In this document: positions 1-64,000 of the stretch, piece by piece | How positions within the stretch are numbered: position 1 is the first letter of the stretch | How the letters are laid out: every line of letters begins with the position of its first letter | Origin: Serratia nevei | GTDB taxonomy: Bacteria; Pseudomonadota; Gammaproteobacteria; Enterobacterales; Enterobacteriaceae | Reading direction: 5' to 3' | Assembly (NCBI RefSeq): GCF_037948395.1 | Contig: NZ_CP149940.1 | Location: forward strand, 868,001 to 932,000 | DNA length: 64,000 nucleotides | The notes under the pieces: model-generated | Seen by the model: the letters and a program-made list of their open reading frames with translations, nothing else | Told to the model about the DNA's origin: nothing | Database searches by the model: none | Program-made: the position numbers and the translations under genes

Positions 1-738
1 CAGCGCCAGCATTTTCGGGACATAGATTGACGTTTCACGCGGAAGCGACAGCGCCCAGAAATTGGTTGGCTTACCCTGGCGTTTGTTTGCCTTCACCGCT
101 TGCATCACGCGGCCTTCACCACTGTTATAGGCGGCTACGGTCAATAACCAGTCGCCGTTAAACATGCGGTTCAAGCGTTGCATCATGTTAAGCGCAGCGG
201 TTGTCGAGGCGACGACATCGCGTCGACCGTCATACCACTGATTGTTTTTCAAACCATAATTGCGACCCGTTTGCGGCACGATTTGCCATAGCCCTGCGGC
301 GTTGGCACTTGACGTGGCGTGTGGGTCAAAAGCGCTCTCCACTATGGGTAGCAGTACCAGTTCCATCGGCATATTACGTTTCTTAATCTGCCCGACTATC
401 CAGTACATGTACGGCTCTGCCCGTAATGTTACATCGTGGAGATAGCTCTTACTTTTTAAGTACTTTCTTTTCTGATCACGGATCCGGGAATTTTCCGGAA
501 CCTCCATCTTCAGCTCGTCGCTAATGAAGTTCCACAGGTCCTGTTGCGCGGCGGGACTGTTGTTATCCAACCACCGCGCCGAGCTCGCTCGGCCATTTGC
601 TGTGTACTCTCCTGCTTCACCATCTTGACCAGCCGAAGACAAACTCTGTGCATGCTGTTCTGGCGCCGGTGCGTCCTGCCTGGACGACTGGCAACCCACT
701 AGCAAGACTGAGGCGAGGAATATCGCTTTAGCCTTCAT
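1..738 (-). CDS. mltD: Membrane-bound lytic murein transglycosylase D (partial, N-terminal 246 residues)
   Basis: Outer-membrane lytic transglycosylase that cleaves the MurNAc-GlcNAc bond of peptidoglycan with 1,6-anhydro product formation. The reading frame starts at the ATG at 738 and runs off the left edge, so the C-terminal LysM repeats lie outside. Seen directly: a lipoprotein signal ending LLVGC (Cys16), then the SLT domain with the catalytic-Glu motif VESAFDPHA, the AAGLWQIVPQTGRNYGL block and AAYNSGEGRV, all family hallmarks. It is divergent from nothing and lies just upstream of gloB on the same strand, as in E. coli. Identity is very likely; only the C-terminus is unseen. Confidence 0.95.
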   Translation of the reverse strand, partial: MKAKAIFLASVLLVGCQSSRQDAPAPEQHAQSLSSAGQDGEAGEYTANGRASSARWLDNNSPAAQQDLWNFISDELKMEVPENSRIRDQKRKYLKSKSYLHDVTLRAEPYMYWIVGQIKKRNMPMELVLLPIVESAFDPHATSSANAAGLWQIVPQTGRNYGLKNNQWYDGRRDVVASTTAALNMMQRLNRMFNGDWLLTVAAYNSGEGRVMQAVKANKRQGKPTNFWALSLPRETSIYVPKMLAL

Positions 739-809
739 GTGTGTGTCAATGTAGTTGCTTAAAAGACGAGCAATAATACTTTGCTTCGCCAAATAACACA
801 ACTAAAAGC

Positions 810-1565
810 TTAGAAGTTATCTTTCCGCAGGCGTAATTCGGAAAAAACTGAATGAAGGCTTTCTGGTGGTGAATTAAAGCCTAATTTCTTTTGTAAATCA
901 GCGTCATGGCAACGTAAAAACAGGTTAATTTTGCGCTCTAATTGCAATGTGGTCGGCACGCTGGCTTGGCCTTTTGCCCTTAACGCTTCAACATGTTGTT
1001 GATATGTTTCAATCTCTCGATCTTCCGGCAAAATAGCCCGCGCAAACTTAAGATTTGAAAGAGTATATTCATGCGCGCAGCAAATTAAGGTGTTATCGGG
1101 AAGTTGCGCGAGTTGTTGAAATGAGTCGTACATTTGTTTGGCGGTGCCTTCAAACAGCCTGCCGCAGCCGGCAGAGAACATTGTGTCGCCGCAGAACAGA
1201 TAAGGGGCACTATAGAATGCCACATGGCCTAACGTATGGCCGGGGACGGCGAACGTCCTGTAATGGCGGCCATCGATGTCAAAGGTGTCGCCGTCGCGGA
1301 CGATGTGATTGGCGCCTTTGTCTGCGGTTTCTTGCGGCCCATAGACGGCCAGGCCGGGATACTGGGCCACGATCTGCGCCACGCCGCCGACGTGATCGTG
1401 ATGGTGGTGGGTCAGCAGGATCGCCGCCGGCACCAGCTGCAGGCGCTGCAGCGCTTCGAGCACCGGCTGCGCCTCACCCGGATCGACGATAATGCAGCGT
1501 CCCTGCCGGTCATCCAATAACCAAATGTAATTGTCCTGGAAGGCGGGAATGCTGATAAGATTCAT
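810..1565 (-). CDS. gloB: Hydroxyacylglutathione hydrolase (glyoxalase II)
   Basis: Hydrolyses S-D-lactoylglutathione to D-lactate and glutathione, the second step of methylglyoxal detoxification in the cytoplasm. The 251-residue protein has the metallo-beta-lactamase dinuclear site THHHHDH at residues 52-58, a second His in VPGHTLGH near 110, the bridging Asp in [16 protein letters not shown] and the last His in CAHEYT near 166. Length equals the usual family size. It is divergent from yafS with 44 bases between the two starts, the same arrangement as in E. coli. Confidence 0.97.
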
Positions 1566-1609
1566 GGTGTACCTCTCGTTGGCAACGGCTTGAAAGAAGA
1601 TAATAAATC

Positions 1610-2329
1610 ATGAAACCAGCCCATACTCTACAAAAGCTCACCGGCCCGCAGTCCTGGGCGGCGCTGCCGTGGGGGGAGTACTATCGTGAAGCGCTCGAGC
1701 GGCAGTTGCAACCCTGGTGGCCGAAGCTGTTCGGCTTCCATCTGCTGAAGATGGGCATGCTCAGCGCCGAGCTGGCCACGGACAAATGCGCGATTTCCCA
1801 TCAGGTCAACGTAGGGCTGGAGGGCGAAGGGCTGCAGGTGATCGCCGATGCTTATCAACTGCCGTTTGCCGCCAAGTCGGTGGATGCCTGCCTGTTGGCG
1901 CATACGCTGTCCTACGCGGACGATCCGCACCGCATGTTGCGCGAGGTGGACAGGGTATTGATCGACGACGGCTGGTTGGTTATCAGCAGCTTCAATCCGT
2001 TCAGCCTGTTGGGATTGGGCAAGCTGGTGCCCGGATTGCGTCATCGCCAGCCCTATGTCAGCCGCATGTTTACCCAGATGCGGCTGCTGGATTGGCTTAG
2101 CCTGCTGAATTATGAGGTGCTGCACCAGGCGCGTTTTCACGTGCTGCCGTGGCATCGCCAGGGTGGAAAATTTTTATGCACCCATTTGCCGGCGCTGGGC
2201 TGCATGAGCGTGATTGTGGCGCGCAAACGCACCTTGCCGCTGACGCCCACGCCGATGAAACTGGGGGCGAGAAAACCGTCTCTCAGCCGCGCGGTGGGCG
2301 CGACCAAGAGCTACCGCAAACTGCCTTAG
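1610..2329 (+). CDS. yafS: Class I SAM-dependent methyltransferase YafS
   Basis: Predicted cytoplasmic SAM-dependent methyltransferase of 239 residues; the substrate is unknown. The Rossmann-type core is visible: an acidic loop after the second strand ([10 protein letters not shown]), then the [30 protein letters not shown] stretch typical of Methyltransf_11 proteins, followed by [13 protein letters not shown]. The glycine-rich motif I is weak, the region around [12 protein letters not shown] taking its place. Divergent from gloB and convergent with rnhA, whose stop codon overlaps its own by four bases. Synteny with E. coli yafS supports the name. Confidence 0.88.
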
Positions 2330-2793
2330 GCTTCCGGTTGATAACCGACGTCTTCCTGCGTCGGCTTGCCGGCCGCTTCGCGCGCCAGCACGTCACAACG
2401 TTCGTTCTCCGGGTGGCCGGCGTGGCCCTTGACCCATTCCCATTTTACCTCGTGGCGCTGAATGGCCAGATCCAACCGCTGCCACAGATCGACATTCTTG
2501 ACCGGCTTTTTGTCGGCGGTTTTCCAGCCGCGCTTCTTCCAGTTATGGATCCAGCTGGTGATGCCCTGGCGCACATACTGGCTGTCGGTGCTGAGCGTCA
2601 CGGCGCAGGGTACGGTCAGCGCTTCCAGCGCCACGATCGCCGCCATCATTTCCATGCGGTTATTGGTGGTCAGACGAAAACCCTCGCTGAAGGTTTTTTC
2701 CGTCTGCTTATAGCGTAATATCGCACCGTAACCCCCAGGGCCGGGATTGCCAAGGCAGGAGCCATCGGTGAAAATTTCTACCTGTTTGAGCAT
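2326..2793 (-). CDS. rnhA: Ribonuclease HI
   Basis: Endonuclease that degrades the RNA strand of RNA-DNA hybrids, removing R-loops and Okazaki primers. I start it at the ATG at 2793, giving 155 residues, exactly the E. coli length; the frame stays open far upstream through antisense dnaQ and the tRNA, but that extension is not a gene. Seen: the [17 protein letters not shown] block with Asp10, the NNRMEMMA block with the catalytic Glu, [11 protein letters not shown] with the second Asp, and [14 protein letters not shown] with the last Asp. Divergent from dnaQ as in all enterobacteria. Confidence 0.98.
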
Positions 2794-2865
2794 CTCTGGT
2801 AGACTCTTCCTATCAGTTTTATAAAAGCCAAGTCTGACATAAACGAGCGCTGTGAGCACTGCAAT

Positions 2866-3609
2866 ATGATCTCTACAACCACCAGACAGATTGTCCTCGA
2901 TACCGAAACCACCGGTATGAACAAGCTTGGGGTGCACTACGAAGGGCACCGCATCATCGAAATCGGTGCGGTGGAGGTGATTAACCGCCGCCTGACCGGG
3001 CGCAATTTCCACGTTTACATCAAGCCGGATCGGCTGGTGGATCCGGAAGCTTACGGCGTACACGGCATCAGCGACGATTTCCTGGCCGACAAGCCGACCT
3101 TCGATCAGGTTGCCGACGAATTCCTCGACTTTATCCGCGGCGGCGAGTTGGTGATCCATAACGCGGCGTTCGATATCGGCTTTATGGATCACGAATTCCG
3201 CATGTTGCAGCAGGGCATCCCGAAGACCGAGACCTTCTGCACCATCACCGACAGCCTGCTGATGGCGCGTCGCCTGTTCCCGGGCAAGCGCAACAACCTC
3301 GATGCCTTGTGCAGCCGTTATGAGATAGACAACAGCAAGCGTACGCTGCACGGCGCATTGCTCGATGCCGAGATCCTGGCGGAAGTCTATCTGGCGATGA
3401 CCGGCGGTCAGACCTCGATAGCGTTCCAGATGGAGGGTGATACCCAGCAAAACGACGCCGCGCAAGAAATTCAGCGCATTGTCCGCCCGGCGACCGCGAT
3501 GAAAGTGGTCTACGCCAGCGACGAAGAAGTGAAGGCGCACGAGGCGCGTCTGGATCTGGTGGCGAAAAAGGGCGGCAGCTGCCTGTGGCGCGGTGCGCCG
3601 GCCGAGTAA
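2866..3609 (+). CDS. dnaQ: DNA polymerase III epsilon subunit, 3'-5' proofreading exonuclease
   Basis: Proofreading subunit of the replicase core (alpha-epsilon-theta). DEDDh exonuclease motifs are intact: ExoI LDTETTG with Asp12 and Glu14, Exo[16 protein letters not shown], and Exo[17 protein letters not shown]. The linker carries QTSIAF near residue 182, matching the E. coli beta-clamp binding motif QTSMAF with one conservative change. The 247-residue length is standard. The C-terminal segment after that motif would bind alpha. It shares a 72-base divergent promoter region with rnhA and is followed by tRNA-Asp. Confidence 0.98.
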
Positions 3610-3692
3610 CGGCATTGTTGCACGAAAAAAACGCACCGGATGAACCTTCGTTGAAAAACTGTGCAAACGGTTCATTTGGTGAGAAAAAGGCG

Positions 3693-3721
3693 TTGACGGA
3701 ACCGAGAGGCGTCCGTAATAT
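3693..3721 (+). promoter_or_regulatory. Sigma-70 promoter of tRNA-Asp
   Basis: A -35 box TTGACG (3693-3698) is followed after 17 bases by a -10 box TAATAT (3716-3721). The region after the -10 begins GCGCCTC, a GC-rich discriminator of the kind seen at stringently controlled stable-RNA promoters. Transcription would begin near 3728, about 26 bases before the mature tRNA. Confidence 0.75.
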
Positions 3722-3753
3722 GCGCCTCGTTCCCCCGCAAGAGGGAATGGCGC

Positions 3754-3830
3754 GGAGCGGTAGTTCAGTTGGTTAGAATACCTGCCTGTCACGCAGGGGG
3801 TCGCGGGTTCGAGCCCCGTCCGTTCCGCCA
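3754..3830 (+). tRNA. aspV: tRNA-Asp (anticodon GTC)
   Basis: A 77-base tRNA gene with encoded CCA at 3828-3830. The acceptor stem pairs GGAGCGG with CCGTTCC (one G-T pair), the anticodon stem is CCTGC/GCAGG with GTC at 3788-3790, and the T arm carries GGTTCGAGCC. It is nearly identical to E. coli tRNA-Asp and sits after dnaQ as aspV does. The gene content to its right is not that of E. coli, so this is a boundary of variable DNA. Confidence 0.98.
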
Positions 3831-3838
3831 CTATTCAG

Positions 3839-3875
3839 AAGCCCTGAGTTAGCGATAACTCAGGGCTTCGTCGTT
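3839..3875 (+). terminator. Intrinsic terminator of tRNA-Asp
   Basis: A perfect 13-base-pair inverted repeat (3839-3851 with 3856-3868, AAGCCCTGAGTTA) closes a four-base loop GCGA. It lies eight bases after the tRNA. The following tract CGTCGTTTCT is only moderately T-rich. Confidence 0.8.
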
Positions 3876-3936
3876 TCTGCTCTCTGCAAAACGGTGCGGC
3901 CCAATAAACGGGGCCGGCAGACCGGCCCATTATTCC

Positions 3937-6177
3937 TCAGAACAACACCGAGTAGTTCAAGCCGAAGGTACGTCCGCGGCCTTTATAACTGTACAGCTCA
4001 GGCGAGCCGTAGGTCGGGCTGTACAGGATCGGCGCGCGTTGGCCCCAAACGGTGGTGTACTCCTTGTCCAGCAGGTTTTCCACGCTGAAGCTGACTTTCC
4101 CTACCGGCAGGGTATAGCTGCCGAGGAAATCGAGAGTGTTGTAGCCATCGATTTTGCGGCCCTGGGTGGAGTTGGCCTTGGTGTAATCGCCGTCGTCCGA
4201 CACGTCGAAGGTTTGCTGCGACTGTAAGCGCAGATTCCAGTCGCCCGGCGCCCAGCCGACATAAGCGGTGACTTTCGATGGGCTGGCGGTATCCACCACC
4301 AGCTTCTTCCATTCGCCGTTGACCTTGGTTTCGGAACGGATAACGTTGAAGTTGGTGCCGGCGCTCCAGTCGCTGTTTTCAAAGAAATAATCCACCGCGC
4401 CTTCCATCCCGTAGATGCGGCGCTTGTCCGCATTGACGTTGATGGTCATGTCGGTTTTGTTGATGGCGATGCTCTTGTCGGACAGCGAATAGTAGGCGGC
4501 GATTTGCGTGCGCAGGTTATCGCCGGTATAGCGCCAACCCAGCTCGAAGGCATTGACCTTGATGCCTTCCAGCTTGGAATCGCCGACGTTAACGCTCTTC
4601 AGCAGCCGGTAATGGCCGCCGTTCAACGCGTAGGTGCCGTTGCCGTAATACTTGCCCGGGTCCGGGATCTCGAAGCCCTGAGAGAAGTTGAACCAGGTTT
4701 GCTGGCGATCGGTCAGGTGCGCCAACAGGCCGGCGTTGAACAGCGCGTTGTTGTAGTCGGTTTTCCCTCCCGGTATCGCGTCGGCGGACGTCGCGGCGCC
4801 GGTGGCGATCGCCTGCTGTTGGTTATAGCCGACGAAGTCGTCAATCTTGTTTTCGGTGTACTGGTAACGCACGCCACCGCTCAGGGTGAAGATCGGGTTG
4901 ATGTCGTAGCTGGCCTGCAGGAACGACGCCAGGTTGCTGGTGGTATAGCTCGGGTAGCGGCCGGTATTGTAGGCGTTCTCCAGCGTCATGCCGCCGGACT
5001 GTTGCGCCTTCGCCAGGTTGAAGAACTGTTGGTTGGCGTTGAAGCTCTCATGCTCGGCGTCGAGACCGTAAGTCAGCGTCAGTGCATCGACAGGCTTGCT
5101 GTTTAACGTCAGCTTGCCGCCGTAGAAATCGGTTTTTTGCTGCGAAGCGCCAATGCTGCTGACGTAATAGTTCGGCGCTTTGCCCGCCAGCGTCGGGAAC
5201 GGGTAGAAGGTCAGGGTTTCGTCGCGGTAGTAGACCTGTGCCACCAAATCCTGGCCGAGGAAATCGGTGTTGGAATACTGCAGGTTGATCAGATGGCGTT
5301 CGGTGCCGGGGATACGGTCGGAATTTAAGTTGCCGCTGTTGTATGCCTTGGCGTTGCCGGTCACCGCCGCAAAGTTCTCTCCCAGGAACAGGCCGTGATC
5401 GCCGTCGGATTGGCTTTTATAGTATTGAGTGGTCAGTTGCAGCTGTTGGTGTTCGTCGATGTTGAGGGTGCCGGTGCCCATGACGTCGAGGCGATCGGAA
5501 TACTGCAGGCCGGTTTGGGTATTGTCGATCAGCACCTCGTTGCCTTTGCCGTCGTACCAGCCACCGTAGCGTTGGTAAGAAACGGACAGGCGTCCCGAGG
5601 CGTTGTCGTTGCCGCCGCTGACCGCCGCCGCCACGTTCTCGTCGTGATCGTTATGGCTGCCAAAGCCGGTTTTACCGCCGATCTGCAACTCGACCTGCTG
5701 TTCCTGTTGCCCTTTTTTGGTGACGATGTTGATCAGGCCGCCGGTGCTGCCGCCGCCGTACAGCGAGGTCGCGCCGGAAATCACCTCAATATGATCGATA
5801 TTGAACGGATCGATCGAATCCAACTGGCGGCTGTCGCTGCGCGATGAATTCAGGCGTACGCCGTCGATCATCACCATCATCGAACGGCCGCGCATATTCA
5901 TGCCATAGTTGGTGCGGCCCTGGCCGCTGACGTCCATACCGGGGATCAGCTGCGCCAACATGTCTTTGATCTCTTTACCGCCCTGAACCTGCTGTTCGAT
6001 CTCTTGGCTTTCGATGACCCAAGTGGTCTGCGCCATTTCCGCCGCGCTACGGTGCGAACGGCTGGCGGAGACCACCAACTGCTCTTCGTTGCCGGCTTTC
6101 TGATCCTCTGCCCAAGCCGCCGGCGCAAGCATTGCCAGCAGACAAGGGTTCAATACCCAAAGGTGTTTGCGTTTCAT
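3937..6177 (-). CDS. iutA: TonB-dependent ferric siderophore receptor, IutA (aerobactin receptor) type
   Basis: Outer-membrane gated beta-barrel that imports a ferric hydroxamate siderophore using TonB energy. The 746-residue protein has a signal peptide ending near AAWAE (about residue 24), a TonB-box-like segment EEQLVVSASR, a plug domain with TTWVIESQEIEQQ, MNMRGRSMMVMIDGVRLNS and ISGATSLYGGGSTGGLINIV, and a barrel ending in the aromatic GLNYSVLF. From memory it aligns with E. coli aerobactin receptor IutA over the whole length, including the C-terminal RGRTFGLNYSVLF. No iucABCD synthesis genes occur in the window, so uptake of a siderophore made elsewhere or by others is the inferred role. 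Divergent from the ViuB-type gene. Confidence 0.9.
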   Translation of the reverse strand: MKRKHLWVLNPCLLAMLAPAAWAEDQKAGNEEQLVVSASRSHRSAAEMAQTTWVIESQEIEQQVQGGKEIKDMLAQLIPGMDVSGQGRTNYGMNMRGRSMMVMIDGVRLNSSRSDSRQLDSIDPFNIDHIEVISGATSLYGGGSTGGLINIVTKKGQQEQQVELQIGGKTGFGSHNDHDENVAAAVSGGNDNASGRLSVSYQRYGGWYDGKGNEVLIDNTQTGLQYSDRLDVMGTGTLNIDEHQQLQLTTQYYKSQSDGDHGLFLGENFAAVTGNAKAYNSGNLNSDRIPGTERHLINLQYSNTDFLGQDLVAQVYYRDETLTFYPFPTLAGKAPNYYVSSIGASQQKTDFYGGKLTLNSKPVDALTLTYGLDAEHESFNANQQFFNLAKAQQSGGMTLENAYNTGRYPSYTTSNLASFLQASYDINPIFTLSGGVRYQYTENKIDDFVGYNQQQAIATGAATSADAIPGGKTDYNNALFNAGLLAHLTDRQQTWFNFSQGFEIPDPGKYYGNGTYALNGGHYRLLKSVNVGDSKLEGIKVNAFELGWRYTGDNLRTQIAAYYSLSDKSIAINKTDMTINVNADKRRIYGMEGAVDYFFENSDWSAGTNFNVIRSETKVNGEWKKLVVDTASPSKVTAYVGWAPGDWNLRLQSQQTFDVSDDGDYTKANSTQGRKIDGYNTLDFLGSYTLPVGKVSFSVENLLDKEYTTVWGQRAPILYSPTYGSPELYSYKGRGRTFGLNYSVLF

Positions 6178-6211
6178 CGTTATTTCCCAGGTGATATTGT
6201 TATTACTCTAT

Positions 6212-6260
6212 TTTTGAGAATGATTCTTTTATCAATAACGTTTCTTGTTATCAATAAAAT
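6212..6260. promoter_or_regulatory. Possible Fur-binding region between iutA and viuB-type gene
   Basis: In the 229-base AT-rich divergent spacer, GAGAATGATTCTTTTATC (6216-6233) contains the inverted repeat AGAAT-G-ATTCT and matches about half of the 19-base Fur consensus. Immediately beyond, the ten-base sequence TTATCAATAA occurs twice as a direct repeat (6229-6238 and 6248-6257), 19 bases apart. Iron control of this gene pair is known for relatives; the exact Fur site here is inferred. Confidence 0.5.
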
Positions 6261-6406
6261 CATGATATGATTTTTTGCGATACATTAACGTAATTAATTA
6301 GTTTTATTAACATTTTATCCGCTGCACGATCGCGCACTCCACGCCGTCAAACGGTAGCCGATCGGCCATACGTATAAGCGACAGCCGTTGCCGGAGAATC
6401 GAGAAC

Positions 6407-7285
6407 ATGTCCGCCAGCTACAGAATTTTTGATATCACCTTGAAAAGCAAAACGCTGATTTCACCTTCGCTGGTGCGCTGCGTGTTTGAAGGTGCGGATA
6501 TTCATCGGATGAAGCTGGAAGCGCCGGATCAGCGCATCAAACTGTTGTTCCCGGCGGAGGACGGCAAGATCCCGCAGTTGGTCAACGGCCCGGACTGGTA
6601 CGGCGATTACATGGCGATCCCCAAAGAACAGCGTCCGGTGATGCGCACCTATACGCTGCGTGCGCTGCGCTGTGAGCAGAATCAGATGGACGTCGAATTC
6701 GTGCTGCATGGCGTGAACGGCCCGGCCTCCGCTTGGGCGACCCACGCCGAGCCGGGTGACGCCCTTCAGACGGTCGCTCCCAACGCTGACTTCGACGGCG
6801 ACAGCGGCGGCTACGAATGGGTGCCGCCGGCGCAGTTGCAGCAGGCGCTGTTGATCGCCGATGAGACGGCGGTGCCGGCGGCGATGGGTATTCTGGAGCA
6901 GCTGGCGCAGCAGGCCAATCCGCCGCGAGTGCAGGCATTTTTTGAGGTGCCGGTGGCGGGGGATTGCCTGGATTTGGCCCGTTTCCCGTTCGCCGAGGTT
7001 TACTGGCTGCCGCGTGACGTGGGCCACCAAATGGCGCATGGCACGCTGCTGGCGGAGGCGGTGCGCCAGCGGGTCGTTATCCCCGCGTCGGCGTGTGCGC
7101 AGGCGCAGTCCCTGGCGGAAAGCAGCCTGAGCGATGAGGTGTTGTGGGAGCGTGCGGCCGGCGGTAACGCTTTTTATGCCTGGGTGGCGGCCGAGTCTTC
7201 CACGGTGAAAACGCTGCGGCGTTATCTGATCGGCGAACGCGATCTGGATCGCGCTACCGTCAACTTCATGGCCTATTGGTGCTGA
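6407..7285 (+). CDS. viuB: Siderophore-interacting FAD-dependent ferric reductase (ViuB/SIP family)
   Basis: Cytoplasmic flavoprotein that reduces imported ferric siderophore so that iron is released. The 292-residue protein has the FAD-binding motif RTYT at residues 80-83, the nucleotide-binding stretch LLIADETAVPAAMGILEQL near 148, and a C-terminal RRYLIGERDLDRATVNFMAYW that is characteristic of SIP proteins. It is divergent from the IutA-type receptor, so receptor and reductase form one iron-uptake pair. Other family members are named YqjH or SIP; the symbol is by similarity. Confidence 0.82.
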   Translation: MSASYRIFDITLKSKTLISPSLVRCVFEGADIHRMKLEAPDQRIKLLFPAEDGKIPQLVNGPDWYGDYMAIPKEQRPVMRTYTLRALRCEQNQMDVEFVLHGVNGPASAWATHAEPGDALQTVAPNADFDGDSGGYEWVPPAQLQQALLIADETAVPAAMGILEQLAQQANPPRVQAFFEVPVAGDCLDLARFPFAEVYWLPRDVGHQMAHGTLLAEAVRQRVVIPASACAQAQSLAESSLSDEVLWERAAGGNAFYAWVAAESSTVKTLRRYLIGERDLDRATVNFMAYWC

Positions 7286-7421
7286 ACGCGCGGCCCTTTT
7301 CCGGCATTGACGCGGGAGAAGGGCATGCCGCTGCCATTCCCCACCCACGAATAATTGCTTGCCAGCGGGTAGTTCGACCGTGCTATGTTCCGCTGAAACG
7401 AAGGTTACAGCGAGAACGATA

Positions 7422-8261
7422 ATGCAACGGTTCGACGAACGCCTGCGCCGCGACTACCCACAGCTGACGCCACAGGAGCAGCGGGTGGCCGACTTCATTT
7501 TCGATCACTATGACGATTTGATCGGTTACAACAGCGCCGAGCTGGCGCGCCTGAGCGGCGTTTCCAAAGCCACGGTCAGCCGCTTGTTCAAACGGCTGGG
7601 CTACCCCAACTACCGCGCCATGCGCGATGAGCTGCGCACCCTGCGCCAAAGTGGCATGCCGCTGACAGACAGCCGCGATGCGGTGCAGGGCGATACGCTG
7701 CTGGCGCGGCACTGTAAGCAGGAAATGGCCAATCTCACCCGCTGGGTAAAGCAGATCGATGCGGTGCAGTTCAGCGCGGCGATCGCCGCACTGGCGCAGG
7801 CGCGAGGCGTAATGCTGCTGGGGCTGCGCAACAGCTATCCGGTGGCGATGCACCTGCGCCAGCAGCTGATGCAGGTGCGTGAACAGGTGCTGTTGGCGCC
7901 GCAGCCGGGGCAGACGCTGGCAGAAGATCTGGCGGGGCTGACGCCGCAGGACGTGGCGGTGGTGGTGGCGTTCCGTCGCCGGCCGCGCCAGATAAAGGCA
8001 GTGCTGGCGCTGTTGCAAAGCCGCGGGGTGCCGACGCTGTTGATCTGTGAACCGCAGGCGCAGGCGTTGTTCCCGTTGGCCAACTGGCATTTGACCGTGC
8101 CGCTCGACAGCGTGTCGGCCTTTGACAGCTATGCTGCCGCCATGAGCCTGGCCAGCCTGCTCAGCAATGCGTTGCTGCATGAGAGGCTGGCGCAGGGGCG
8201 GCAGCGCATTCATCACGTCGCCGAACTGTTCCAGGCGCTGGACGAACTGGAGCTGCGTTAA
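7422..8261 (+). CDS. MurR/RpiR family transcriptional regulator
   Basis: DNA-binding regulator of 279 residues from the ATG at 7422; a start at 7359 is possible but lacks a family-like N-terminus. The N-terminal HTH_6 domain spans about residues 1-77, with ELARLSGVSKATVSRLFKRLGYPNY as the helix-turn-helix. A SIS sugar-isomerase-like sensing domain follows at about 110-250 (GVMLLGLRNSYPVAMHLRQQL). It lies 200 bases upstream of and in line with the aminotransferase/allantoate amidohydrolase pair, so it probably controls purine-derived nitrogen use. The ligand is not evident from sequence. Confidence 0.85.
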   Translation: MQRFDERLRRDYPQLTPQEQRVADFIFDHYDDLIGYNSAELARLSGVSKATVSRLFKRLGYPNYRAMRDELRTLRQSGMPLTDSRDAVQGDTLLARHCKQEMANLTRWVKQIDAVQFSAAIAALAQARGVMLLGLRNSYPVAMHLRQQLMQVREQVLLAPQPGQTLAEDLAGLTPQDVAVVVAFRRRPRQIKAVLALLQSRGVPTLLICEPQAQALFPLANWHLTVPLDSVSAFDSYAAAMSLASLLSNALLHERLAQGRQRIHHVAELFQALDELELR

Positions 8262-8330
8262 GCACGGCAGTTCATTTCCCTTCTTTCACCTTCCGCCGTT
8301 TAAGGCGGATCGGTCACCTCATTTTGTTAC

Positions 8331-8375
8331 TTTGGTTTCATTAATTGACCATAAGAATCTTTTGTTTCAATTGAA
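8331..8375. promoter_or_regulatory. Candidate operator repeats upstream of hpxJ-hpxK
   Basis: The spacer before the aminotransferase gene holds a perfect ten-base palindrome TTCAATTGAA (8366-8375). About 30 bases upstream is a related element, GTTTCATTAATTGAC (starting near 8335). Two similar half-sites at about three helical turns would suit a dimeric regulator such as the adjacent RpiR protein. Binding is inference only. Confidence 0.35.
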
Positions 8376-8469
8376 TCCCTATCGGGAGTAGGCTGTTGGG
8401 CAGCAAACAAACGTCATGTCGACGCTGACGGCATAACTCAATAACTTACTAAGCTGACAGGGAATGAAC

Positions 8470-9714
8470 ATGTTGGATATTTCGCAATTCGATCAGATTA
8501 ACCCGCCGGCGCGCCTGCTGATGGGGCCGGGGCCGATCAACGCCGATCCGCGCGTGCTGCGCGCCATGTCGAGTCAGCTGATCGGCCAGTACGATCCGGC
8601 GATGACCGGTTACATGAATCAGGTCATGTCGCTGTACCGCGCGCTGTTCCGCACCGAAAACCGCTGGACGATGCTGGTGGACGGCACCTCACGCGCCGGC
8701 ATCGAAGCGCTGCTGGTTTCCGCCATTCGGCCGGGCGATAAGGTGCTGGTGCCGGTCTTCGGCCGTTTCGGGCATCTGCTGTGCGAGATTGCCCGCCGCT
8801 GCCGTGCCGAGGTCCACACGATCGAGGTACCGTGGGGCGAAGTGTTCAGCGCCGATCGCATCGAAGACGCGATTAAGCGAGTGCGCCCGCGCCTGCTGCT
8901 GACGGTGCAGGGCGACACGTCCACCACCATGCTGCAGCCGCTGCATGAGCTGGGCGATATCTGCCGCCGCCACGGCGTGCTGTTCTATACCGACGCGACG
9001 GCTTCCTTCGGCGGTAATCCGCTGGAGACCGATGCCTGGGGGCTGGATGCGGTCTCCGCCGGGCTGCAGAAGTGCCTGGGCGGCCCCTCCGGCAGCTCGC
9101 CGGTCACTCTCAGCCCGCAGTTTGAAGAGATTGTGCGCCGCCGTAAATGCGTGGAGGAGGGGATCCGCACCGCCGAGCACGCCGACGGCGACGACGAGAT
9201 GATCTACTCCAACTATTTCGACATCGGCATGATCATGGATTATTGGGGGCCGGAGCGTCTCAATCACCATACCGAAGCCACCAGCATGCTGTTCGCGGCG
9301 CGAGAGTGTGCGCGGGTGATCCTCGAAGAAGGGCTGGATCACGCCATCGCCCGCCACCGGCTGCACGGCGCGGCGATGCTGGCGGGCATCCGGGGCATGG
9401 GGCTGGCGGTGTTCGGCGATCTCGAGCACCGCATGAACAACGTGCTTGGCGTGATGATCCCGCCGCAGGTACAGGGTGAACAGGTGCGGCAGATGATGCT
9501 GAACGACTTTGGCATTGAAATCGGCACCTCGTTCGGCCCGCTGCAGGGCAAGATCTGGCGCATTGGCACCATGGGCTACAACGCGCGCAAAGATTGCGTG
9601 CTGCAAACCCTGGCGGCGCTGGAGGCGGTGCTGAACCGCCTCGGTTTCGCCAGCAAGCAGGGCGAGGCGTTGCAGGCTGCCTGGAACGTTTATGACGCAG
9701 GCAAGCGTGGATGA
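8470..9714 (+). CDS. hpxJ: (S)-ureidoglycine--glyoxylate aminotransferase, class V
   Basis: PLP enzyme of the purine/allantoin ring-opening pathway that transfers the amino group of ureidoglycine to glyoxylate. The ATG at 8470 has AGGGA six bases upstream; an in-frame ATG at 8464 overlaps that site, so I prefer the shorter form of 414 residues. Features: LLMGPGPINADPRVLRAMS at the N-terminus (class V aminotransferase), VDGTSRAGIEALL, and the PLP lysine in SAGLQKCLGG (Lys201 in this numbering). PucG and HpxJ are the characterised relatives. The stop codon overlaps the start of hpxK, implying co-translation. Alanine-glyoxylate aminotransferase is the alternative name for the broader family. Confidence 0.82.
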   Translation: MLDISQFDQINPPARLLMGPGPINADPRVLRAMSSQLIGQYDPAMTGYMNQVMSLYRALFRTENRWTMLVDGTSRAGIEALLVSAIRPGDKVLVPVFGRFGHLLCEIARRCRAEVHTIEVPWGEVFSADRIEDAIKRVRPRLLLTVQGDTSTTMLQPLHELGDICRRHGVLFYTDATASFGGNPLETDAWGLDAVSAGLQKCLGGPSGSSPVTLSPQFEEIVRRRKCVEEGIRTAEHADGDDEMIYSNYFDIGMIMDYWGPERLNHHTEATSMLFAARECARVILEEGLDHAIARHRLHGAAMLAGIRGMGLAVFGDLEHRMNNVLGVMIPPQVQGEQVRQMMLNDFGIEIGTSFGPLQGKIWRIGTMGYNARKDCVLQTLAALEAVLNRLGFASKQGEALQAAWNVYDAGKRG

Positions 9715-10949
9715 CGCCGCTGGAGGCACAGCAGGCCGCCGCACGGGTGATGGCGCGCTGTGACGAGCTGGCGGCAATCAGCGCAGAGCCCGATCGGCTG
9801 ACGCGTCTTTATCTCTCCGCCGAACATCGGCGCGCCAATCACCGGGTTGGGGAGTGGATGCGTGAGAGCGGCATGCAGGTTTGGCAGGACAGCGTCGGCA
9901 ATATCTGCGGCCGTTATGAAGGGCACACGCCCGGTGCCCCCGCGCTGCTGCTCGGTTCGCATTTGGACACGGTGCGTAACGCCGGGCGCTATGACGGCAT
10001 GCTCGGCGTGCTCACGGCGCTGGAAACGGTGGCGCACTATCACCGTCAGGGGCATCGATTACCGCTGGCGCTGGAGGTGATCGGTTTTGCCGACGAGGAG
10101 GGCGCGCGCTTTGGCGTCACGCTGCTCGGCAGCCGCGGCCTGACCGGCCAGTGGCCCGCAGAGTGGCTGGCGCGCACTGACGCCGACGGCGTGAGCATAG
10201 CGCAGGCGATGCGCGACTTTGGGCTGGATCCGGCGGCGATTGCGCAGGCGCGTCGCGCACCAAACGAAATTCGCGCCTATCTCGAATTACATATCGAACA
10301 GGGCCCATGTCTGGAGGCGGCCGATTTGGCGCTGGGCGTGGTGACGGCGATCAATGGCGCGCGCCGGCTTAACTGCACTTTCAGCGGCGAGGCGGGCCAC
10401 GCCGGCACGGTGCCGATGGGGCAGCGCAAAGATGCGCTGGTGGCCGCGGCAGAATGGATCACGGCGGTAGAAACGCTGACCTGCGCCGCTGATTCGCCAC
10501 TGGTGGCCACCGTCGGCTGCATCGAGAGTCTGCCTGGCGCGGTCAATGTGATCCCCGGCGAGGTGAAATTGACGCTCGATGTGCGCGGCCCGCAGGATGC
10601 GCCGCTGGCGGCGCTATTGACGGCGTTGCTGGCGCAGGCGCAGGCGATCTGCGCGCGGCGCGGAGTGCGCTTCGCCAGCGAGGCGTTTTATCGCATCGAT
10701 GCCACCGCCTGCGACGCGGACCTGCAGCGCCGCTGGCAGGCGACTGTCGCACAAGTGCAGGGCCGTAGCCTGGCGTTGCCGAGCGGCGCCGGGCACGACG
10801 CCATCGCCGTGGCGGCGCAATGGCCGGTCGGCATGCTGTTCGTGCGTTGCGCCGGCGGCGTCAGCCATCATCCGGACGAAGCGGTGCGGCAGGCGGACGT
10901 GGCGCTGGCGATCCGGGCCTATTGCCAGATGATCGCCGGCTGGGAGTAG
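9711..10949 (+). CDS. hpxK: Allantoate amidohydrolase (M20 family)
   Basis: Binuclear metal amidohydrolase that converts allantoate to ureidoglycine, CO2 and ammonia, directly feeding the preceding aminotransferase. The 412-residue protein shows GSHLDTVRNAGRYDG (His84, Asp86), FADEEGARFG (Glu129-130), LELHIEQGP and the C-terminal GAGHDA and GGVSHHPDE motifs of the allantoate amidohydrolase/N-carbamoyl-L-amino-acid hydrolase family. ATG overlaps the upstream stop by four bases. The neighbouring ureidoglycine aminotransferase makes the allantoate assignment much more likely than carbamoyl-amino-acid hydrolysis. It ends 21 bases from the convergent LysE-type gene. Confidence 0.85.
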   Translation: MTPLEAQQAAARVMARCDELAAISAEPDRLTRLYLSAEHRRANHRVGEWMRESGMQVWQDSVGNICGRYEGHTPGAPALLLGSHLDTVRNAGRYDGMLGVLTALETVAHYHRQGHRLPLALEVIGFADEEGARFGVTLLGSRGLTGQWPAEWLARTDADGVSIAQAMRDFGLDPAAIAQARRAPNEIRAYLELHIEQGPCLEAADLALGVVTAINGARRLNCTFSGEAGHAGTVPMGQRKDALVAAAEWITAVETLTCAADSPLVATVGCIESLPGAVNVIPGEVKLTLDVRGPQDAPLAALLTALLAQAQAICARRGVRFASEAFYRIDATACDADLQRRWQATVAQVQGRSLALPSGAGHDAIAVAAQWPVGMLFVRCAGGVSHHPDEAVRQADVALAIRAYCQMIAGWE

Positions 10950-10970
10950 CCTGCTGGCAGGACGGCATCC

Positions 10971-11606
10971 CTAAGACGAGGCGTTGCGGCGATAGAGGCT
11001 CAGAGCGACGGCCAATCCGGCCAGCAGCCCGGCGCAGGTACGGTTCAGCCAGCGCAGAGCGCGGCCGGACAAGATACGCATGGCATGGTGGCCGCCAAGC
11101 GCGTAGAGGCTCATCAGGGCGATATCGATCAGGGCCGTCACCAGAGCGAGAATGACGTATTGCAGCGCCACGTCGCCCTCTGGCCGAATGAACTGTGGCA
11201 GAAAGGCGGAAAAGAACAGCAGCCCCTTGGGATTGGAGAGTGCGACCAGCAGCGAGCGCATAAACGCAGCGCGGCCGTTGCGGGCGCCGGGCATGGTGTC
11301 CTGCGCCGCCTGCGGGGCACCAAGCGGCGCGCGCCACAGTTGGTAGGCGAGATAGAACAAATAAGCGGCGCCGGCCCATTTGACCAGCGTGAAAAGCTGT
11401 TCGGAAGCTTGCAATATCGCCCCCAGGCCGCAGCCGACGGCGCCGATCAACAGCAGGTCGGACAGCGCCGCGCCCGCAATGCCGAAGGCGGCGACGCGTT
11501 TGCCTTTGGTGGCGCCGTTATTGAGCGCCAACAGCATGGTGGGGCCCGGTATGATGGTGACCGCCGCGACGGCCACGGTATAGAGCAAGAGCGTCGTCAT
11601 ATCCAT
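10971..11606 (-). CDS. LysE/RhtB family amino-acid exporter
   Basis: Inner-membrane exporter of 211 residues with about six hydrophobic segments. The N-terminus (LLLYTVAVAAVTIIPGPTMLLALNNG) holds the IPGPT motif typical of RhtB/LysE translocators, and FMRSLLVALSNPKGLLFFSAFLPQFI holds the SNPKG motif. A clear Shine-Dalgarno AAGGAG precedes the ATG at 11606. The exported amino acid cannot be read from the sequence. It is convergent with hpxK and in line with the yafV-ybdL pair, separated from their starts by yafV. Confidence 0.88.
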   Translation of the reverse strand: MDMTTLLLYTVAVAAVTIIPGPTMLLALNNGATKGKRVAAFGIAGAALSDLLLIGAVGCGLGAILQASEQLFTLVKWAGAAYLFYLAYQLWRAPLGAPQAAQDTMPGARNGRAAFMRSLLVALSNPKGLLFFSAFLPQFIRPEGDVALQYVILALVTALIDIALMSLYALGGHHAMRILSGRALRWLNRTCAGLLAGLAVALSLYRRNASS

Positions 11607-11646
11607 ATCACTTCTCCTTGCGTTATCGACCAGGGGAGCCGGGCAT

Positions 11647-12420
11647 TCAGTCTAAACGCAGAAAGCTGTCGGCATCGCGCCAGGCCGGGAAGGCGCTGCG
11701 GTAACTCTGCAGGGTTTCCAGCGACAGCTCGGCGTCCAGCCGCGTGGCCGTGCCGGGCTCCGCATTCGCCAGGATCTCGCCCTGTGGGCTGATGATCAGG
11801 CTGTCTCCGCTGTAGCTCAGGCCGTTGGGATCTTCGCCCACCCGGTTGCAGCCCGCCACGTACACCTGGTTTTCAATCGCCCGCGCCGCCAGCAGCGTTT
11901 GCCAATGGCTGCTGCGCGGCGCCGGCCAGTTGGCGACGTACAGCGCCAGATCGTAATCCTGCTGATAGCGCGCCCAGACGGGGAAACGCAGGTCGTAGCA
12001 GATCTGCGGCAGGATGCGCCAGCCGCGCCATTCGAAGATTTCACGCCGGTTGCCGGCTTGGTAGTGCAGATGTTCGCCGGCCATGCGGAACAGGTGGCGT
12101 TTGTCATAGGCGTGCACCTGGCCGCCCGGCTCGACCAGCAGGAAGCGGTTGACCGCACCTTCGTCAGTTTTCAGCGCCACGCTGCCGCCGATTAACGCGT
12201 GGCTTTTCACCGCCCAACCGTGCAGCCAGTCGATCACCTGCTGTTCGGGCAGGGCGCTCTCGCCGGCATCCATGGCGAAACCGGTGGTGAACATCTCCGG
12301 CAAGACGATGAGATCTCGGCCAACGATCGGCGCCAGCAACGCATCGAAAGCCGCCAGGTTGGCGGGGCCGTCGCGCCAGACCAGCGGTTGCTGCAACAGG
12401 GTAATTTTTAAAGTCGACAT
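11647..12420 (-). CDS. yafV: Omega-amidase YafV, nitrilase superfamily
   Basis: Hydrolyses alpha-ketoglutaramate or alpha-ketosuccinamate, the products of glutamine or asparagine transaminases. The 257-residue nitrilase fold carries the triad Glu42 (LPEMFTTGF), Lys107 (AYDKRHLF) and Cys141 (QICYDLRFP). It overlaps the preceding transaminase gene by 13 bases on the same strand. Next to the mtn genes this pair is known, from work on methionine salvage, to act in tandem: the transaminase makes methionine from KMTB with glutamine, and the omega-amidase removes the ketoglutaramate by-product and pulls the reaction forward. Confidence 0.92.
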   Translation of the reverse strand: MSTLKITLLQQPLVWRDGPANLAAFDALLAPIVGRDLIVLPEMFTTGFAMDAGESALPEQQVIDWLHGWAVKSHALIGGSVALKTDEGAVNRFLLVEPGGQVHAYDKRHLFRMAGEHLHYQAGNRREIFEWRGWRILPQICYDLRFPVWARYQQDYDLALYVANWPAPRSSHWQTLLAARAIENQVYVAGCNRVGEDPNGLSYSGDSLIISPQGEILANAEPGTATRLDAELSLETLQSYRSAFPAWRDADSFLRLD

Positions 12421-13568
12421 AACCGCTCCGCAGCTGCATCCAGCGTGGCGTCCTGTTTAGCGAAGCACAGCCGGATCAATTTATGGGGGAAAGGATCGGC
12501 ACAGAAGACCGACAGCGGAATGGCCGCCACGCCCACGTGCTCGGTTAACCAATGGCAGAATGCCACATCGTCCAGATCGGAGATGGCGCTGTAGTCCGCC
12601 AGCAAGAAGTATGTACCTGCGCAGGGTAAAATTTCCAGTCGGCTGCTCGTCAGCGCCTGCACAAAGCGGTCGCGTTTGGCGCGATAGAACGCCGGCAGCT
12701 GTCGCCAGTGCTCCGGCTCGGCGCGCAGGCTATCCGCCAGCGCCAGCTGGGCCGGGGTATTGACCGAAAAGGTCAGGTATTGATGCACTTTGCGCACCTC
12801 GGCGCTCAGCGCGGCGGGTGCCACGCAATAGCCCACTTTCCAGCCGGTCATGTGGAAGGTTTTGCCGAAAGAGGACACCGCGATCGCGCGTTGGCGCAGC
12901 TGCGGGTGGGCCAGCACGCTGGCGTGCCCGCCTTTGGCGAAGCAGATGTGTTCGTAAACCTCGTCGCTGAGCACGTAGATTTCGCGTTCGGCGATAGCGT
13001 GCCACAGCTGCTGCATGTCTTCCGCCTGCCAGGCGGTGGCGGACGGGTTGTGCGGCGTGTTGACGATCACCAGGCGGGTGCGCGGCGACAGCGCGGCGGC
13101 GAACCCTGGCCAATCCACGGCAAACGCGGGCGGCTGCAGGGCGATGCGTTTGAGTATGCCGCCGGCCAACGTGACCGCCGGCGCATAGCTGTCATAGCTG
13201 GGATCGAAGCAGACCACTTCGTCGCCGGGGCGCACCAGCGCGCTGATGGCGGCGAACAGCGCTTCGGTGGCACCGGCGGTGACGGTCACTTCGGCGGTGG
13301 CGTCCGGTTGCCAGCCATACAGCTCGGCGGTTTTGTCGGCGATGGCTTCGCGCAGCGGCGCCACGCCGGTCATTGGCGCATACTGGTTGGCGCCCTGGGC
13401 GACGTGCCAGGCCAGACGTTCTTTCAGGTAGTCCGGGCCGTCGAAATCGGGGAAGCCCTGCGACAGGTTGATCGCCTGATGCTGCTGCGCCAGCGCGCTC
13501 ATCTGGGTAAAGATGGTGGTGCCCAGGGCAGGCAGTTTACTTTCGGGAATCAATGCGGAAGTGCTCAT
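12408..13568 (-). CDS. ybdL: Methionine/glutamine-type aminotransferase (YbdL, MtnE role)
   Basis: PLP class I aminotransferase that converts 4-methylthio-2-oxobutyrate to methionine, the last step of methionine salvage. The 386-residue protein has NLSQGFPDFDGP at the N-terminus, the substrate-carboxylate region VNTPHNPS near residue 170, SDEVYEHICF at 201 and the PLP lysine Lys236 in SSFGKTFHMTGWK. YbdL of E. coli is the close relative. It is divergent from mtnB across 164 bases that contain MetJ-like boxes, and cotranscribed with yafV. No dedicated mtnE is otherwise present, so this gene probably fills that step. Confidence 0.88.
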   Translation of the reverse strand: MSTSALIPESKLPALGTTIFTQMSALAQQHQAINLSQGFPDFDGPDYLKERLAWHVAQGANQYAPMTGVAPLREAIADKTAELYGWQPDATAEVTVTAGATEALFAAISALVRPGDEVVCFDPSYDSYAPAVTLAGGILKRIALQPPAFAVDWPGFAAALSPRTRLVIVNTPHNPSATAWQAEDMQQLWHAIAEREIYVLSDEVYEHICFAKGGHASVLAHPQLRQRAIAVSSFGKTFHMTGWKVGYCVAPAALSAEVRKVHQYLTFSVNTPAQLALADSLRAEPEHWRQLPAFYRAKRDRFVQALTSSRLEILPCAGTYFLLADYSAISDLDDVAFCHWLTEHVGVAAIPLSVFCADPFPHKLIRLCFAKQDATLDAAAERLCRL

Positions 13569-13590
13569 AGCAGGTGAATACTCCAGGCGC

Positions 13591-13610
13591 TTATATTGCC
13601 GTCAATATAA
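13591..13610. promoter_or_regulatory. Perfect inverted repeat in the ybdL-mtnB divergent promoter
   Basis: TTATATTG and CAATATAA form a perfect eight-base inverted repeat separated by CCGT, 22 bases before the ybdL start. It could be an operator or overlap a -10 element for ybdL (TATAAT-like bases are included). No protein is known to me that binds this sequence. Confidence 0.45.
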
Positions 13611-13634
13611 CACGATGCTAGTATTTGGCAATCA

Positions 13635-13658
13635 AGACGCTTAGATGGCTAAATGCGA
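13635..13658. promoter_or_regulatory. MetJ-box-like array before mtnB
   Basis: Three contiguous eight-base units AGACGCTT, AGATGGCT and AAATGCGA lie in register. Against the met-box AGACGTCT the first two match six of eight positions and the third three of eight. Tandem eight-base phasing is the MetJ signature, so repression by MetJ with SAM of ybdL and mtnB is inferred. Confidence 0.55.
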
Positions 13659-13732
13659 AAAAGTGCTTAGCCCGCCACGCGGCAGGCAACGTTTCATCTG
13701 CCGACCGCCTTACCGAACGGGAAACGATAATA

Positions 13733-14347
13733 ATGACGGAGAATCCGCAACTTACCGCATTGCTGGCGGCCTGCCACTGGATTGGCGACAAAGGCTGGTG
13801 CCCGGCGACCGGCGGCAACATGTCGCTGCGCCTGGACGAACGTCAGTGCCTGGTCACCGAGTCCGGCAAAGACAAGGGTAGCCTCAGCGCTACCGATTTT
13901 CTGCGGGTGGATATCGCCGACAATCATGTGCCGAGCGGCCGCACGCCATCGGCGGAGACTGGGCTGCATACGCTGCTCTACCGCCTGTCCGCGCACATCG
14001 GCGCGGTGCTGCATACCCATTCCGTCAACGCTACCGTCCTGTCGCGGGTGGAGCGCGGCGATGCGCTGGTGCTGCAGGGGTACGAAATGCAGAAGTCGCT
14101 GGCCGGCCAGCGCAGCCATCTGGACAGCGTGGCGATCCCCATTTTCGATAACGATCAGGACATCCCCCGGCTGGCGGCGCGCGTGGCGGCCTATGCCGAG
14201 GCCACGCCGCTGCAATACGGCTTTCTGGTACGCGGCCACGGCCTGTATTGCTGGGGGAGCCAGGTGGCGGAAGCCCGCCGCCATCTCGAAGGGCTGGAAT
14301 TCCTGTTCCAGTGTGAACTGCAACGCCGCTTACTGGAGGCGAAATGA
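13733..14347 (+). CDS. mtnB: Methylthioribulose-1-phosphate dehydratase
   Basis: Zinc-dependent class II aldolase-family enzyme that dehydrates methylthioribulose 1-phosphate to the diketo intermediate. The ATG at 13733 gives 204 residues, the usual length; the frame is open upstream to 13625 but that part overlaps the MetJ-like boxes and is not conserved. Seen: [13 protein letters not shown] near residue 22 (phosphate-binding loop) and the zinc histidines in [13 protein letters not shown] (His94, His96), with a further His in [10 protein letters not shown]. It overlaps mtnC by four bases, in an mtnB-mtnC-mtnD operon. Confidence 0.96.
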
Positions 14348-15033
14348 TCCGCGCTATCGTGACCGATATTGAAGGCACCACCAGCGATATTCGCTTTGTG
14401 CATCAGGTACTGTTTCCTTACGCCCGCGAACGGCTGGCGGATTTTGTGCGCCGCCATGCCGCTGAGAGCGAAGTCGCCGCGCCGCTGGCGGCGCTGCGCG
14501 CTGAAATTGACCAGCCGCAGGCAGATCTTGACGCGCTGATCGCCGCGCTGTACCGCTTTATGGATGAAGACCGTAAATCTACCGCGCTCAAGGCGTTGCA
14601 GGGCATCATTTGGCGCAGCGGTTACCGCGAAGGGGACTTTCGCGGGCATCTGTATCCGGAAGTCGCGGGGCAGTTGGCCGCCTGGCAGCGGCAGGGGGTG
14701 AAGCTTTACGTCTATTCCTCCGGTTCGGTGGAAGCGCAGAAACTGCTGTTCGGCCACAGCGATGCGGGCGATCTGCAGCCGCTGTTCAGTGGTTATTTCG
14801 ATACGCACGTCGGCGCCAAGCGTGAAACCGCGTCGTACCGCAACATCGCGCAGGCTATCGGCATCGCGCCCGACGAGCTGCTGTTTTTGTCCGACATCCA
14901 CCAGGAGTTGGATGCGGCGCAGGCCGCCGGCTGGCATACCTGCCAGCTGATCCGCGATGAGGCGGACGAGCAGAGCCGGCATCCGCAGGTTAACCGTTTT
15001 GATCGTATCGATTTAGGGGAGTTCGTTTCATGA
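14344..15033 (+). CDS. mtnC: Acireductone synthase (enolase-phosphatase E1)
   Basis: Bifunctional HAD enzyme that enolises and dephosphorylates diketo-methylthiopentyl phosphate to acireductone. HAD motif I is TDIEGTTSD (Asp8, Glu10), the E1-specific form; motif II is [16 protein letters not shown] and motif III/IV is [12 protein letters not shown]. Length 229 residues is normal. Start overlaps the mtnB stop (ATGA) and its stop overlaps the mtnD start, so the three are translationally coupled. Confidence 0.97.
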
Positions 15034-15572
15034 GTGGATTGACCATTTTCAGCGATAAAGCGCCGCAGCAGCCGCTGTGGCAGAGCCGCGACGCGCAGGA
15101 GATCCAGCGCCAGTTGGCGCAGATCGGCGTGCGCTTTGAGCGCTGGCAAGCGGATCGCGAGCTGGGCGACAACCCGCAGCCGGAGGCGGTGATCGCCGCC
15201 TACCAGCATGAGATAGACCGGCTGGTGGCGGAAAAGGGCTACCAGAGCTGGGACGTGATCAGCATGCGGCCGGACCATGAGCAGCGGCAGGCGCTGCGTG
15301 AAAAATTCCTGTCCGAACATACGCACGGCGAAGATGAAGTGCGCTTTTTCGTCGAAGGCGCAGGGCTGTTTTGCCTGCATCTGGACGGCAAGATCTTCCA
15401 GATCCTGTGCGAAAAGAACGATCTGATCTCGGTGCCGGCCAACACTCGCCACTGGTTCGATATGGGATCGGCGCCGCACTTTACCGCGATCCGGGTGTTC
15501 GACAACCCGGAGGGCTGGGTGGCGCATTTTACCGGCGACAAGATCGCCGATGTCTATCCGCGTCTGGACTGA
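15030..15572 (+). CDS. mtnD: Acireductone dioxygenase (Fe/Ni ARD)
   Basis: Cupin dioxygenase that cleaves acireductone to KMTB and formate with Fe(II), or by an off-pathway route with Ni(II). The 180-residue protein keeps the metal ligands His97, His99 and Glu103 in [15 protein letters not shown] and His141 in [11 protein letters not shown], each one residue later than in the Klebsiella enzyme as I recall it. Last gene of mtnBCD, convergent with mtnA 17 bases away. Confidence 0.97.
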
Positions 15573-15582
15573 GCGTCAATCC

Positions 15583-15605
15583 GCGGGCGTTACCCCAGCG
15601 CCCGC
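15583..15605. terminator. Convergent hairpin between mtnD and mtnA
   Basis: A seven-base GC-only stem GCGGGCG/CGCCCGC (15583-15589, 15599-15605) with a nine-base loop spans the junction and the last codons of mtnA. There is no T tract on either strand, so it may only slow convergent polymerases. Confidence 0.35.
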
Positions 15606-16618
15606 CGGAAAATCCCCGCTTCAACCTGCTGCGGCGTAATCACGCCGCTGTCGAATACCCAGCCGCTGATGAGCTTGGCCGGCGTAACGTCGAACGCCGG
15701 ATTGTAGACCGGTGCCTCGTTTGGCGCCCACTGACAGGCGCCGAAGCTGCCTGAAACGCCGGTGACTTCGGCCGCCGCGCGCTGCTCGATCGGAATGGCA
15801 GCGCCGTCCGGGCAGTGCGGATCGTGGGTGGTATGCGGGGCGGCCACGTAGAACGGGATGCCGTGGTAGTGCGCCAGCACCGCCAGGCTGTAGGTGCCGA
15901 TTTTGTTGGCGACGTCGCCGTTGGCGGCGATGCGATCCGCGCCGACCCACACCGCATCGACCTGGCCCTGTGCCATCAGGCTGGCGGCCATCGAATCGCA
16001 GATCAGGCGATAGGGAATGCCCAGCTCGCCCAGTTCCCAGGCGGTCAGGCGGCCGCCCTGCAGCAGCGGCCGGGTTTCATCGACCCACACCTGTTGCACC
16101 TTGCCTTGCCGGTGAGCGTGCAGCAGCACGCCGATGGCGGTGCCGACGCCGGCGGTGGCCAACCCGCCGGTATTGCAGTGGGTCAGCAGGCGGCTGCCGG
16201 GCTTGACCAGCCCAGCGCCGTGATCGGCAATGCGATCGCACAATCGGCGATCTTCTTCCACCAACCGCAGCGCTTCGTTCACCATCGCCGGCACCCAATC
16301 AGGCTCCGCCAGCGCCAGCTTCATGCGATCCAGATTATTCATCAGGTTGACCGCCGTCGGGCGGGCGGCGCGCAGCGTGTGCAGCGCCTGCTCCAGCTCG
16401 GCGCGCGGCAGACCGCGTTCCGCGAGCAGCGCCAACAGCAGGCTGGCAGACAGCCCGATCAGTGGCGCGCCGCGCACCCGCAGGCTGTGAATGTGCCCGA
16501 CCAATTCCTCCACGCTGTCGCAGGCGCGCCACCGCTTTTCCTGCGGCAGGGCTTGCTGATCGAGGATCCAAAGGCGGTTGTCCTGCAGGGTCAAACTGGT
16601 GGTGTTAAGCGCTTGCAT
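15590..16618 (-). CDS. mtnA: S-methyl-5-thioribose-1-phosphate isomerase
   Basis: Isomerises methylthioribose 1-phosphate to methylthioribulose 1-phosphate. The eIF2B-like fold of 342 residues has [14 protein letters not shown] near residue 48, the catalytic Cys148 in [13 protein letters not shown] and the catalytic Asp in [18 protein letters not shown] near 228. It is divergent from mtnK, the kinase that makes its substrate; MetJ-like boxes lie between them. Its position between oppositely oriented mtnD and mtnK means it is transcribed alone. Confidence 0.97.
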
Positions 16619-16682
16619 CGGCGGTTAATTCCTTGTTGCGTGGTTATTGCATCTGAAACGCTATTCTGCCAACATGACTTCC

Positions 16683-16714
16683 AGATGTATAGACGTCCAA
16701 ATGCTTTTACGTCT
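16683..16714. promoter_or_regulatory. MetJ-box array between mtnA and mtnK
   Basis: Four contiguous eight-base units lie in register: AGATGTAT, AGACGTCC, AAATGCTT and TTACGTCT. The second matches the AGACGTCT met-box at seven of eight positions and the fourth at six. Such an array strongly suggests MetJ-SAM repression of both divergent genes. Confidence 0.75.
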
Positions 16715-16764
16715 AAATAAACAGAATCGCTGGGATCGGTGAGAGAGAACAGAGGGGTTGGGGA

Positions 16765-17964
16765 ATGTCGCTTTATCGTACGTTTACGGCTACCGACGCC
16801 GTTGAATACGCCCGCCAATACGGTCGGGTGTCTGAACCGCAGGCACTGGTCAGCGCTGACGAGATCGGTGACGGCAACCTGAATCTGGTGTTCAAGATCC
16901 GCGATCGCGAAGGGGTGAGCCGGGTGATCGTCAAACAGGCGCTGCCTTACGTACGTTGCGTGGGCGAATCCTGGCCGTTGACGCTGGATCGGGCGCGCAT
17001 CGAAGCGGAAACGCTGCTGGTCCACGGCGGCTTCTGCCCGCGGCATACGGTAAAAGTCTTGCATCACGATCCCGAATTGGCGGTGATGGTGCAGGAAGAC
17101 CTTTCCGACCATCGCATCTGGCGCAGCGAGCTGGTGCAGGGCAACTATCACCCGCTGGCGGCCGGGCAACTGGCGGAATACCTGGCGCAGACGCTGTTCC
17201 ACACCTCCGATTTTTATCAGTCGGCGCAGCAGAAGAAGGCGGAAGTCAGCCGTTTCACCAACCCCGAGCTGTGCCAGATCACCGAAGATCTGTTCTTTAC
17301 CGATCCTTATATCGATCATGAGCGCAATCGCTTCGAGGCGGCGCTGTTGCCGCAGGTGCAGGCGCTGCGTGAGGATACGCCGCTGAAGCTGGCCGTCGCC
17401 GGTCTGAAACATCGCTTTCTCAGCAAGGCGGAGGCGCTGCTGCACGGCGATATTCACAGCGGTTCGATCTTCGTGGCGGAAGGACGGTTGAAAGCGATCG
17501 ACGCCGAATTCGGTTTCTACGGCCCGATCGGTTTCGATATCGGCACCGCATTGGGCAATCTGCTGCTCAACTATTGCGGGCTGCCGGGGCTGTTCGGGCC
17601 GCGCGACGCCGCCGCCGGGCGCGAGCAGCGCTTGCAGGATGTGCGCGAGCTGTGGCTGATCTTTGCCGATCGCTTCCTGGCGCTGTGCCATCAGCAAAGC
17701 CGGGATGCGGCACTGGCGACGCCGGGTTACGCCGAGCAGTTCCTGCAACAGGTCTGGGCCGATGCGGTCGGGTACTGCGGTACCGAACTGATTCGGCGCA
17801 CCATCGGCCTGGCGCACGTCGCCGATCTGGACAGCATCGCCGACGCCGACATGCGCCTCGACTGCCAGCGTCATGCGCTGGGACTGGGGCGCACGCTGAT
17901 CGTCAATGCGCCGCAGATCGAGCATATTGACGCGCTGTTGGCGCGCATTCGTCAACAAGGCTGA
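16765..17964 (+). CDS. mtnK: 5-methylthioribose kinase
   Basis: ATP-dependent kinase that phosphorylates 5-methylthioribose, the entry step of the salvage pathway in organisms that use MTA nucleosidase. The choline-kinase-like fold of 399 residues shows the nucleotide loop [13 protein letters not shown] near residue 33, the catalytic [13 protein letters not shown] near 230 and the metal site [23 protein letters not shown] precedes the ATG as a poor ribosome binding site. A strong terminator follows. Together with mtnA, B, C, D and ybdL the pathway is complete in 6 kb. Confidence 0.97.
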
Positions 17965-17983
17965 ATAACTCGGCAATGAGGCA

Positions 17984-18010
17984 AACCCGGCTGCGGCCGG
18001 GTTTTTTATT
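17984..18010 (+). terminator. Intrinsic terminator of mtnK
   Basis: An eight-base stem AACCCGGC/GCCGGGTT with loop TGCG is followed by TTTTATTTTT. It lies 20 bases after the mtnK stop. Confidence 0.9.
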
Positions 18011-18474
18011 TTTAAGAACTTATTGGTATCAGCAATAGAATAGATAAATTGTTTTTAACTAAAAATGTATTTTTGTTCGTGCCCTATTTGTAAATTTAAT
18101 TATATTTTCTGACCGTTGGTTACATGTCTTTAATATTGGTGGTTTGGTGCCTGAGGAGGGTATTTTTCTGGGTTTTATTGAGGTGGTGAAAACAAAGCAG
18201 GGTGGGCTGTGCTTTTTTTGATCGTTTTATTGTGGAAACAGAAAGAGAAAAAAAGAAATTTTATCGATAAAAACTATCATGTCACCGTTACTTTTTTATG
18301 GCGTGGGATAATTCATGCTCTAACGTGAATAAAGTTGTGGGTTGATCATCTCAATATTACCTCCTAGATTGTTCGAGGGTCAGATAAACGCAAATAAATA
18401 ACGCAAGGTTATTAACTATTAATCACCTTTGGCCTCGTTTTGTCTGATTATTCCTATCGAGATCGGAGTGCCCC
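18011..18474. other. AT-rich gene-free leader of the urease operon
   Basis: About 460 bases with sharply higher A+T than either side and no credible reading frame. It holds one terminator-like hairpin (see 18194-18219). ureA has a weak Shine-Dalgarno, GATCGGAG, ten bases before its ATG. I see no convincing sigma-54 -24/-12 pair. Silencing by H-NS or control by Nac or other nitrogen regulators is possible but not shown. Confidence 0.6.
18194..18219 (+). terminator. Orphan terminator-like hairpin in the urease leader
   Basis: AAAGCA (18194-18199) pairs with TGCTTT (18210-18215) and can extend through a bulged CAG/CTG; a run of seven T ends it. No gene precedes it for over 200 bases, so it would end a small RNA or an attenuated leader transcript. 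Confidence 0.45.
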
Positions 18475-18777
18475 ATGCAATTAACGCCAAGAGAAATTGA
18501 AAAGTTGATGGTCTATACCCTGGCCGACGTCGCATTAAAGCGAAAGTCCAGAGGGATAAAGCTGAATTACCCCGAGGCGGTGGCGATTATTACCACCGCA
18601 GCGCTGGAAGGCGCCCGCGAGGGAAAAACGCTGGAAGAAGTCATGAACGACACGCGGCAGGTATTGAGCCGCGATGACGTGATGGACGGCGTGGCGGAGC
18701 TGATCCCGCACGTGCAGGTCGAAGCGATATTCAGCGACGGCAGCCGCCTGGTGACGGTGCACGATCCGATTCAGTAA
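18475..18777 (+). CDS. ureA: Urease gamma subunit
   Basis: Smallest structural subunit of nickel urease, which hydrolyses urea to ammonia and carbamate. The 100-residue sequence begins [20 protein letters not shown] and contains [10 protein letters not shown], the standard UreA landmarks. It is the first gene of ureABCEFGD, an order shared with Yersinia urease clusters. The ATG at 18475 is preceded by GGAG. Confidence 0.97.
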
Positions 18778-18832
18778 GTGCGGTTTGCGTTCCTGATTGC
18801 CACGGATAAACCTTATCAGCACAGGTATTTCG

Positions 18833-19279
18833 ATGAAAAAGCATGACCCAGAAAAGCACGTGCCGCCCGGCGGCTATATCCTGTCCGAAACCCCCATTAC
18901 CTTCAATGAAGATCGCGAAAGCCTTATTTTAACGGTGCGTAACACCGGCGACAGACCTATTCAGGTCGGTTCGCATTTTCATTTCTTTGAGGCCAACAAA
19001 GCCTTGCAATTCGATCGCGCTGCCGCCTTTGGCAAGCGTTTGAATATCACTGCCACGACGGCGATCCGTTTTGAACCCGGTGACGAGATTGAGGTGGCGA
19101 TTATTGCCATCGGCGGCAAACAAACGGTCTACGGATTTAATAATCTGGTGGACGGTTGGGCGGGGGACAGCCCGGTTGCGGCCGGTGAAAGAGTAAAGAA
19201 AACGATAGATGTAAAGCGAGCTATTGAGCTGGGTTATAAAAACCTCGATCAGGCGCCGACGAAAACGAGCGAGGAATAA
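18833..19279 (+). CDS. ureB: Urease beta subunit
   Basis: Structural subunit of urease, 148 residues from the ATG at 18833. A longer frame begins at 18797 but the family N-terminus fits the later start. The core GGYILSETPITFNEDRE, VGSHFHFFEANKALQFDR and NNLVDGWAG is conserved. Compared with the ~105-residue Klebsiella subunit it has extra N- and C-terminal residues, as Yersinia UreB does. Three bases separate it from ureC. Confidence 0.95.
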   Translation: MKKHDPEKHVPPGGYILSETPITFNEDRESLILTVRNTGDRPIQVGSHFHFFEANKALQFDRAAAFGKRLNITATTAIRFEPGDEIEVAIIAIGGKQTVYGFNNLVDGWAGDSPVAAGERVKKTIDVKRAIELGYKNLDQAPTKTSEE

Positions 19280-19282
19280 CGC

Positions 19283-20998
19283 ATGCCAACTCTCTCCAGG
19301 CAAGAATATGCCGGGCTGTTCGGCCCAACCACCGGCGATAAAATTCGTTTGGGCGATACGCAACTGTTTATTGAAATAGAGAAAGACCTGCGCGGCTACG
19401 GCGAGGAATCGGTCTACGGCGGCGGCAAGTCGCTGCGTGACGGCATGGGCGCCGACAACCGATTAACCAGCGATAACGTGCTGGATCTGGTGATTACCAA
19501 CGTAACGATTTTGGACGCCCGGCAAGGGGTGATCAAGGCGGACGTCGGCATCAAAAACGGCCTGATCGCCGGCATCGGCAAAAGCGGCAACCCGGCGATG
19601 ATGAACGGCGTCACGCCCGGGATGGTGGTGGGCGTCAGCACCGACGCTATCTCGGGCGAGCACCTGATCCTGACCGCCGCCGGCATCGATACGCATATCC
19701 ACTTCATTTCGCCGCAGCAGGCGGCGCATGCGCTTTCCAACGGCGTGACGACGTTCTTCGGCGGTGGCGTCGGGCCGACCGACGGCTCCAACGGCACCAC
19801 CGTGACCGCCGGGCCCTGGCATATCCACCGCATGCTGCGCGCCTTCGAGACTATGCCGGTCAACGTGGGGATGCTCGGCAAGGGGCACGCTTCGCACGCT
19901 GCGCCGCTGGTCGAACAAATCGCCGCCGGCGTGGCGGGGCTGAAAGTGCATGAGGACTGGGGCGCCACCAACTCCGCGCTGCGCCACGCGTTGCGCGTGG
20001 CCGACGACATGGATATTCAGGTGGCGGTGCACACCGACAGCCTGAATGAAGGCGGCTACGTCGAGGACACCATCGACGCCTTTGAAGGGCGCACCATCCA
20101 CACCTTCCACACCGAAGGCGCCGGCGGCGGGCACTCGCCGGATATCATCAAGGTTGCCGCGCAGATGAACGTGTTGCCGAGCTCCACCAACCCCACGCTG
20201 CCGTTCGGCATCAACAGCCAGGCCGAATTGTTCGACATGATCATGGTGTGCCACAACCTCAATCCCAATGTGCCGGCCGACGTGGCGTTCTCTGAAAGCC
20301 GGGTGCGGCCGGAAACCATCGCGGCGGAAAACGTGCTGCACGACATGGGCGTGCTGTCGATGTTTTCCAGCGATTCCCAGGCGATGGGGCGGGTCGGCGA
20401 AAACTGGTTGCGGGTGATGCAGACGGCACATGCGATGAAAGTCGCGCGCGGCAAGCTGCCGGAAGACGCGGCGGAGCACGACAACTTCCGCGTGTTGCGC
20501 TACGTGGCGAAGATCACCATCAATCCGGCGATTGCGCAGGGCATCAGCCACGTGCTGGGTTCGGTCGAGGTCGGCAAGATGGCCGATCTGGTGCTGTGGG
20601 AGCCGCGCTTCTTCGGCGCCAAGCCGAAGCTGGTGATCAAGGGGGGGATGATCAACTGGGCGGTGATGGGCGATCCCAACGCGTCGTTGCCGACGCCGCA
20701 GCCCACGTTCTACCGCCCGATGTTCGGCGCCATGGGCAAATCGCTGCAGGAAACCTGCGTCACCTTCGTCTCCGGCGCCGCGTTGCACGACGGCATCAAA
20801 GAGAAACTGGGGCTGGAGCGGCAGGTGATGGCAGTGCATAACTGCCGGGCGATCTCCAAGCAGGACATGGTGCGCAATGCGGAAACGCCGAACATCGAGG
20901 TGGATCCCGAAACCTTCGCGGTCAAGGTCAACGGCGAACACGCCACGGTGAAGCCCATCTCCACCGCCGTGCTTAATCAACGCTACTTCTTCAGCTAG
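19283..20998 (+). CDS. ureC: Urease alpha (catalytic) subunit
   Basis: Carries the dinickel active site. Nickel ligands are intact: His138 and His140 in [11 protein letters not shown], the carbamylated Lys221 in [11 protein letters not shown], His250 in VAVHTDS, His276 in [10 protein letters not shown] and Asp364 in [10 protein letters not shown]. The mobile-flap residues Cys323 and His324 lie in MVCHNLN. Each is four positions later than in the Klebsiella enzyme, in keeping with the 571-residue length. No defect is visible, so an active enzyme is expected if nickel is supplied. Confidence 0.99.
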
Positions 20999-21010
20999 GA
21001 ACCGCCGCCC

Positions 21011-21607
21011 ATGATCGTGATTGAAAAGATACTCGGCAATATCAAACGGGATGCCGACTGGCGCGAACGCTTGCAACACGCCTCGCTGGACGTGCTGGCG
21101 CTTTCGCAGTGGGAGGCGCAGAAAAGCCGCTGCCGCAAGACGACTCGCGACGGCCAGGATCTTGGCATCTCCCTCGATCGTCATCAGGTGCTGGCCGACG
21201 GCGACGTGTTGCTTTGGGACGAAGCGAACCGCAGCGCGGTGGTGGTGCAGATGAACCTGCGCGACGTGATGGTCATCCATCTTGAGTCGTTGCTGGCGAC
21301 CGATATGGCGACGGTGCTGAAGACTGCGTTCGAACTGGGGCATGCGCTGGGCAATCAGCACTGGAAATCGGTCATCAAAGGGAATCGCATCTTTATTCCG
21401 CTGACGGTGGCGACCAAGGTGATGGATTCGGTGATGAAAACCCACGGTTTCCACGCGTTGCCTTATTCGTTCGTGAAGGGCGAAAGCATTTTGCCGCATT
21501 TGACCCAGCCCGAAGCGCGCTTGCTGTTCGGTGGCGCGGAGGATTCCGCCACCCATGTGCATGTCGACAGCCCCTTCCTCGGCCAGCATGTGATCAAACT
21601 GAAATGA
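21011..21607 (+). CDS. ureE: Urease accessory protein UreE (nickel metallochaperone)
   Basis: Dimeric nickel donor to the UreDFG activation complex. The 198-residue protein has the N-terminal peptide-binding domain and the metal-binding ferredoxin-like domain with [20 protein letters not shown]. It ends [17 protein letters not shown]: the long polyhistidine tail of the Klebsiella protein is missing, leaving only a few scattered histidines. It overlaps ureF by four bases. Confidence 0.95.
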
Positions 21608-22290
21608 ACGCCGTCCAGTTGATTCGCATTCTGCAGTTTGCCGACTCGGTGCTGCCGGTGGGGGCGTTCGCCTTTTCCAACGGCGTCGAGTCGGCGATCC
21701 AGGCCGGCATCGTGCGCGATGCCGACACGCTGCAGTCGTTCACCCGCACCGCCTTGCAACAGGCGGCGGGCGGCGACGGCCGAGCGGTGACGGCGGCCTG
21801 CCGGGCGCTGCAGGCCGGCGATCGCGAGGCGGCGATGGGCCACGACTGGGCACTGTTCAACCGCAAGCTGAACGAAGAGGGCCGCAACATGGTGGTGCGG
21901 ATGGGAAAAAAGCTGGCGGAAATGGCGGCGGCCATCTGCGACGAACCTCAGGTGGTCTGGTGGCTTGAGCAGATCAAAACCGGCCGCGCCGCCGGCACCT
22001 ATCCGGTGACGCAGGCGGTGGTGATGACGGCGCTGGGCGCCGGCCCGCGCGAGGTGGCGGTGATGCATCAGTACGGCGTGGCGATGACCATTCTCAGCGC
22101 CGCCATGCGCCTGATGCGCGTCACCCATATCGACACCCAACGCATCCTGTTTCAACTCAACCGGGACATCGACGTTTTTTGTGACGAAGCCGAACGCGGC
22201 GGCGTTGAACAAATGGCCTCTTACGCGCCGGTGACCGATGTCCTGGCCGCACTGCACGTCGGCGCATTTACCCGACTGTTCAGCAACTGA
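21604..22290 (+). CDS. ureF: Urease accessory protein UreF
   Basis: All-helical accessory protein that couples UreG GTP hydrolysis to nickel insertion. 228 residues, with the family N-terminus [20 protein letters not shown] and a C-terminal [13 protein letters not shown]. Start overlaps the ureE stop (ATGA). Confidence 0.96.
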
Positions 22291-22308
22291 TAATAAGGAA
22301 CGAGCAGA

Positions 22309-22944
22309 GTGAAAAAAATTACCCGCATCGGTATCGGCGGCCCGGTAGGCTCGGGCAAGACCGCGATCATTGAAGTCATCACGCCGCGCTTGATCGAGCG
22401 GGGCATCAGCCCGCTGATCATCACCAACGACATCGTCACCACCGAAGACGCCAAACAGGTCAAGCGCACGCTCAAGGGGATCCTGGACGAGGAGAAAATT
22501 CTGGGCGTGGAAACCGGCGCTTGCCCGCATACCGCCGTGCGGGAGGATCCGAGCATGAATATCGCGGCGGTAGAGGAGATGGAGGCCCGCTTTCCGGAAA
22601 GCGACGTGGTGATGATCGAGAGCGGCGGCGATAATCTGACGCTGACCTTCAGCCCGGCGCTGGCGGACTTTTACATCTATGTCATCGACGTCGCCGAAGG
22701 GGAAAAGATCCCGCGTAAAAACGGGCCGGGCCTGGTGCAGGCCGACATCCTGGTGATCAACAAAATCGATCTGGCCCCCTATGTCGGCGCCAGCCTGGCG
22801 GTGATGGAACACGACACCCGCGTGGTGCGCGGCGAGCGGCCTTATATTCTCACCAACTGCAAAACCGGCGAAGGCATCGACGAGCTGGTGGACATGATCA
22901 TGCGTGATTTCCTGTTCACCCATGCGCCGTCGGCGGCGGTATGA
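22309..22944 (+). CDS. ureG: Urease accessory GTPase UreG
   Basis: SIMIBI-class GTPase that delivers nickel to apo-urease. P-loop GGPVGSGKT at residues 10-18, the nickel-binding CPH motif in [15 protein letters not shown] near 66, switch region IESGGDNL and the guanine-specificity motif [11 protein letters not shown]. 211 residues. It overlaps ureD by four bases. Confidence 0.98.
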
Positions 22945-23888
22945 CGGCGGTCAGCGAAGCCGCGAGGCGCGTCGCGCAGCTTGGCGCCGATGCGCCGGAG
23001 CTGGCCGATTATCAGGATGAGCCGCCGCAAATGGCCAGCGGCGGCGTGGGCAAAACCGGCTATCTGCGGCTGGGGTTTGCGCTAAGCGGGCATCGCAGCG
23101 TGCTGCGGCAGATGGAGCGGCGCGTACCGTTTCTGGTGCAGCGGGCGCTGTATTGGGATGAAGCGCTGCCGCAGATGCCGTGCGTGTTCGTCATCTCCAC
23201 CTCGGGATGCATCTTGCAGGGCGATCGCCTGACGCTCGAGGTGCAGGTCGCTCCCCAGGCCTGCGGGCATGTCACCACCCAGTCGGCGACCAAGATCCAC
23301 GCCATGGAAAATAATTACGCGGCGCAGATGCAGACGCTGACGCTCGAAGAGGGCAGCTATCTGGAGATGATGCCCGATCCGGTGATCCCCCACTGCGGTT
23401 CGCGCTTCATTACCGATACCCGCATTACGCTACACCCGACGGCGACGCTGCTCTACGGCGAGATCCTGATGTCGGGGCGCAAACACCATCAGGCGGATCG
23501 CGGGTTCAGATTCGACGTGTACTCCTCGCGCATCAGTGCCTGCCGCCCCGAGGGCAAGACGCTGTTTGTCGAACGCTATGTGCTGGAGCCGCATAAACAC
23601 CCGCTGAACGGGGTCGGCGTGATGGGGCCGTTCGACGTGTTCGGCAATGTGATCCTGCTGACGCCGCCCGAGCACCATCAGCGGATCCTCGATCGCATCG
23701 CGCCCCATTATGACGAGGTTGAGGGGATCGCCAGCGGCGTCAGCCGGTTGCCCAACGAGTGTGGGCTGATCTTTAAGGCCCTGGGCAAAGAGGCGCGCCA
23801 GGTGAAGGCGGCCATTCGCGTTTTCTGGCGCGTCGCCCGGGAAGAGATCCTGGGCGTGACGCTGCCGGAGCCCTTTATCTGGCGCTAA
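22941..23888 (+). CDS. ureD: Urease accessory protein UreD (UreH)
   Basis: Scaffold that binds apo-urease first and forms the nickel tunnel with UreF. The 315-residue protein shows [44 protein letters not shown] and [13 protein letters not shown], all typical UreD blocks. Its place last in ureABCEFGD rather than first is the Yersinia-type order and differs from Klebsiella ureDABCEFG. Confidence 0.96.
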
Positions 23889-23907
23889 TCTGCAGCGGGA
23901 AGCGGTC

Positions 23908-24885
23908 ATGACGACAAGGTGGAGTTGGGGCGGTCTGTGTGCCCACAGCCGGATAGCGGCGGCGGCGGATGCGGTGCTGCGCGGCTGTTCGCAGGTGATG
24001 TTTCAAAATAACCCGTTGACCGGATTACTGTTTTTTATCGCCATTTTCGTGGGCGCCTATGAGGAAGGGTTGCCGCAGGTGGCCTTCGGCTGTCTGCTGG
24101 GCACCGCGTCGGCGACGCTGAGCGCGGCGTGGCTGGTGGACGATCGCACGGCGTTGCGCTCTGGGCTGTATGGCTACAACGGCTGCCTGGTCGGCGCCGC
24201 GCTGCCGACCTTTTTACTGCCCTCGGCCTGGCTGTGGATCGGCGTGATGTTCAGCAGCACGATCTCGGTGATCGTCACCGTTGGCCTCAATCGGCTGTTG
24301 CGCACCTGGAAGATCGCGGCGCTGACGGCGCCTTTCGTGCTGACCACCTGGACGGTGCTGTTGGCCAGCTACCCGTTCAGCCATCTGCGGCATGTACGGT
24401 TGCCGGCGGCGGCCATCCCGGCCGACGGGGCGGTGTTCTACGCGCATCCCGGCGTCGCAGAGATGCTGAGCGGCGCGCTGCATGGCGTTTCTCAGGTCTT
24501 TTTGTGCAGCAGCGTGAGCGGTGGCGTACTGCTGTTGCTCGGGCTGGCGGTGTCGTCGCCGCGCGCGATGCTGCTGGGTTTTTTCGGCGCGTTGCTGGCG
24601 GTGGCCACATCGCTGGCGATCGGCGCCGATCCGCAGGCGGTTTTCGCCGGGCTGTACGCCTTCAGCGCAGTGCTGACGGCGGTGGCGCTGGGATCCGTCT
24701 TCAACCCACCCGGCCGGCGAGTGCTGATCTATACGCTGCTCGGCGTGATTTTTACGGTGCTGGTGCAGGGCGCGTTCAATACCCTGCTGGCCCCGCTGGG
24801 CATGCCGTCGTTGACCATGCCGTTCGTGATCGCGTCCTGGCTGTTTTTGAGCGCCAATCCGGCGGTGATCGCGGCGCGGCGCTAA
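23908..24885 (+). CDS. yut: Urea transporter, UT family
   Basis: Inner-membrane urea channel of 325 residues with about ten hydrophobic segments and the duplicated UT architecture. Recognisable blocks are QVMFQNNPLTGLLFFIAIFV, the GLYGYNGCLVGAALP motif and PFVLTTWTVLLA. Twenty bases after ureD, so probably in the operon. The homologous gene follows ureD in Yersinia (Yut). Confidence 0.88.
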   Translation: MTTRWSWGGLCAHSRIAAAADAVLRGCSQVMFQNNPLTGLLFFIAIFVGAYEEGLPQVAFGCLLGTASATLSAAWLVDDRTALRSGLYGYNGCLVGAALPTFLLPSAWLWIGVMFSSTISVIVTVGLNRLLRTWKIAALTAPFVLTTWTVLLASYPFSHLRHVRLPAAAIPADGAVFYAHPGVAEMLSGALHGVSQVFLCSSVSGGVLLLLGLAVSSPRAMLLGFFGALLAVATSLAIGADPQAVFAGLYAFSAVLTAVALGSVFNPPGRRVLIYTLLGVIFTVLVQGAFNTLLAPLGMPSLTMPFVIASWLFLSANPAVIAARR

Positions 24886-24925
24886 TCCATTGATTTGAAC
24901 ATAACGATAAAACAGGAGTGTGGGT

Positions 24926-25969
24926 ATGGCGGTAGTTTCCGAAGGATTGCATGGCGCGGCCCGGCGACGGGCGGTATCCCTGTTGTTGGGGCTGGTGGCG
25001 GTCAACGTCATCGTCTGGCTGCTGGCGCTGTCGGTGTTCAAAGACAATGCCGCGCTGATGGGCACCGCCTTACTGGCCTACAGTTTTGGTCTGCGCCATG
25101 CGGTGGATGCCGATCACATCGCCGCGATCGACAACGTGACCCGCAAGCTGATGCAGCAGGGCAAAACGCCGGTGGCGGTCGGTACCTTCTTCTCGCTCGG
25201 CCACTCGACCATCGTGGTGCTGGCCTCGGCCGCGATTGCCGCGACGGCGATGATGTTCAGCCGTCAGATGGGCTGGTTTCACGAAACCGGCGGCCTGATC
25301 GGCACGCTGGTGTCCTCGTTGTTTTTGCTGACGGTGGCCTTTATCAATCTGCTGGTGCTGATCTCCGTGTGGCGAGCGTTCCGGCAGGTGAAGGCGGGCG
25401 AACTGCCTGCGCATCAATCGCTGGATCTGCTGATGAGCGGCGGCGGTGTGCTGGCGCGCTGTTTCCGCCCGCTGTTCAGGCTGGTGAACCAGAGCTGGCA
25501 CATGTACCTGGTGGGTTTCTTGTTTGGCCTGGGCTTCGACACCGCCACCGAGGTCGGGCTGCTGGGGATTTCGGCCGCCGGTGCGGGCCATGGCATGAAT
25601 CTGTGGAGCATCATGCTGTTCCCGGCGCTGTTCGCCGCCGGGATGGCGCTGATCGACTCCATCGACAACTTCGTGATGATTGGCGCTTACGGTTGGGCGT
25701 TCTCCAAACCGATCCGCAAGCTGTACTACAACATGACCATCACGGCGGCGTCGGTGATCATCGCGGTGTTTATCGGCGGCATCGAAGCGCTCGGGCTTAT
25801 CGCCGACAAGCTGGCGCTGTCCGGCCCGCTGTGGGACGCCGTCGCGCGGCTCAACGATCATCTGGGGGAGATGGGCTATTGGGTGATCGCCGTGTTCATC
25901 TTCTGCTGGTTGGTGTCGGTGGTGAATTACCGCCTGCGCGGCTACGACAAACTGACGGTCAGCGGTTGA
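24926..25969 (+). CDS. High-affinity nickel permease, NiCoT (HoxN/HupN/NixA) family
   Basis: Membrane permease that imports Ni2+ (some members Co2+). The ATG at 24926 has AGGAG seven bases upstream and gives 347 residues; an in-frame GTG at 24920 is the alternative. The signature RHAVDADHIAAIDNVTR in the second membrane helix is intact, as are GTFFSLGHSTIVVL and FGLGFDTATEVGLL. It closes the urease block and supplies the metal for the apoenzyme. Confidence 0.92.
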   Translation: MAVVSEGLHGAARRRAVSLLLGLVAVNVIVWLLALSVFKDNAALMGTALLAYSFGLRHAVDADHIAAIDNVTRKLMQQGKTPVAVGTFFSLGHSTIVVLASAAIAATAMMFSRQMGWFHETGGLIGTLVSSLFLLTVAFINLLVLISVWRAFRQVKAGELPAHQSLDLLMSGGGVLARCFRPLFRLVNQSWHMYLVGFLFGLGFDTATEVGLLGISAAGAGHGMNLWSIMLFPALFAAGMALIDSIDNFVMIGAYGWAFSKPIRKLYYNMTITAASVIIAVFIGGIEALGLIADKLALSGPLWDAVARLNDHLGEMGYWVIAVFIFCWLVSVVNYRLRGYDKLTVSG

Positions 25970-26007
25970 AAAGGCGGGTGCTCGTGGATCCTGCCTGACA
26001 CCATCGG

Positions 26008-26036
26008 CCAACGGGCGGGGCGAACCCCGCCGTTGG
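26008..26036. terminator. Strong hairpin between nixA-type gene and hok
   Basis: CCAACGG-G-CGGGG (26008-26020) pairs with CCCCGCCGTTGG (26025-26036) with one bulged G and loop CGAA. It stands between two converging transcripts and just after the hok stop. No T tract follows on either strand, so efficiency is uncertain; in Hok mRNAs the 3' end also folds back to the leader. Confidence 0.5.
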
Positions 26037-26042
26037 GTTGCC

Positions 26043-26195
26043 TTACCGTTCGGATTCGTAAGCCAAAGTGGCCGCAACCTCCGAGTCTCCCAGCCTGATG
26101 CGCAGTTCGCACAGCGAACCGCGGGTTAGCCAGATGAACGCGATCAGCGTCATACAGACGATCACCAGTTTAAGTACGACCCGTTTTTGCTGCAT
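26043..26195 (-). CDS. Hok/Gef family type I toxin
   Basis: A 50-residue single-membrane-span toxin that depolarises the inner membrane when translated. Translation from the ATG at 26195 gives MQQKRVVLKL, then VIVCMTLIAFIWLTRGSLCE, then LRIRLGDSEV and AATLAYESER. The hydrophobic span, the two Cys (14 and 29), the LTRxSLCE core and the VAA-x-x-AYES end are the Hok/Gef signature. GGGAGG precedes the start. It lies antisense to the end of the urease block, next to fadE. A leader frame and a possible antisense RNA promoter overlap its 5' side. Chromosomal hok copies are often inactive; none of the coding features here is broken. Confidence 0.88.
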   Translation of the reverse strand: MQQKRVVLKLVIVCMTLIAFIWLTRGSLCELRIRLGDSEVAATLAYESER

Positions 26196-26256
26196 TTTTG
26201 ACCTCCCTATCCTTGCCTTGCGGCGGGTAAGAGGCTAACCTGATGTTGCTTGGCAT
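26170..26256 (-). CDS. Mok-like leader reading frame overlapping hok
   Basis: A 28-codon frame begins at the ATG at 26256 and ends inside hok at 26170, so it covers the hok ribosome binding site and first nine codons in another frame. In hok/sok loci a mok frame in this position couples hok translation and is the real target of Sok RNA. The frame is also open upstream of the ATG, so the true start may be earlier. Called from position only; the peptide has no family. Confidence 0.45.
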   Translation of the reverse strand: MPSNIRLASYPPQGKDREVKNAAKTGRT

Positions 26257-26345
26257 CAGAGTGGCCTCGGGTTGATAATATCGACTCGGGGCCTTTCTCT
26301 TTCTCTCCTTTGCCAAGGCTCCGGACAGAAAGATCCAGAGCACCC
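26250..26345 (+). ncRNA. Candidate Sok-like antisense RNA and its promoter
   Basis: On the strand opposite the hok leader, TTGGCA (26250-26255) and GATAAT (26274-26279) are spaced by 18 bases and would start an RNA near 26286, complementary to the hok/mok leader. The flanks contain CCTCGGGTTGA and GACTCGGGGCC, direct CTCGGG repeats like those I recall at enterobacterial hok loci. The 3' end is a guess; no clean terminator is seen. Confidence 0.4.
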
Positions 26346-26425
26346 GCCGCGCAGTCTACTCGAACTTCCTTCCCGTGAAATCCGCCGTTGCGCCAACCTG
26401 TGGCGCGATGCGCAGTTCGTGATGC

Positions 26426-26460
26426 AAGAAAAGAAAAAGGGGCGATGATGATCGCCCCTT
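26426..26460 (-). terminator. Intrinsic terminator of fadE
   Basis: On the minus strand a perfect ten-base stem AAGGGGCGAT/ATCGCCCCTT (26437-26446 with 26451-26460) with a four-base loop is followed by TTTTCTTTTCTT. It lies 24 bases after the fadE stop. Confidence 0.88.
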
Positions 26461-26484
26461 GGATGCGTGAAGCTTGAATTGGCG

Positions 26485-28941
26485 TTAAGCCGCTTCGGTC
26501 TGCTGTTGGCGCTTAGACTGCGCCGCCGGCTTTTCCGGCTTGGCGGCCGCCAGCGCATCCGGCGCAAAGTCGTCCACGTTGATGGAGCGCAGACGGCTCT
26601 CTTCGGCTTTCACCAGAATTTTCGCTTCGTCGGCGCTGATCTTGCCTTCTTCCAGCGCGCGTTCCGCCAAACGATCCAGACGGGTGAACGGCAGGTTTTT
26701 GCCGGCCGCCTTGCACAGACGTTCGTGAATCGGCTCGGCGGCCATCACGTCGGCCAGCGCCGCTTCCAGCAGGCCGATTGGGTTATGTTCGCTCGGCGTC
26801 AGGTACTGGCCGCGCCCCAGACGGCTGCGGGTGGCGGAAGGTACCTGCAGGATCTTGGCCAACTGGTGATCCAGACGATCGGACGGTGCGGTATGCACAC
26901 GGCCGAGCGGGAAGACCACGAAGCGCATCGCGCCGGCGATAAAGCGGTTCGGGAAGTTACGCAGCAGGTCATCCAGCGCCTGTTCGGCTTTATGCAGGCT
27001 GTCTTGCACGCCCCAATGCACCAGCGGAAGATCTTCTTTCTGACGGCCTTCGTCGTCAAAGCGTTTCAGCACGGCGGAAGCCAAATACATCTGGCTGAGG
27101 ATGTCCCCCAGGCGAGCGGAGATACGCTCGCGGCGCTTCAGGCTACCGCCCAGCACGCCCATGGAAACGTCCGACAGCAACGCCAGGTTGGCGCTCAGGC
27201 GGTTCAATTGCTGATAGTAACGACGGGTCGCGTCCTTGGTCGGCGTGGCGCTGGTGCGGCCGTTGGTCAGGCCCAGCCAGAAGCTGCGTACCTTGTTGCT
27301 GCCAACGTGGCCCAGATGGCCGAACAGCGATTTATCGAAGGCGTTCAGATCGTTGCTCTGCGCCGCCGCCATTTCATCCAGCACATAAGGATGGCAGCGG
27401 ATCGCGCCTTGACCGAAGATCATCATGGTGCGGGTCAGGATGTTCGCGCCTTCCACCGTGATGGCGATCGGTGCGCCCTGATAGGCGCGAGCCAGGAAGT
27501 TGGATTCGCCGAGCATGATGCCTTTACCGCCGGCGATGTCCATGGCGTCAACGATCGACTGCTGGCCGCGGTGCGTACAGTGGTATTTGACGATGGCCGA
27601 CAGCACGGCCGGCTTCTCGCCCTGCACCAGCGCATAGGTGATCAGCGAAGCGGCGGCGTCCATCACATAGGTGTTGCCGGCGATGCGCGCCAACGGCTCT
27701 TCGATCCCTTCCATCTTGCCGATGGAGATCTTGAACTGACGGCGAATGTGCGCGTAGGCACCGGTCGCCAGGGCGATGGATTTCAGGCTGCCGGTAGAGT
27801 TGGACGGCAGGGTGATGCCGCGACCGACCGACAGACACTCAACCAGCATGCGCCAGCCCTGGCCGGCCATTTTCGGGCCGCCGATGATGTAATCGATCGG
27901 GACGAACACGTCGGTGCCGCGGGTCGGGCCGTTTTGGAACGGCACGTTCAGCGGGAAGTGGCGGTTGCCGATTTCCACGCCCGGCGTGCTGGTCGGGATC
28001 AGCGCACAGGTGATGCCCGGGGATTCGTTGTCGCTCAGCAGGCGGTTCGGGTCATGCAATTTGAACGCCAGGCCCAGTACGGTGGCGACCGGCGCCAGCG
28101 TGATGTAGCGCTTGTTCCAGGTCAGGCGCATGCCCAGCACCTGTTTGCCCTGCCAGTCGCCCATGCACACGGTGCCGACGTCCGGAATGGCGCCGGCATC
28201 GGAGCCCGCTTCCGGGCTGGTCAGCGCGAAGCAAGGGATCTCGTCGCCGCGCGCCAGGCCCGGCAGATAGTGGTTTTTCTGTTCTTCGGTGCCGTAGTGC
28301 TGCAGCAGTTCGCCCGGGCCGAGGGAGTTCGGCACGCCGACGGTGATCGCCAGGATACCGGAAACGCCGGCCAGTTTTTGCAGCACCATCGCCTGAGCAT
28401 AAGGAGAGAATTCCAGACCGCCGTACTCTTTCTTGATGATCATCGCGAAGAAACGGTGTTCTTTCAGGTACGCCCAGAGTTCAGGCGGCAGATCGGCCAG
28501 TTCGTGGGTGATCTGGAAGTCGTTGGCCATGCGGCAGGCTTCTTCCACCGGGCCGTCGATAAACGCCTGCTCTTCTTCCGTCAGGCGCGGTTTCGGGTAG
28601 CTGTGCAGCTTGTTCCAGTCCGGCGCGCCGCGGAACAGATCGCCTTCCCACCAGGTGGTGCCGGCGTCGATCGCCTCCTTCTCGGTGGTGGACATCGGCG
28701 GCATCACCTTGCGGAAGGCGCGCAACGCCGGTGCGGAGAGCAGGGAACGGCGCAGGGAGGAAAGGTTCAGCGGCAGCAGCACGATCGCCAGCGGCAGCAA
28801 CAGCCAGAAGCTCCACAGGCCAATCGCGCCCATGGCGGCGGTGTACGCCACCAGGATCAGGCTGCTGAGGGTAAGGTTCACTCGGTGGTAGAACACCACG
28901 CCGAGGAGAGCCAGTAAAACGACAATACTAAGAACCATCAT
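26485..28941 (-). CDS. fadE: Acyl-CoA dehydrogenase FadE
   Basis: FAD-dependent enzyme of the first beta-oxidation step, making trans-2-enoyl-CoA. At 818 residues it has the size of the enterobacterial FadE class. The N-terminus has two hydrophobic stretches (about residues 3-60) that would tether it to the membrane, then the acyl-CoA dehydrogenase domain with [29 protein letters not shown] and [19 protein letters not shown], and a DUF1974 C-terminal domain. A second ATG directly follows the first. A FadR site lies 19 bases upstream of the start. The lysozyme inhibitor gene ivy, next door in E. coli, is absent. Confidence 0.97.
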
Positions 28942-28959
28942 AAGAAGCTCCGAAGTAGT

Positions 28960-28976
28960 AAGAGGTCTGACCTGTT
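28960..28976. promoter_or_regulatory. FadR operator of fadE
   Basis: AAGAGGTCTGACCTGTT is a near-palindrome centred on GGTCTGACC and matches the FadR consensus AACTGGTCNGACCAGTT at most positions. It lies just upstream of fadE, where FadR represses fadE in E. coli. Confidence 0.75.
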
Positions 28977-29187
28977 GTGTGTATGTAATAGGTTTTAGTA
29001 CAAGGCAGAATTTTTATCAATGCGTTTACAGTTTAATTACAACTCAGGTCACAAACTGACAGCACCAATCATCAAAAACCTCTCCGCTTCCTTAACCGGC
29101 GCGCTGTTTGGCTGAGAATGCTTCTCGCTGTTTCCGCGATCCGGTACACTGCGGAGCGGAAGATTTGACGATAACAAGAGGTTCCTC

Positions 29188-29769
29188 ATGTACCACGACC
29201 TTATTCGCAGTGAACTGAACGAAGCGGCTGATACCCTGGCGAAATTTATCAATGACGACGCCAACATCGACGCCATCCAACGTGCGGCGGTGCTGCTGGC
29301 GGACTCCTTCAAAGCCGGCGGTAAAGTGATTTCCTGCGGCAACGGCGGTTCCCATTGCGACGCGATGCACTTCGCCGAAGAGCTGACCGGCCGCTACCGT
29401 GAAAACCGCCCGGGCTACCCGGCGATTGCCATCTCGGACGTGAGCCACCTGTCCTGCGTCAGCAACGACTTCGGCTATGAGTACGTCTTCTCTCGCTATG
29501 TGGAAGCGGTAGGCCGCGAAGGCGACGTGCTGCTGGGCATTTCCACCTCCGGCAACTCCGGCAACATCATCAAGGCCATCGACGCGGCGCGCGCCAAGGG
29601 GATGAAAGTGATCACCCTGACCGGCAAGGACGGCGGCAAGATGGCGGGTTCCGCCGATGTGGAAATTCGCGTGCCGCACTTCGGCTACGCCGACCGCATT
29701 CAGGAAATCCACATCAAAGCGATTCACATCTTGATTCAGCTGATCGAAAAAGAGATGGTTAAGGCTTGA
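29188..29769 (+). CDS. gmhA: Phosphoheptose (sedoheptulose-7-phosphate) isomerase
   Basis: First enzyme of ADP-heptose synthesis for the lipopolysaccharide inner core. The 193-residue SIS-fold protein has [23 protein letters not shown] with the zinc and active-site residues, [12 protein letters not shown] and the C-terminal [20 protein letters not shown] good Shine-Dalgarno AAGAGG precedes the start. Syntenic with E. coli gmhA (lpcA), between fadE and yafJ. Confidence 0.98.
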
Positions 29770-29777
29770 TAGCCTGC

Positions 29778-29832
29778 GGGGAGCTGCGGCTCCCCAAGAA
29801 TAAGACTGCGGGCGCCGCATGCTGCGCCCGCA
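29778..29832 (+). terminator. Two successive hairpins after gmhA
   Basis: GGGGAGC/GCTCCCC with loop TGCG (29778-29795) is followed by TGCGGGCG/CGCCCGCA (29807-29814 with 29825-29832). Neither has a T tract. They separate gmhA from yafJ and could protect or attenuate the transcript. Confidence 0.45.
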
Positions 29833-29866
29833 CGGCCTGTGTCAGTGTGGTTAAGGAGTGCTGGCG

Positions 29867-30670
29867 ATGTGTGAACTGCTCGGGATGAGCGCAAACGTAC
29901 CGACCGATATCTGCTTCAGCTTTACCGGCCTGGTACAGCGCGGCGGCCGCACCGGGCCGCATAAGGATGGCTGGGGCATTACCTTCTATGAAGGGAACGG
30001 CTGCCGCACATTCAAGGATCCGCAGCCGAGCTTCAACTCGCCGATCGCCCGCCTGGTGCAGGACTACCCGATCAAGTCCTGTGCGGTGGTGTCCCATATT
30101 CGCCAGGCCAACCGCGGCGAAGTGGCGCTGGAAAACACCCACCCGTTCACCCGCGAACTGTGGGGCCGCAACTGGACCTACGCGCACAACGGCCAATTGA
30201 AAGGCTACCGTCAGCTGGATACCGGCACGTTTCGCCCGGTCGGCCAGACCGACAGCGAATACGCGTTCTGCTGGCTGTTGCATCAGCTGGCGCTGAAATA
30301 CCCGCGCACCCCGAGCCAGTGGCCGGCGGTTTTCCGCTACATCGGCCTGTTGGCGAACCAGCTGCGCAAGAAAGGGGTATTCAACATGCTGTTGTCGGAC
30401 GGGCGCTTCGTGATGGCCTATTGCTCTACCAACCTGTATTGGATCACGCGCCGCGCGCCGTTCGGCAAGGCGACGCTGCTCGATCAGGATGTGGAAATCG
30501 ATTTTCAGCAGCAGACCACACCGAACGATGTGGTCACGGTGATCGCCACCCAACCGCTGACCGCCAACGAAACCTGGCACAAGATTGAGCCAGGCGAGTT
30601 CGCGTTATTTCACTTCGGTGAGCGGCTTGTTCTGAGCGAAGGGGTTGGTGTTGGGCGTCGGGCTGGCTGA
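29867..30670 (+). CDS. yafJ: Class II glutamine amidotransferase YafJ
   Basis: Glutamine amidotransferase-like protein of the YafJ/DUG3 type. The ATG at 29867 puts Cys at position 2, which becomes the N-terminal nucleophile; a GTG at 29858 would not. The 267-residue protein has [50 protein letters not shown] and [12 protein letters not shown], all class II features. The C-terminus extends past the E. coli end and its last 66 bases overlap the convergent dpaA gene. The in vivo substrate is unsettled. Confidence 0.92.
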
Positions 30671-31372
30671 CGCGTACTGCGTCATCTGGCCGCTGCTCAT
30701 CAACGGTTGACCCAGCACGTACTGGCCGTTGTCCACGGTCATCATCGGCGGCTGGTGGTTCTTCGCGAAGTAATCGTAGCCCGGCTTCAGCTGGCGCCAG
30801 AAGGCGATATAGCTGGATGACGCATGGCGCTTGAGGTTTTGCTCGGTCATGCGGAACGGGTAGATGCTGATGTCGACGCGGCTTTGGCCATAGGCGAAGG
30901 CGGCTTCGACGTAGCGATAGATTTCATCCATATAGGTGTTGGTCATCGCGTAACAGCCGATCGATTTACATTCGCCGTGGATCATCAGATAAGCGCCGGA
31001 ATAGCCCTGCGATTTATCGTAATCATTAGGGAAACCGATATTGATCGCCCGATAATACTTGCTGTCGGGTTTCAGATGGCGCGCGTCAACGCTATAAAAG
31101 CCTTCCGGACTTTTAAAGTCGCCTTCACGACGTTTAGGACCCAGCCCACCGGAGAAATTACAGATCGGGAACGTGTTGACCAGGCGGAATTCATTGCCCA
31201 TTTTGGCATACAATTCCAGCTTGCGTTCCTCTTTGAAGATCTGAATATAGACCGGCGAACCCAATAATTGCTGTTTAACTACCGGCGTTTCCGGTACCTG
31301 CTCGCTGGCGCTGCAGGCCGTGATCATCGGCATAGAAACAAGCATCGCAAACAACAGCGCGATTTTGCTCAT
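30605..31372 (-). CDS. dpaA: Peptidoglycan-lipoprotein amidase DpaA (YafK), YkuD fold
   Basis: Periplasmic YkuD-fold enzyme; the E. coli homologue detaches Braun lipoprotein from peptidoglycan. The 255-residue protein has an N-terminal signal with a lipobox-like ITAC (Cys20), and the catalytic motif [15 protein letters not shown] with His and Cys in place. The C-terminus is low in structure ([17 protein letters not shown]). Its 3' end overlaps yafJ by 66 bases in antiparallel orientation. Former names are YafK and LdtF. Confidence 0.9.
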
Positions 31373-31925
31373 TATTATTCCTGCTTATATTTATCTGCCG
31401 GCGCAATGACGTTGGTCGGCATGCCACTGATTATTGTTTTTACTGCTGCAAAACACCGCCAGATTACCAGCGCGTTTATTTTTAGCAATACGTGATATGT
31501 ATAAAAAAACGACAAAGCTCGATAAAAGTGAAATGACCGGCAGATTTTAACGATAAGTAGTGAAAAACAGGCGAAATTTAATTGCGTTTGCTTGACCCAA
31601 GTCACGACGGAACGCAGAACAATGTTGCGAACAATGTTAATATTCCCTCTTCAATTTAACGCGCTGTGGCGATTGAAGCGGCAGGGGTTATGGCATATAA
31701 CCCGGCCGTTTTGATGGTTATTTGGCTACAGGCCGTTAACACATCGACTGTCGAGCAAACAACGGAAAGGGGGAATCAAGGGAATGCGCGTTACCCCGAT
31801 TTTTCACTGCGAGAAAGTTCATGTTGGGCGTGCCGCCATGCGCACTGCCCGGCAATCCTGGCATCGTCAGCACCCGCCTCTGGGGCCGGGCAGACGTGTA
31901 AACCAAACTACATCGTATAAATCCT
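31373..31925. other. Intergenic region dpaA/nqrA with a tandem GAACAATGTT repeat
   Basis: A 553-base divergent spacer with no believable gene. It contains the ten-base sequence GAACAATGTT twice in direct orientation (31617-31626 and 31629-31638) with only GC between, so the unit repeats every 12 bases; AACAATGTT is nearly palindromic. The nqr promoter must lie here or downstream. The last 150 bases include a C-rich stretch before nqrA. nqrA has no strong Shine-Dalgarno (TATAAATCCT before ATG). Confidence 0.6.
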
Positions 31926-33275
31926 ATGATTAAGATCAGAAAAGGGTTAGATCTGCCGATAGCCGGGGCTCCGGTTCAGGCGATCCAAGACGGCCCGAAC
32001 ATTCAGCATGTCGCCCTGCTTGGGGAAGAGTATGTCGGAATGCGTCCCTCCATGCTGGTGCAGGAAGGCGATACCGTTAAGAAAGGCCAGGCGTTGTTCG
32101 AAGATAAGAAAAACCCCGGGGTTTTCTTCACGGCTCCCGCCAGCGGCCGCATCGCCGCGATTAACCGCGGCGAACGGCGCGTATTGCAATCGGTGGTGAT
32201 TGCGCTGGAAAACGGCGGTGACGATCAGCTCGAGTTTGCGCATTACCCGCTGGGTGAGCTGGCCCAGCTGCCGCGCGAACAGGTCGAGAGTGAACTGATA
32301 GCCAGCGGCCTGTGGACCGCGCTGCGCACCCGTCCGTTCAGCAAAACGCCGAGCCCCGGCAGCGAAGCGCGCGCTATTTTCGTCACCGCGATGGATACCC
32401 AGCCGCTGGCCGCCGATCCGCAGGTGATCATCGCCGAACAGCAGGCGGCGTTCAACGCCGGGCTGCTGGTGTTGGCGCGCCTGACGACGGGCAAGGTACA
32501 CGTATGCCACGCCGCCGGTGCCTCCGTTGGCCAGCAGAGCAGCCCGCAGATCGCCTACAGCGAATTTGCCGGCCCGCACCCCGCCGGGCTGGTGGGTACG
32601 CACATTCACTTCCTGGAACCGGTCAGCCTGAAGAAAACCGTTTGGCACATCGGCTACCAGGACGTCATCGCCATCGGCACGCTGTTCACCACCGGTAAGC
32701 TCGATACCCGCCGGGTCGTGGCGCTGGCCGGGCCGCAGGTGGCGCAGCCGGCGCTGCTGCGCACCCGCCTGGGGGCCAGCCTCGAGGAGCTGACCGCCGG
32801 CCGCCTGAAAGACGGCGAGAACCGGGTGATCTCCGGTTCGGTGCTGAACGGCATGCACGCCGCCGGCCCGAACGCCTGGCTTGGCCGTTTCCACTCGCAG
32901 GTGTCGGTGCTGGAAGAAGGGCGCGACAAAGAGCTGTTCGGTTGGATCGTGCCTTCGCCGAACAAGTTCTCCATTACCCGCACCACGCTGGGCCACTTCC
33001 TGAAGAACAAACTGTTCGCCTTCTCGACTACCACTAACGGCGGCGAGCGCGCCATGGTGCCGATCGGCAACTACGAGCGGGTGATGCCGCTGGATATTCT
33101 GCCGACGCTGCTGCTGCGCGATCTGCTGGCGGGCGACAGCGACAGCGCGCAGGCGCTGGGCTGCCTGGAGCTGGACGAGGAAGATCTGGCGCTGTGCACC
33201 TTCGTTTGCCCCGGCAAGTATGAGTACGCGCCGGTGCTGCGCGAGGTGCTGACCAAGATTGAGCAGGAAGGATAA
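31926..33275 (+). CDS. nqrA: Na+-translocating NADH:quinone reductase subunit A
   Basis: Peripheral subunit of the sodium-pumping respiratory complex, on the cytoplasmic side and implicated in ubiquinone binding. The 449-residue protein starts [14 protein letters not shown] and has the biotinyl-lipoyl-like segment [22 protein letters not shown], and near the end [12 protein letters not shown]. First gene of nqrABCDEF; three bases before nqrB. Confidence 0.98.
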
Positions 33276-33278
33276 CCG

Positions 33279-34520
33279 ATGGGCCTGAAGAATTATTTTG
33301 AGAAGATAGAGCACCACTTCACGCCGGGCGGCAAACTGGAAAAGTGGTACCCGCTGTATGAAGCGACCACCACGGTGTTTTATACCCCCGGCACGGTGAC
33401 GCGCGGCGCTTCGCACGTGCGCGACGCCATCGATTTGAAACGTATGATGATCCTGGTGTGGCTGGCGGTATTCCCGGCGATGTTCTGGGGCATGTACAAC
33501 GTCGGCCAGCAGGCAATCCCGGCGCTGCACCATCTGTACAGCGGCGACGAGCTGCAACAGGTGCTGGCGGGCGACTGGCATTATCGCCTGGCGCAGTGGC
33601 TCGGCGCCTCGCTGGCGGCCGACGCCGGCTGGGTCAGCAAGATGGTGCTGGGCGCCTGTTACTTCCTGCCGATCTACGCCGTGGTGTTTGTCGTCGGCGG
33701 CTTCTGGGAAGTGCTGTTTGCCATTATCCGCAAGCATGAGGTCAACGAAGGCTTCTTCGTCACCTCTATCCTGTTCGCGCTGATCGTGCCGCCGACCCTG
33801 CCGCTGTGGCAGGCCGCGCTGGGCATCACCTTCGGCGTGGTGGTGGCCAAAGAGATATTCGGCGGCACCGGGCGCAACTTCCTCAACCCGGCGTTGGCCG
33901 GCCGCGCCTTCCTGTTCTTCGCCTATCCGGCGCAGATCTCCGGCGATCTGGTGTGGACCTCTGCGGACGGTTTCTCCGGCGCGACGCCGCTGGCGCAGTG
34001 GAGCGCAGGCGGGGCGCACAGCTTGAGCAACGTGGCCACCGGCCAGTCCATCAGCTGGATGGACGCCTTCCTCGGCAACATTCCCGGCTCCATCGGTGAA
34101 GTCTCCACGCTGATGATCCTGATCGGCGGGGCGATTATCCTGTTCGGCCGCGTGGCCTCCTGGCGCATCGTCGCCGGCGTAATGCTCGGCATGGTGGCTT
34201 CCGCCCTGTTGTTCAACGCCATCGGTTCCGATACCAACCCGATGTTCGCCATGCCGTGGTACTGGCATCTGGTGCTGGGCGGTTTCGCCTTCGGCATGAT
34301 CTTTATGGCGACCGACCCGGTTTCCGCCTCCTTCACCAACAAGGGGAAATGGTGGTACGGCATTCTGATCGGCGTGATGTGCGTGCTGATCCGGGTGGTC
34401 AACCCCGCCTATCCGGAAGGCATGATGCTGGCGATCCTGTTCGCCAACCTGTTCGCACCGCTGTTCGATTATCTGGTGGTGCAGGCCAACATCAAGCGGA
34501 GAAAAGCCCGTGGCGAATGA
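33279..34520 (+). CDS. nqrB: Na+-NQR subunit B
   Basis: Integral membrane subunit with riboflavin and a covalently bound FMN. Of 413 residues it has about ten membrane spans. The covalent FMN site is the Thr in [12 protein letters not shown], near residue 235, which matches the SGAT motif modified by ApbE. Its stop overlaps the nqrC start by eleven bases. Confidence 0.98.
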
Positions 34521-35304
34521 AGCGAAAAACGACGGCATCGGTAAAACGCTGCTGGTAGTGCTGCTGCTGTGTCTGGTGTGTTCAGTGGTGGTGGCGGGCT
34601 CCGCCGTCGGCCTGAAGTCCAAACAGCAGGAGCAAAAGCTGCTCGATAAGCAGCGCAATATTCTCGACGTAGCCGGCCTGTTGCAGCCGAAAATGGAGAG
34701 CGAGCAGGTCAAGCGCCTGTACAGCGAGCGCATCGAGCCGCGCCTGGTGGATCTGAACAGCGGCGAGTTTGTCGCCGGCAAGGCGGCGGCGTTCGATCTG
34801 GGCGCCGCGCTGCGCGACGACGCCAAAAGCGTGGCGCTGGCGGCGGGCGACGATCCGGCCGGCATCAAGCGCCGCAGCAATCAGGCGGAAATCTACCTGG
34901 TGCGCGATGAAAGCGGCCAGGTGAACAAGATTGTGCTGCCGGTATACGGCACCGGCCTGTGGTCGATGATGTACGCCTTCGTGGCGCTGGATAACGACGG
35001 CAACACGGTCAAGGGCATCACTTACTACGACCAGGGGGAAACCCCGGGGCTGGGTGGCGAGGTCGAGAACCCGTCCTGGCGCCAGCAGTGGGTCGGCAAA
35101 CAGCTGTTCGACGACAACGGCCAGCCGGCGATCCGCGTGGTGAAAGGCGGCGCGCGTCAGGGGGATGTGCACGGGGTGGACGGCCTGTCCGGCGCCACGC
35201 TGACCTCCAACGGCGTGCAGCATACGTTTGATTTCTGGTTGGGCGAGCACGGCTTCGGCCCGTTCCTGAAAAAAGTTCGTGAAGGAGCGCTGAAAAATGG
35301 CTGA
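34510..35304 (+). CDS. nqrC: Na+-NQR subunit C
   Basis: Subunit with one N-terminal membrane helix ([21 protein letters not shown]) and a periplasmic FMN domain; the FMN-bearing Thr is in [15 protein letters not shown] near residue 224. It uses a GTG start at 34510 inside the end of nqrB. 264 residues. Overlaps nqrD by eight bases. Confidence 0.97.
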
Positions 35305-35926
35305 TTCCAAAGAGATAAAGCGGGTCCTGCTGGGGCCGCTGTTCGACAATAACCCGATCGCCCTGCAGGTGCTGGGCGTTTGTTCTGCGTTGGCGGTGAC
35401 CACCAAGCTGGAGACGGCGGTGGTGATGACCATTGCGGTGACGCTGGTCACGGCGTTCTCCAGCTTCTTCATCTCGCTGATCCGTCACCATATTCCCAAC
35501 AGCGTGCGCATCATCGTGCAGATGGCGATCATCGCCTCGCTGGTGATCGTGGTCGATCAGCTGTTGCGCGCCTACGCGTTCGAGATCTCCAAGCAGCTGT
35601 CGGTGTTCGTCGGCCTTATCATCACCAACTGTATCGTGATGGGGCGCGCCGAGGCTTACGCCATGAAGTCGCCGCCGATCGAGAGCTTTATGGACGGCAT
35701 CGGCAACGGGCTGGGCTACGGGGTGATCCTGGTGCTGGTCGGTTTCCTGCGCGAGCTTATTGGCTCCGGCAAGCTGTTCGGCGTCCCGGTGCTGGAAACG
35801 GTGCAGAACGGCGGTTGGTATCAGCCGAACGGCCTGTTCCTGCTGGCGCCGAGCGCGTTCTTCATCATCGGCCTGCTGATCTGGGTGCTGCGCACCCTGA
35901 AGCCGGCGCAGATCGAAAAGGAGTAA
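35297..35926 (+). CDS. nqrD: Na+-NQR subunit D
   Basis: Integral membrane subunit of 209 residues, about six spans, paralogous to NqrE; the pair holds an intramembrane Fe-S cluster. The conserved half-channel motif with Cys is in [24 protein letters not shown] precedes the start within nqrC. Confidence 0.98.
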
Positions 35927-35932
35927 AGGCCG

Positions 35933-36529
35933 ATGGAACACTATATCAGCCTGTTTGTGCGCGCGGTGTTCGTTGAGAACATGGCGCTGGCGTTCTTCCT
36001 CGGGATGTGTACCTTCCTGGCGGTGTCGAAGAAGGTCTCGACCGCCTTTGGCCTGGGCATCGCGGTGACCATCGTGCTCGGCATTTCGGTGCCGGTGAAC
36101 AACCTGGTCTACAACCTGATCCTGCGCGACGGCGCGCTGGTGGAAGGCGTCGATCTGAGCTTCCTCAACTTCATCACCTTCATCGGCGTGATCGCGGCGC
36201 TGGTGCAGATTTTGGAGATGATCCTCGATCGCTTCTTCCCGTCGCTGTATAACGCGCTCGGCATCTTCCTGCCGCTCATCACCGTGAACTGCGCCATCTT
36301 CGGCGGCGTGTCCTTCATGGTGCAGCGCGACTACAACTTCGCCGAATCGGTGGTGTACGGCATCGGCTCCGGCACCGGCTGGATGCTGGCGATCGTCGCC
36401 ATGGCGGGGATCCGCGAAAAACTCAAGTATGCCAACGTGCCGGCGGGACTGCGCGGCCTGGGCATTACCTTTATCACCACCGGACTGATGGCGCTGGGCT
36501 TCATGTCCTTCTCCGGTGTTCAGTTGTAA
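35933..36529 (+). CDS. nqrE: Na+-NQR subunit E
   Basis: Integral membrane partner of NqrD, 198 residues with about six spans. Cluster cysteines lie in [12 protein letters not shown] and [12 protein letters not shown]. Six bases after nqrD. Confidence 0.98.
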
Positions 36530-36544
36530 AGGCGGGAAGAATTT

Positions 36545-37768
36545 ATGGAAATTATTTTAGGCGTAGCAATGTTCACCACCATCGTGATGGTGCTGGTATT
36601 GCTGATCCTGTTCGCCAAATCGAAGCTGGTGAACACCGGCGACATCGCGGTGGAGATCAACGGCGATTTGGATAAGAGCTTCCATGCGCCGGCGGGCGAC
36701 AAGCTGCTCAACGTGCTCTCCAGCCAGGGAATTTTCGTCTCCTCGGCTTGCGGCGGCGGCGGTTCCTGCGGCCAGTGCCGGGTGGTGATCAAAGAGGGCG
36801 GCGGCGATATCCTGCCGACCGAGCTCTCGCACATCAACAAGCGCGAAGCAAAAGAGGGTTGCCGCCTGGCGTGCCAGGTGAACGTGAAGCAGAACCTGAA
36901 GATCGAGCTGCCGGAAGAGATCTTCGGCGTGAAGAAATGGGAGTGCGAGGTTATCTCCAACGATAACAAAGCCACCTTTATCAAAGAGCTGAAGCTGAAG
37001 ATCCCCGATGGCGAAGACGTGCCGTTCCGCGCGGGCGGTTTCATCCAGATCGAAGCCCCGGCGCACGACATCAGCTACGCCGACTTCGACGTGCCGCAGG
37101 AGTATCGCGGCGACTGGGACAAGTTCAACCTGTTCCGCTACCGCTCGACGGTGAACGACACCACGGTGCGCGCCTACTCGATGGCCAACTACCCGGAAGA
37201 GAAGGGCATCATCATGCTCAACGTGCGTATCGCCACGCCGCCGCCAAACAACCCGGACGTGCCGCCGGGCATCATGTCTTCCTATATCTGGTCGCTGAAG
37301 GCGGGTGACAAGGTGACCATCTCCGGGCCATTCGGCGAGTTCTTCGCCAAGGAAACCGACGCCGAAATGATCTTCATCGGCGGCGGCGCGGGCATGGCGC
37401 CGATGCGTTCGCACATCTTCGATCAGCTCAAGCGCCTGAACTCGAAGCGCAAGATCACCTTCTGGTACGGCGCGCGTTCGCTGCGCGAGATGTTCTATGA
37501 AGACGACTTCAACCAGCTGCAGGCGGAGAACGACAACTTCACCTGGCACGTGGCGCTGTCGGATCCGCAGCCGGAAGATAACTGGACCGGCTACACCGGC
37601 TTTATCCATAATGTCCTGCTGGAGAACTACCTGAGGAATCACCCGGCGCCGGAGGACTGCGAGTTTTACATGTGCGGGCCGCCGATGATGAACGCTGCGG
37701 TGATCAAGATGCTGAAAGATCTGGGCGTCGAAGACGAAAACATCATGCTGGATGACTTTGGTGGCTAA
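36545..37768 (+). CDS. nqrF: Na+-NQR subunit F (NADH-oxidising subunit)
   Basis: Entry point of electrons: one N-terminal helix, a 2Fe-2S ferredoxin domain with [14 protein letters not shown] and a fourth Cys in CRLAC, then a ferredoxin-reductase domain with [11 protein letters not shown] (FAD), [15 protein letters not shown] (NADH) and [14 protein letters not shown]. 407 residues, ending in the conserved LDDFGG. Confidence 0.99.
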
Positions 37769-38800
37769 ATGCGCGCATTGGCGATGAAGAACTGGCTGAC
37801 GGGCGTGGCGCTGAGCGCCACCCTGCTGCTGACCGGCTGCGGGCCGGAACAGGTGGACCTGACGGGTAAAACCATGGGCACCTCGTATTCGATCCGTTAT
37901 GTGACCGGCGACGATACGCCGTCGGCGCGCGAGATGCAGGCGGAGATCGATAAACGGCTGGAGCAGGTGAACGACCAGATGTCCACCTACCGGCCGGACT
38001 CCGAGCTGAGCCGCTTCAACGCCAGCCGCGACATTGACCGGCCATTCCCGGTTTCGCCGGCGACCGCCGAGGTGGTGCGCGAAGCGCTGCGCATCAACCG
38101 CGTGACCGATGGCGCGCTGGACGTGACCGTCGGGCCGCTGGTCAATCTGTGGGGCTTCGGCCCGGAAGGGCGGCCGGATAAAGTGCCGAGCGAGGCGGAG
38201 CTGGCGCACCGCCGCGCCTGGACCGGTGCCGATAAACTGACGGTGCAGGGCAGCGCGCTGGTGAAAAGCATCCCCGAGCTGTATGTCGACCTGTCGTCGA
38301 TCGCCAAAGGATACGGCGTGGACGTGGTGGCGGAGTATCTGCAATCGCAACACGTGCAAAATTACATGGTGGATATCGGCGGTGAGGTGCGCACGCGCGG
38401 GCGCAACGGCGAGCAAAAGCCGTGGCGCATCGCCATCGAGCGCCCGACCGCCGGTGCGCAGCAGCAGGCGCAGTTGGTGATCCAGCCAGGGGAGATGTCG
38501 ATCGCCACCTCGGGTGACTATCGCAACTACTTCGAGCAGGACGGGGTGCGCTATTCGCACACCATCGATCCTATCACCGGCCGGCCGATCAACCACCGCC
38601 TGGTGTCGATCACCGTACTGAGCCCGACCTGTATGACCGCTGACGGCCTGTCCACCGGCCTGAACGTGATGGGGCCGGAGCGCGGCCTGGCGCTGGCCAA
38701 TCTGCTCGGTATCCCGGTGTTCATGATCGTGAAAACCGCCGACGGGTTTGAGGAGCGTTATTCGGACGCGTTCAAACCCTACCTGAAAAAGAGTTCGTGA
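37769..38800 (+). CDS. apbE: FAD:protein FMN transferase ApbE
   Basis: Periplasmic Mg-dependent flavin transferase that attaches FMN to the SGAT threonines of NqrB and NqrC. It is a lipoprotein: LLLTGC places the lipidated Cys near residue 24. The ATG at 37769 abuts the nqrF stop; a second ATG at 37784 would give a more typical 19-residue signal. Conserved GKTMGTSYSIRY, VDLSSIAKGYGVD, VDIGGEVRTRG and the MSIATSGDYRNYFE block are present. 343 residues. Confidence 0.97.
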   Translation: MRALAMKNWLTGVALSATLLLTGCGPEQVDLTGKTMGTSYSIRYVTGDDTPSAREMQAEIDKRLEQVNDQMSTYRPDSELSRFNASRDIDRPFPVSPATAEVVREALRINRVTDGALDVTVGPLVNLWGFGPEGRPDKVPSEAELAHRRAWTGADKLTVQGSALVKSIPELYVDLSSIAKGYGVDVVAEYLQSQHVQNYMVDIGGEVRTRGRNGEQKPWRIAIERPTAGAQQQAQLVIQPGEMSIATSGDYRNYFEQDGVRYSHTIDPITGRPINHRLVSITVLSPTCMTADGLSTGLNVMGPERGLALANLLGIPVFMIVKTADGFEERYSDAFKPYLKKSS

Positions 38801-38807
38801 GGTTGCT

Positions 38808-39035
38808 ATGCTGACGGTATTCGCCGCCACCTTCGTGTTGTTCCTGCTGATCGTCGGCGGGATGTCGCTGGGCTACGTGTTCAAACGCAAAAGCCTGCAG
38901 GGCAGCTGCGGCGGCATCACCGCATTGGGGATGGAGAAAGTCTGCGACTGCCCGGAACCTTGCGATGCGCGCAAAAAGCGCGAAGCCAAAGCGGCGCAGC
39001 GGCGCGAGCAGCTGGACAAGCACCGCATTCTGTAG
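38808..39035 (+). CDS. nqrM: Na+-NQR maturation protein NqrM
   Basis: Small membrane protein needed to mature the Fe site of NqrD/E. The 75-residue protein has one N-terminal span (FAATFVLFLLIVGGMSLGYVF) and a Cys-rich tail with SCGG, VCDCPEPCDA, the DUF539 signature. Seven bases after apbE; last gene of the operon. Confidence 0.95.
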   Translation: MLTVFAATFVLFLLIVGGMSLGYVFKRKSLQGSCGGITALGMEKVCDCPEPCDARKKREAKAAQRREQLDKHRIL

Positions 39036-39043
39036 CTGTAGCG

Positions 39044-39070
39044 AAAACCCGGCCTTGGCCGGGTTTTTTA
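39044..39070 (+). terminator. Intrinsic terminator of the nqr operon
   Basis: An eleven-base inverted repeat AAAACCCGGCC/GGCCGGGTTTT around TT, ending TTTTTTA, lies nine bases after nqrM. Confidence 0.9.
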
Positions 39071-39210
39071 TTTGGGCCTTGTCGAAAGGCGTATGAAAGT
39101 CTGGCTAGGCGCGATTAACAATGGCGTGAATTTTCAGGGTGTAACGGATAAAACGATCGCCAGAAAATACGAATATGCGCTTTCTCAGTTTTTTAAGCAG
39201 AGGTAACAGG

Positions 39211-39630
39211 ATGAACCGCATTATTTTGGCTGGAACGCTGACTTTGCTGCTCGCCGGCTGTATGCACATGAACGATCCGAGGCCAAAGAACTACGCGGCC
39301 AGCGTCGCTGTCGTTGATAACCACGTTTGCGTGCGGGTTCAACCGGAAGGGGACGAGCGGTTGGCCGGCGTCATTATCGAAGAAATCGGCAACGCCAACG
39401 CTATCTTCGGCAAGAACTTCGCGGATAACGAGATGCCTGCGGTCACCGCGGCTACGTGCATTTCTGACGATAACTATAAATTCGAGGGCGGGAGGTCTTA
39501 CGGGGTTTCGGTAACGCTGTTGTCGCGGGATAAACGAAGTAAAGGTATTGAGCCTGCTGCCCGGCTATTTGGGGCAGGGTTTAGCGTACGCAATGAAAAT
39601 GGCATCATCCAGGTGGTTCCTGCTCACTAA
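39211..39630 (+). CDS. Uncharacterised small lipoprotein
   Basis: 139 residues from the ATG at 39211, which has AGGTAACAGG just upstream; a frame from 39175 only adds a non-signal extension. The signal MNRIILAGTLTLLLAGC gives a lipidated Cys17. The mature part begins MHMNDPRPKNYAASVAVVDNHVCVRV and contains one further Cys pair (VCVRV, ATCISDD) that could form a disulfide. It is a single-gene unit between the nqr terminator and the GDPD-like gene. Short periplasmic lipoproteins of this build are sometimes annotated as putative T6SS immunity proteins; I cannot confirm that here. Confidence 0.75.
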   Translation: MNRIILAGTLTLLLAGCMHMNDPRPKNYAASVAVVDNHVCVRVQPEGDERLAGVIIEEIGNANAIFGKNFADNEMPAVTAATCISDDNYKFEGGRSYGVSVTLLSRDKRSKGIEPAARLFGAGFSVRNENGIIQVVPAH

Positions 39631-39696
39631 CGGATGTTGAAAGCCGGGGGGCATAAGGTGGGTTTGTCGAACCGCCTTATGCCCTTGGCCGATGAT

Positions 39697-40590
39697 TTAT
39701 TTCGCCTTGCGGAAGCTTTTCGCCTCGGCCGGTGAGTTGACCATCACGCCGTCGGCGCCCAGCGCCAGCGCCTGCTGATACTCCTGCGGCGAGTTGACGC
39801 CGAACAGGATGATGTGCGCCGGGCCCTGCGAGCGGAAGCAGTCCATCGACTCTTTATCCCAGGTCAGAAACGCCTTCGAACGCCCTTCGCCGAGGGTATA
39901 TTTCTCCACCACTTCCACCTCGCGCTTCAGCTCCAGCCCGTACCAGCGCGGCTGCCGGTTATCCGGTTTGACGTCGCACTGGTGCGCCATGGTGACGTTG
40001 GCCAGCAGCGTGCGGGTCTCGTCGCGGCTTTCGAAGCGCGGGATGGCCGGCGGCAGCACCTGCAGGTATTTGGCGTCGGTGGAGTAGACGCGGATGCGGT
40101 TCAGGCTGTCGGTGCTTTCCAGCGTCGCCAGCAGCGCCTGGCCAAACTGCGCCGGATCGGCGTCCGGGGATTTGATGTCCAGATAGAAGGTGACGTGCGG
40201 AAACGCTTTAAGCACGTCGTCCAGCCGCGGAATGCCGATGCCCTGGCCGCGGAACGGGTGCGTATCCCCCCTGGCGAAGGCCCAGCCAGCGTCGGTCTCG
40301 GCCAGCTGCGCGGCGGTATAGGCAGAGACCGGGCCCTGCCGGTTGGTCAACGCTTTCAGATCCGAAGGGCGATACAGCACGATGACGCCGTCTTTGGATT
40401 CTTGCAGGGTGATCCAGATGGCGTCGGCGCCGTTTTTCAGCGCGGTTTCGATGGCGATGCGGGTGTTCTCCGGCGCATCGGCGGTGCCGCCGCGGTGGGC
40501 GACGATCGCCGGCGCGTGACCGGCAGCGCTGGCCGCCAGCGCGCTCAGCGACAGCGCGGAAGCCAGCAGCAAATAAGAAAATCTGATCAT
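39697..40590 (-). CDS. Secreted GDPD-like protein with altered active site
   Basis: 297 residues with a signal peptide ending near SAAGH (residue 24) and a GDPD TIM-barrel. The first motif is normal: AHRGGTADAPENT with His32, Arg33, Glu41, Asn42. The next is not: where the family has I-E-x-D, this protein reads I58-W59-I60-T61, and where it has H-D after the strand it reads Y73-R74. The metal-binding Glu and Asp and the second catalytic His are therefore missing. Phosphodiesterase activity is doubtful; a binding or another hydrolytic role is possible. Divergent from dinB. Confidence 0.82.
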   Translation of the reverse strand: MIRFSYLLLASALSLSALAASAAGHAPAIVAHRGGTADAPENTRIAIETALKNGADAIWITLQESKDGVIVLYRPSDLKALTNRQGPVSAYTAAQLAETDAGWAFARGDTHPFRGQGIGIPRLDDVLKAFPHVTFYLDIKSPDADPAQFGQALLATLESTDSLNRIRVYSTDAKYLQVLPPAIPRFESRDETRTLLANVTMAHQCDVKPDNRQPRWYGLELKREVEVVEKYTLGEGRSKAFLTWDKESMDCFRSQGPAHIILFGVNSPQEYQQALALGADGVMVNSPAEAKSFRKAK

Positions 40591-40740
40591 GTAGGGTACC
40601 CTGTCGTTATCGTTGTGGTGAGCCGCACGGGATGGCGGAAATCATACTATTGAAAAATTAAGCTTTTTTAACAACGCGGAAATATCTGGCGGAAACGGTG
40701 CTTTCGTCGAATCCTGCGGCCTTGAGCTTTCGGTATCTGA

Positions 40741-40756
40741 CTGTATACTTATACAG
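40741..40756 (+). promoter_or_regulatory. LexA box of dinB
   Basis: CTGTATACTTATACAG has the invariant CTGT-N8-ACAG form with an AT-rich core and lies 18 bases upstream of the dinB ATG, so dinB is under SOS control. Confidence 0.92.
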
Positions 40757-40773
40757 TGTTACTGGAGGGTGCG

Positions 40774-41835
40774 ATGCGTAAAATCATTCATGTCGATATG
40801 GACTGCTTCTTCGCGGCGGTGGAAATGCGCGACGATCCCAGCCTGCGCGATATCCCGCTGGCGATTGGCGGCAGCGCCGATCGCCGCGGGGTGATCAGCA
40901 CCGCCAACTACCCGGCGCGGCGCTACGGCGTACACAGCGCCATGTCCACGGCAATGGCGCTCAAGCTGTGCCCGCACCTCACCCTGTTGCCGGGGCGCAT
41001 GGCGGCCTACAAAGAGGCCTCGCTGCATATCCGCGAAATCTTCGCCCGGTATACTCCGCTGATCGAGCCGCTGTCGCTCGATGAAGCCTACCTCGACGTG
41101 ACCGACAGCCCGCAATGCAATGGCTCGGCAACGCTGATCGCCCAGGAGATCCGCCAGGCGATCGCCGACGAACTGAACCTCACCGCCTCGGCCGGCGTTG
41201 CGCCGATCAAGTTTCTCGCCAAAATCGCCTCCGAGATAAACAAGCCGAACGGGCAATACGTGATCACGCCGGCGCAGGTGCCGGCGTTTTTGCAACAGCT
41301 GCCGCTCAGCAAGATCCCCGGCGTCGGCAAGGTGACCGCCAAGCGGCTGGAAGAGGTGGGGCTTATCACCTGCGCCGACGTGCAGCAATACGATTTGGCA
41401 CAGCTGCTCAAGCGCTTCGGCAAATTCGGCCGGGTGCTGTGGGAGCGCTGTCAAGGCATCGATCGGCGCGAAATCTCGGCGGAGCGGCTGCGCAAATCGG
41501 TGGGGGTGGAGCGCACGCTGGCGGAAGACATTCACGACTGGGAAGACTGCGAAACGCTGATTATCGACAAACTCTATCCCGAGCTGGAGATGCGACTGCG
41601 CAAGGTGAAGCCGGATCTGCACATCGCCCGGCAGGGCGTGAAGCTGAAGTTTCAGGATTTTCAGCAAACCACCCAGGAGCACGTGTTCCCGGTGCTGAAC
41701 CGGCAGGATTTGCTGGAGGTGGCGCGGCAGGCGTGGCGCGAGCGGCGCGAAGGGCGCGGCGTGCGGCTGGTGGGGCTGCATGTGACGCTGCTCGATCCGC
41801 AGCTGGAGCGGCAGCTGGCACTGCCTTGGGAATAA
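40774..41835 (+). CDS. dinB: DNA polymerase IV
   Basis: Y-family translesion polymerase. The ATG at 40774 follows GGAGGG; 353 residues, two more than E. coli. Catalytic acids are in [12 protein letters not shown] (Asp8) and [13 protein letters not shown] (Asp and Glu near 103-104). Steric-gate Phe13 is in DCFFAA. The little-finger domain follows, and the protein ends QLALPWE, a C-terminal beta-clamp motif. Bidirectional terminator after the stop. Confidence 0.98.
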
Positions 41836-41836
41836 A

Positions 41837-41860
41837 AAAGCCGGCGGTCGCCGGCTTTTT
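41837..41860. terminator. Bidirectional terminator dinB/pepD
   Basis: AAAGCCGGC/GCCGGCTTT around loop GGTC, with A-rich 5' and T-rich 3' flanks, works for dinB rightward and pepD leftward. Confidence 0.85.
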
Positions 41861-41876
41861 GCGTTAAGCGCGCAGC

Positions 41877-43337
41877 TTACGCGCGCTCAGGGATCGCTTT
41901 CAGCAGCGAGGTCAGCAGCTTCCAGTACAGACCGACGCTTTCGATATGCACCTGCTCATCCGGCGAGTGCGGGCCGGTGATGGTTGGCCCGATCGATACC
42001 ATGTCCATGTCTGGATACGGCTTTTTGAACAGACCGCATTCCAGACCGGCGTGGATCACCATGATGTTCGGCGTCTTGTCGAACAGCTCCTGATACAGCT
42101 CGCGCACCAGGTGCATCACCGGCGAGTCGGCGTCCGGCTGCCAGCCCGGGTAGCCGCCCTTCGGTGCCACCTTGGCGCCGGCCAGCTGGCCCAGCGCGGT
42201 CAGCATCTCGACCACGTAGTCTTTGCCGCTGTCGATCAGGGAGCGGATCAGGCAGATGATTTCCGCTTCGTTTTCGCTGGTGGTGACCACCCCGACGTTC
42301 AGCGAGGTTTCCACCACGCCTTTTACCGCGTCGCTCATGCGGATCACGCCGTTCGGCGTGCCGTTCAGCAGCGCCAGGAAACGCTGCTGGCTGTCGGCGC
42401 TCAGCGCCTGCGAAGCGCTGGTGGTCGGCTCCAGCAGCACGGTGATGTTCTTCTCTTTGGCGGAGAGTTCGTTCTGCAGCACCGCCAGGAACTCCTGGCT
42501 CAGGGCTTTCAGCGCGTCGGCCTTGTCCGCCGGCACCGCAACCACCGCGGAGGCTTCACGCGGGATGGCGTTGCGCAGGGTGCCGCCGTTCAGATCCAGC
42601 ACGCGCAGGTTCAGCGCCGCCGCATGGGCGAACAGGAAGCGCGCCAGCAGCTTGTTGGCGTTGCCCAGCCCGACGTGGATCTCGGCGCCGGAGTGGCCGC
42701 CTTTCAGGCCCTTGAGGGTCAGCTTCAGGGTTTGGTAACCGGCCGGCACCGCTTCGCGCTGCAGCGGCAGGGTGGTGATGAAGTCGATACCGCCGGCGCA
42801 ACCCATGTAGATTTCGCCTTCTTCTTCGGAGTCGGTATTGATCAGTATGTCCGCCTGCAGCCAGTTCGGCTGCAGCCCGAAGGCGCCGTCCATGCCCGCT
42901 TCTTCGGTCATGGTCAGCAGCACTTCCAGCGGGCCGTGCTCAACGCTGTCGTCGGCCAGCACCGCCAGGGCGGAGGCCATGCCGATGCCGTTGTCGGCGC
43001 CCAGCGTGGTGCCGCGCGCTTTCACCCACTCGCCGGCGATATAAGGCTGGATCGGATCCTTGGCGAAGTCGTGTACGGTGTCGTTATTCTTTTGCGGCAC
43101 CATGTCCAGGTGCGCCTGCAGCGCGACCGGCTTGCGGTTTTCCATGCCTTTGGTGGCCGGCTTGCGCAGCAGGATATTGCCGACCCGATCGCGCTCTGCG
43201 TGCAGGTTCTTTTCTTTGGCCCAGGTGAGGATGTGCTGCGCCAGCGCTTCTTCATGATAAGAAGGGTGTGGGATAGAACAGATCTTGGCGAAAATATCCC
43301 ACAGCGGCTGTGGCGAAAGCTGAGACAATTCAGACAC
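41877..43337 (-). CDS. pepD: Cytosol nonspecific dipeptidase (peptidase D)
   Basis: Zinc aminoacyl-histidine dipeptidase (M20C) of the cytoplasm. I choose the GTG at 43337: it has GGAGAC six bases upstream and gives 486 residues starting VSELSQLSPQPLWDIF, identical in register to E. coli PepD; an ATG at 43439 would add a non-homologous extension. Metal ligands: QAHLDMVPQ (His76, Asp78), LGADNGIGMA, MTEEAGMDG, INTDSEEEGE and SPDEQVHIESV. Divergent from gpt. Confidence 0.96.
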   Translation of the reverse strand: MSELSQLSPQPLWDIFAKICSIPHPSYHEEALAQHILTWAKEKNLHAERDRVGNILLRKPATKGMENRKPVALQAHLDMVPQKNNDTVHDFAKDPIQPYIAGEWVKARGTTLGADNGIGMASALAVLADDSVEHGPLEVLLTMTEEAGMDGAFGLQPNWLQADILINTDSEEEGEIYMGCAGGIDFITTLPLQREAVPAGYQTLKLTLKGLKGGHSGAEIHVGLGNANKLLARFLFAHAAALNLRVLDLNGGTLRNAIPREASAVVAVPADKADALKALSQEFLAVLQNELSAKEKNITVLLEPTTSASQALSADSQQRFLALLNGTPNGVIRMSDAVKGVVETSLNVGVVTTSENEAEIICLIRSLIDSGKDYVVEMLTALGQLAGAKVAPKGGYPGWQPDADSPVMHLVRELYQELFDKTPNIMVIHAGLECGLFKKPYPDMDMVSIGPTITGPHSPDEQVHIESVGLYWKLLTSLLKAIPERA

Positions 43338-43602
43338 TATAAGTCTCCTGTGACGGCAGGCTCCGACAGGACGGGCGTGCCGCGCGGTTAAGGTGAGTGG
43401 GCATCTGTGCGTCGTGGCACGATCATCAGAGAATATCACTTTATTTCCGGCGGTGCGCGCCCCGTATTGTGCGGTTTAAGCGCTTGATCACACGGCTTCG
43501 CTGCGGTAACGTTCGTTTTTTCAGCATCAATCACCGGAAAGCCGCGCGGCGGAAATCGCGAGGTTTTCCTCGGTACAGCTGGAATTCAATGCGGCCAGTC
43601 TC

Positions 43603-43608
43603 TATAAT
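43603..43608 (+). promoter_or_regulatory. -10 box of gpt
   Basis: TATAAT, followed by CTCGCGCAACCT, the same context I recall upstream of E. coli gpt. A clear -35 hexamer at 17 bases is lacking. About 68 bases of leader precede the gpt ATG. Confidence 0.6.
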
Positions 43609-43675
43609 CTCGCGCAACCTTTTTTCCCCTGAACTATAAAATAAGCCGCTTCACCGCCGGCTGGGACACGATTCT

Positions 43676-44134
43676 ATGAGCGAAAAATACGTTGTTACCT
43701 GGGATATGCTGCAAATGCACGCACGCAAGCTGGCGCACCGCCTGCTGCCTGCCGACAAATGGACAGGCATCATTGCCGTAAGCCGCGGCGGTCTGGTACC
43801 GGCGGGCCTGCTGGCGCGCGAACTGGGCATCCGCTATGTGGATACCGTCTGCATTTCCAGCTATGACCATGACAACCAACGCGAAATGAAAGTGCTCAAG
43901 CGCGCCGAAGGCGACGGTGAAGGCTTCATCGTGGTGGATGATCTGGTGGATACCGGCGGCACCGCGAAAGCGATCCGCGACATGTACCCGAAAGCGCATT
44001 TCGTCACCATCTTCGCCAAACCGGCGGGCCGTCCGCTGGTGGACGACTACGAGGTCGACATCCCGCAGGATACCTGGATCGAACAGCCGTGGGACATGGG
44101 CGTCAGCTTCGTTCCCCCTATCGGCGGCCGCTAA
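43676..44134 (+). CDS. gpt: Xanthine-guanine phosphoribosyltransferase
   Basis: Purine salvage enzyme that makes GMP and XMP from guanine or xanthine and PRPP, at the inner face of the membrane. 152 residues, the E. coli length. PRPP motif [14 protein letters not shown] and the substrate loop [18 protein letters not shown] are intact. The C-terminus [18 protein letters not shown] is typical. Confidence 0.98.
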
Positions 44135-44153
44135 GCCCAGCCAGTTCTAAGTC

Positions 44154-44176
44154 AACGCCCGGTTATGCCGGGCGTT
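44154..44176 (+). terminator. Terminator-like hairpin after gpt
   Basis: AACGCCCGG/CCGGGCGTT (nine-base stem, loop TTATG) lies 19 bases after gpt; the following TGCGTTATCTT is a weak T tract. Confidence 0.65.
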
Positions 44177-44275
44177 TGCGTTATCTTGGTTTATCCCGCC
44201 AGAGTTAGGTACACTACCTCCAGTTAAGTAGGCCTTTTGCGGCCTATCGCCAGATTTACGGAGGCTGTTGTTACC

Positions 44276-45523
44276 ATGGCACAGGCCAACCTTTCTGAAA
44301 TTCTTTTCAAGCCTAAATTCAAACACCCTGAAACCTCGACGCTGGTGCTGCGCGCGCGCAACAAAGTGAGCGCCGCCATGCATTCCGCGTTGGAAGGCGA
44401 CACCACCGGCAGCTGGTACCGCATGCTGAATCCGCTGCTGTGGGCCTGGCGCGGCGTCAGCCCGATCGAAATCCACGAAGTGCTGGCGCGCATCGCCGCC
44501 TCGGACGCCGAGCGCAGCAATCCGCAGCGGCTGGATACCGTGGTGGGCTACCGCAACGGCAACTGGATCTACGAGTGGATCCATCAGGGCATGCAGTGGC
44601 AGCAGCGGGCGACGGAGCAGCAGGATCCGCTGCTCGGCGGCGAATACTGGCTGAAGGCCGCGAGCCTGTACAGCATCGCCGGTTACCCGCACCTGAAGGG
44701 CGACGAGCTGGCCGAACAGGCGGAGATGCTCGCCAACCGCGCTTACGAAGAGGCGGCGCTGCTGCTGCCGTATCAGCTGAAAGAGCTGGAGTTCCGCATC
44801 GAGGGCGGCGGCAGCGTCACCGGTTTCCTGCACATGCCGGAGAAGGGCGAAGCGCCGTTCCCGACGGTGCTGATGTGCGGCAGCCTCGACACGCTGCAGA
44901 CCGACTACCACCGCCTGTTCCGCGATTACCTGGCGCCGCACGGCATCGCCATGCTGACGCTCGACATGCCGTCGATCGGTTCCTCCTGCAAATGGAAGTT
45001 GACGCAGGACTCCAGCTACCTGCACCAACAGGTGCTGATCCAGCTGGCCTCGGTGCCGTGGGTGGACCATCAGCGGGTGAGCGCCTTTGGCTTCCGCTTC
45101 GGCGCCAACGTGGCGGTGCGATTGGCCTACCTGGAGCCGCAGCGGCTGCGCGGCGTGGCCTGCCTGGGGCCGGTGGTGCATCGCCTGCTGTGTGACAGCA
45201 GCACCCAGCTGAACGTGCCGGACATGTATATGGACGTGCTGGCCAGCCGCATGGGCATGGCTAACGCCTCGGACAACGTGCTGAAGGTGGAGCTGAACAG
45301 CTACTCGCTGAAAATGCAGGGGCTGCTGGGGCGCCGCTGCCCGACGCCGATGATCTCCGGCTACTGGGAGCGCGATACGCTCAGCCCAAAAGAAGAGTCG
45401 CAGCTGATCGTCACCTCCTCGGTGAGCGGCAAGCTGGTCGCCATCCCGCGCACCCCGGTTTACGACAGCTTCCACCGGGCGTTGCTGCAGATGTCCGGTT
45501 GGCTGAGGGACAAAATGCGTTAA
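44276..45523 (+). CDS. frsA: Esterase FrsA (fermentation-respiration switch protein)
   Basis: Alpha/beta-hydrolase that interacts with the glucose-specific IIA protein in E. coli and favours fermentation. The ATG at 44276 gives 415 residues; the frame extends to 44237 without conservation. Landmarks: [59 protein letters not shown] and the nucleophile-elbow region [14 protein letters not shown], where an Arg-Phe replaces the usual Ser. Between gpt and crl as in E. coli. Confidence 0.95.
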
Positions 45524-45583
45524 TTAGTTGCTAAATTTTAACAGTTTGTTAAAAAGAGTGGTCTACATTGAGGAGGTTAGAGA

Positions 45584-45985
45584 ATGACGTTACCGAGTGG
45601 TCACCCTAAAAGCCGACTAATGAAACGTTTTGCCAGCTTGGGGCCGTACCTGCGTGAAGGGCAATGTGAAAACGACCGTTTTTTCTTTGATTGTTTGGCC
45701 GTCTGCGTCAATGTAAAGCCCGCTCCGGAGAAGCGCGAGTTCTGGGGCTGGTGGATGGAGCTGCAGGCGGAAGAGGCGCGCTTCACCTATTCGTACCAAT
45801 TCGGCCTGTTCGACAAGGAAGGCGACTGGACGGCGCAAAACATTAAGGATGATGAAGTGAGTGCCAAGCTGGAAGACACCCTGCGCGACTTCCATCGCCG
45901 CCTGGGCGAGCTGCTGGCGACCATGGAACTGGGGCTGGAACCCGCCGACGATTTCAAAGAAAAACTGATCAAACTCTCCGCCTGA
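45584..45985 (+). CDS. crl: Sigma-S binding protein Crl
   Basis: Small activator that binds sigma-S and helps it join RNA polymerase at stationary-phase promoters. 133 residues, beginning [20 protein letters not shown] and containing [20 protein letters not shown], the conserved core. AGGAGG lies upstream. The phoE porin gene that follows crl in E. coli is absent; proB comes next. Confidence 0.96.
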
Positions 45986-46101
45986 CCCCGTTTGACCACG
46001 TATTGTGCTGATTTCGCGTTGTGCCTGTTGGCATAACGCGTCTCTCCTGTTACAAAGACCTTTGCACTCTTCTTCTCATCATTACACACGGCAGAAATAC
46101 T

Positions 46102-47205
46102 ATGAACGGCAGCCAGACATTGGTTGTGAAATTGGGCACCAGCGTGTTGACCGGCGGATCGCTGCGTCTGAACCGCGCCCACATCGTCGAATTGGTGCGC
46201 CAGTGCGCGCAGCAACACGCCGCGGGCCACCGCATTGTCATCGTCACCTCCGGCGCCATCGCCGCCGGGCGCGAACACCTGGGCTACCCCGAGCTGCCCG
46301 CCACTATCGCTTCCAAGCAACTGCTGGCAGCGGTGGGGCAGAGCCGGCTGATCCAGCTGTGGGAACAGCTGTTCTCCATTTACGGCATCCACGTCGGGCA
46401 GATGCTGCTGACGCGCGCCGATCTGGAAGACCGCGAGCGCTTCCTCAACGCGCGCGACACCATGACGGCGCTGCTGGACAACCGCATCGTGCCGGTAATC
46501 AATGAGAACGACGCCGTCGCCACCGCCGAAATCAAGGTGGGCGACAACGATAACCTGTCGGCGCTGGCGGCCATTCTGGCCGGGGCCGACAAACTGCTGC
46601 TGCTGACCGATCAGCAGGGCCTCTACACCGCCGATCCGCGTAACAACCCACAGGCTGAACTGATCCGTGAAGTGCACGGCATCGACGACGCGCTGCGCGC
46701 CATCGCCGGCGACAGCGTCTCCGGCCTGGGCACCGGCGGCATGGGCACCAAGCTGCAGGCGGCCGACGTGGCCTGCCGCGCCGGCATCGACGTGGTGATC
46801 GCCGCGGGCAGCAAGCCGGGCGTGGTGGCGGACGTGATCGAAGGCAAACCGGTGGGCACCCGTTTCCACGCGCTGGAAACCCCGCTGGAAAACCGCAAAC
46901 GCTGGATCTTCGGCGCGCCGCCGGCCGGTGAGATCACCGTCGACGATGGCGCGGTGGAAGCAATGATGGCGCGCGGCAGCTCGCTGTTGCCGAAGGGCAT
47001 TCGCGAAGTGAAGGGCGACTTCTCGCGCGGCGAAGTGATCCGCATCCGCAACCTGGCGGGGCGCGATCTGGCGCACGGCGTCAGCCGCTACAACAGCGAC
47101 GCGATGCGCATGATCGCCGGGCACCACTCGCAGGAAATCAGCGAGATCCTCGGTTATGAATACGGTCCGGTGGCAGTGCACCGCGACGATATGATTGTCA
47201 GTTAA
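46102..47205 (+). CDS. proB: Glutamate 5-kinase
   Basis: First enzyme of proline synthesis, feedback-inhibited by proline. The ATG at 46102 gives 367 residues, as in E. coli. Amino-acid kinase domain: [52 protein letters not shown] and [16 protein letters not shown] domain occupies the last 90 residues or so. Operon with proA. Confidence 0.98.
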
Positions 47206-47214
47206 GGAGTGAGC

Positions 47215-48468
47215 ATGCTGGAGCAGATGGGGAAGGCCGCCAAGCAGGCCTCCTGGCAGCTGGCGGTGCTGAGCACGGCGAAGAAGAATCAGGTGCTGTC
47301 GGTGATGGCCGACAGGCTGGAAGCCAGCAGCGAAGCGATCCTGCTGGCGAACGAACAAGACATGGCACAGGCGCGCGCCACCGGCATGAGCGAAGCGCTG
47401 CTCGATCGCCTGCTGTTGACCCCGGCGCGGCTGGCGGCGATCGCCAACGACGTGCGCCAGGTGTGCCGCCTGAACGATCCGGTCGGCCACGTGCTGGACG
47501 GCAACCTGCTGGACAGCGGGCTGAAGCTGGAGCGCCGCCGGGTGCCGCTCGGCGTGATCGGCGTGATTTACGAGGCGCGGCCGAACGTCACCATCGACGT
47601 CGCCAGCCTGTGCCTGAAAACCGGCAACGCGGTGATCCTGCGCGGCGGTAAAGAGACGCACAATACCAACCAGGCAACGGTGAAAGTGATCCAGCAGGCG
47701 CTGGAACAGTGCGGCCTGCCGGCGGCGGCGGTGCAGGCGATCGACAGTCCGGATCGTGCGCTGGTGAACGAACTGCTGCGCCTGGATCGCTATGTCGACA
47801 TGCTGATCCCGCGCGGCGGCGCCGGCCTGCACAAGCTGTGCCGCGAGCAATCGACCATCCCGGTAATCACCGGCGGCATCGGCGTGTGCCATACCTACGT
47901 GGATGCCGACGTCGATTTCGACAAGGCGCTGACGGTGATTGAAAACGCCAAGATCCAGCGCCCGAGCGCCTGTAACTCGCTGGAGACGCTGCTGGTGAAC
48001 CGCAGCATCGCCACCGAGTTCCTGCCGGCGCTGAGCGCCAAAATGGCGGCGGCGGGCGTGACGCTGCACGCGGCGGAAAACGCGCTGCCGCTGCTGCAGG
48101 GCGGCCCGGCGACGGTGGTGCCAGTGAACGCGGAAGATTACGACGATGAATGGTTGTCGCTGGATCTGAACGTGTTGCTGGTGGACGATATCGATCAGGC
48201 CATCGACCACATCCGCACCCACGGCACCAACCACTCCGACGCGATCCTCACCCGCTCGCTGAGCAGCGCCGAGCACTTCGTGCGCGCGGTGGACTCCTCG
48301 GCGGTGTATGTCAACGCCAGCACCCGCTTCACCGACGGCGGCCAGTTCGGCCTGGGCGCGGAAGTGGCGGTGAGCACCCAAAAACTGCACGCCCGCGGCC
48401 CGATGGGCCTGGACGCGCTGACCACCTACAAGTGGATCGGCTACGGCGACGATCTGGTGCGCAGCTAA
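47215..48468 (+). CDS. proA: Gamma-glutamyl phosphate reductase
   Basis: NADPH-dependent reductase making glutamate 5-semialdehyde. The ATG at 47215 has AAGGAG five bases away and gives 417 residues; a GTG at 47209 overlaps that site. Conserved [34 protein letters not shown], the catalytic Cys in [13 protein letters not shown], and [18 protein letters not shown]. Confidence 0.98.
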
Positions 48469-48494
48469 GGCCGGATTGCGACAGTAAAGACGTC

Positions 48495-48525
48495 AGGGTG
48501 CAGCGGGCTGCGCCCTAATTTTTTT
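48495..48525 (+). terminator. Intrinsic terminator of proBA
   Basis: AGGGTGCAGC/GCTGCGCCCT (48495-48504 with 48507-48516, one G-T pair) followed by AATTTTTTT, 27 bases after proA. Confidence 0.88.
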
Positions 48526-48585
48526 GGAAGGGCCAACGCGCGGCAGTGTGGCTGCTTGCAAAACAACCAAACGCCCCGGCGGCTA

Positions 48586-48614
48586 TTGACTCATTTCGTG
48601 CACAGGTCTACCTT
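48586..48614 (+). promoter_or_regulatory. Promoter of tRNA-Thr
   Basis: TTGACT (48586-48591) and TACCTT (48609-48614) are spaced by 17 bases, about 40 bases before the tRNA. The -10 is weak but keeps TA---T. Confidence 0.6.
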
Positions 48615-48655
48615 GTTCAACGCACTTCCGGCTTGCCCCGCAGGCCCGGCTCGAT

Positions 48656-48731
48656 GCCGATATAGCTCAGTTGGTAGAGCAGCGCATTCGTAATGCGAAG
48701 GTCGTAGGTTCGACTCCTATTATCGGCACCA
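48656..48731 (+). tRNA. thrW: tRNA-Thr (anticodon CGT)
   Basis: 76 bases with encoded CCA. Acceptor stem GCCGATA/TATCGGC, anticodon CGT at 48689-48691 in CATTCGTAATG, T arm GGTTCGACTCC. Identical as far as I recall to E. coli thrW, which follows proA and is a known integration site for genomic islands. Confidence 0.98.
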
Positions 48732-48927
48732 CCTCTCCTTCAGATTCCCTTTGCTTACCTTTTCGCCGGTTAAACAACCGTTTAATCATCCGCTGTTATA
48801 ATTACCCCTGTTGAGTCTTGATGGATGAATGTTTTTCTCCTCAAGCATTGTGATGTGGCGCTCTGTGGAGCGGCATCCGTTTTTTGGACATGCCGGTGGT
48901 TCGGTGAGAAGTTAGGAGAAGTGCACT

Positions 48928-49146
48928 ATGAGCAGAAAAGACAAGCTCGCGGCGGCCCTGCTGGCCATATTCCTGGGTGGGTTGGGCATTCACAAGTTTT
49001 ACTTAGGGATGAAGTGGTGGGGGCTGTTCTACCTGCTGTTCTGCTGGACGGGGATCCCGGCGATTGTCGGCTTTATCGAAGGCATTATTTATCTGTTCCA
49101 GTCGGAAGAGAAATTCAACCAGAAATACAACCCTGGTCTGATTTAA
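48928..49146 (+). CDS. TM2 domain-containing membrane protein
   Basis: 72 residues with two membrane helices linked by a short turn, the TM2 architecture. AAALLAIFLGGLGIHKFYLG and GLFYLLFCWTGIPAIVGFIE contain the G-x-G-x-HKFYLG landmark and the W-(T/G)-G-I-P turn. AGGAG lies 11 bases upstream. Role unknown in bacteria. First protein gene after the tRNA-Thr. Confidence 0.88.
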   Translation: MSRKDKLAAALLAIFLGGLGIHKFYLGMKWWGLFYLLFCWTGIPAIVGFIEGIIYLFQSEEKFNQKYNPGLI

Positions 49147-49157
49147 CGCGTTTTCTG

Positions 49158-49190
49158 GCGGCGCTTCCTGTTAAGGGGAGCGCCGCTTTT
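49158..49190 (+). terminator. Intrinsic terminator of the TM2 gene
   Basis: GCGGCGCTTCC pairs with GGAGCGCCGC with one bulged T and an eight-base loop, then TTTT. Confidence 0.75.
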
Positions 49191-49197
49191 CATTCCG

Positions 49198-49731
49198 CTA
49201 CTGTTTTTTCATCATCATCTTGCCGCGCATCTCTTTGCTCATCATTTTATTCGAGCTGGAGATGACGCAGTTATATTGCTTGCCTTGGTTGATGATCATA
49301 AAGGTGCTGACCGGATTTTTAAAATCCTTGTCGATGGTGAAATAAATATAGGCCTGCGGCAGTGCGGCCGGTTTAAAGGCGCCGAAGGCATACACATCCG
49401 CCAGGCCCAACGCGGAGAGATCGACCGTCAGCTCCATGGGCTTCATGGAATCCGGTGATGGGAACATCGATTTGGCCGACATCATCATGGTGCTGCTGTT
49501 GATGGTGTAATCGGTTTTAACCTTCATGCCCATATATTTCGATTCCGACATGGAAAGTTCTTTTTTGCAGGCGGCGTCGTGCTGTGGCGCTGGGCTGCCG
49601 TTTTCCATCACGGCGTGCACGTGTTCCAGCGTCACTGCCGCGCTGCCGGTGGTAGGCTGCGCATCGGCCGCGTAAGCCGCGCCGCTGAAGGCGGCTACAG
49701 AGGTAAGGATGATGCCTGTAACGATTTTCAT
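49198..49731 (-). CDS. Methionine-rich secreted protein of unknown function
   Basis: 177 residues from the ATG at 49731; the frame is open to 49800 but the signal peptide MKIVTGIILTSVAAFSGAAYA fixes the start. The mature region holds about 17 Met in 155 residues, concentrated in LSMSESKYMGMK, STMMMSAKSMFPSPDSM and the C-terminal tail NKMMSKEMRGKMMMKKQ, plus two Cys (ACKKEL, QYNCV). This suits periplasmic Cu(I)/Ag(I) binding or an oxidant sink, but no family is recognised. Convergent with the TM2 gene. Confidence 0.75.
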   Translation of the reverse strand: MKIVTGIILTSVAAFSGAAYAADAQPTTGSAAVTLEHVHAVMENGSPAPQHDAACKKELSMSESKYMGMKVKTDYTINSSTMMMSAKSMFPSPDSMKPMELTVDLSALGLADVYAFGAFKPAALPQAYIYFTIDKDFKNPVSTFMIINQGKQYNCVISSSNKMMSKEMRGKMMMKKQ

Positions 49732-50191
49732 TGTCGCTCTCCGGAATACTAATAATGATATTAATTGCGGTGTGTAGCCTATTGGCTTGATAAAACGCAA
49801 GGTTACCCGTTCCGTGGAAATAAAATCCCATCGGAATATTGCTATAAAATAGTTTTTACCCTCGTGGTTGACGGGGTTGGTTTAACTTCGATAAACGCCT
49901 TTCTCCTTTTTATTTGGCGTTTTTATCTGCATATAAATAGTATGTCTAAACATAGTCAATGTTTAGAATATACACAAATTATTGCGGTTTTTTTCTGCAT
50001 TTATCTTTCGTTTTTTAATCTGGTCATAAGTATTTGATTGATATTAAGAGAGTTGTTTCTTTACGTTGGAATCACTCTGTGAAGCGTTATTTATGTGATT
50101 CGTGCAGTTACATAAATAACGTCAAGGGTCATGTGGATATATTGCCAGGCTTATTATTCACTTCGTTTGGAATAATCACCTTTACCTGCGG
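49732..50191. other. AT-rich intergenic region
   Basis: About 460 bases of low GC between the starts of the Met-rich gene and the 3' end of the LysR gene. A 90-codon frame on the plus strand has no ribosome binding site or family and is discounted. I see no repeat or hairpin that stands out. Confidence 0.6.
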
Positions 50192-51112
50192 TTAGCGGTT
50201 GTCTAGCAGCGGCGGTATTTCCCGGCAAAAAAATTCGATCAGCGCTTTTACCGCCGGTGGCACACCACGCCGTGATGGGTAAAGCAGCACCAGCTCGCCA
50301 TTTTGTGGATGCCACCCGCTGAGCACCTCTTGTAAATCCCCGCGCGCGAGCGCCTGGCGGCAGGCGTAGTAGGGGATACCGCAAATGCCTTGTCCATCAA
50401 GGGCGGCATGCAGGATGACCTGCAAATTATCGCTGCTTAACCGGGGCGAGAAGGGCACGTTAATCACGGCGTTTTCCGGCCCGTAGAGCCGCCAGCCCGG
50501 CGCGCCTTGCTGTGGCGGGTAAAGCAGGCAGGGCATATCGCTCAGCTGCTGTGGCGTTGCGGGGGCGCCGTGTCGCGCCAGCCATGCCGGGCTGGCGGCC
50601 AGCAGCCATTTGGCGGTGCCGAGCCGCCGTTGAATGAGCCCTGCGGCCTCGTTGGCGATGCCAAGTCCGCGGAGGGTGAAGTCCAGCCCTTCTTCCAACA
50701 GATCTACCCGTCGGGCAGTGACGTGCGTTTCCACGTTCACTCGGGGGAAGCGCGCCATGAACGTCGGCAAAATAGATGCGATCACTTCGTCTGCCAGCAG
50801 CGGTGACACGCTGAAGCGTACGGTACCGTTCGGTTCCGCCAGCGTGCGCAAGGCCGCCTGCTGGGCCTGATGCGCTTGCTGCATCATTGCGACGCAGTGC
50901 TGATAGACCTCGTGGCCGACGTCGGTGAGTTGGAGACGCCGCGAGGTTCTTTGCAGCAACCGCAGGTTGAGTTGGCGTTCCAATTGCGCCACCTGGCGAC
51001 TCAGGCGAGAGGTGGGGATGCCCAGCGCTTTGCCGGCAGCGGTAAATCCTTTGTGCTCAACGACCTGGGTGAAAAAATACATGGCGTTGAGATCGAGCGG
51101 AAAAACAGACAT
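50192..51112 (-). CDS. LysR family transcriptional regulator
   Basis: 306 residues from the ATG at 51112, which has AGGTG five bases upstream (two earlier in-frame ATGs at 51133 and 51124 are less likely). The N-terminal winged HTH, LNAMYFFTQVVEHKGFTAAGKALGIPTSRLSRQVAQLE, is followed by the periplasmic-binding-like effector domain. Divergent from the isochorismatase-like gene with a 115-base spacer, the classic LysR layout, so that gene is its likely target. Confidence 0.93.
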   Translation of the reverse strand: MSVFPLDLNAMYFFTQVVEHKGFTAAGKALGIPTSRLSRQVAQLERQLNLRLLQRTSRRLQLTDVGHEVYQHCVAMMQQAHQAQQAALRTLAEPNGTVRFSVSPLLADEVIASILPTFMARFPRVNVETHVTARRVDLLEEGLDFTLRGLGIANEAAGLIQRRLGTAKWLLAASPAWLARHGAPATPQQLSDMPCLLYPPQQGAPGWRLYGPENAVINVPFSPRLSSDNLQVILHAALDGQGICGIPYYACRQALARGDLQEVLSGWHPQNGELVLLYPSRRGVPPAVKALIEFFCREIPPLLDNR

Positions 51113-51128
51113 CGCGCACCTCATTGTG

Positions 51129-51145
51129 ATCATTTTTGCAATGAT
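51129..51145. promoter_or_regulatory. Candidate LysR operator
   Basis: ATCATT and AATGAT form a perfect six-base inverted repeat around TTTGC in the divergent LysR/hydrolase spacer, a length and symmetry usual for LysR-type sites. Confidence 0.45.
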
Positions 51146-51227
51146 AGCTTCTATTGTCGCCTATTTAACCCTCATTGATGCGGTTTTATCCTGCAGGCAC
51201 ACCATTGTTGAAATGAGGATAAACATC

Positions 51228-51950
51228 ATGAAAACCCTTTACCGCACGTTGGCCTTGGCCATTGCGATGGCCGGGGCGGCGCAGCCGGCCTTCGCCGCGC
51301 CGACTGCGTCGCAGCCACATACTCAGACGCAGCAGGCGTCTGGCCCTTTGCAGCTGTTGGATCGCAACAACTCGGTACTGTTGTTGGTTGACCATCAGAT
51401 CGGCCTGATCACCGGCGTGCGTGATATGGACGGCGCGACGCTGAAACATAACGTCGTGGCGCTCGCCAAAGCGGCCCAGGTGATGGGGATCCCGGTGGTC
51501 GTGACATCGACCGGTGCCAACGGTCCGTTCGGGCCGATCATTCCGGAGCTCAAGGCTGCGTTGCCGGGTGTGAAAATCATCGATCGCCACAGCGTCAACG
51601 CCTGGGACGATGCAAACGTGCGCAAAGCGGTCGAGGCCACCGGCCGCAAAAAGATCGTGATCGCCGGCGTATCGCTGGAAGTGTGTGCCGGGTTCCCGGC
51701 GATCACCGCCAAAGCGGCGGGGTACGACACCTATGTGGTGATCGATGCCTCCGGCACTTTCAACCAGTCCAAGCATGAAGCGGGGATGGCTCGGCTGATT
51801 CAGGCCGGAGTGATCCCGACGGATTACGGTACGGTGGGAGTAGAGTGGCTGGGGGATAATGGCGATGCCAAAGCCGGCGAGCTGTACGGGGCGCTGGATA
51901 TGCCGGCGACGACCTTGGTGAACCAGCTGTTCCAGGCCAAGGGCAAATAG
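51228..51950 (+). CDS. Secreted isochorismatase-like cysteine hydrolase
   Basis: 240 residues from the ATG at 51228 (GAGG upstream; an ATG at 51213 is in frame). The first 23 residues, MKTLYRTLALAIAMAGAAQP then AFA, are a signal peptide. The domain has the catalytic Asp55 (LLLVDHQIGL), a conserved VVTSTG segment and the nucleophile Cys153 in IAGVSLEVCAGFPA, closest to YcaC-type hydrolases. A periplasmic location is uncommon for this family. Substrate unknown. Confidence 0.85.
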   Translation: MKTLYRTLALAIAMAGAAQPAFAAPTASQPHTQTQQASGPLQLLDRNNSVLLLVDHQIGLITGVRDMDGATLKHNVVALAKAAQVMGIPVVVTSTGANGPFGPIIPELKAALPGVKIIDRHSVNAWDDANVRKAVEATGRKKIVIAGVSLEVCAGFPAITAKAAGYDTYVVIDASGTFNQSKHEAGMARLIQAGVIPTDYGTVGVEWLGDNGDAKAGELYGALDMPATTLVNQLFQAKGK

Positions 51951-51985
51951 CGCCTGGCTTGATGGCGATATTTTTCAACCCCGCT

Positions 51986-52014
51986 AACCGCCTGAGCTAG
52001 AATCAGGCGGTTTT
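51986..52014 (+). terminator. Intrinsic terminator of the isochorismatase-like gene
   Basis: A perfect ten-base stem AACCGCCTGA/TCAGGCGGTT with a seven-base loop, ending TTTTC, 36 bases after the stop. Confidence 0.88.
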
Positions 52015-52035
52015 CTCGTGGAAAAGGATATCGCC

Positions 52036-53133
52036 ATGGCCGCCTGGGCCCTTTTGATCGTCGGTTGGTTGTTGATTTGGCAGGATCACCCGGTTTTCGG
52101 CGTGCTGTGCATCGCGCTGTTTGCCGTGCTGCAATGGGCGAAGTACGCCGCTAAAAGCGCGCAAGACCCCGCAGAGGCGGCAGAATGGCGCAAGACCGAC
52201 TGGCGCTCGCAGCCGATTGAGATGGCGCACGCCGGCGACAGCGATCGGCAGATTGGCGGCGTGGGGGAGCTGGGTATGGGCGGCCCCAATTTTTGGACGC
52301 TGCTGCTGCGTGACGGGGCGATTGTGCATAGCGCCTGTGCGGCGCCGCAGGACGTGGACGGCGGCAAGCTGCGCCTGATCCCGACCCGCAGCCGCGAGGG
52401 TGAGGGGCTGACGGTGTACGAGCCTGCCGCCCGGATGATGTACGCGCTGCCGGCATTGACCGATCGCGAGCAGGACGCGTTGGCCGCCGGTACCGCCGAG
52501 GCGCTGGCGCGGCTGCGGGCGAGGTGTCGGCAGGCGGAGGCCACGCCGTTGCATCCGGTGCGCGGTCTGTGGGTGCCACCGTGGACAGAGGATCCGGCCG
52601 ATCGTCTGGAGATCGCCTTGCCCAGTGGGCGGGCGCTGGCGGCGCGCTCGATGTTGCCGGCGGATCTGCGCCAGGCGGACGATCCGGCCGCGTTGCTGCA
52701 CGCGCCCCCTTATGAGCTGTTGCTGGATAACCGGCCGACGGATCGTTTTGTGCGCGATCTCGAACGCGTGGCGGAATCCCCGGCGGGTGACGGCTTGAGC
52801 GTCGGCGGCTGCCAGTTCCACGGCGAGCATATTGTCGATGGTCTGTACCATCTGTACTTCGCCGGCGAGTGGTTCAGCCTGCTCTCTCACGCGCACAAAC
52901 CGGCGGGCGGGCGCGGTTCGGACACCACTTTTTTCGTCGAGCGGGTCGAGCCGCAAGACGGCGGCGTGTTCGTGATTGAATGGGATGCCTACGGCGTGGG
53001 GCCCGACGGGCGTGCGCCGCGCGTAGCGGCGCCGCCGGTCTTGGTTATCGCGGTGAGCTGGCAGGAAGCGCCGCTGCAGCTGCCCACGGCCAATAACCGC
53101 GTGACCGTGCGCTTGCCCAACGCCACGGCGTAA
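52036..53133 (+). CDS. Uncharacterised membrane-anchored protein
   Basis: 365 residues from the ATG at 52036, with AAGGA nine bases upstream; a GTG at 52018 lies four bases from the terminator end and is less likely. The N-terminus (MAAWALLIVGWLLIWQDHPV and VFGVLCIALFAVLQWA) forms two close membrane spans, and the rest is a soluble domain rich in Arg, Ala and Asp with no motif that I know. Features such as DGGKLRLIPTRSREGEGLTVYEP and FVIEWDAYGVGPDG suggest beta structure. Convergent, three bases apart, with another unknown gene. Confidence 0.7.
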   Translation: MAAWALLIVGWLLIWQDHPVFGVLCIALFAVLQWAKYAAKSAQDPAEAAEWRKTDWRSQPIEMAHAGDSDRQIGGVGELGMGGPNFWTLLLRDGAIVHSACAAPQDVDGGKLRLIPTRSREGEGLTVYEPAARMMYALPALTDREQDALAAGTAEALARLRARCRQAEATPLHPVRGLWVPPWTEDPADRLEIALPSGRALAARSMLPADLRQADDPAALLHAPPYELLLDNRPTDRFVRDLERVAESPAGDGLSVGGCQFHGEHIVDGLYHLYFAGEWFSLLSHAHKPAGGRGSDTTFFVERVEPQDGGVFVIEWDAYGVGPDGRAPRVAAPPVLVIAVSWQEAPLQLPTANNRVTVRLPNATA

Positions 53134-53136
53134 GGC

Positions 53137-53841
53137 TTAAGGCAGCACCCTGACTTCGCCGTTGTGCAAGGTCAGTACGGCGATCGGGCTGCCGGAGAAG
53201 CACTCCCTAAAGGCCCAACTGCTGGGCCGAAACGCTGCCGCAGGCAGCCCGGCCTGCCACTCCTCCCATTGCGGAGCCGGCCGATCCGGCGGCAACAAGA
53301 AGGTGACCAGCCAACCGGCTTCGCAGCGCACCCTTTGGCCGCTCGGGCGGGTAAAGGTGTGCGCGCTCGCCAGCTCCATCACCGGCGGTAAAACCTCAAA
53401 GGCGATGATCGGCACGCCGGCCACGCTCTGTAGCTGAGGAAAACGCACGGCGGTCACGCCGTCCATCGTGATAGGGCTGTCTTCGGTGCCGGGCAGGCGT
53501 GGCTCCTGCCGATTTACCCAGCTTCCCTTCGGCAGCGTGATTTCACCAAACGGCTTTGCTTCGTCGAGCGTCAGGTAGCTGCGTTGATTCCAACGATCTT
53601 CCGCCCGCTGGCTCTTGATGTCCTGGATGGCCATGCCGATCAGCATTAGCGCGCACGCCACCGGGTAGACCGCCAGCGCCGAGGCCAGCAGATAGCCGCC
53701 CCAGGAGAGCGGCGGTCGCGGTCGGCCGCAGCGGGCGGCGATGTAGCGCCGGCCCCACCAGGCGATCAGGATGCCGGTGAGCAGCAGGGCCAACAACAGC
53801 GCCAGCAGCCCCGCGGCGCCGGCGCCATAACCTAACAGCAT
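53137..53841 (-). CDS. Uncharacterised membrane protein
   Basis: 234 residues from the ATG at 53841 (AAGGAAC upstream); an upstream extension to 53922 is not needed. Two N-terminal membrane spans, about residues 3-25 (AAGLLALLLALLLTGILIAWW) and 45-68 (GYLLASALAVYPVACALMLIG), then a predicted extracytoplasmic or cytosolic beta-rich domain with FGEITLPKGSWVNRQEP and ITMDGVTAVRFPQLQ. It is the last of three same-strand unknown genes. Confidence 0.7.
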   Translation of the reverse strand: MLLGYGAGAAGLLALLLALLLTGILIAWWGRRYIAARCGRPRPPLSWGGYLLASALAVYPVACALMLIGMAIQDIKSQRAEDRWNQRSYLTLDEAKPFGEITLPKGSWVNRQEPRLPGTEDSPITMDGVTAVRFPQLQSVAGVPIIAFEVLPPVMELASAHTFTRPSGQRVRCEAGWLVTFLLPPDRPAPQWEEWQAGLPAAAFRPSSWAFRECFSGSPIAVLTLHNGEVRVLP

Positions 53842-53857
53842 GGCAAGTTCCTTATGT

Positions 53858-55033
53858 TCACGGCGTGGTGGAACGATAGCGGACGAAGTAGGGCAGTGGC
53901 GGGGTCTCCCCGTCATCGCCATAGTGGCTTTCCGGTTCGATCACGGTTTGGCGTGCGTCGTCGCGCCCGTTGTAGCGGTATTCCAACGGCTGTCGGTAGC
54001 GCACGTCGGATGAGCGCAGATCGAAAATCAGCGAAAGGCGCGCATCGCCGTTATCCGTTTGAGCGACCAGCTTGTCGTTGCCCGCCCACAGCTGATACAG
54101 CGATTTATCGCCGTTTTCCAACAGCACCGCCAACTGCCCGTCGGATTTATAACGCAGGAGCTGATACAGCCCTCTGTCCAGCGTTTGCGCGATCAGGTAG
54201 ATGCCGCCATCCGGAGCCTGCGCGCTTTCCTTCACGCGTACCGGTAGCCAATGCAGTTCGGCCACCTCGCCGGTTTTGCCGTTAACGGCAATGTGCAAGG
54301 CGCCGGAACCGAGCACCGGGTTCATCCAGAACAGCACGCGTTCGCCATCAACGGCGGTAAAGATCTCGGGCATGGATTTGCGCTTTCCGGCGGCGTTAGC
54401 CGTCGGTGAGTCCTCCTCGCCGCGCTCAAAGCCCAGCAGCTGCCGCGCGTCCAGCTGCGCCGGCAGATCCAGCGTCTGCCGCCAATGGGCGCCAAAGTCC
54501 GGGCTGTAGAATACGCCTTCGGTGCTGATGAAATACAGCGCGCGTTGCCCCGGCAGCGCCACCAGTTTGCCGCCGATAAAGGAAGGCTGGTTGTCGTCGC
54601 CCTCCGGCCAGGGGATCAGCGCCCCGATGGTGCCCCGTTGCACATCGACCAGCCGGCGCCCCTTGGACAGAAAAAGCGCGCACTCCTGCTCGACGCAAAC
54701 CGCATCGTAGATCGATTCGTCGAGTTGCCCCAGCATCTGCAACCCCTTCGGGCCGGTGAATAACACCTGGCTGAGGTAGCTGGCCGCCCAGCCGTAAAAG
54801 CTATTGTAGGCCCCGCGTTCACTCCTTTTGCTGATGAGCAGCAGAGCACCGTCCTGCGCCGGGTAGCTGTGGATGAGATCGTAACGGGCTATCGTCGGCA
54901 AGGCTTCGTCGCTCTGGGTCCATTGCCACTGTGCATAGCGTTGTTCAGGGGCGAGGAAATAGACGCCCAGCGCGCTGGCCAAAAATAGCATCAGGATAAT
55001 AAGGGGTCTTTTATAAAGCGCTAACGTCATCAT
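53858..55033 (-). CDS. Uncharacterised membrane-anchored protein with beta-propeller-like repeats
   Basis: 391 residues from the ATG at 55033; GGAG lies five bases upstream inside the preceding gene, whose stop it overlaps by four bases. One N-terminal span (PLIILMLFLASALGVYFLA), then an extracytoplasmic domain. FYSPDFGAHWRQTLDL is an Asp-box (BNR) motif, and repeated short strands such as LISKRSERGAY, ALFLSKGRRLVDV and IYLIAQTLDRGLYQLL fit a propeller fold. Function unknown. Confidence 0.7.
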   Translation of the reverse strand: MMTLALYKRPLIILMLFLASALGVYFLAPEQRYAQWQWTQSDEALPTIARYDLIHSYPAQDGALLLISKRSERGAYNSFYGWAASYLSQVLFTGPKGLQMLGQLDESIYDAVCVEQECALFLSKGRRLVDVQRGTIGALIPWPEGDDNQPSFIGGKLVALPGQRALYFISTEGVFYSPDFGAHWRQTLDLPAQLDARQLLGFERGEEDSPTANAAGKRKSMPEIFTAVDGERVLFWMNPVLGSGALHIAVNGKTGEVAELHWLPVRVKESAQAPDGGIYLIAQTLDRGLYQLLRYKSDGQLAVLLENGDKSLYQLWAGNDKLVAQTDNGDARLSLIFDLRSSDVRYRQPLEYRYNGRDDARQTVIEPESHYGDDGETPPLPYFVRYRSTTP

Positions 55034-56316
55034 TTCAGCTCCGTCACCTGTTCCTGCCGCCATAGCCTGTGGCGCAGATGGCGCAGGTATTTGAACGTTT
55101 TAAACGTGCGGTGCTGGTCAAACGCGTAGAGGCGGCAGATCTGGGCGAAGCCCTCGATCAGCAGCGCCAGGCCGCTGATCATCAGCATCATCAGCAGCAG
55201 AATCGGCGGCAATTCACTGCCGAGGCGCTCCAGGGTCCAGGCATCCAGGTAAAAGCCTGCTGGGGTATCGGCGTTATCCCACACGATCATGCCGAGCATC
55301 AAGCACATAATGATCGCGCCGAGGATGAAGACGACGCGCGCGCTCAGGTTTAGGCCGGCTTCGGTGAAGTAGCGGCTGCCGCCGATGAGATAGGTCTGGC
55401 GATCGCGATGGTTGATGATCCCACGCACCGTCGGCAACTCGGGGACGGTGTCGTTCTCGCAATACAGCACCTGCAGCGGATCGCCTTTGGCGATGAAAAG
55501 CGGATGTTGCCGACGAAATACCGGATGCAGTTTGGTATTGGGAACGTTGAGCGCGCGGGTCGTCAACGCGAAGTGCGTCTCCTTCTGGCGCCACGCATAA
55601 GTGTCCAAATACTGCACCTGCCGCGGGAGCTTATAGTCGCGGAGTTCGTAGCTCAGGGCGTTTACCGTCTCGATGCCGGAGGCCTCGACGCCGTTCGGGA
55701 GGGGAGGCGCGGTCTGCAGCGGTGCGGTCGCCGGCACGGCGTCTGCACGGACGGCCCGGTATCTGATGCCGGGGATTTTCAGGCTGAGCGAGCCGGGCGG
55801 CGTGACGTCTTGCCCCAGCAGCACGCGATCCAGTGCCCTGAGCAGGCGCCTGCGGCCGCGATGCCCGATCAGCAAGAGCTCTGAACCGACGAACAGCACC
55901 ATGCCGATGCCGATAAGGCCGGCAATGATGGCGATAAAGAACAGGACGATGGTCAGCCAGGAATCTTCTCGGTCCATGATGAAAAAGGCCGCCGGGAAAC
56001 CGCCGGTGAGCGCCGCGCCCAGCACCAGCAGGGCGAAGTATTTCAGCTTGTATTTCAGCGTTCTGTCGGGCTCCAGCCGGCCTTTAGTGCCGTGTAGCAG
56101 CCAGTGCAGCCAATAGCTGCCGTCTTGCAGGCGGTGGGCGCCAATCTTCACCCGATCGCCGGCGGCGAGCCTGGCCAGCAGATTTTCGCTGTCGCTGAAG
56201 TCGTCACGGTAAAAAAAGAACGTCTGGCCGGAAGCGATGATCCTCACCAGGTTGTCGGGCGCCGTCTGTTGGCTAGCGCATTGCTCGACGGTCACATGAA
56301 AAAATTGGGTTTGCAT
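55030..56316 (-). CDS. Uncharacterised multi-span membrane protein
   Basis: 428 residues. The N-terminal 90 form a soluble beta domain (FHVTVEQCASQQ, AAGDRVKIGAHRLQDGSYWL). Two spans follow at about 90-113 and 118-145, then a soluble 170-residue middle domain, and two more spans at about 313-335 and 355-378 (LPPILLLMMLMISGLALLIE). First gene of an operon with the propeller-like gene. No family recognised. Confidence 0.7.
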   Translation of the reverse strand: MQTQFFHVTVEQCASQQTAPDNLVRIIASGQTFFFYRDDFSDSENLLARLAAGDRVKIGAHRLQDGSYWLHWLLHGTKGRLEPDRTLKYKLKYFALLVLGAALTGGFPAAFFIMDREDSWLTIVLFFIAIIAGLIGIGMVLFVGSELLLIGHRGRRRLLRALDRVLLGQDVTPPGSLSLKIPGIRYRAVRADAVPATAPLQTAPPLPNGVEASGIETVNALSYELRDYKLPRQVQYLDTYAWRQKETHFALTTRALNVPNTKLHPVFRRQHPLFIAKGDPLQVLYCENDTVPELPTVRGIINHRDRQTYLIGGSRYFTEAGLNLSARVVFILGAIIMCLMLGMIVWDNADTPAGFYLDAWTLERLGSELPPILLLMMLMISGLALLIEGFAQICRLYAFDQHRTFKTFKYLRHLRHRLWRQEQVTELK

Positions 56317-56369
56317 GTCATTCCCTGTCAGCGGGCGTGGCCCGAAAATTCATCCCTGGCGCCGGGTAG

Positions 56370-56909
56370 TCAGCGCTTTTTCATCAGTGGCAGCATGCGC
56401 ACCAGCGCATTGTCCTTGACGATATAGTGGTGGAACAGCGCGGCGGCAGCATGCAGGCCGATCAGCCAGTAGCCGAACGACGCCAGCGTTTTGTGCCAGC
56501 CGATAATCATCCGCGCCTGCGGCCGATCCGCCACGTCGGCGAACGGCATCGGCAGGCCGAACAGATACCACTCCTTGCCGCCCAGATAGCGCGAGTACAC
56601 CCCCAGTACCGGCAGCGTTAGCAGCAGCAGGTAAATCAGGGTGTGCGTCAGGTGCGCCAGGCCGGTTTGCCACTTCGGCGGTTTGGGCACGATAGCGGGC
56701 GAAGGGTGGCGCCAGCGCAGGAACAGGCGGGCGATCATCAGCGCAAACACCGTTACGCCGCAGCTGAAGTGGGTGACAACCAGCACGTACCAGGGGGCGC
56801 TGCCCGGTTCGGCAAAGCCGCGCAGCTCGATGGTGACGCAGGTGATGACCAGCAGGATCGCCACCAGCCAGTGCAGGCGAATTTGCCACGGCATGTAGGT
56901 GTTCTGCAC
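56370..56909 (-). CDS. Cytochrome b561
   Basis: Four-helix di-heme membrane cytochrome of 179 residues (superoxide:quinone or general quinol electron carrier). Heme-ligand His residues lie in RLHWLVAILL, VVTHFSCGVTVFALM, HLTHTLIYLLLL and WHKTLASFGYWLIGLHAAAALFHH. Single gene; not translationally coupled to its neighbours. Confidence 0.9.
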   Translation of the reverse strand: MQNTYMPWQIRLHWLVAILLVITCVTIELRGFAEPGSAPWYVLVVTHFSCGVTVFALMIARLFLRWRHPSPAIVPKPPKWQTGLAHLTHTLIYLLLLTLPVLGVYSRYLGGKEWYLFGLPMPFADVADRPQARMIIGWHKTLASFGYWLIGLHAAAALFHHYIVKDNALVRMLPLMKKR

Positions 56910-57172
56910 CGGGTTACCTTTTGATGTTAAAGGGTCTGTGTGCCGATGGTAACGAAATGTTACAGGCGAGGAAAGCGCCTGCGTGCAGTTTAAGCAAAAT
57001 GCCAGGGATTACGCCGCTTATTAAGCTATGAACTTAGTGGATTAAATGCCTGGCGGCAGGGGAGGGCGCTAGCATCGTAAGTTGTGAAGTTAATGCGCGG
57101 TAGGTTCAGAGGCTGGCAGCTTATTAAGCGATGAGGCGGGTAGCGCCGCAGCTCTCGCCGCGGCGCCTGGGA

Positions 57173-58774
57173 TCAGTTCAATTTGGCCTTGGCGAAGTCG
57201 CTGCCGTTCACGTCCACCACGTAGCCGCTCAGGTTGCTGCGGGTGGCGTAGAACACTTTGCCGGTGGCCAGCGGCAGCCACGGCGCCTGTTTGGCGAAGA
57301 TCACCTGCGCCTGTTGATACAGCTTGGCGCGCGCCTGCGGCTGATTCTCCTGAATCGCCTGCTGGATCAGGCTGTCGTAATCCTTATCGCACCAGCGCGC
57401 CACGTTGGCGCCGCTCTGCACCCCGGCGCAGCCGAGCAGGGTGGCGAAGTTGTCCGGATCGCCGTTGTCCGACACCCAACCGTACAGCGCGCTCTGCTGT
57501 TCGCCTTTGCGCAGCCCGGCCAGATACTGGCCCCACTCCCAGGTGACGATCTTGGCTTTCACGCCTACCTTCGCCCAGTCGCTCTGGATCATCTCGGCGA
57601 TGCGCTTCGAGTTCGGGTTGTAGGGGCGCTGTACCGGCATCGACCAGATGTCGGTCTCAAAGCCCTGCTCCAGCCCGGCCTGCTTCAGCAGCTCGCGCGC
57701 CTTCTGCGGATCGTAGGCGTACTCCGGCAGTTTATCGTTGTAGCCCAGCATGCCCGGCGGCAGCAGCGAGTTGGCCGGCGTGCCGCTGTCTTTGAACACT
57801 GCGGCGACGATCGCTTTCTTGTCCACTGCATAGCTCAGCGCCTGGCGCACCAGCAGGTTGTCGAACGGTTTTTTCTGGGTGTTGAACGCCAGATAGCCGA
57901 CGTTCAGCCCGGTGATGTCGTGCAGCTGCAGGTTGCCGTCGGCCTTGATGGCGGCGAACTGTTCCGGCAGCGGCGCGGGGATGATCTGGCATTCGTTGGT
58001 CTTCAGCTTGGCCAGCCGGGTTTGCGGATCCGGCGTAATCGAGAAGATCAGATGCTTGCTGGCCACTTCGCCCTGCCAGTAGTGCGGGTTGGCGATGTAG
58101 CGGATCAGCGAATCCTGCTTGTACTGCTGCAGCGCGAACGGCCCGGTGCCGATCGGCCAGTTGTCGACGTATTCCGGCGTGCCCTTTTTCAGCATGGCGT
58201 CGGCGTATTCGGCGGACAGGATTGAGGCGAAATCCATCGCCCAGTCGGCGACGAAGGCGGCGTTGGGCTGGCTCAGCGTGAAGCGCACGTGATGCTCGTC
58301 CACCGCTTCCACCTTGGCGATCAGTTTATCCAGGCCCATGTCGGTGAAGTATTCATAGTTGCCGCCGGAGACCTTGTGATACGGGTTAGCGGGATCCTTC
58401 TGCCGCATCACGGTGAACACCACGTCTTCGGCGTTGAAGTCGCGCGTTGGGGTGAAATATTTGTTGCTGTTGAATTTCACGCCCTGGCGCAGGGTAAAGG
58501 TGTAGGTCTTGCCGTCCGGGCTGACGCTCCACTCGGTGGCCAGCGAAGGGGCAGGGGTTTTATCGCTTTCGCGCAGAGTTACCAGCCGGTTGTACAGCAC
58601 CTGCGAGGTGGCGATAAAGGTCGGCCCGGAGCTGGAGAGCTGCGGGTTGAACGATTCCGGCGAGGCGACGGTGCAGTACACCAGCGCATCGGAAGCGGCC
58701 AGCGCGCTGCCCGCCGACAGCAGGCCGGCGCTTGCCAGCGCCAGCGCGGCGATAGGGTGTTTTGAAAACGTCAA
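57173..58774 (-). CDS. ABC transporter substrate-binding protein, peptide family 5 (DppA-like)
   Basis: Periplasmic solute-binding protein of 533 residues with a signal peptide ending in SAGSALA (residue 26). The mature N-terminus DALVYCTVASPESFNPQL, then FNAEDVVFTVMRQKDP, RQALSYAVDKKAIV and GWVSDNGDPDNFATLLGC, mirror DppA. No permease or ATPase genes are nearby, so it would have to share the Dpp or Opp membrane unit. A GC hairpin at 57143-57166 follows without a T tract. Confidence 0.88.
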   Translation of the reverse strand: MTFSKHPIAALALASAGLLSAGSALAASDALVYCTVASPESFNPQLSSSGPTFIATSQVLYNRLVTLRESDKTPAPSLATEWSVSPDGKTYTFTLRQGVKFNSNKYFTPTRDFNAEDVVFTVMRQKDPANPYHKVSGGNYEYFTDMGLDKLIAKVEAVDEHHVRFTLSQPNAAFVADWAMDFASILSAEYADAMLKKGTPEYVDNWPIGTGPFALQQYKQDSLIRYIANPHYWQGEVASKHLIFSITPDPQTRLAKLKTNECQIIPAPLPEQFAAIKADGNLQLHDITGLNVGYLAFNTQKKPFDNLLVRQALSYAVDKKAIVAAVFKDSGTPANSLLPPGMLGYNDKLPEYAYDPQKARELLKQAGLEQGFETDIWSMPVQRPYNPNSKRIAEMIQSDWAKVGVKAKIVTWEWGQYLAGLRKGEQQSALYGWVSDNGDPDNFATLLGCAGVQSGANVARWCDKDYDSLIQQAIQENQPQARAKLYQQAQVIFAKQAPWLPLATGKVFYATRSNLSGYVVDVNGSDFAKAKLN

Positions 58775-58948
58775 GGCAAGATCCTCAGGTGGGGGGAGCC
58801 GTTAGCGGCGAATTGATTTAACTATAGATAACGGATGGCGCGACGGGGAACAAGCGCCTCAGCTGCGCATTCTGTGCGCCCCGCGTTGCCTGCCGCCGCA
58901 GCGCAGATCTACACTGCGTGACAATCAGTCACTCGCAAGGATTTCCCG

Positions 58949-59530
58949 ATGAGCCACTTTCGCCCTGTCGCCCTCGAACACGCCAGCCGCCTGCTGAACC
59001 ACGGCCCGACGGTATTGATCACCAGCCGCAGCCGCGACGGCGCCAAACGCAACGTGATGGCTGCCGCCTGGTCGATGCCGGTGGAGTTCAGCCCGCCGCG
59101 CATTGCCATCGTGGTGGACAAAGGGGCGCACAGCCGGCAAATGATCGAGGAAAGCGGCGTATTCGGCATTTGCGTGCCGGCGGCCATGTTCATCGACGCC
59201 ACCTACGCGGTCGGCAGCGTGTCCGGGCTGGATGACGACAAGTTCGCCCGCTTCCACATCGCTGCCGCGCCGAGCGCCACCCTGCAGGTGCCGCTGATCG
59301 AACAGGGCTGCGTGGCGTGGCTGGAGTGCCGCTTATTGCCGGAAAGCGGCGCGCAGGAAAAATACGACACCTGCTTCGGCGAGGTGCTGAGCGCGGCGGC
59401 GGACGAGCGGGTGTTCCAGCAAGGGCGCTGGAACTTCACCGCCGCCAATGCGGATCTGCATACGATTCATCATCTGGGGGCGGGCAACTTCGTGCGCAGC
59501 GGCGAGACGCTGCGGGCCAAACCGCTTTAA
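58949..59530 (+). CDS. Flavin reductase family protein
   Basis: 193-residue flavin-binding protein with the FMN-binding split-barrel fold: TVLITSRSRDGAKRNVMAAAWSMPVEFSPPRIAIVVD, SVSGLDDDKFARF and the end HHLGAGNFVRSGE. Likely an FMN-dependent reductase or oxygenase partner. Its stop overlaps the stop of the convergent HxlR gene by four bases. Confidence 0.88.
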   Translation: MSHFRPVALEHASRLLNHGPTVLITSRSRDGAKRNVMAAAWSMPVEFSPPRIAIVVDKGAHSRQMIEESGVFGICVPAAMFIDATYAVGSVSGLDDDKFARFHIAAAPSATLQVPLIEQGCVAWLECRLLPESGAQEKYDTCFGEVLSAAADERVFQQGRWNFTAANADLHTIHHLGAGNFVRSGETLRAKPL

Positions 59531-59907
59531 TCGGCCGCGCGCTTGCGGTCGGCATCATAGCGCTCGCGGGCGGCGTCCAACTCGGGGAAATGGTATTCCG
59601 CCCATCGGTCCAGCGCCGTCAGCGTCTCGACCAGCGAGCAGGCGACGGCGCTGAGCCGGTATTCCACATGCGCCTGATTCTTTTCACTTAAATCCAGCCG
59701 TTCGAGCAGCCCGTTGCGTTCCAGCTGGCGCAGCGTTTGCGTCAGCACCTTCTGTGAAATGCCGTCGATGCGGCGCAGCAGCTCGCCGTTGCGCATCGGC
59801 CGCTGCGCCAGCGCGGGCAGGATCAGCATCACCCACTTGCCGGAAATCAGCGCCAGCGCATCGCGCGCGGAGCATTTACTCGAATAGACGTCGCCGGGAT
59901 AGGCCAT
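59527..59907 (-). CDS. HxlR family transcriptional regulator
   Basis: 126-residue winged-helix regulator. The HxlR core CSARDALALISGKWVMLILPALA, then RNGELLRRIDGISQKVLTQTLRQLERNGLLERL is clear, with one N-terminal Cys that may be redox-sensitive. Divergent from the NAD(P)H oxidoreductase gene, which is the likely target; such pairs respond to quinones or aldehydes. Confidence 0.93.
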   Translation of the reverse strand: MAYPGDVYSSKCSARDALALISGKWVMLILPALAQRPMRNGELLRRIDGISQKVLTQTLRQLERNGLLERLDLSEKNQAHVEYRLSAVACSLVETLTALDRWAEYHFPELDAARERYDADRKRAAD

Positions 59908-59991
59908 GGGGGGTTACCTTCAGGTGCGTAATTGCCAAGGATGCGATAAAGCCACAGCATAGCAGCACCACCTTACCGCGGGAGAAACAGG

Positions 59992-60759
59992 ATGAACGTG
60001 CTGATTGTGCTGGCTCACCCCGAGCCACATTCTTTCAATGCCCATTTGGCCGAACAGGCGCGGCAGGCCTGGCTGGCGCAGGGGCACCAGGTGAAGACGG
60101 TCGATCTGTATCAGGAGGGGGTTGATCCGCGCGAAGGCGCCGGCCATTACCCCAGCAGAAAGCAGGCGGACAGGTTCGATGCGATGCAGGAGCAGCGCCA
60201 TCACTGGACGATCCAGGCGCTGCCGGCGGAGATCCGGCGGCATATCGAGCTGCTGCGCTGGGCGGATACGCTGGTGCTGCAGTTCCCTTTCTGGTGGTTC
60301 GGCGCGCCGGCCATCCTCAAAGGCTGGATGGATCGGGTGTTCGTTTACGGCGGGGTGTACGACAGCCGCCACCGCCATGAGAACGGCGTGATGCGCGGCA
60401 AACGGGCGCTGCTGACCGTCACCGCCGGCGCTTCCGCTCAGGCCTGCGCGCCGGACGGGCGCGACGGCGATATGCGGCTGATGCTGTGGCCGATCATGCA
60501 TGCGCTGCACTATATCGGCTTTAGCGTGCTGGAGCCGTTCCTGGTCTATGGCGTGCGCGGCGGATTGGCGGGCGAGGAGCTGCGGGCGCAGAACGCCGCT
60601 TTGGCGCAGGTGACGCAGGCGTATCGGGAAGGCTTAAGCGATCTTGCCGCTTGGCCGGCGGTACCGTTCAACCGCAATGACGATTTTGACGCCGATCTGG
60701 CGCTGAAGCCCGGCGCGCCGGTCTACAGCCCGTTCGTGCGGCACCGCGATCCGATTTAG
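59992..60759 (+). CDS. NAD(P)H:quinone oxidoreductase, NQO/flavodoxin-like fold
   Basis: 255-residue flavoenzyme. MNVLIVLAHPEPHSFNAHLA is the flavin phosphate-binding start, LVLQFPFWWFGAPAILKGWMDRVF the family core and LLTVTAGASAQAC the second flavin loop. Two-electron quinone or azo reduction is the usual role. GGAG precedes the ATG. Its stop overlaps the small convergent gene by four bases. Confidence 0.9.
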   Translation: MNVLIVLAHPEPHSFNAHLAEQARQAWLAQGHQVKTVDLYQEGVDPREGAGHYPSRKQADRFDAMQEQRHHWTIQALPAEIRRHIELLRWADTLVLQFPFWWFGAPAILKGWMDRVFVYGGVYDSRHRHENGVMRGKRALLTVTAGASAQACAPDGRDGDMRLMLWPIMHALHYIGFSVLEPFLVYGVRGGLAGEELRAQNAALAQVTQAYREGLSDLAAWPAVPFNRNDDFDADLALKPGAPVYSPFVRHRDPI

Positions 60760-61004
60760 AACCCGGCCTTCAGCAGTTCCTCGCGCAAGTCGTCGATAAT
60801 CGCCGGTTCGATGTCGGGGAACTGTTGCTGGATATCGGCGATGGCGTCGGCCACGCTCGGGCCGGCGAAGGTGCCGGAGAAGGGCACCAGCGGCAGGTTG
60901 GCGTCGCTGTCCGGCAGTTCACCGCGGATAGTGCCGGTGATCATGCCCGCTTTTTTTTCCGCTGTGAGGTCGTACTCCCCCACGTTTTTGTCGATCGGTT
61001 TCAT
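60756..61004 (-). CDS. Small conserved-looking protein of unknown function
   Basis: 82 residues from the ATG at 61004, which has GAGGCGG upstream; the frame extends to 61103 but that part is AT-rich and signal-less. The sequence MKPIDKNVGEYDLTAEKKAG, with an acidic C-terminal helix QQQFPDIEPAIIDDLREELLK, has no membrane span, signal or known motif. Expressed alone or not at all; I cannot assign it. Confidence 0.65.
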   Translation of the reverse strand: MKPIDKNVGEYDLTAEKKAGMITGTIRGELPDSDANLPLVPFSGTFAGPSVADAIADIQQQFPDIEPAIIDDLREELLKAGF

Positions 61005-61196
61005 TGGCCGCCTCGCTGTCGGTGAGTGTTTACCCTGTCTGTTAAAGCATAGTGTTTCAGGCAATGAATACCAATCAATGTATATAATATTAATATAAAA
61101 CAAAGTGATGCGCGATTTGTCGTTTGACGTTCACCGGGGGCCGGCGCTATGCTCGTGGCGCTAAAGGAACCTTCCTCACTGACAGGGACAGACGAC

Positions 61197-61601
61197 ATGA
61201 AAAGACTGAAAAGCGCGGCGCTGTTGTTGCCGCTGTTGGCGCTCAGCGCCTGCACTCATCACCTCAGCAGCGCCGAGCAGCATGCCAAACACTACGTTTA
61301 TCAAACCCGCGACGACTTCGATCCGCAATTCCGCACCGATGTGAACGGCAGCATTAAAAACGCCGTGCCGATGTTCGAACAGTTCTACCAGCAGGGGAAA
61401 AAGGATCGCGCGGCGGGCGTGGCGCGCAGCGAGGCGCAGAAAAAGGCCGACTATCTGGCCAGCCCGGAATTCCAGCAGAACATGGAACACAAAACCATTT
61501 TCATCAATCGCGCCTACAGCGGCTCCGACAATCCTAAGCGTCGCCAGGTGCTGTCGCAGGAAGCGGTGGGCGCCTATTGGGACGGCTACGAAGGGCGCTG
61601 A
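61197..61601 (+). CDS. Exc2-like lipoprotein
   Basis: 134 residues from the ATG at 61197. The signal MKRLKSAALLLPLLALSAC gives a lipidated Cys19. The mature part has SSAEQHAKHYVYQTRDDFDPQFR and ends EAVGAYWDGYEGR. I believe it belongs to the Exc2 (entry exclusion 2) lipoprotein family found on colicin plasmids and enterobacterial chromosomes; that is from memory. No plasmid genes are nearby. Confidence 0.7.
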   Translation: MKRLKSAALLLPLLALSACTHHLSSAEQHAKHYVYQTRDDFDPQFRTDVNGSIKNAVPMFEQFYQQGKKDRAAGVARSEAQKKADYLASPEFQQNMEHKTIFINRAYSGSDNPKRRQVLSQEAVGAYWDGYEGR

Positions 61602-61631
61602 CTGAATCCCACATAAACAGAAGGTAATAAA

Positions 61632-61656
61632 AACTGGCCTTCTGCCGGTTATTTGA
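61632..61656 (+). terminator. Weak hairpin after the Exc2-like gene
   Basis: AACTGGC/GCCGGTT with loop CTTCT and one T-G pair, followed by ATTTGATT; a possible but weak terminator. Confidence 0.4.
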
Positions 61657-61708
61657 TTATAAAAACCGCCGCTAAGGACGATGTTCATAATCGAAATCAG
61701 GAGTGTTT

Positions 61709-62350
61709 ATGTTGGCAAAAGTTAAGCGTTCGTTCGCCGCCGCCGTCGTATTGATGTTGGCGTTGCCCGCGGTTCAGGCCGCGGATTACCGTGCGGGCGA
61801 GCAATACACCCGGCTGGATAAGCCGGTGGCCGCCGCGCCGGCGGTGGTGGAGTTCTTCTCCTTCTACTGCGGCCCTTGCTATCAGTTTGCCGATACCTAC
61901 CGCGTAGGCAGTACCGTTGCTCAGGCGTTGCCCGCCGGTGAGAAAGTCACCAAATATCACGTCAGCCTGATGGGTAAACTGGGCAATGAGCTGACCGAAG
62001 CCTGGGCGGTGGCGACGGTGCTGGGCGTGGAAGACAAGATTGAAGGGGCGATGTTCGACGCGGTGCAGAAACAGCGCGCCGTCAACGGCGCCGAAGATAT
62101 TCAGCGGGTGTTCACGGCGGCCGGCATCGATGCCGCTACCTATGAAAACGCGCGTCACAGCCTGCTGGTCAAAGGATTGATCGCCAAGCAGAACGAAGCG
62201 GTGAAAGCGTTCGAGGTGCGCGGCACCCCGTCGTTCTACGTGGCAGGCAAATACAAGATAGACAATGCCGGCATGGCCAGCACCAGCGTTGAAGGCTACG
62301 CCAAAGAGTACGCGGCGGTGGTGCGTTACCTGTTGGACAAACAGCCGTAA
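61709..62350 (+). CDS. DsbA-like thiol:disulfide oxidoreductase with CGPC active site
   Basis: 213 residues from the ATG at 61709 (AGGAG five bases upstream). Signal peptide ending AVQA (residue 24), then a DsbA-type thioredoxin fold with helical insertion. The active site is FYCGPC, Cys54 and Cys57; DsbA has CPHC at this position. The cis-Pro loop reads RGTPSF (Thr173-Pro174) where DsbA has Val-Pro. So it combines a DsbA scaffold with a thioredoxin-like dipeptide, which would make it less oxidising. S. marcescens is known to have two DsbA proteins; which one this is I cannot tell. Confidence 0.83.
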   Translation: MLAKVKRSFAAAVVLMLALPAVQAADYRAGEQYTRLDKPVAAAPAVVEFFSFYCGPCYQFADTYRVGSTVAQALPAGEKVTKYHVSLMGKLGNELTEAWAVATVLGVEDKIEGAMFDAVQKQRAVNGAEDIQRVFTAAGIDAATYENARHSLLVKGLIAKQNEAVKAFEVRGTPSFYVAGKYKIDNAGMASTSVEGYAKEYAAVVRYLLDKQP

Positions 62351-62371
62351 ACCGGGCCGTCAGGGCCCGGT
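62351..62371 (+). terminator. Hairpin after the DsbA-like gene
   Basis: ACCGGGCC/GGCCCGGT with loop GTCAG starts directly after the stop. It has no T tract but separates convergent genes. Confidence 0.5.
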
Positions 62372-62385
62372 GTTAGCCGCCGGGT

Positions 62386-63108
62386 CTATTTTTCCGCAGG
62401 CAAATCCAGCGCCAGGCGCAGCTCGTCGCGCGCTTGCCGGTACTGCTGCTGGAAATCCTGCTGCTGTGAAAGCTGCTGGCTGATCACGCTGCCGGCGATG
62501 CGGCCCATCTCGATATCGGAAGGGTAGTGGATCCCCGCCACCACTCGGTTGTCACCGTATTGCCAGGCACGCGTCATGATGGCGGCGCGCTTTTCCGGCA
62601 CCATGTTGGCCAGGGTGATGCCCATCAGCGTGCCCAGCGTGGTGTGGCCGGAAGGCCAGGAGCCGGAGCTGGAGCGCTTGACGATCGGCTCGATGCGGCT
62701 GTCGAGCATATGCGGGCGCGGGCGCTTCCAGAAATCTTTCGCCGGATCGACCACCGCCGCTTCGGTGGCGACGATGCGATCGAAGAAGGCGCTCACGGCC
62801 GGCAACGCTTTGGCGTTGAACTTCGGCCCCATCACGTTGCTGTACACCCAGACGTTCTCTTCCGCATCCGCCTTGGCCTGGCTGGCCATTTCCGGCGTGC
62901 GTTTCTGCTGCATGTCGAGCACTTCCCGCAGTTCGCGCTGGGTCTGCGCCGAGTCGTTGACCGGCGGTGGCGGCAGGATGTGGGTCAGATCCACCTGCTG
63001 CGCGGTGGTGAACGGTTGGGCTTCCTCTGCCGCCTGCGCGTGGAACGCGGTCAGGGCGCTGGTGGTAAACAAACACAGCGCTAAAACGGATTTCTGCAAC
63101 GATTTCAT
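62386..63108 (-). CDS. Class A nonspecific acid phosphatase (PhoN/PhoC type)
   Basis: 240-residue periplasmic phosphatase with a signal peptide ending HAQAA (about residue 27). The signature is K-x6-R-P (Lys124 to Pro132), PSGH at 152-155 and N-R-x5-H-x3-D (Asn187, Arg188, His194, Asp198). The last element has Asn where the consensus has Ser; the catalytic His and Arg are intact, so activity is expected. Single gene, convergent with dsbA-like. Confidence 0.9.
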   Translation of the reverse strand: MKSLQKSVLALCLFTTSALTAFHAQAAEEAQPFTTAQQVDLTHILPPPPVNDSAQTQRELREVLDMQQKRTPEMASQAKADAEENVWVYSNVMGPKFNAKALPAVSAFFDRIVATEAAVVDPAKDFWKRPRPHMLDSRIEPIVKRSSSGSWPSGHTTLGTLMGITLANMVPEKRAAIMTRAWQYGDNRVVAGIHYPSDIEMGRIAGSVISQQLSQQQDFQQQYRQARDELRLALDLPAEK

Positions 63109-63330
63109 CGGGTCATGTCCAGGGTGTCAAAGTGAAAGGGGAGCAGTCTGTATCTTTGGCGAGGCCTGTGACGATGAGATGACGGTTTCGTGGCGGATTG
63201 ATGACGGGCGCCGGGCGAACTGTGATCGCGGCGCCAAATCCCCCGCTCGCCATTGATTGTGTGTTAACGGATTGTTATGGTGTTTTTCTGTTCAACGGCG
63301 CAGCACCGCTGCTGTTTGAAGGGAGAGATC

Positions 63331-64000
63331 ATGACGGCATTGGCAACGCTCCGGGACGTCGGCTTCGAAGAGTGGCTGGGGAAAATCAACACCGCCTGCG
63401 GCCGATTCTGCGCGAAAACGCTGGGGCCGGGCTTCAGCGGGGCGATGCAGGAATTCCGCGCCCATGCGCTGCGCCTGAGCGTGGTCGACGTGTCTCAGGC
63501 CCGGCTGTACCGCACGCCGCGCGAGATCGCCCGCAGCGACGGCGCGCACTTTTTTACCGTCTTCCAGCTGCGCGGCAGCGCGTTGATGGAACAGGGCGAG
63601 AGCCAGACGGTGCTCTCTCCCGGCGACATCACGCTGATCGACGCCTCACGGCCCAGCAGCTTCACCTTCCAGCGCGATTCGCGCCAAATCTCACTGCTGT
63701 TGCCGCGCGGTTGTCTGCCGGTGCCGCCGCCTTGTGCCCAGCGTCTCGGAGCAGAGCTCAGCGCGGTGCGCCTCAGCCGCCAACTGGTGCTGAGCAGCAT
63801 GCAGGATCCTCAGCTCGCCGCGGCGGAAAGCGAGGCGGTGCTGAATGCGCTGGCGGCGCTGCTGCGCCCGGCGCTGGCGCTCGAACAGGCGCGCCCGGAG
63901 GGGCAACAGCCGGTTTTCGACAAGGCGCTGGCGTTGATTGACAGGCATATTCAGTCGGCGCAGCTGCGCCCGGAATGGGTGGCGGCCGAGTTGGGGGTGT
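63331..64000 (+). CDS. feaR: Transcriptional activator FeaR, AraC family (partial)
   Basis: Activator of tyramine/2-phenylethylamine catabolism (feaB, tynA) in E. coli. The frame starts at the ATG at 63331 after GGGAGAG and runs off the right edge with 223 codons visible. The ligand-binding half, with FFTVFQLRGSALMEQGE, SPGDITLIDASRPSSF and SRQISLLLPRGCL, matches E. coli FeaR closely from memory; the visible end, LRPEWVAAELGV, is the first helix of the AraC DNA-binding domain. The fea/tyn targets are outside the window. Confidence 0.85.
   Translation, partial: MTALATLRDVGFEEWLGKINTACGRFCAKTLGPGFSGAMQEFRAHALRLSVVDVSQARLYRTPREIARSDGAHFFTVFQLRGSALMEQGESQTVLSPGDITLIDASRPSSFTFQRDSRQISLLLPRGCLPVPPPCAQRLGAELSAVRLSRQLVLSSMQDPQLAAAESEAVLNALAALLRPALALEQARPEGQQPVFDKALALIDRHIQSAQLRPEWVAAELGV

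Follow-up and report, generated by a model that had tools for sequence, protein, structure and literature searches.

Among the closest known systems to the locus studied here is hok/mok/sok of plasmid R1. In R1, trimming by 39 nt converts an inert 398-nt mRNA to the active form (PMC5668327), and Sok RNA pairs first with an mRNA hairpin loop through its free 5' tail (PMC4485353); PMC4147584 also describes the mechanism. Chromosomal hok/sok loci are described for E. coli, which has several per genome, and for Erwinia amylovora. A precedent for antitoxin specificity at the level of a short tip comes from zorO-OrzO and zorP-OrzP of E. coli O157, duplicated type I loci in which the two antitoxins are distinguished by three variable nucleotides close to the 5' end (PMC3919570).

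We analysed a window of 64,000 nucleotides of Serratia nevei DNA, in which an earlier note, made from the sequence alone, had proposed an unlisted chromosomal hok/mok/sok-like type I locus, and found the parts of such a locus in place. Positions 26043-26195 of the minus strand hold a 50-codon Hok/Gef membrane toxin frame, preceded by a ribosome-binding site (AGGGAGG, 26199-26209). Pfam HOK_GEF matched the frame with 61.1 bits (cut-off 22, E 7.5e-17), which assigns the 50-residue product to the Hok/Gef toxins of hok/sok type I systems. Together with the Rfam match described below, this confirmed the toxin frame that the note had seen in the spacer. The NCBIfam Hok family model gave 68.9 bits, under its cut-off of 73, and because of this an annotation pipeline might skip the frame; that it is unlisted in annotation is plausible, although the nearest protein cluster has 111 member sequences. 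The plasmid relatives listed, from a search limited to 5000 records, have at most 80% identity, and most of the 12 shown carry the name 'type I toxin-antitoxin system Hok family toxin'.

The locus shares with R1 the toxin family, an overlapping mok frame and a Sok RNA, predicted here, with a free 5' tail, as well as an end-paired mRNA of similar length (~374 nt predicted here and 398 nt in R1). It differs from R1 in being chromosomal, between housekeeping genes, in having a mok of only 28 codons, and in a proposed target loop, CCAAGCAA, that by eye lacks the YUNR motif. The E. coli and E. amylovora loci are likewise chromosomal hok/sok systems, but a position adjacent to fadE was seen, in the family genomes compared below, only in the genus studied here.

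The leader of the hok mRNA was recognised by Rfam RF01794 'sok', which matched 26193-26345 on the minus strand with 90.6 bits (cut-off 59, E 5.9e-19). This match lies on the hok-mRNA strand and its end coincides with the hok AUG, placing a conserved structured mRNA leader at the locus. The sequence TAGACT at 26353-26358 (minus strand) resembles a -10 element and would belong to the hok mRNA promoter, and TAGACT or TATACT was seen at the equivalent place in most of the leaders listed when their alignment was judged by eye. With TAGACT just ahead of it, the mRNA start is expected near 26346, and the transcript would extend at least to 25973. The module as a whole spans about 26358 to 25973 and takes in a 3' element whose sequence complements the 5' end of the mRNA. 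The interval of 26043-26345 given previously placed the locus correctly but omitted the hok promoter and this 3' element.

The 5' end of the mRNA (GGCGGGTGCTCTGGATC, within 26328-26348, minus strand) is complementary to a fold-back (fbi-like) element, GGATCCACGAGCACCCGCC, at 25973-25991 on the same strand, and the two are paired in the predicted folds. The 3' element sits three bases past the nickel permease stop codon, and directly after hok is a predicted GC-rich hairpin (26008-26036, minus strand) that is similar in aligned copies. The 374-nt full-length mRNA was predicted to fold with paired ends (z -5.83 against 100 dinucleotide shuffles). When a 383-nt version was shortened by 45 nt at its 3' end, the predicted 5' fold changed to a local 5' hairpin and the mok start paired with the upstream leader, so that both the end pairing and the refolding after 3' trimming appear in predicted folds. 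The change in ribosome-site accessibility expected under short trimming was absent from these predictions: accessibility of the hok site was nearly constant until 100 nt had been trimmed, and that of the mok start was low, at or below 0.3, in the trimming series. One fadE-adjacent copy (L023/L054, genome G023) carries a repeat-like insertion of ~120 bp in its leader, downstream of the 5' end and ahead of the Sok hairpin; it is among the copies collected for the comparisons below.

Conservation of the upstream elements was followed in a set of 167 copies from 57 genomes, drawn from 179 distinct copies after leaving out 11 without a parsable target region and one masked partial copy; 79 are from this genus, and the 88 others come from 116 listed places, by our own sum of the table. 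The 28-codon leader frame reported to overlap the hok start was found in the window at 26170-26256 on the minus strand (ATG at 26256, stop at 26170). Its conservation among relatives, the lack of which the earlier note had named as a refutation, failed at the start codon: by a loose search of the 5' arm of the target hairpin, the mok AUG position reads ATG in 14, ACG in 49 and another triplet in 16 of the 79 genus copies, and the AUG is therefore absent from that place in 65 of them. The same position in the 88 non-genus copies reads ATG in 56, ACG in 5, TTG in 2 and otherwise in 25. Copies of the nrdB type have other ATGs elsewhere in the leader. Leaders of the metK region, for example L001 and L002, have ACG in place of the mok AUG. 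Judged by eye, metK-region copies whose loop is 8 nt long have a frame running from this ACG to the hok start, whereas a 7-nt loop goes with a broken mok frame.

On the plus strand, the likely sok promoter is TTGCCT-17-TAACCT at 26213-26241, and a similar arrangement is found in nearly all of the 167 copies. A TTG hexamer at a spacing of 16-18 is present in 79/79 genus copies and 84/88 others, and a TANNNT second hexamer in 79/79 and 85/88, the TA of the latter being partly demanded by the parser. The predicted Sok RNA runs from 26248 to 26303 (plus strand), with a 10-nt unpaired 5' tail, a terminator hairpin at 26263-26293 and a T-rich end; the promoter and terminator elements would thus give a Sok RNA that covers the mok start. 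A different promoter, TTGGCA-18-GATAAT, had been suggested for this RNA. A pattern of this type is indeed present (26250-26279, 10 of 12 positions, where a shuffle would give 0.2 on average), but it falls within the stretch predicted to be Sok RNA. As the main sok promoter it was rejected, since such a pattern occurs in 11/167 copies, all from this genus, whereas the upstream arrangement of a TTG hexamer, 16 to 18 bases and TANNNT fits nearly all copies.

The proposed antisense target is a hairpin at 26239-26261 on the minus strand, with the stem UCUGAUG/CAUCAGG and the loop CCAAGCAA at 26246-26253. It is predicted for the isolated region and for the first 120 nt of the leader, and is missing from the minimum-energy folds of the full-length and trimmed RNAs. 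A hairpin is predicted in 107 of 113 distinct target regions, but only 58 of the 113, folded alone, did better than 95% of mononucleotide shuffles. The inner arms pair at 3.9 of 4 positions, a figure favoured by reading the arms from the fold, compared with 1.8 of 4 when arms were swapped; the two arms of the predicted hairpin therefore covary between copies. By eye, the YUNR motif is not general among the target loops. The nrdB-type copies (e.g. L004, L078, L083) have two stem versions, CAUACCG/CGGUAUG and UAACG/CGUUA, which alternate blockwise, in both arms, among genomes at seemingly one site, and both versions occur in tandem in G018.

Carried over from the R1 paradigm, the transcription, processing, order of refolding, Sok binding, repression and toxicity of this locus would be as follows. 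A stable mok-hok mRNA of ~374 nt, transcribed from the minus strand, would be inert while its two ends are paired with each other. Once the 3' end is removed, the mRNA would refold and the mok start region would open, and the unpaired 5' tail of the short plus-strand Sok would make first contact with the hairpin loop at the mok start. Pairing with Sok would block mok, and hence hok, and mark the duplex for RNase III. If the supply of Sok stopped, mok-coupled Hok would be made and would damage the membrane.

The locus had been described as lying at the edge of a urease/nickel block, where it might stabilise an acquired block. The position is right: the nickel permease stop is at 25969, the fbi-like element begins at 25973 and the fadE stop is at 26485, so the module abuts the block, as it might if it had arrived with the block or served to stabilise it. 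The comparison with urease-negative Serratia that the note had asked for, however, gave the outcome it had named as fatal to stabilisation, namely hok between mtnK and fadE in relatives that have no urease block. Of the 30 genus genomes examined, 25 have hok, 7 have ureC and 26 have fadE, and an intact hok adjoins fadE in 20 of the 26 fadE-bearing genomes. It does so in 5/7 urease-positive and 15/19 urease-negative genomes (Fisher P 0.6 to 1), the 19 including G018, whose fadE site is unreadable as the contig ends there. The two urease-positive genomes without intact hok, G010 and G014, have hok deletion scars with different breakpoints, in which the 3' fold-back element remains. Arrival with, or stabilisation of, the urease block is therefore very improbable. 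In the urease-negative genome G001 the order is mtnK-hok-fadE directly, and because the mtnK stop there runs straight into the hok 3' element, hok was most likely there first, ancestral in the genus, and the urease block sits between mtnK and hok. In 149 genomes of the family, hok was found in 48 and fadE in 76; when the two lists were compared by eye, hok within 1 kb of fadE was seen only in the two genomes of this genus among them.

A mobile cassette with inverted end repeats was also considered for hok and rejected, since by eye the hok-less sites look like deletion scars and not clean empty sites. These scars are found in G002, G003, G010 and G014, and G004 has a pseudogene; the G010 scar is at a 9-bp direct repeat, CCGCCGTTG, and the other three have other breakpoints. 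Within the urease block itself, Rfam 5_ureB_sRNA matched 19433-19730 on the minus strand (76 bits, cut-off 40), antisense to the urease alpha gene, and this match may only reflect conserved coding sequence.

With a scar or pseudogene at the fadE site of five of the 26 fadE-bearing genomes, and a mok start that many copies do not keep, the locus could be a remnant in decay that has survived by chance and lost its function. However, the fadE-adjacent hok genes of 20 orthologues have a mean dS of 0.38 and a mean dN of 0.082, a ratio of ~0.22 (170/190 pairs, those with a defined dS above 0.05), which indicates purifying selection on this hok. All 79 genus copies parsed also keep the sok promoter arrangement, and the terminator and end elements seem, by eye, to be kept in most of the aligned copies listed. 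We consequently regard decay as improbable. Given the parts observed, their conservation, the purifying selection, the predicted end pairing and refolding, and the independence from urease, the locus is very probably an entire hok/mok/sok toxin-antitoxin module of type I, chromosomal and ancestral to the genus in its place between mtnK and fadE. In itself such a locus is ordinary, yet it is an example of a chromosomal hok/sok retained at a single ancestral site in a genus with several sister copies.

The genome of the window has four hok loci, next to fadE, metK, an agmatinase gene and nrdB-yfaE, with the metK-side and agmatinase-side copies 5.8 kb apart. Their target loops are CCAAGCAA for the fadE copy and CGUGACAA, CCAGACAA and CCUAGACA(C) for the others, and these are 2 to 5 mismatches of 8 apart. 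For cognate combinations the predicted energy of the 8-nt seed was -9.8 to -10.9 kcal/mol, and for non-cognate ones it was -0.8 to -7.8 kcal/mol. The two metK-region copies of this genome have identical hok genes. For metK-region pairs in 12 genomes, 36/96 loop positions differ, compared with 13/1044 in the later leader, 67/624 in the first 52 nt of the leader and 142/1872 in hok; a single genome (G009), where an early stop in one copy inflates the count, contributes 89 of these 142. These are not 12 separate events, since the positions keep separate tip sets: in this genus each hok position has its own. At a single site the loop also varied between genomes, with 2/8 loop against 2/142 other sites variable at fadE in nine genomes of the window's clade, and 3/8 against 10/139 and 3/8 against 6/139 at the two metK-region sites.

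To compare tips more widely, close pairs were defined in the set of 167 copies by a leader divergence below 0.06 outside the target region, and a tip was counted as shared when the 5-nt core was the same. Close pairs shared the core in 4/30 cases within genomes and in 156/353 between genomes, 348 of the latter lying in this genus compared with 8 of the former. If a merged tandem copy of G005, identical and with the same tip, is counted, 5/32 pairs within genomes share the core. The Fisher test (P 0.0008, or 0.0013 when the merged copy is counted) assumes an independence that neither pairs from one genome nor genomes of one genus have. Core divergence was 0.36 in 21 pairs from other genera and 0.54 in 7 pairs from this genus, against hok synonymous divergences of 0.09 and 0.06; this comparison covers 28 of the 30 pairs, two with more than 15 hok differences being excluded. 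Per genome, the tip diverges more than the rest of the leader in 15/16 and more than hok in 14/16, the exceptions being G054, with three copies and one tip, and, for hok, G095.

The pattern was then examined in a declared test set for which the prediction was fixed beforehand, comprising nine tandem arrays in eight unused genomes. These were taken from the best matches listed in 392 family genomes, and most of their genera were already in the first set. As predicted, 1/17 close pairs share the core, and the divergences were 0.46 for the core, 0.025 for the leader and 0.054 for hok synonymous sites. By our own reading 8/9 arrays show the tip pattern, the exception being G328, with two copies and one tip; in G386, two more distant copies share a tip. 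The three copies of G197 have at most 3 leader differences and 1 hok difference and three different tips, and the three tips of G273 are those also found in G038, a genome of its own genus. Close copies sharing a tip are found in G054, in two of the three G005 copies, in the nrdB-type pair of G018 and in G328.

Within one genome, then, similar hok/sok copies diverge much more strongly at the loop predicted to contact Sok than in their other parts, which suggests selection for non-interchangeable antitoxins. It is possible, though we think it the less probable account, that these tip differences are neutral. A cis-encoded antisense RNA always fits its own target, so a change in the loop is automatically matched in Sok and the loop could drift freely, while its flanks are constrained by carrying promoter and structure; moreover, the rest of Sok is complementary between sisters, so that a non-cognate duplex could still form. 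Free drift, however, sits poorly with a tip divergence above that of hok synonymous sites in both parts of the first set and again in the declared set (0.46 against 0.05), and with the many similar copies in different genomes that do share tips. On balance we lean towards selection of co-resident copies for different recognition tips, with arrays of nearly identical toxins persisting as sets of mutually non-interchangeable antitoxins. No precedent for tip diversification among hok paralogues was seen in the literature listings searched, which is not proof of novelty. The zorO-OrzO and zorP-OrzP loci differ from those considered here in that the antitoxin gene is divergent there and overlapping here, and in that OrzO/OrzP specificity was tested in cells, whereas the hok/sok specificity proposed here comes from sequence.

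If co-resident copies are indeed selected for different tips, a duplicate silenced by its sister's Sok would lose its addictiveness and could be deleted, whereas a copy with its own tip would punish its own loss. Tips would then resemble plasmid incompatibility types, and the genome studied here would hold four such types, the window locus with its loop CCAAGCAA being one. Through the tip pattern, the questions of why so many hok copies persist on chromosomes and of whether their antitoxins protect against one another's toxins become testable, and natural arrays whose copies differ at little beyond the loop provide the test material.

Tandem hok arrays occur in this genus and in several other genera. 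In G005 (L021/L090) three tandem copies lie beside fadE at a spacing of 478 bp, and in G018 (L025/L064) two tandem copies are ~545 bp apart. Four copies (L025, L026, L027 and L086) appear by eye to be chimeric, with a leader of the metK-region type and a hok frame of the fadE type, which suggests recombination between hok loci.
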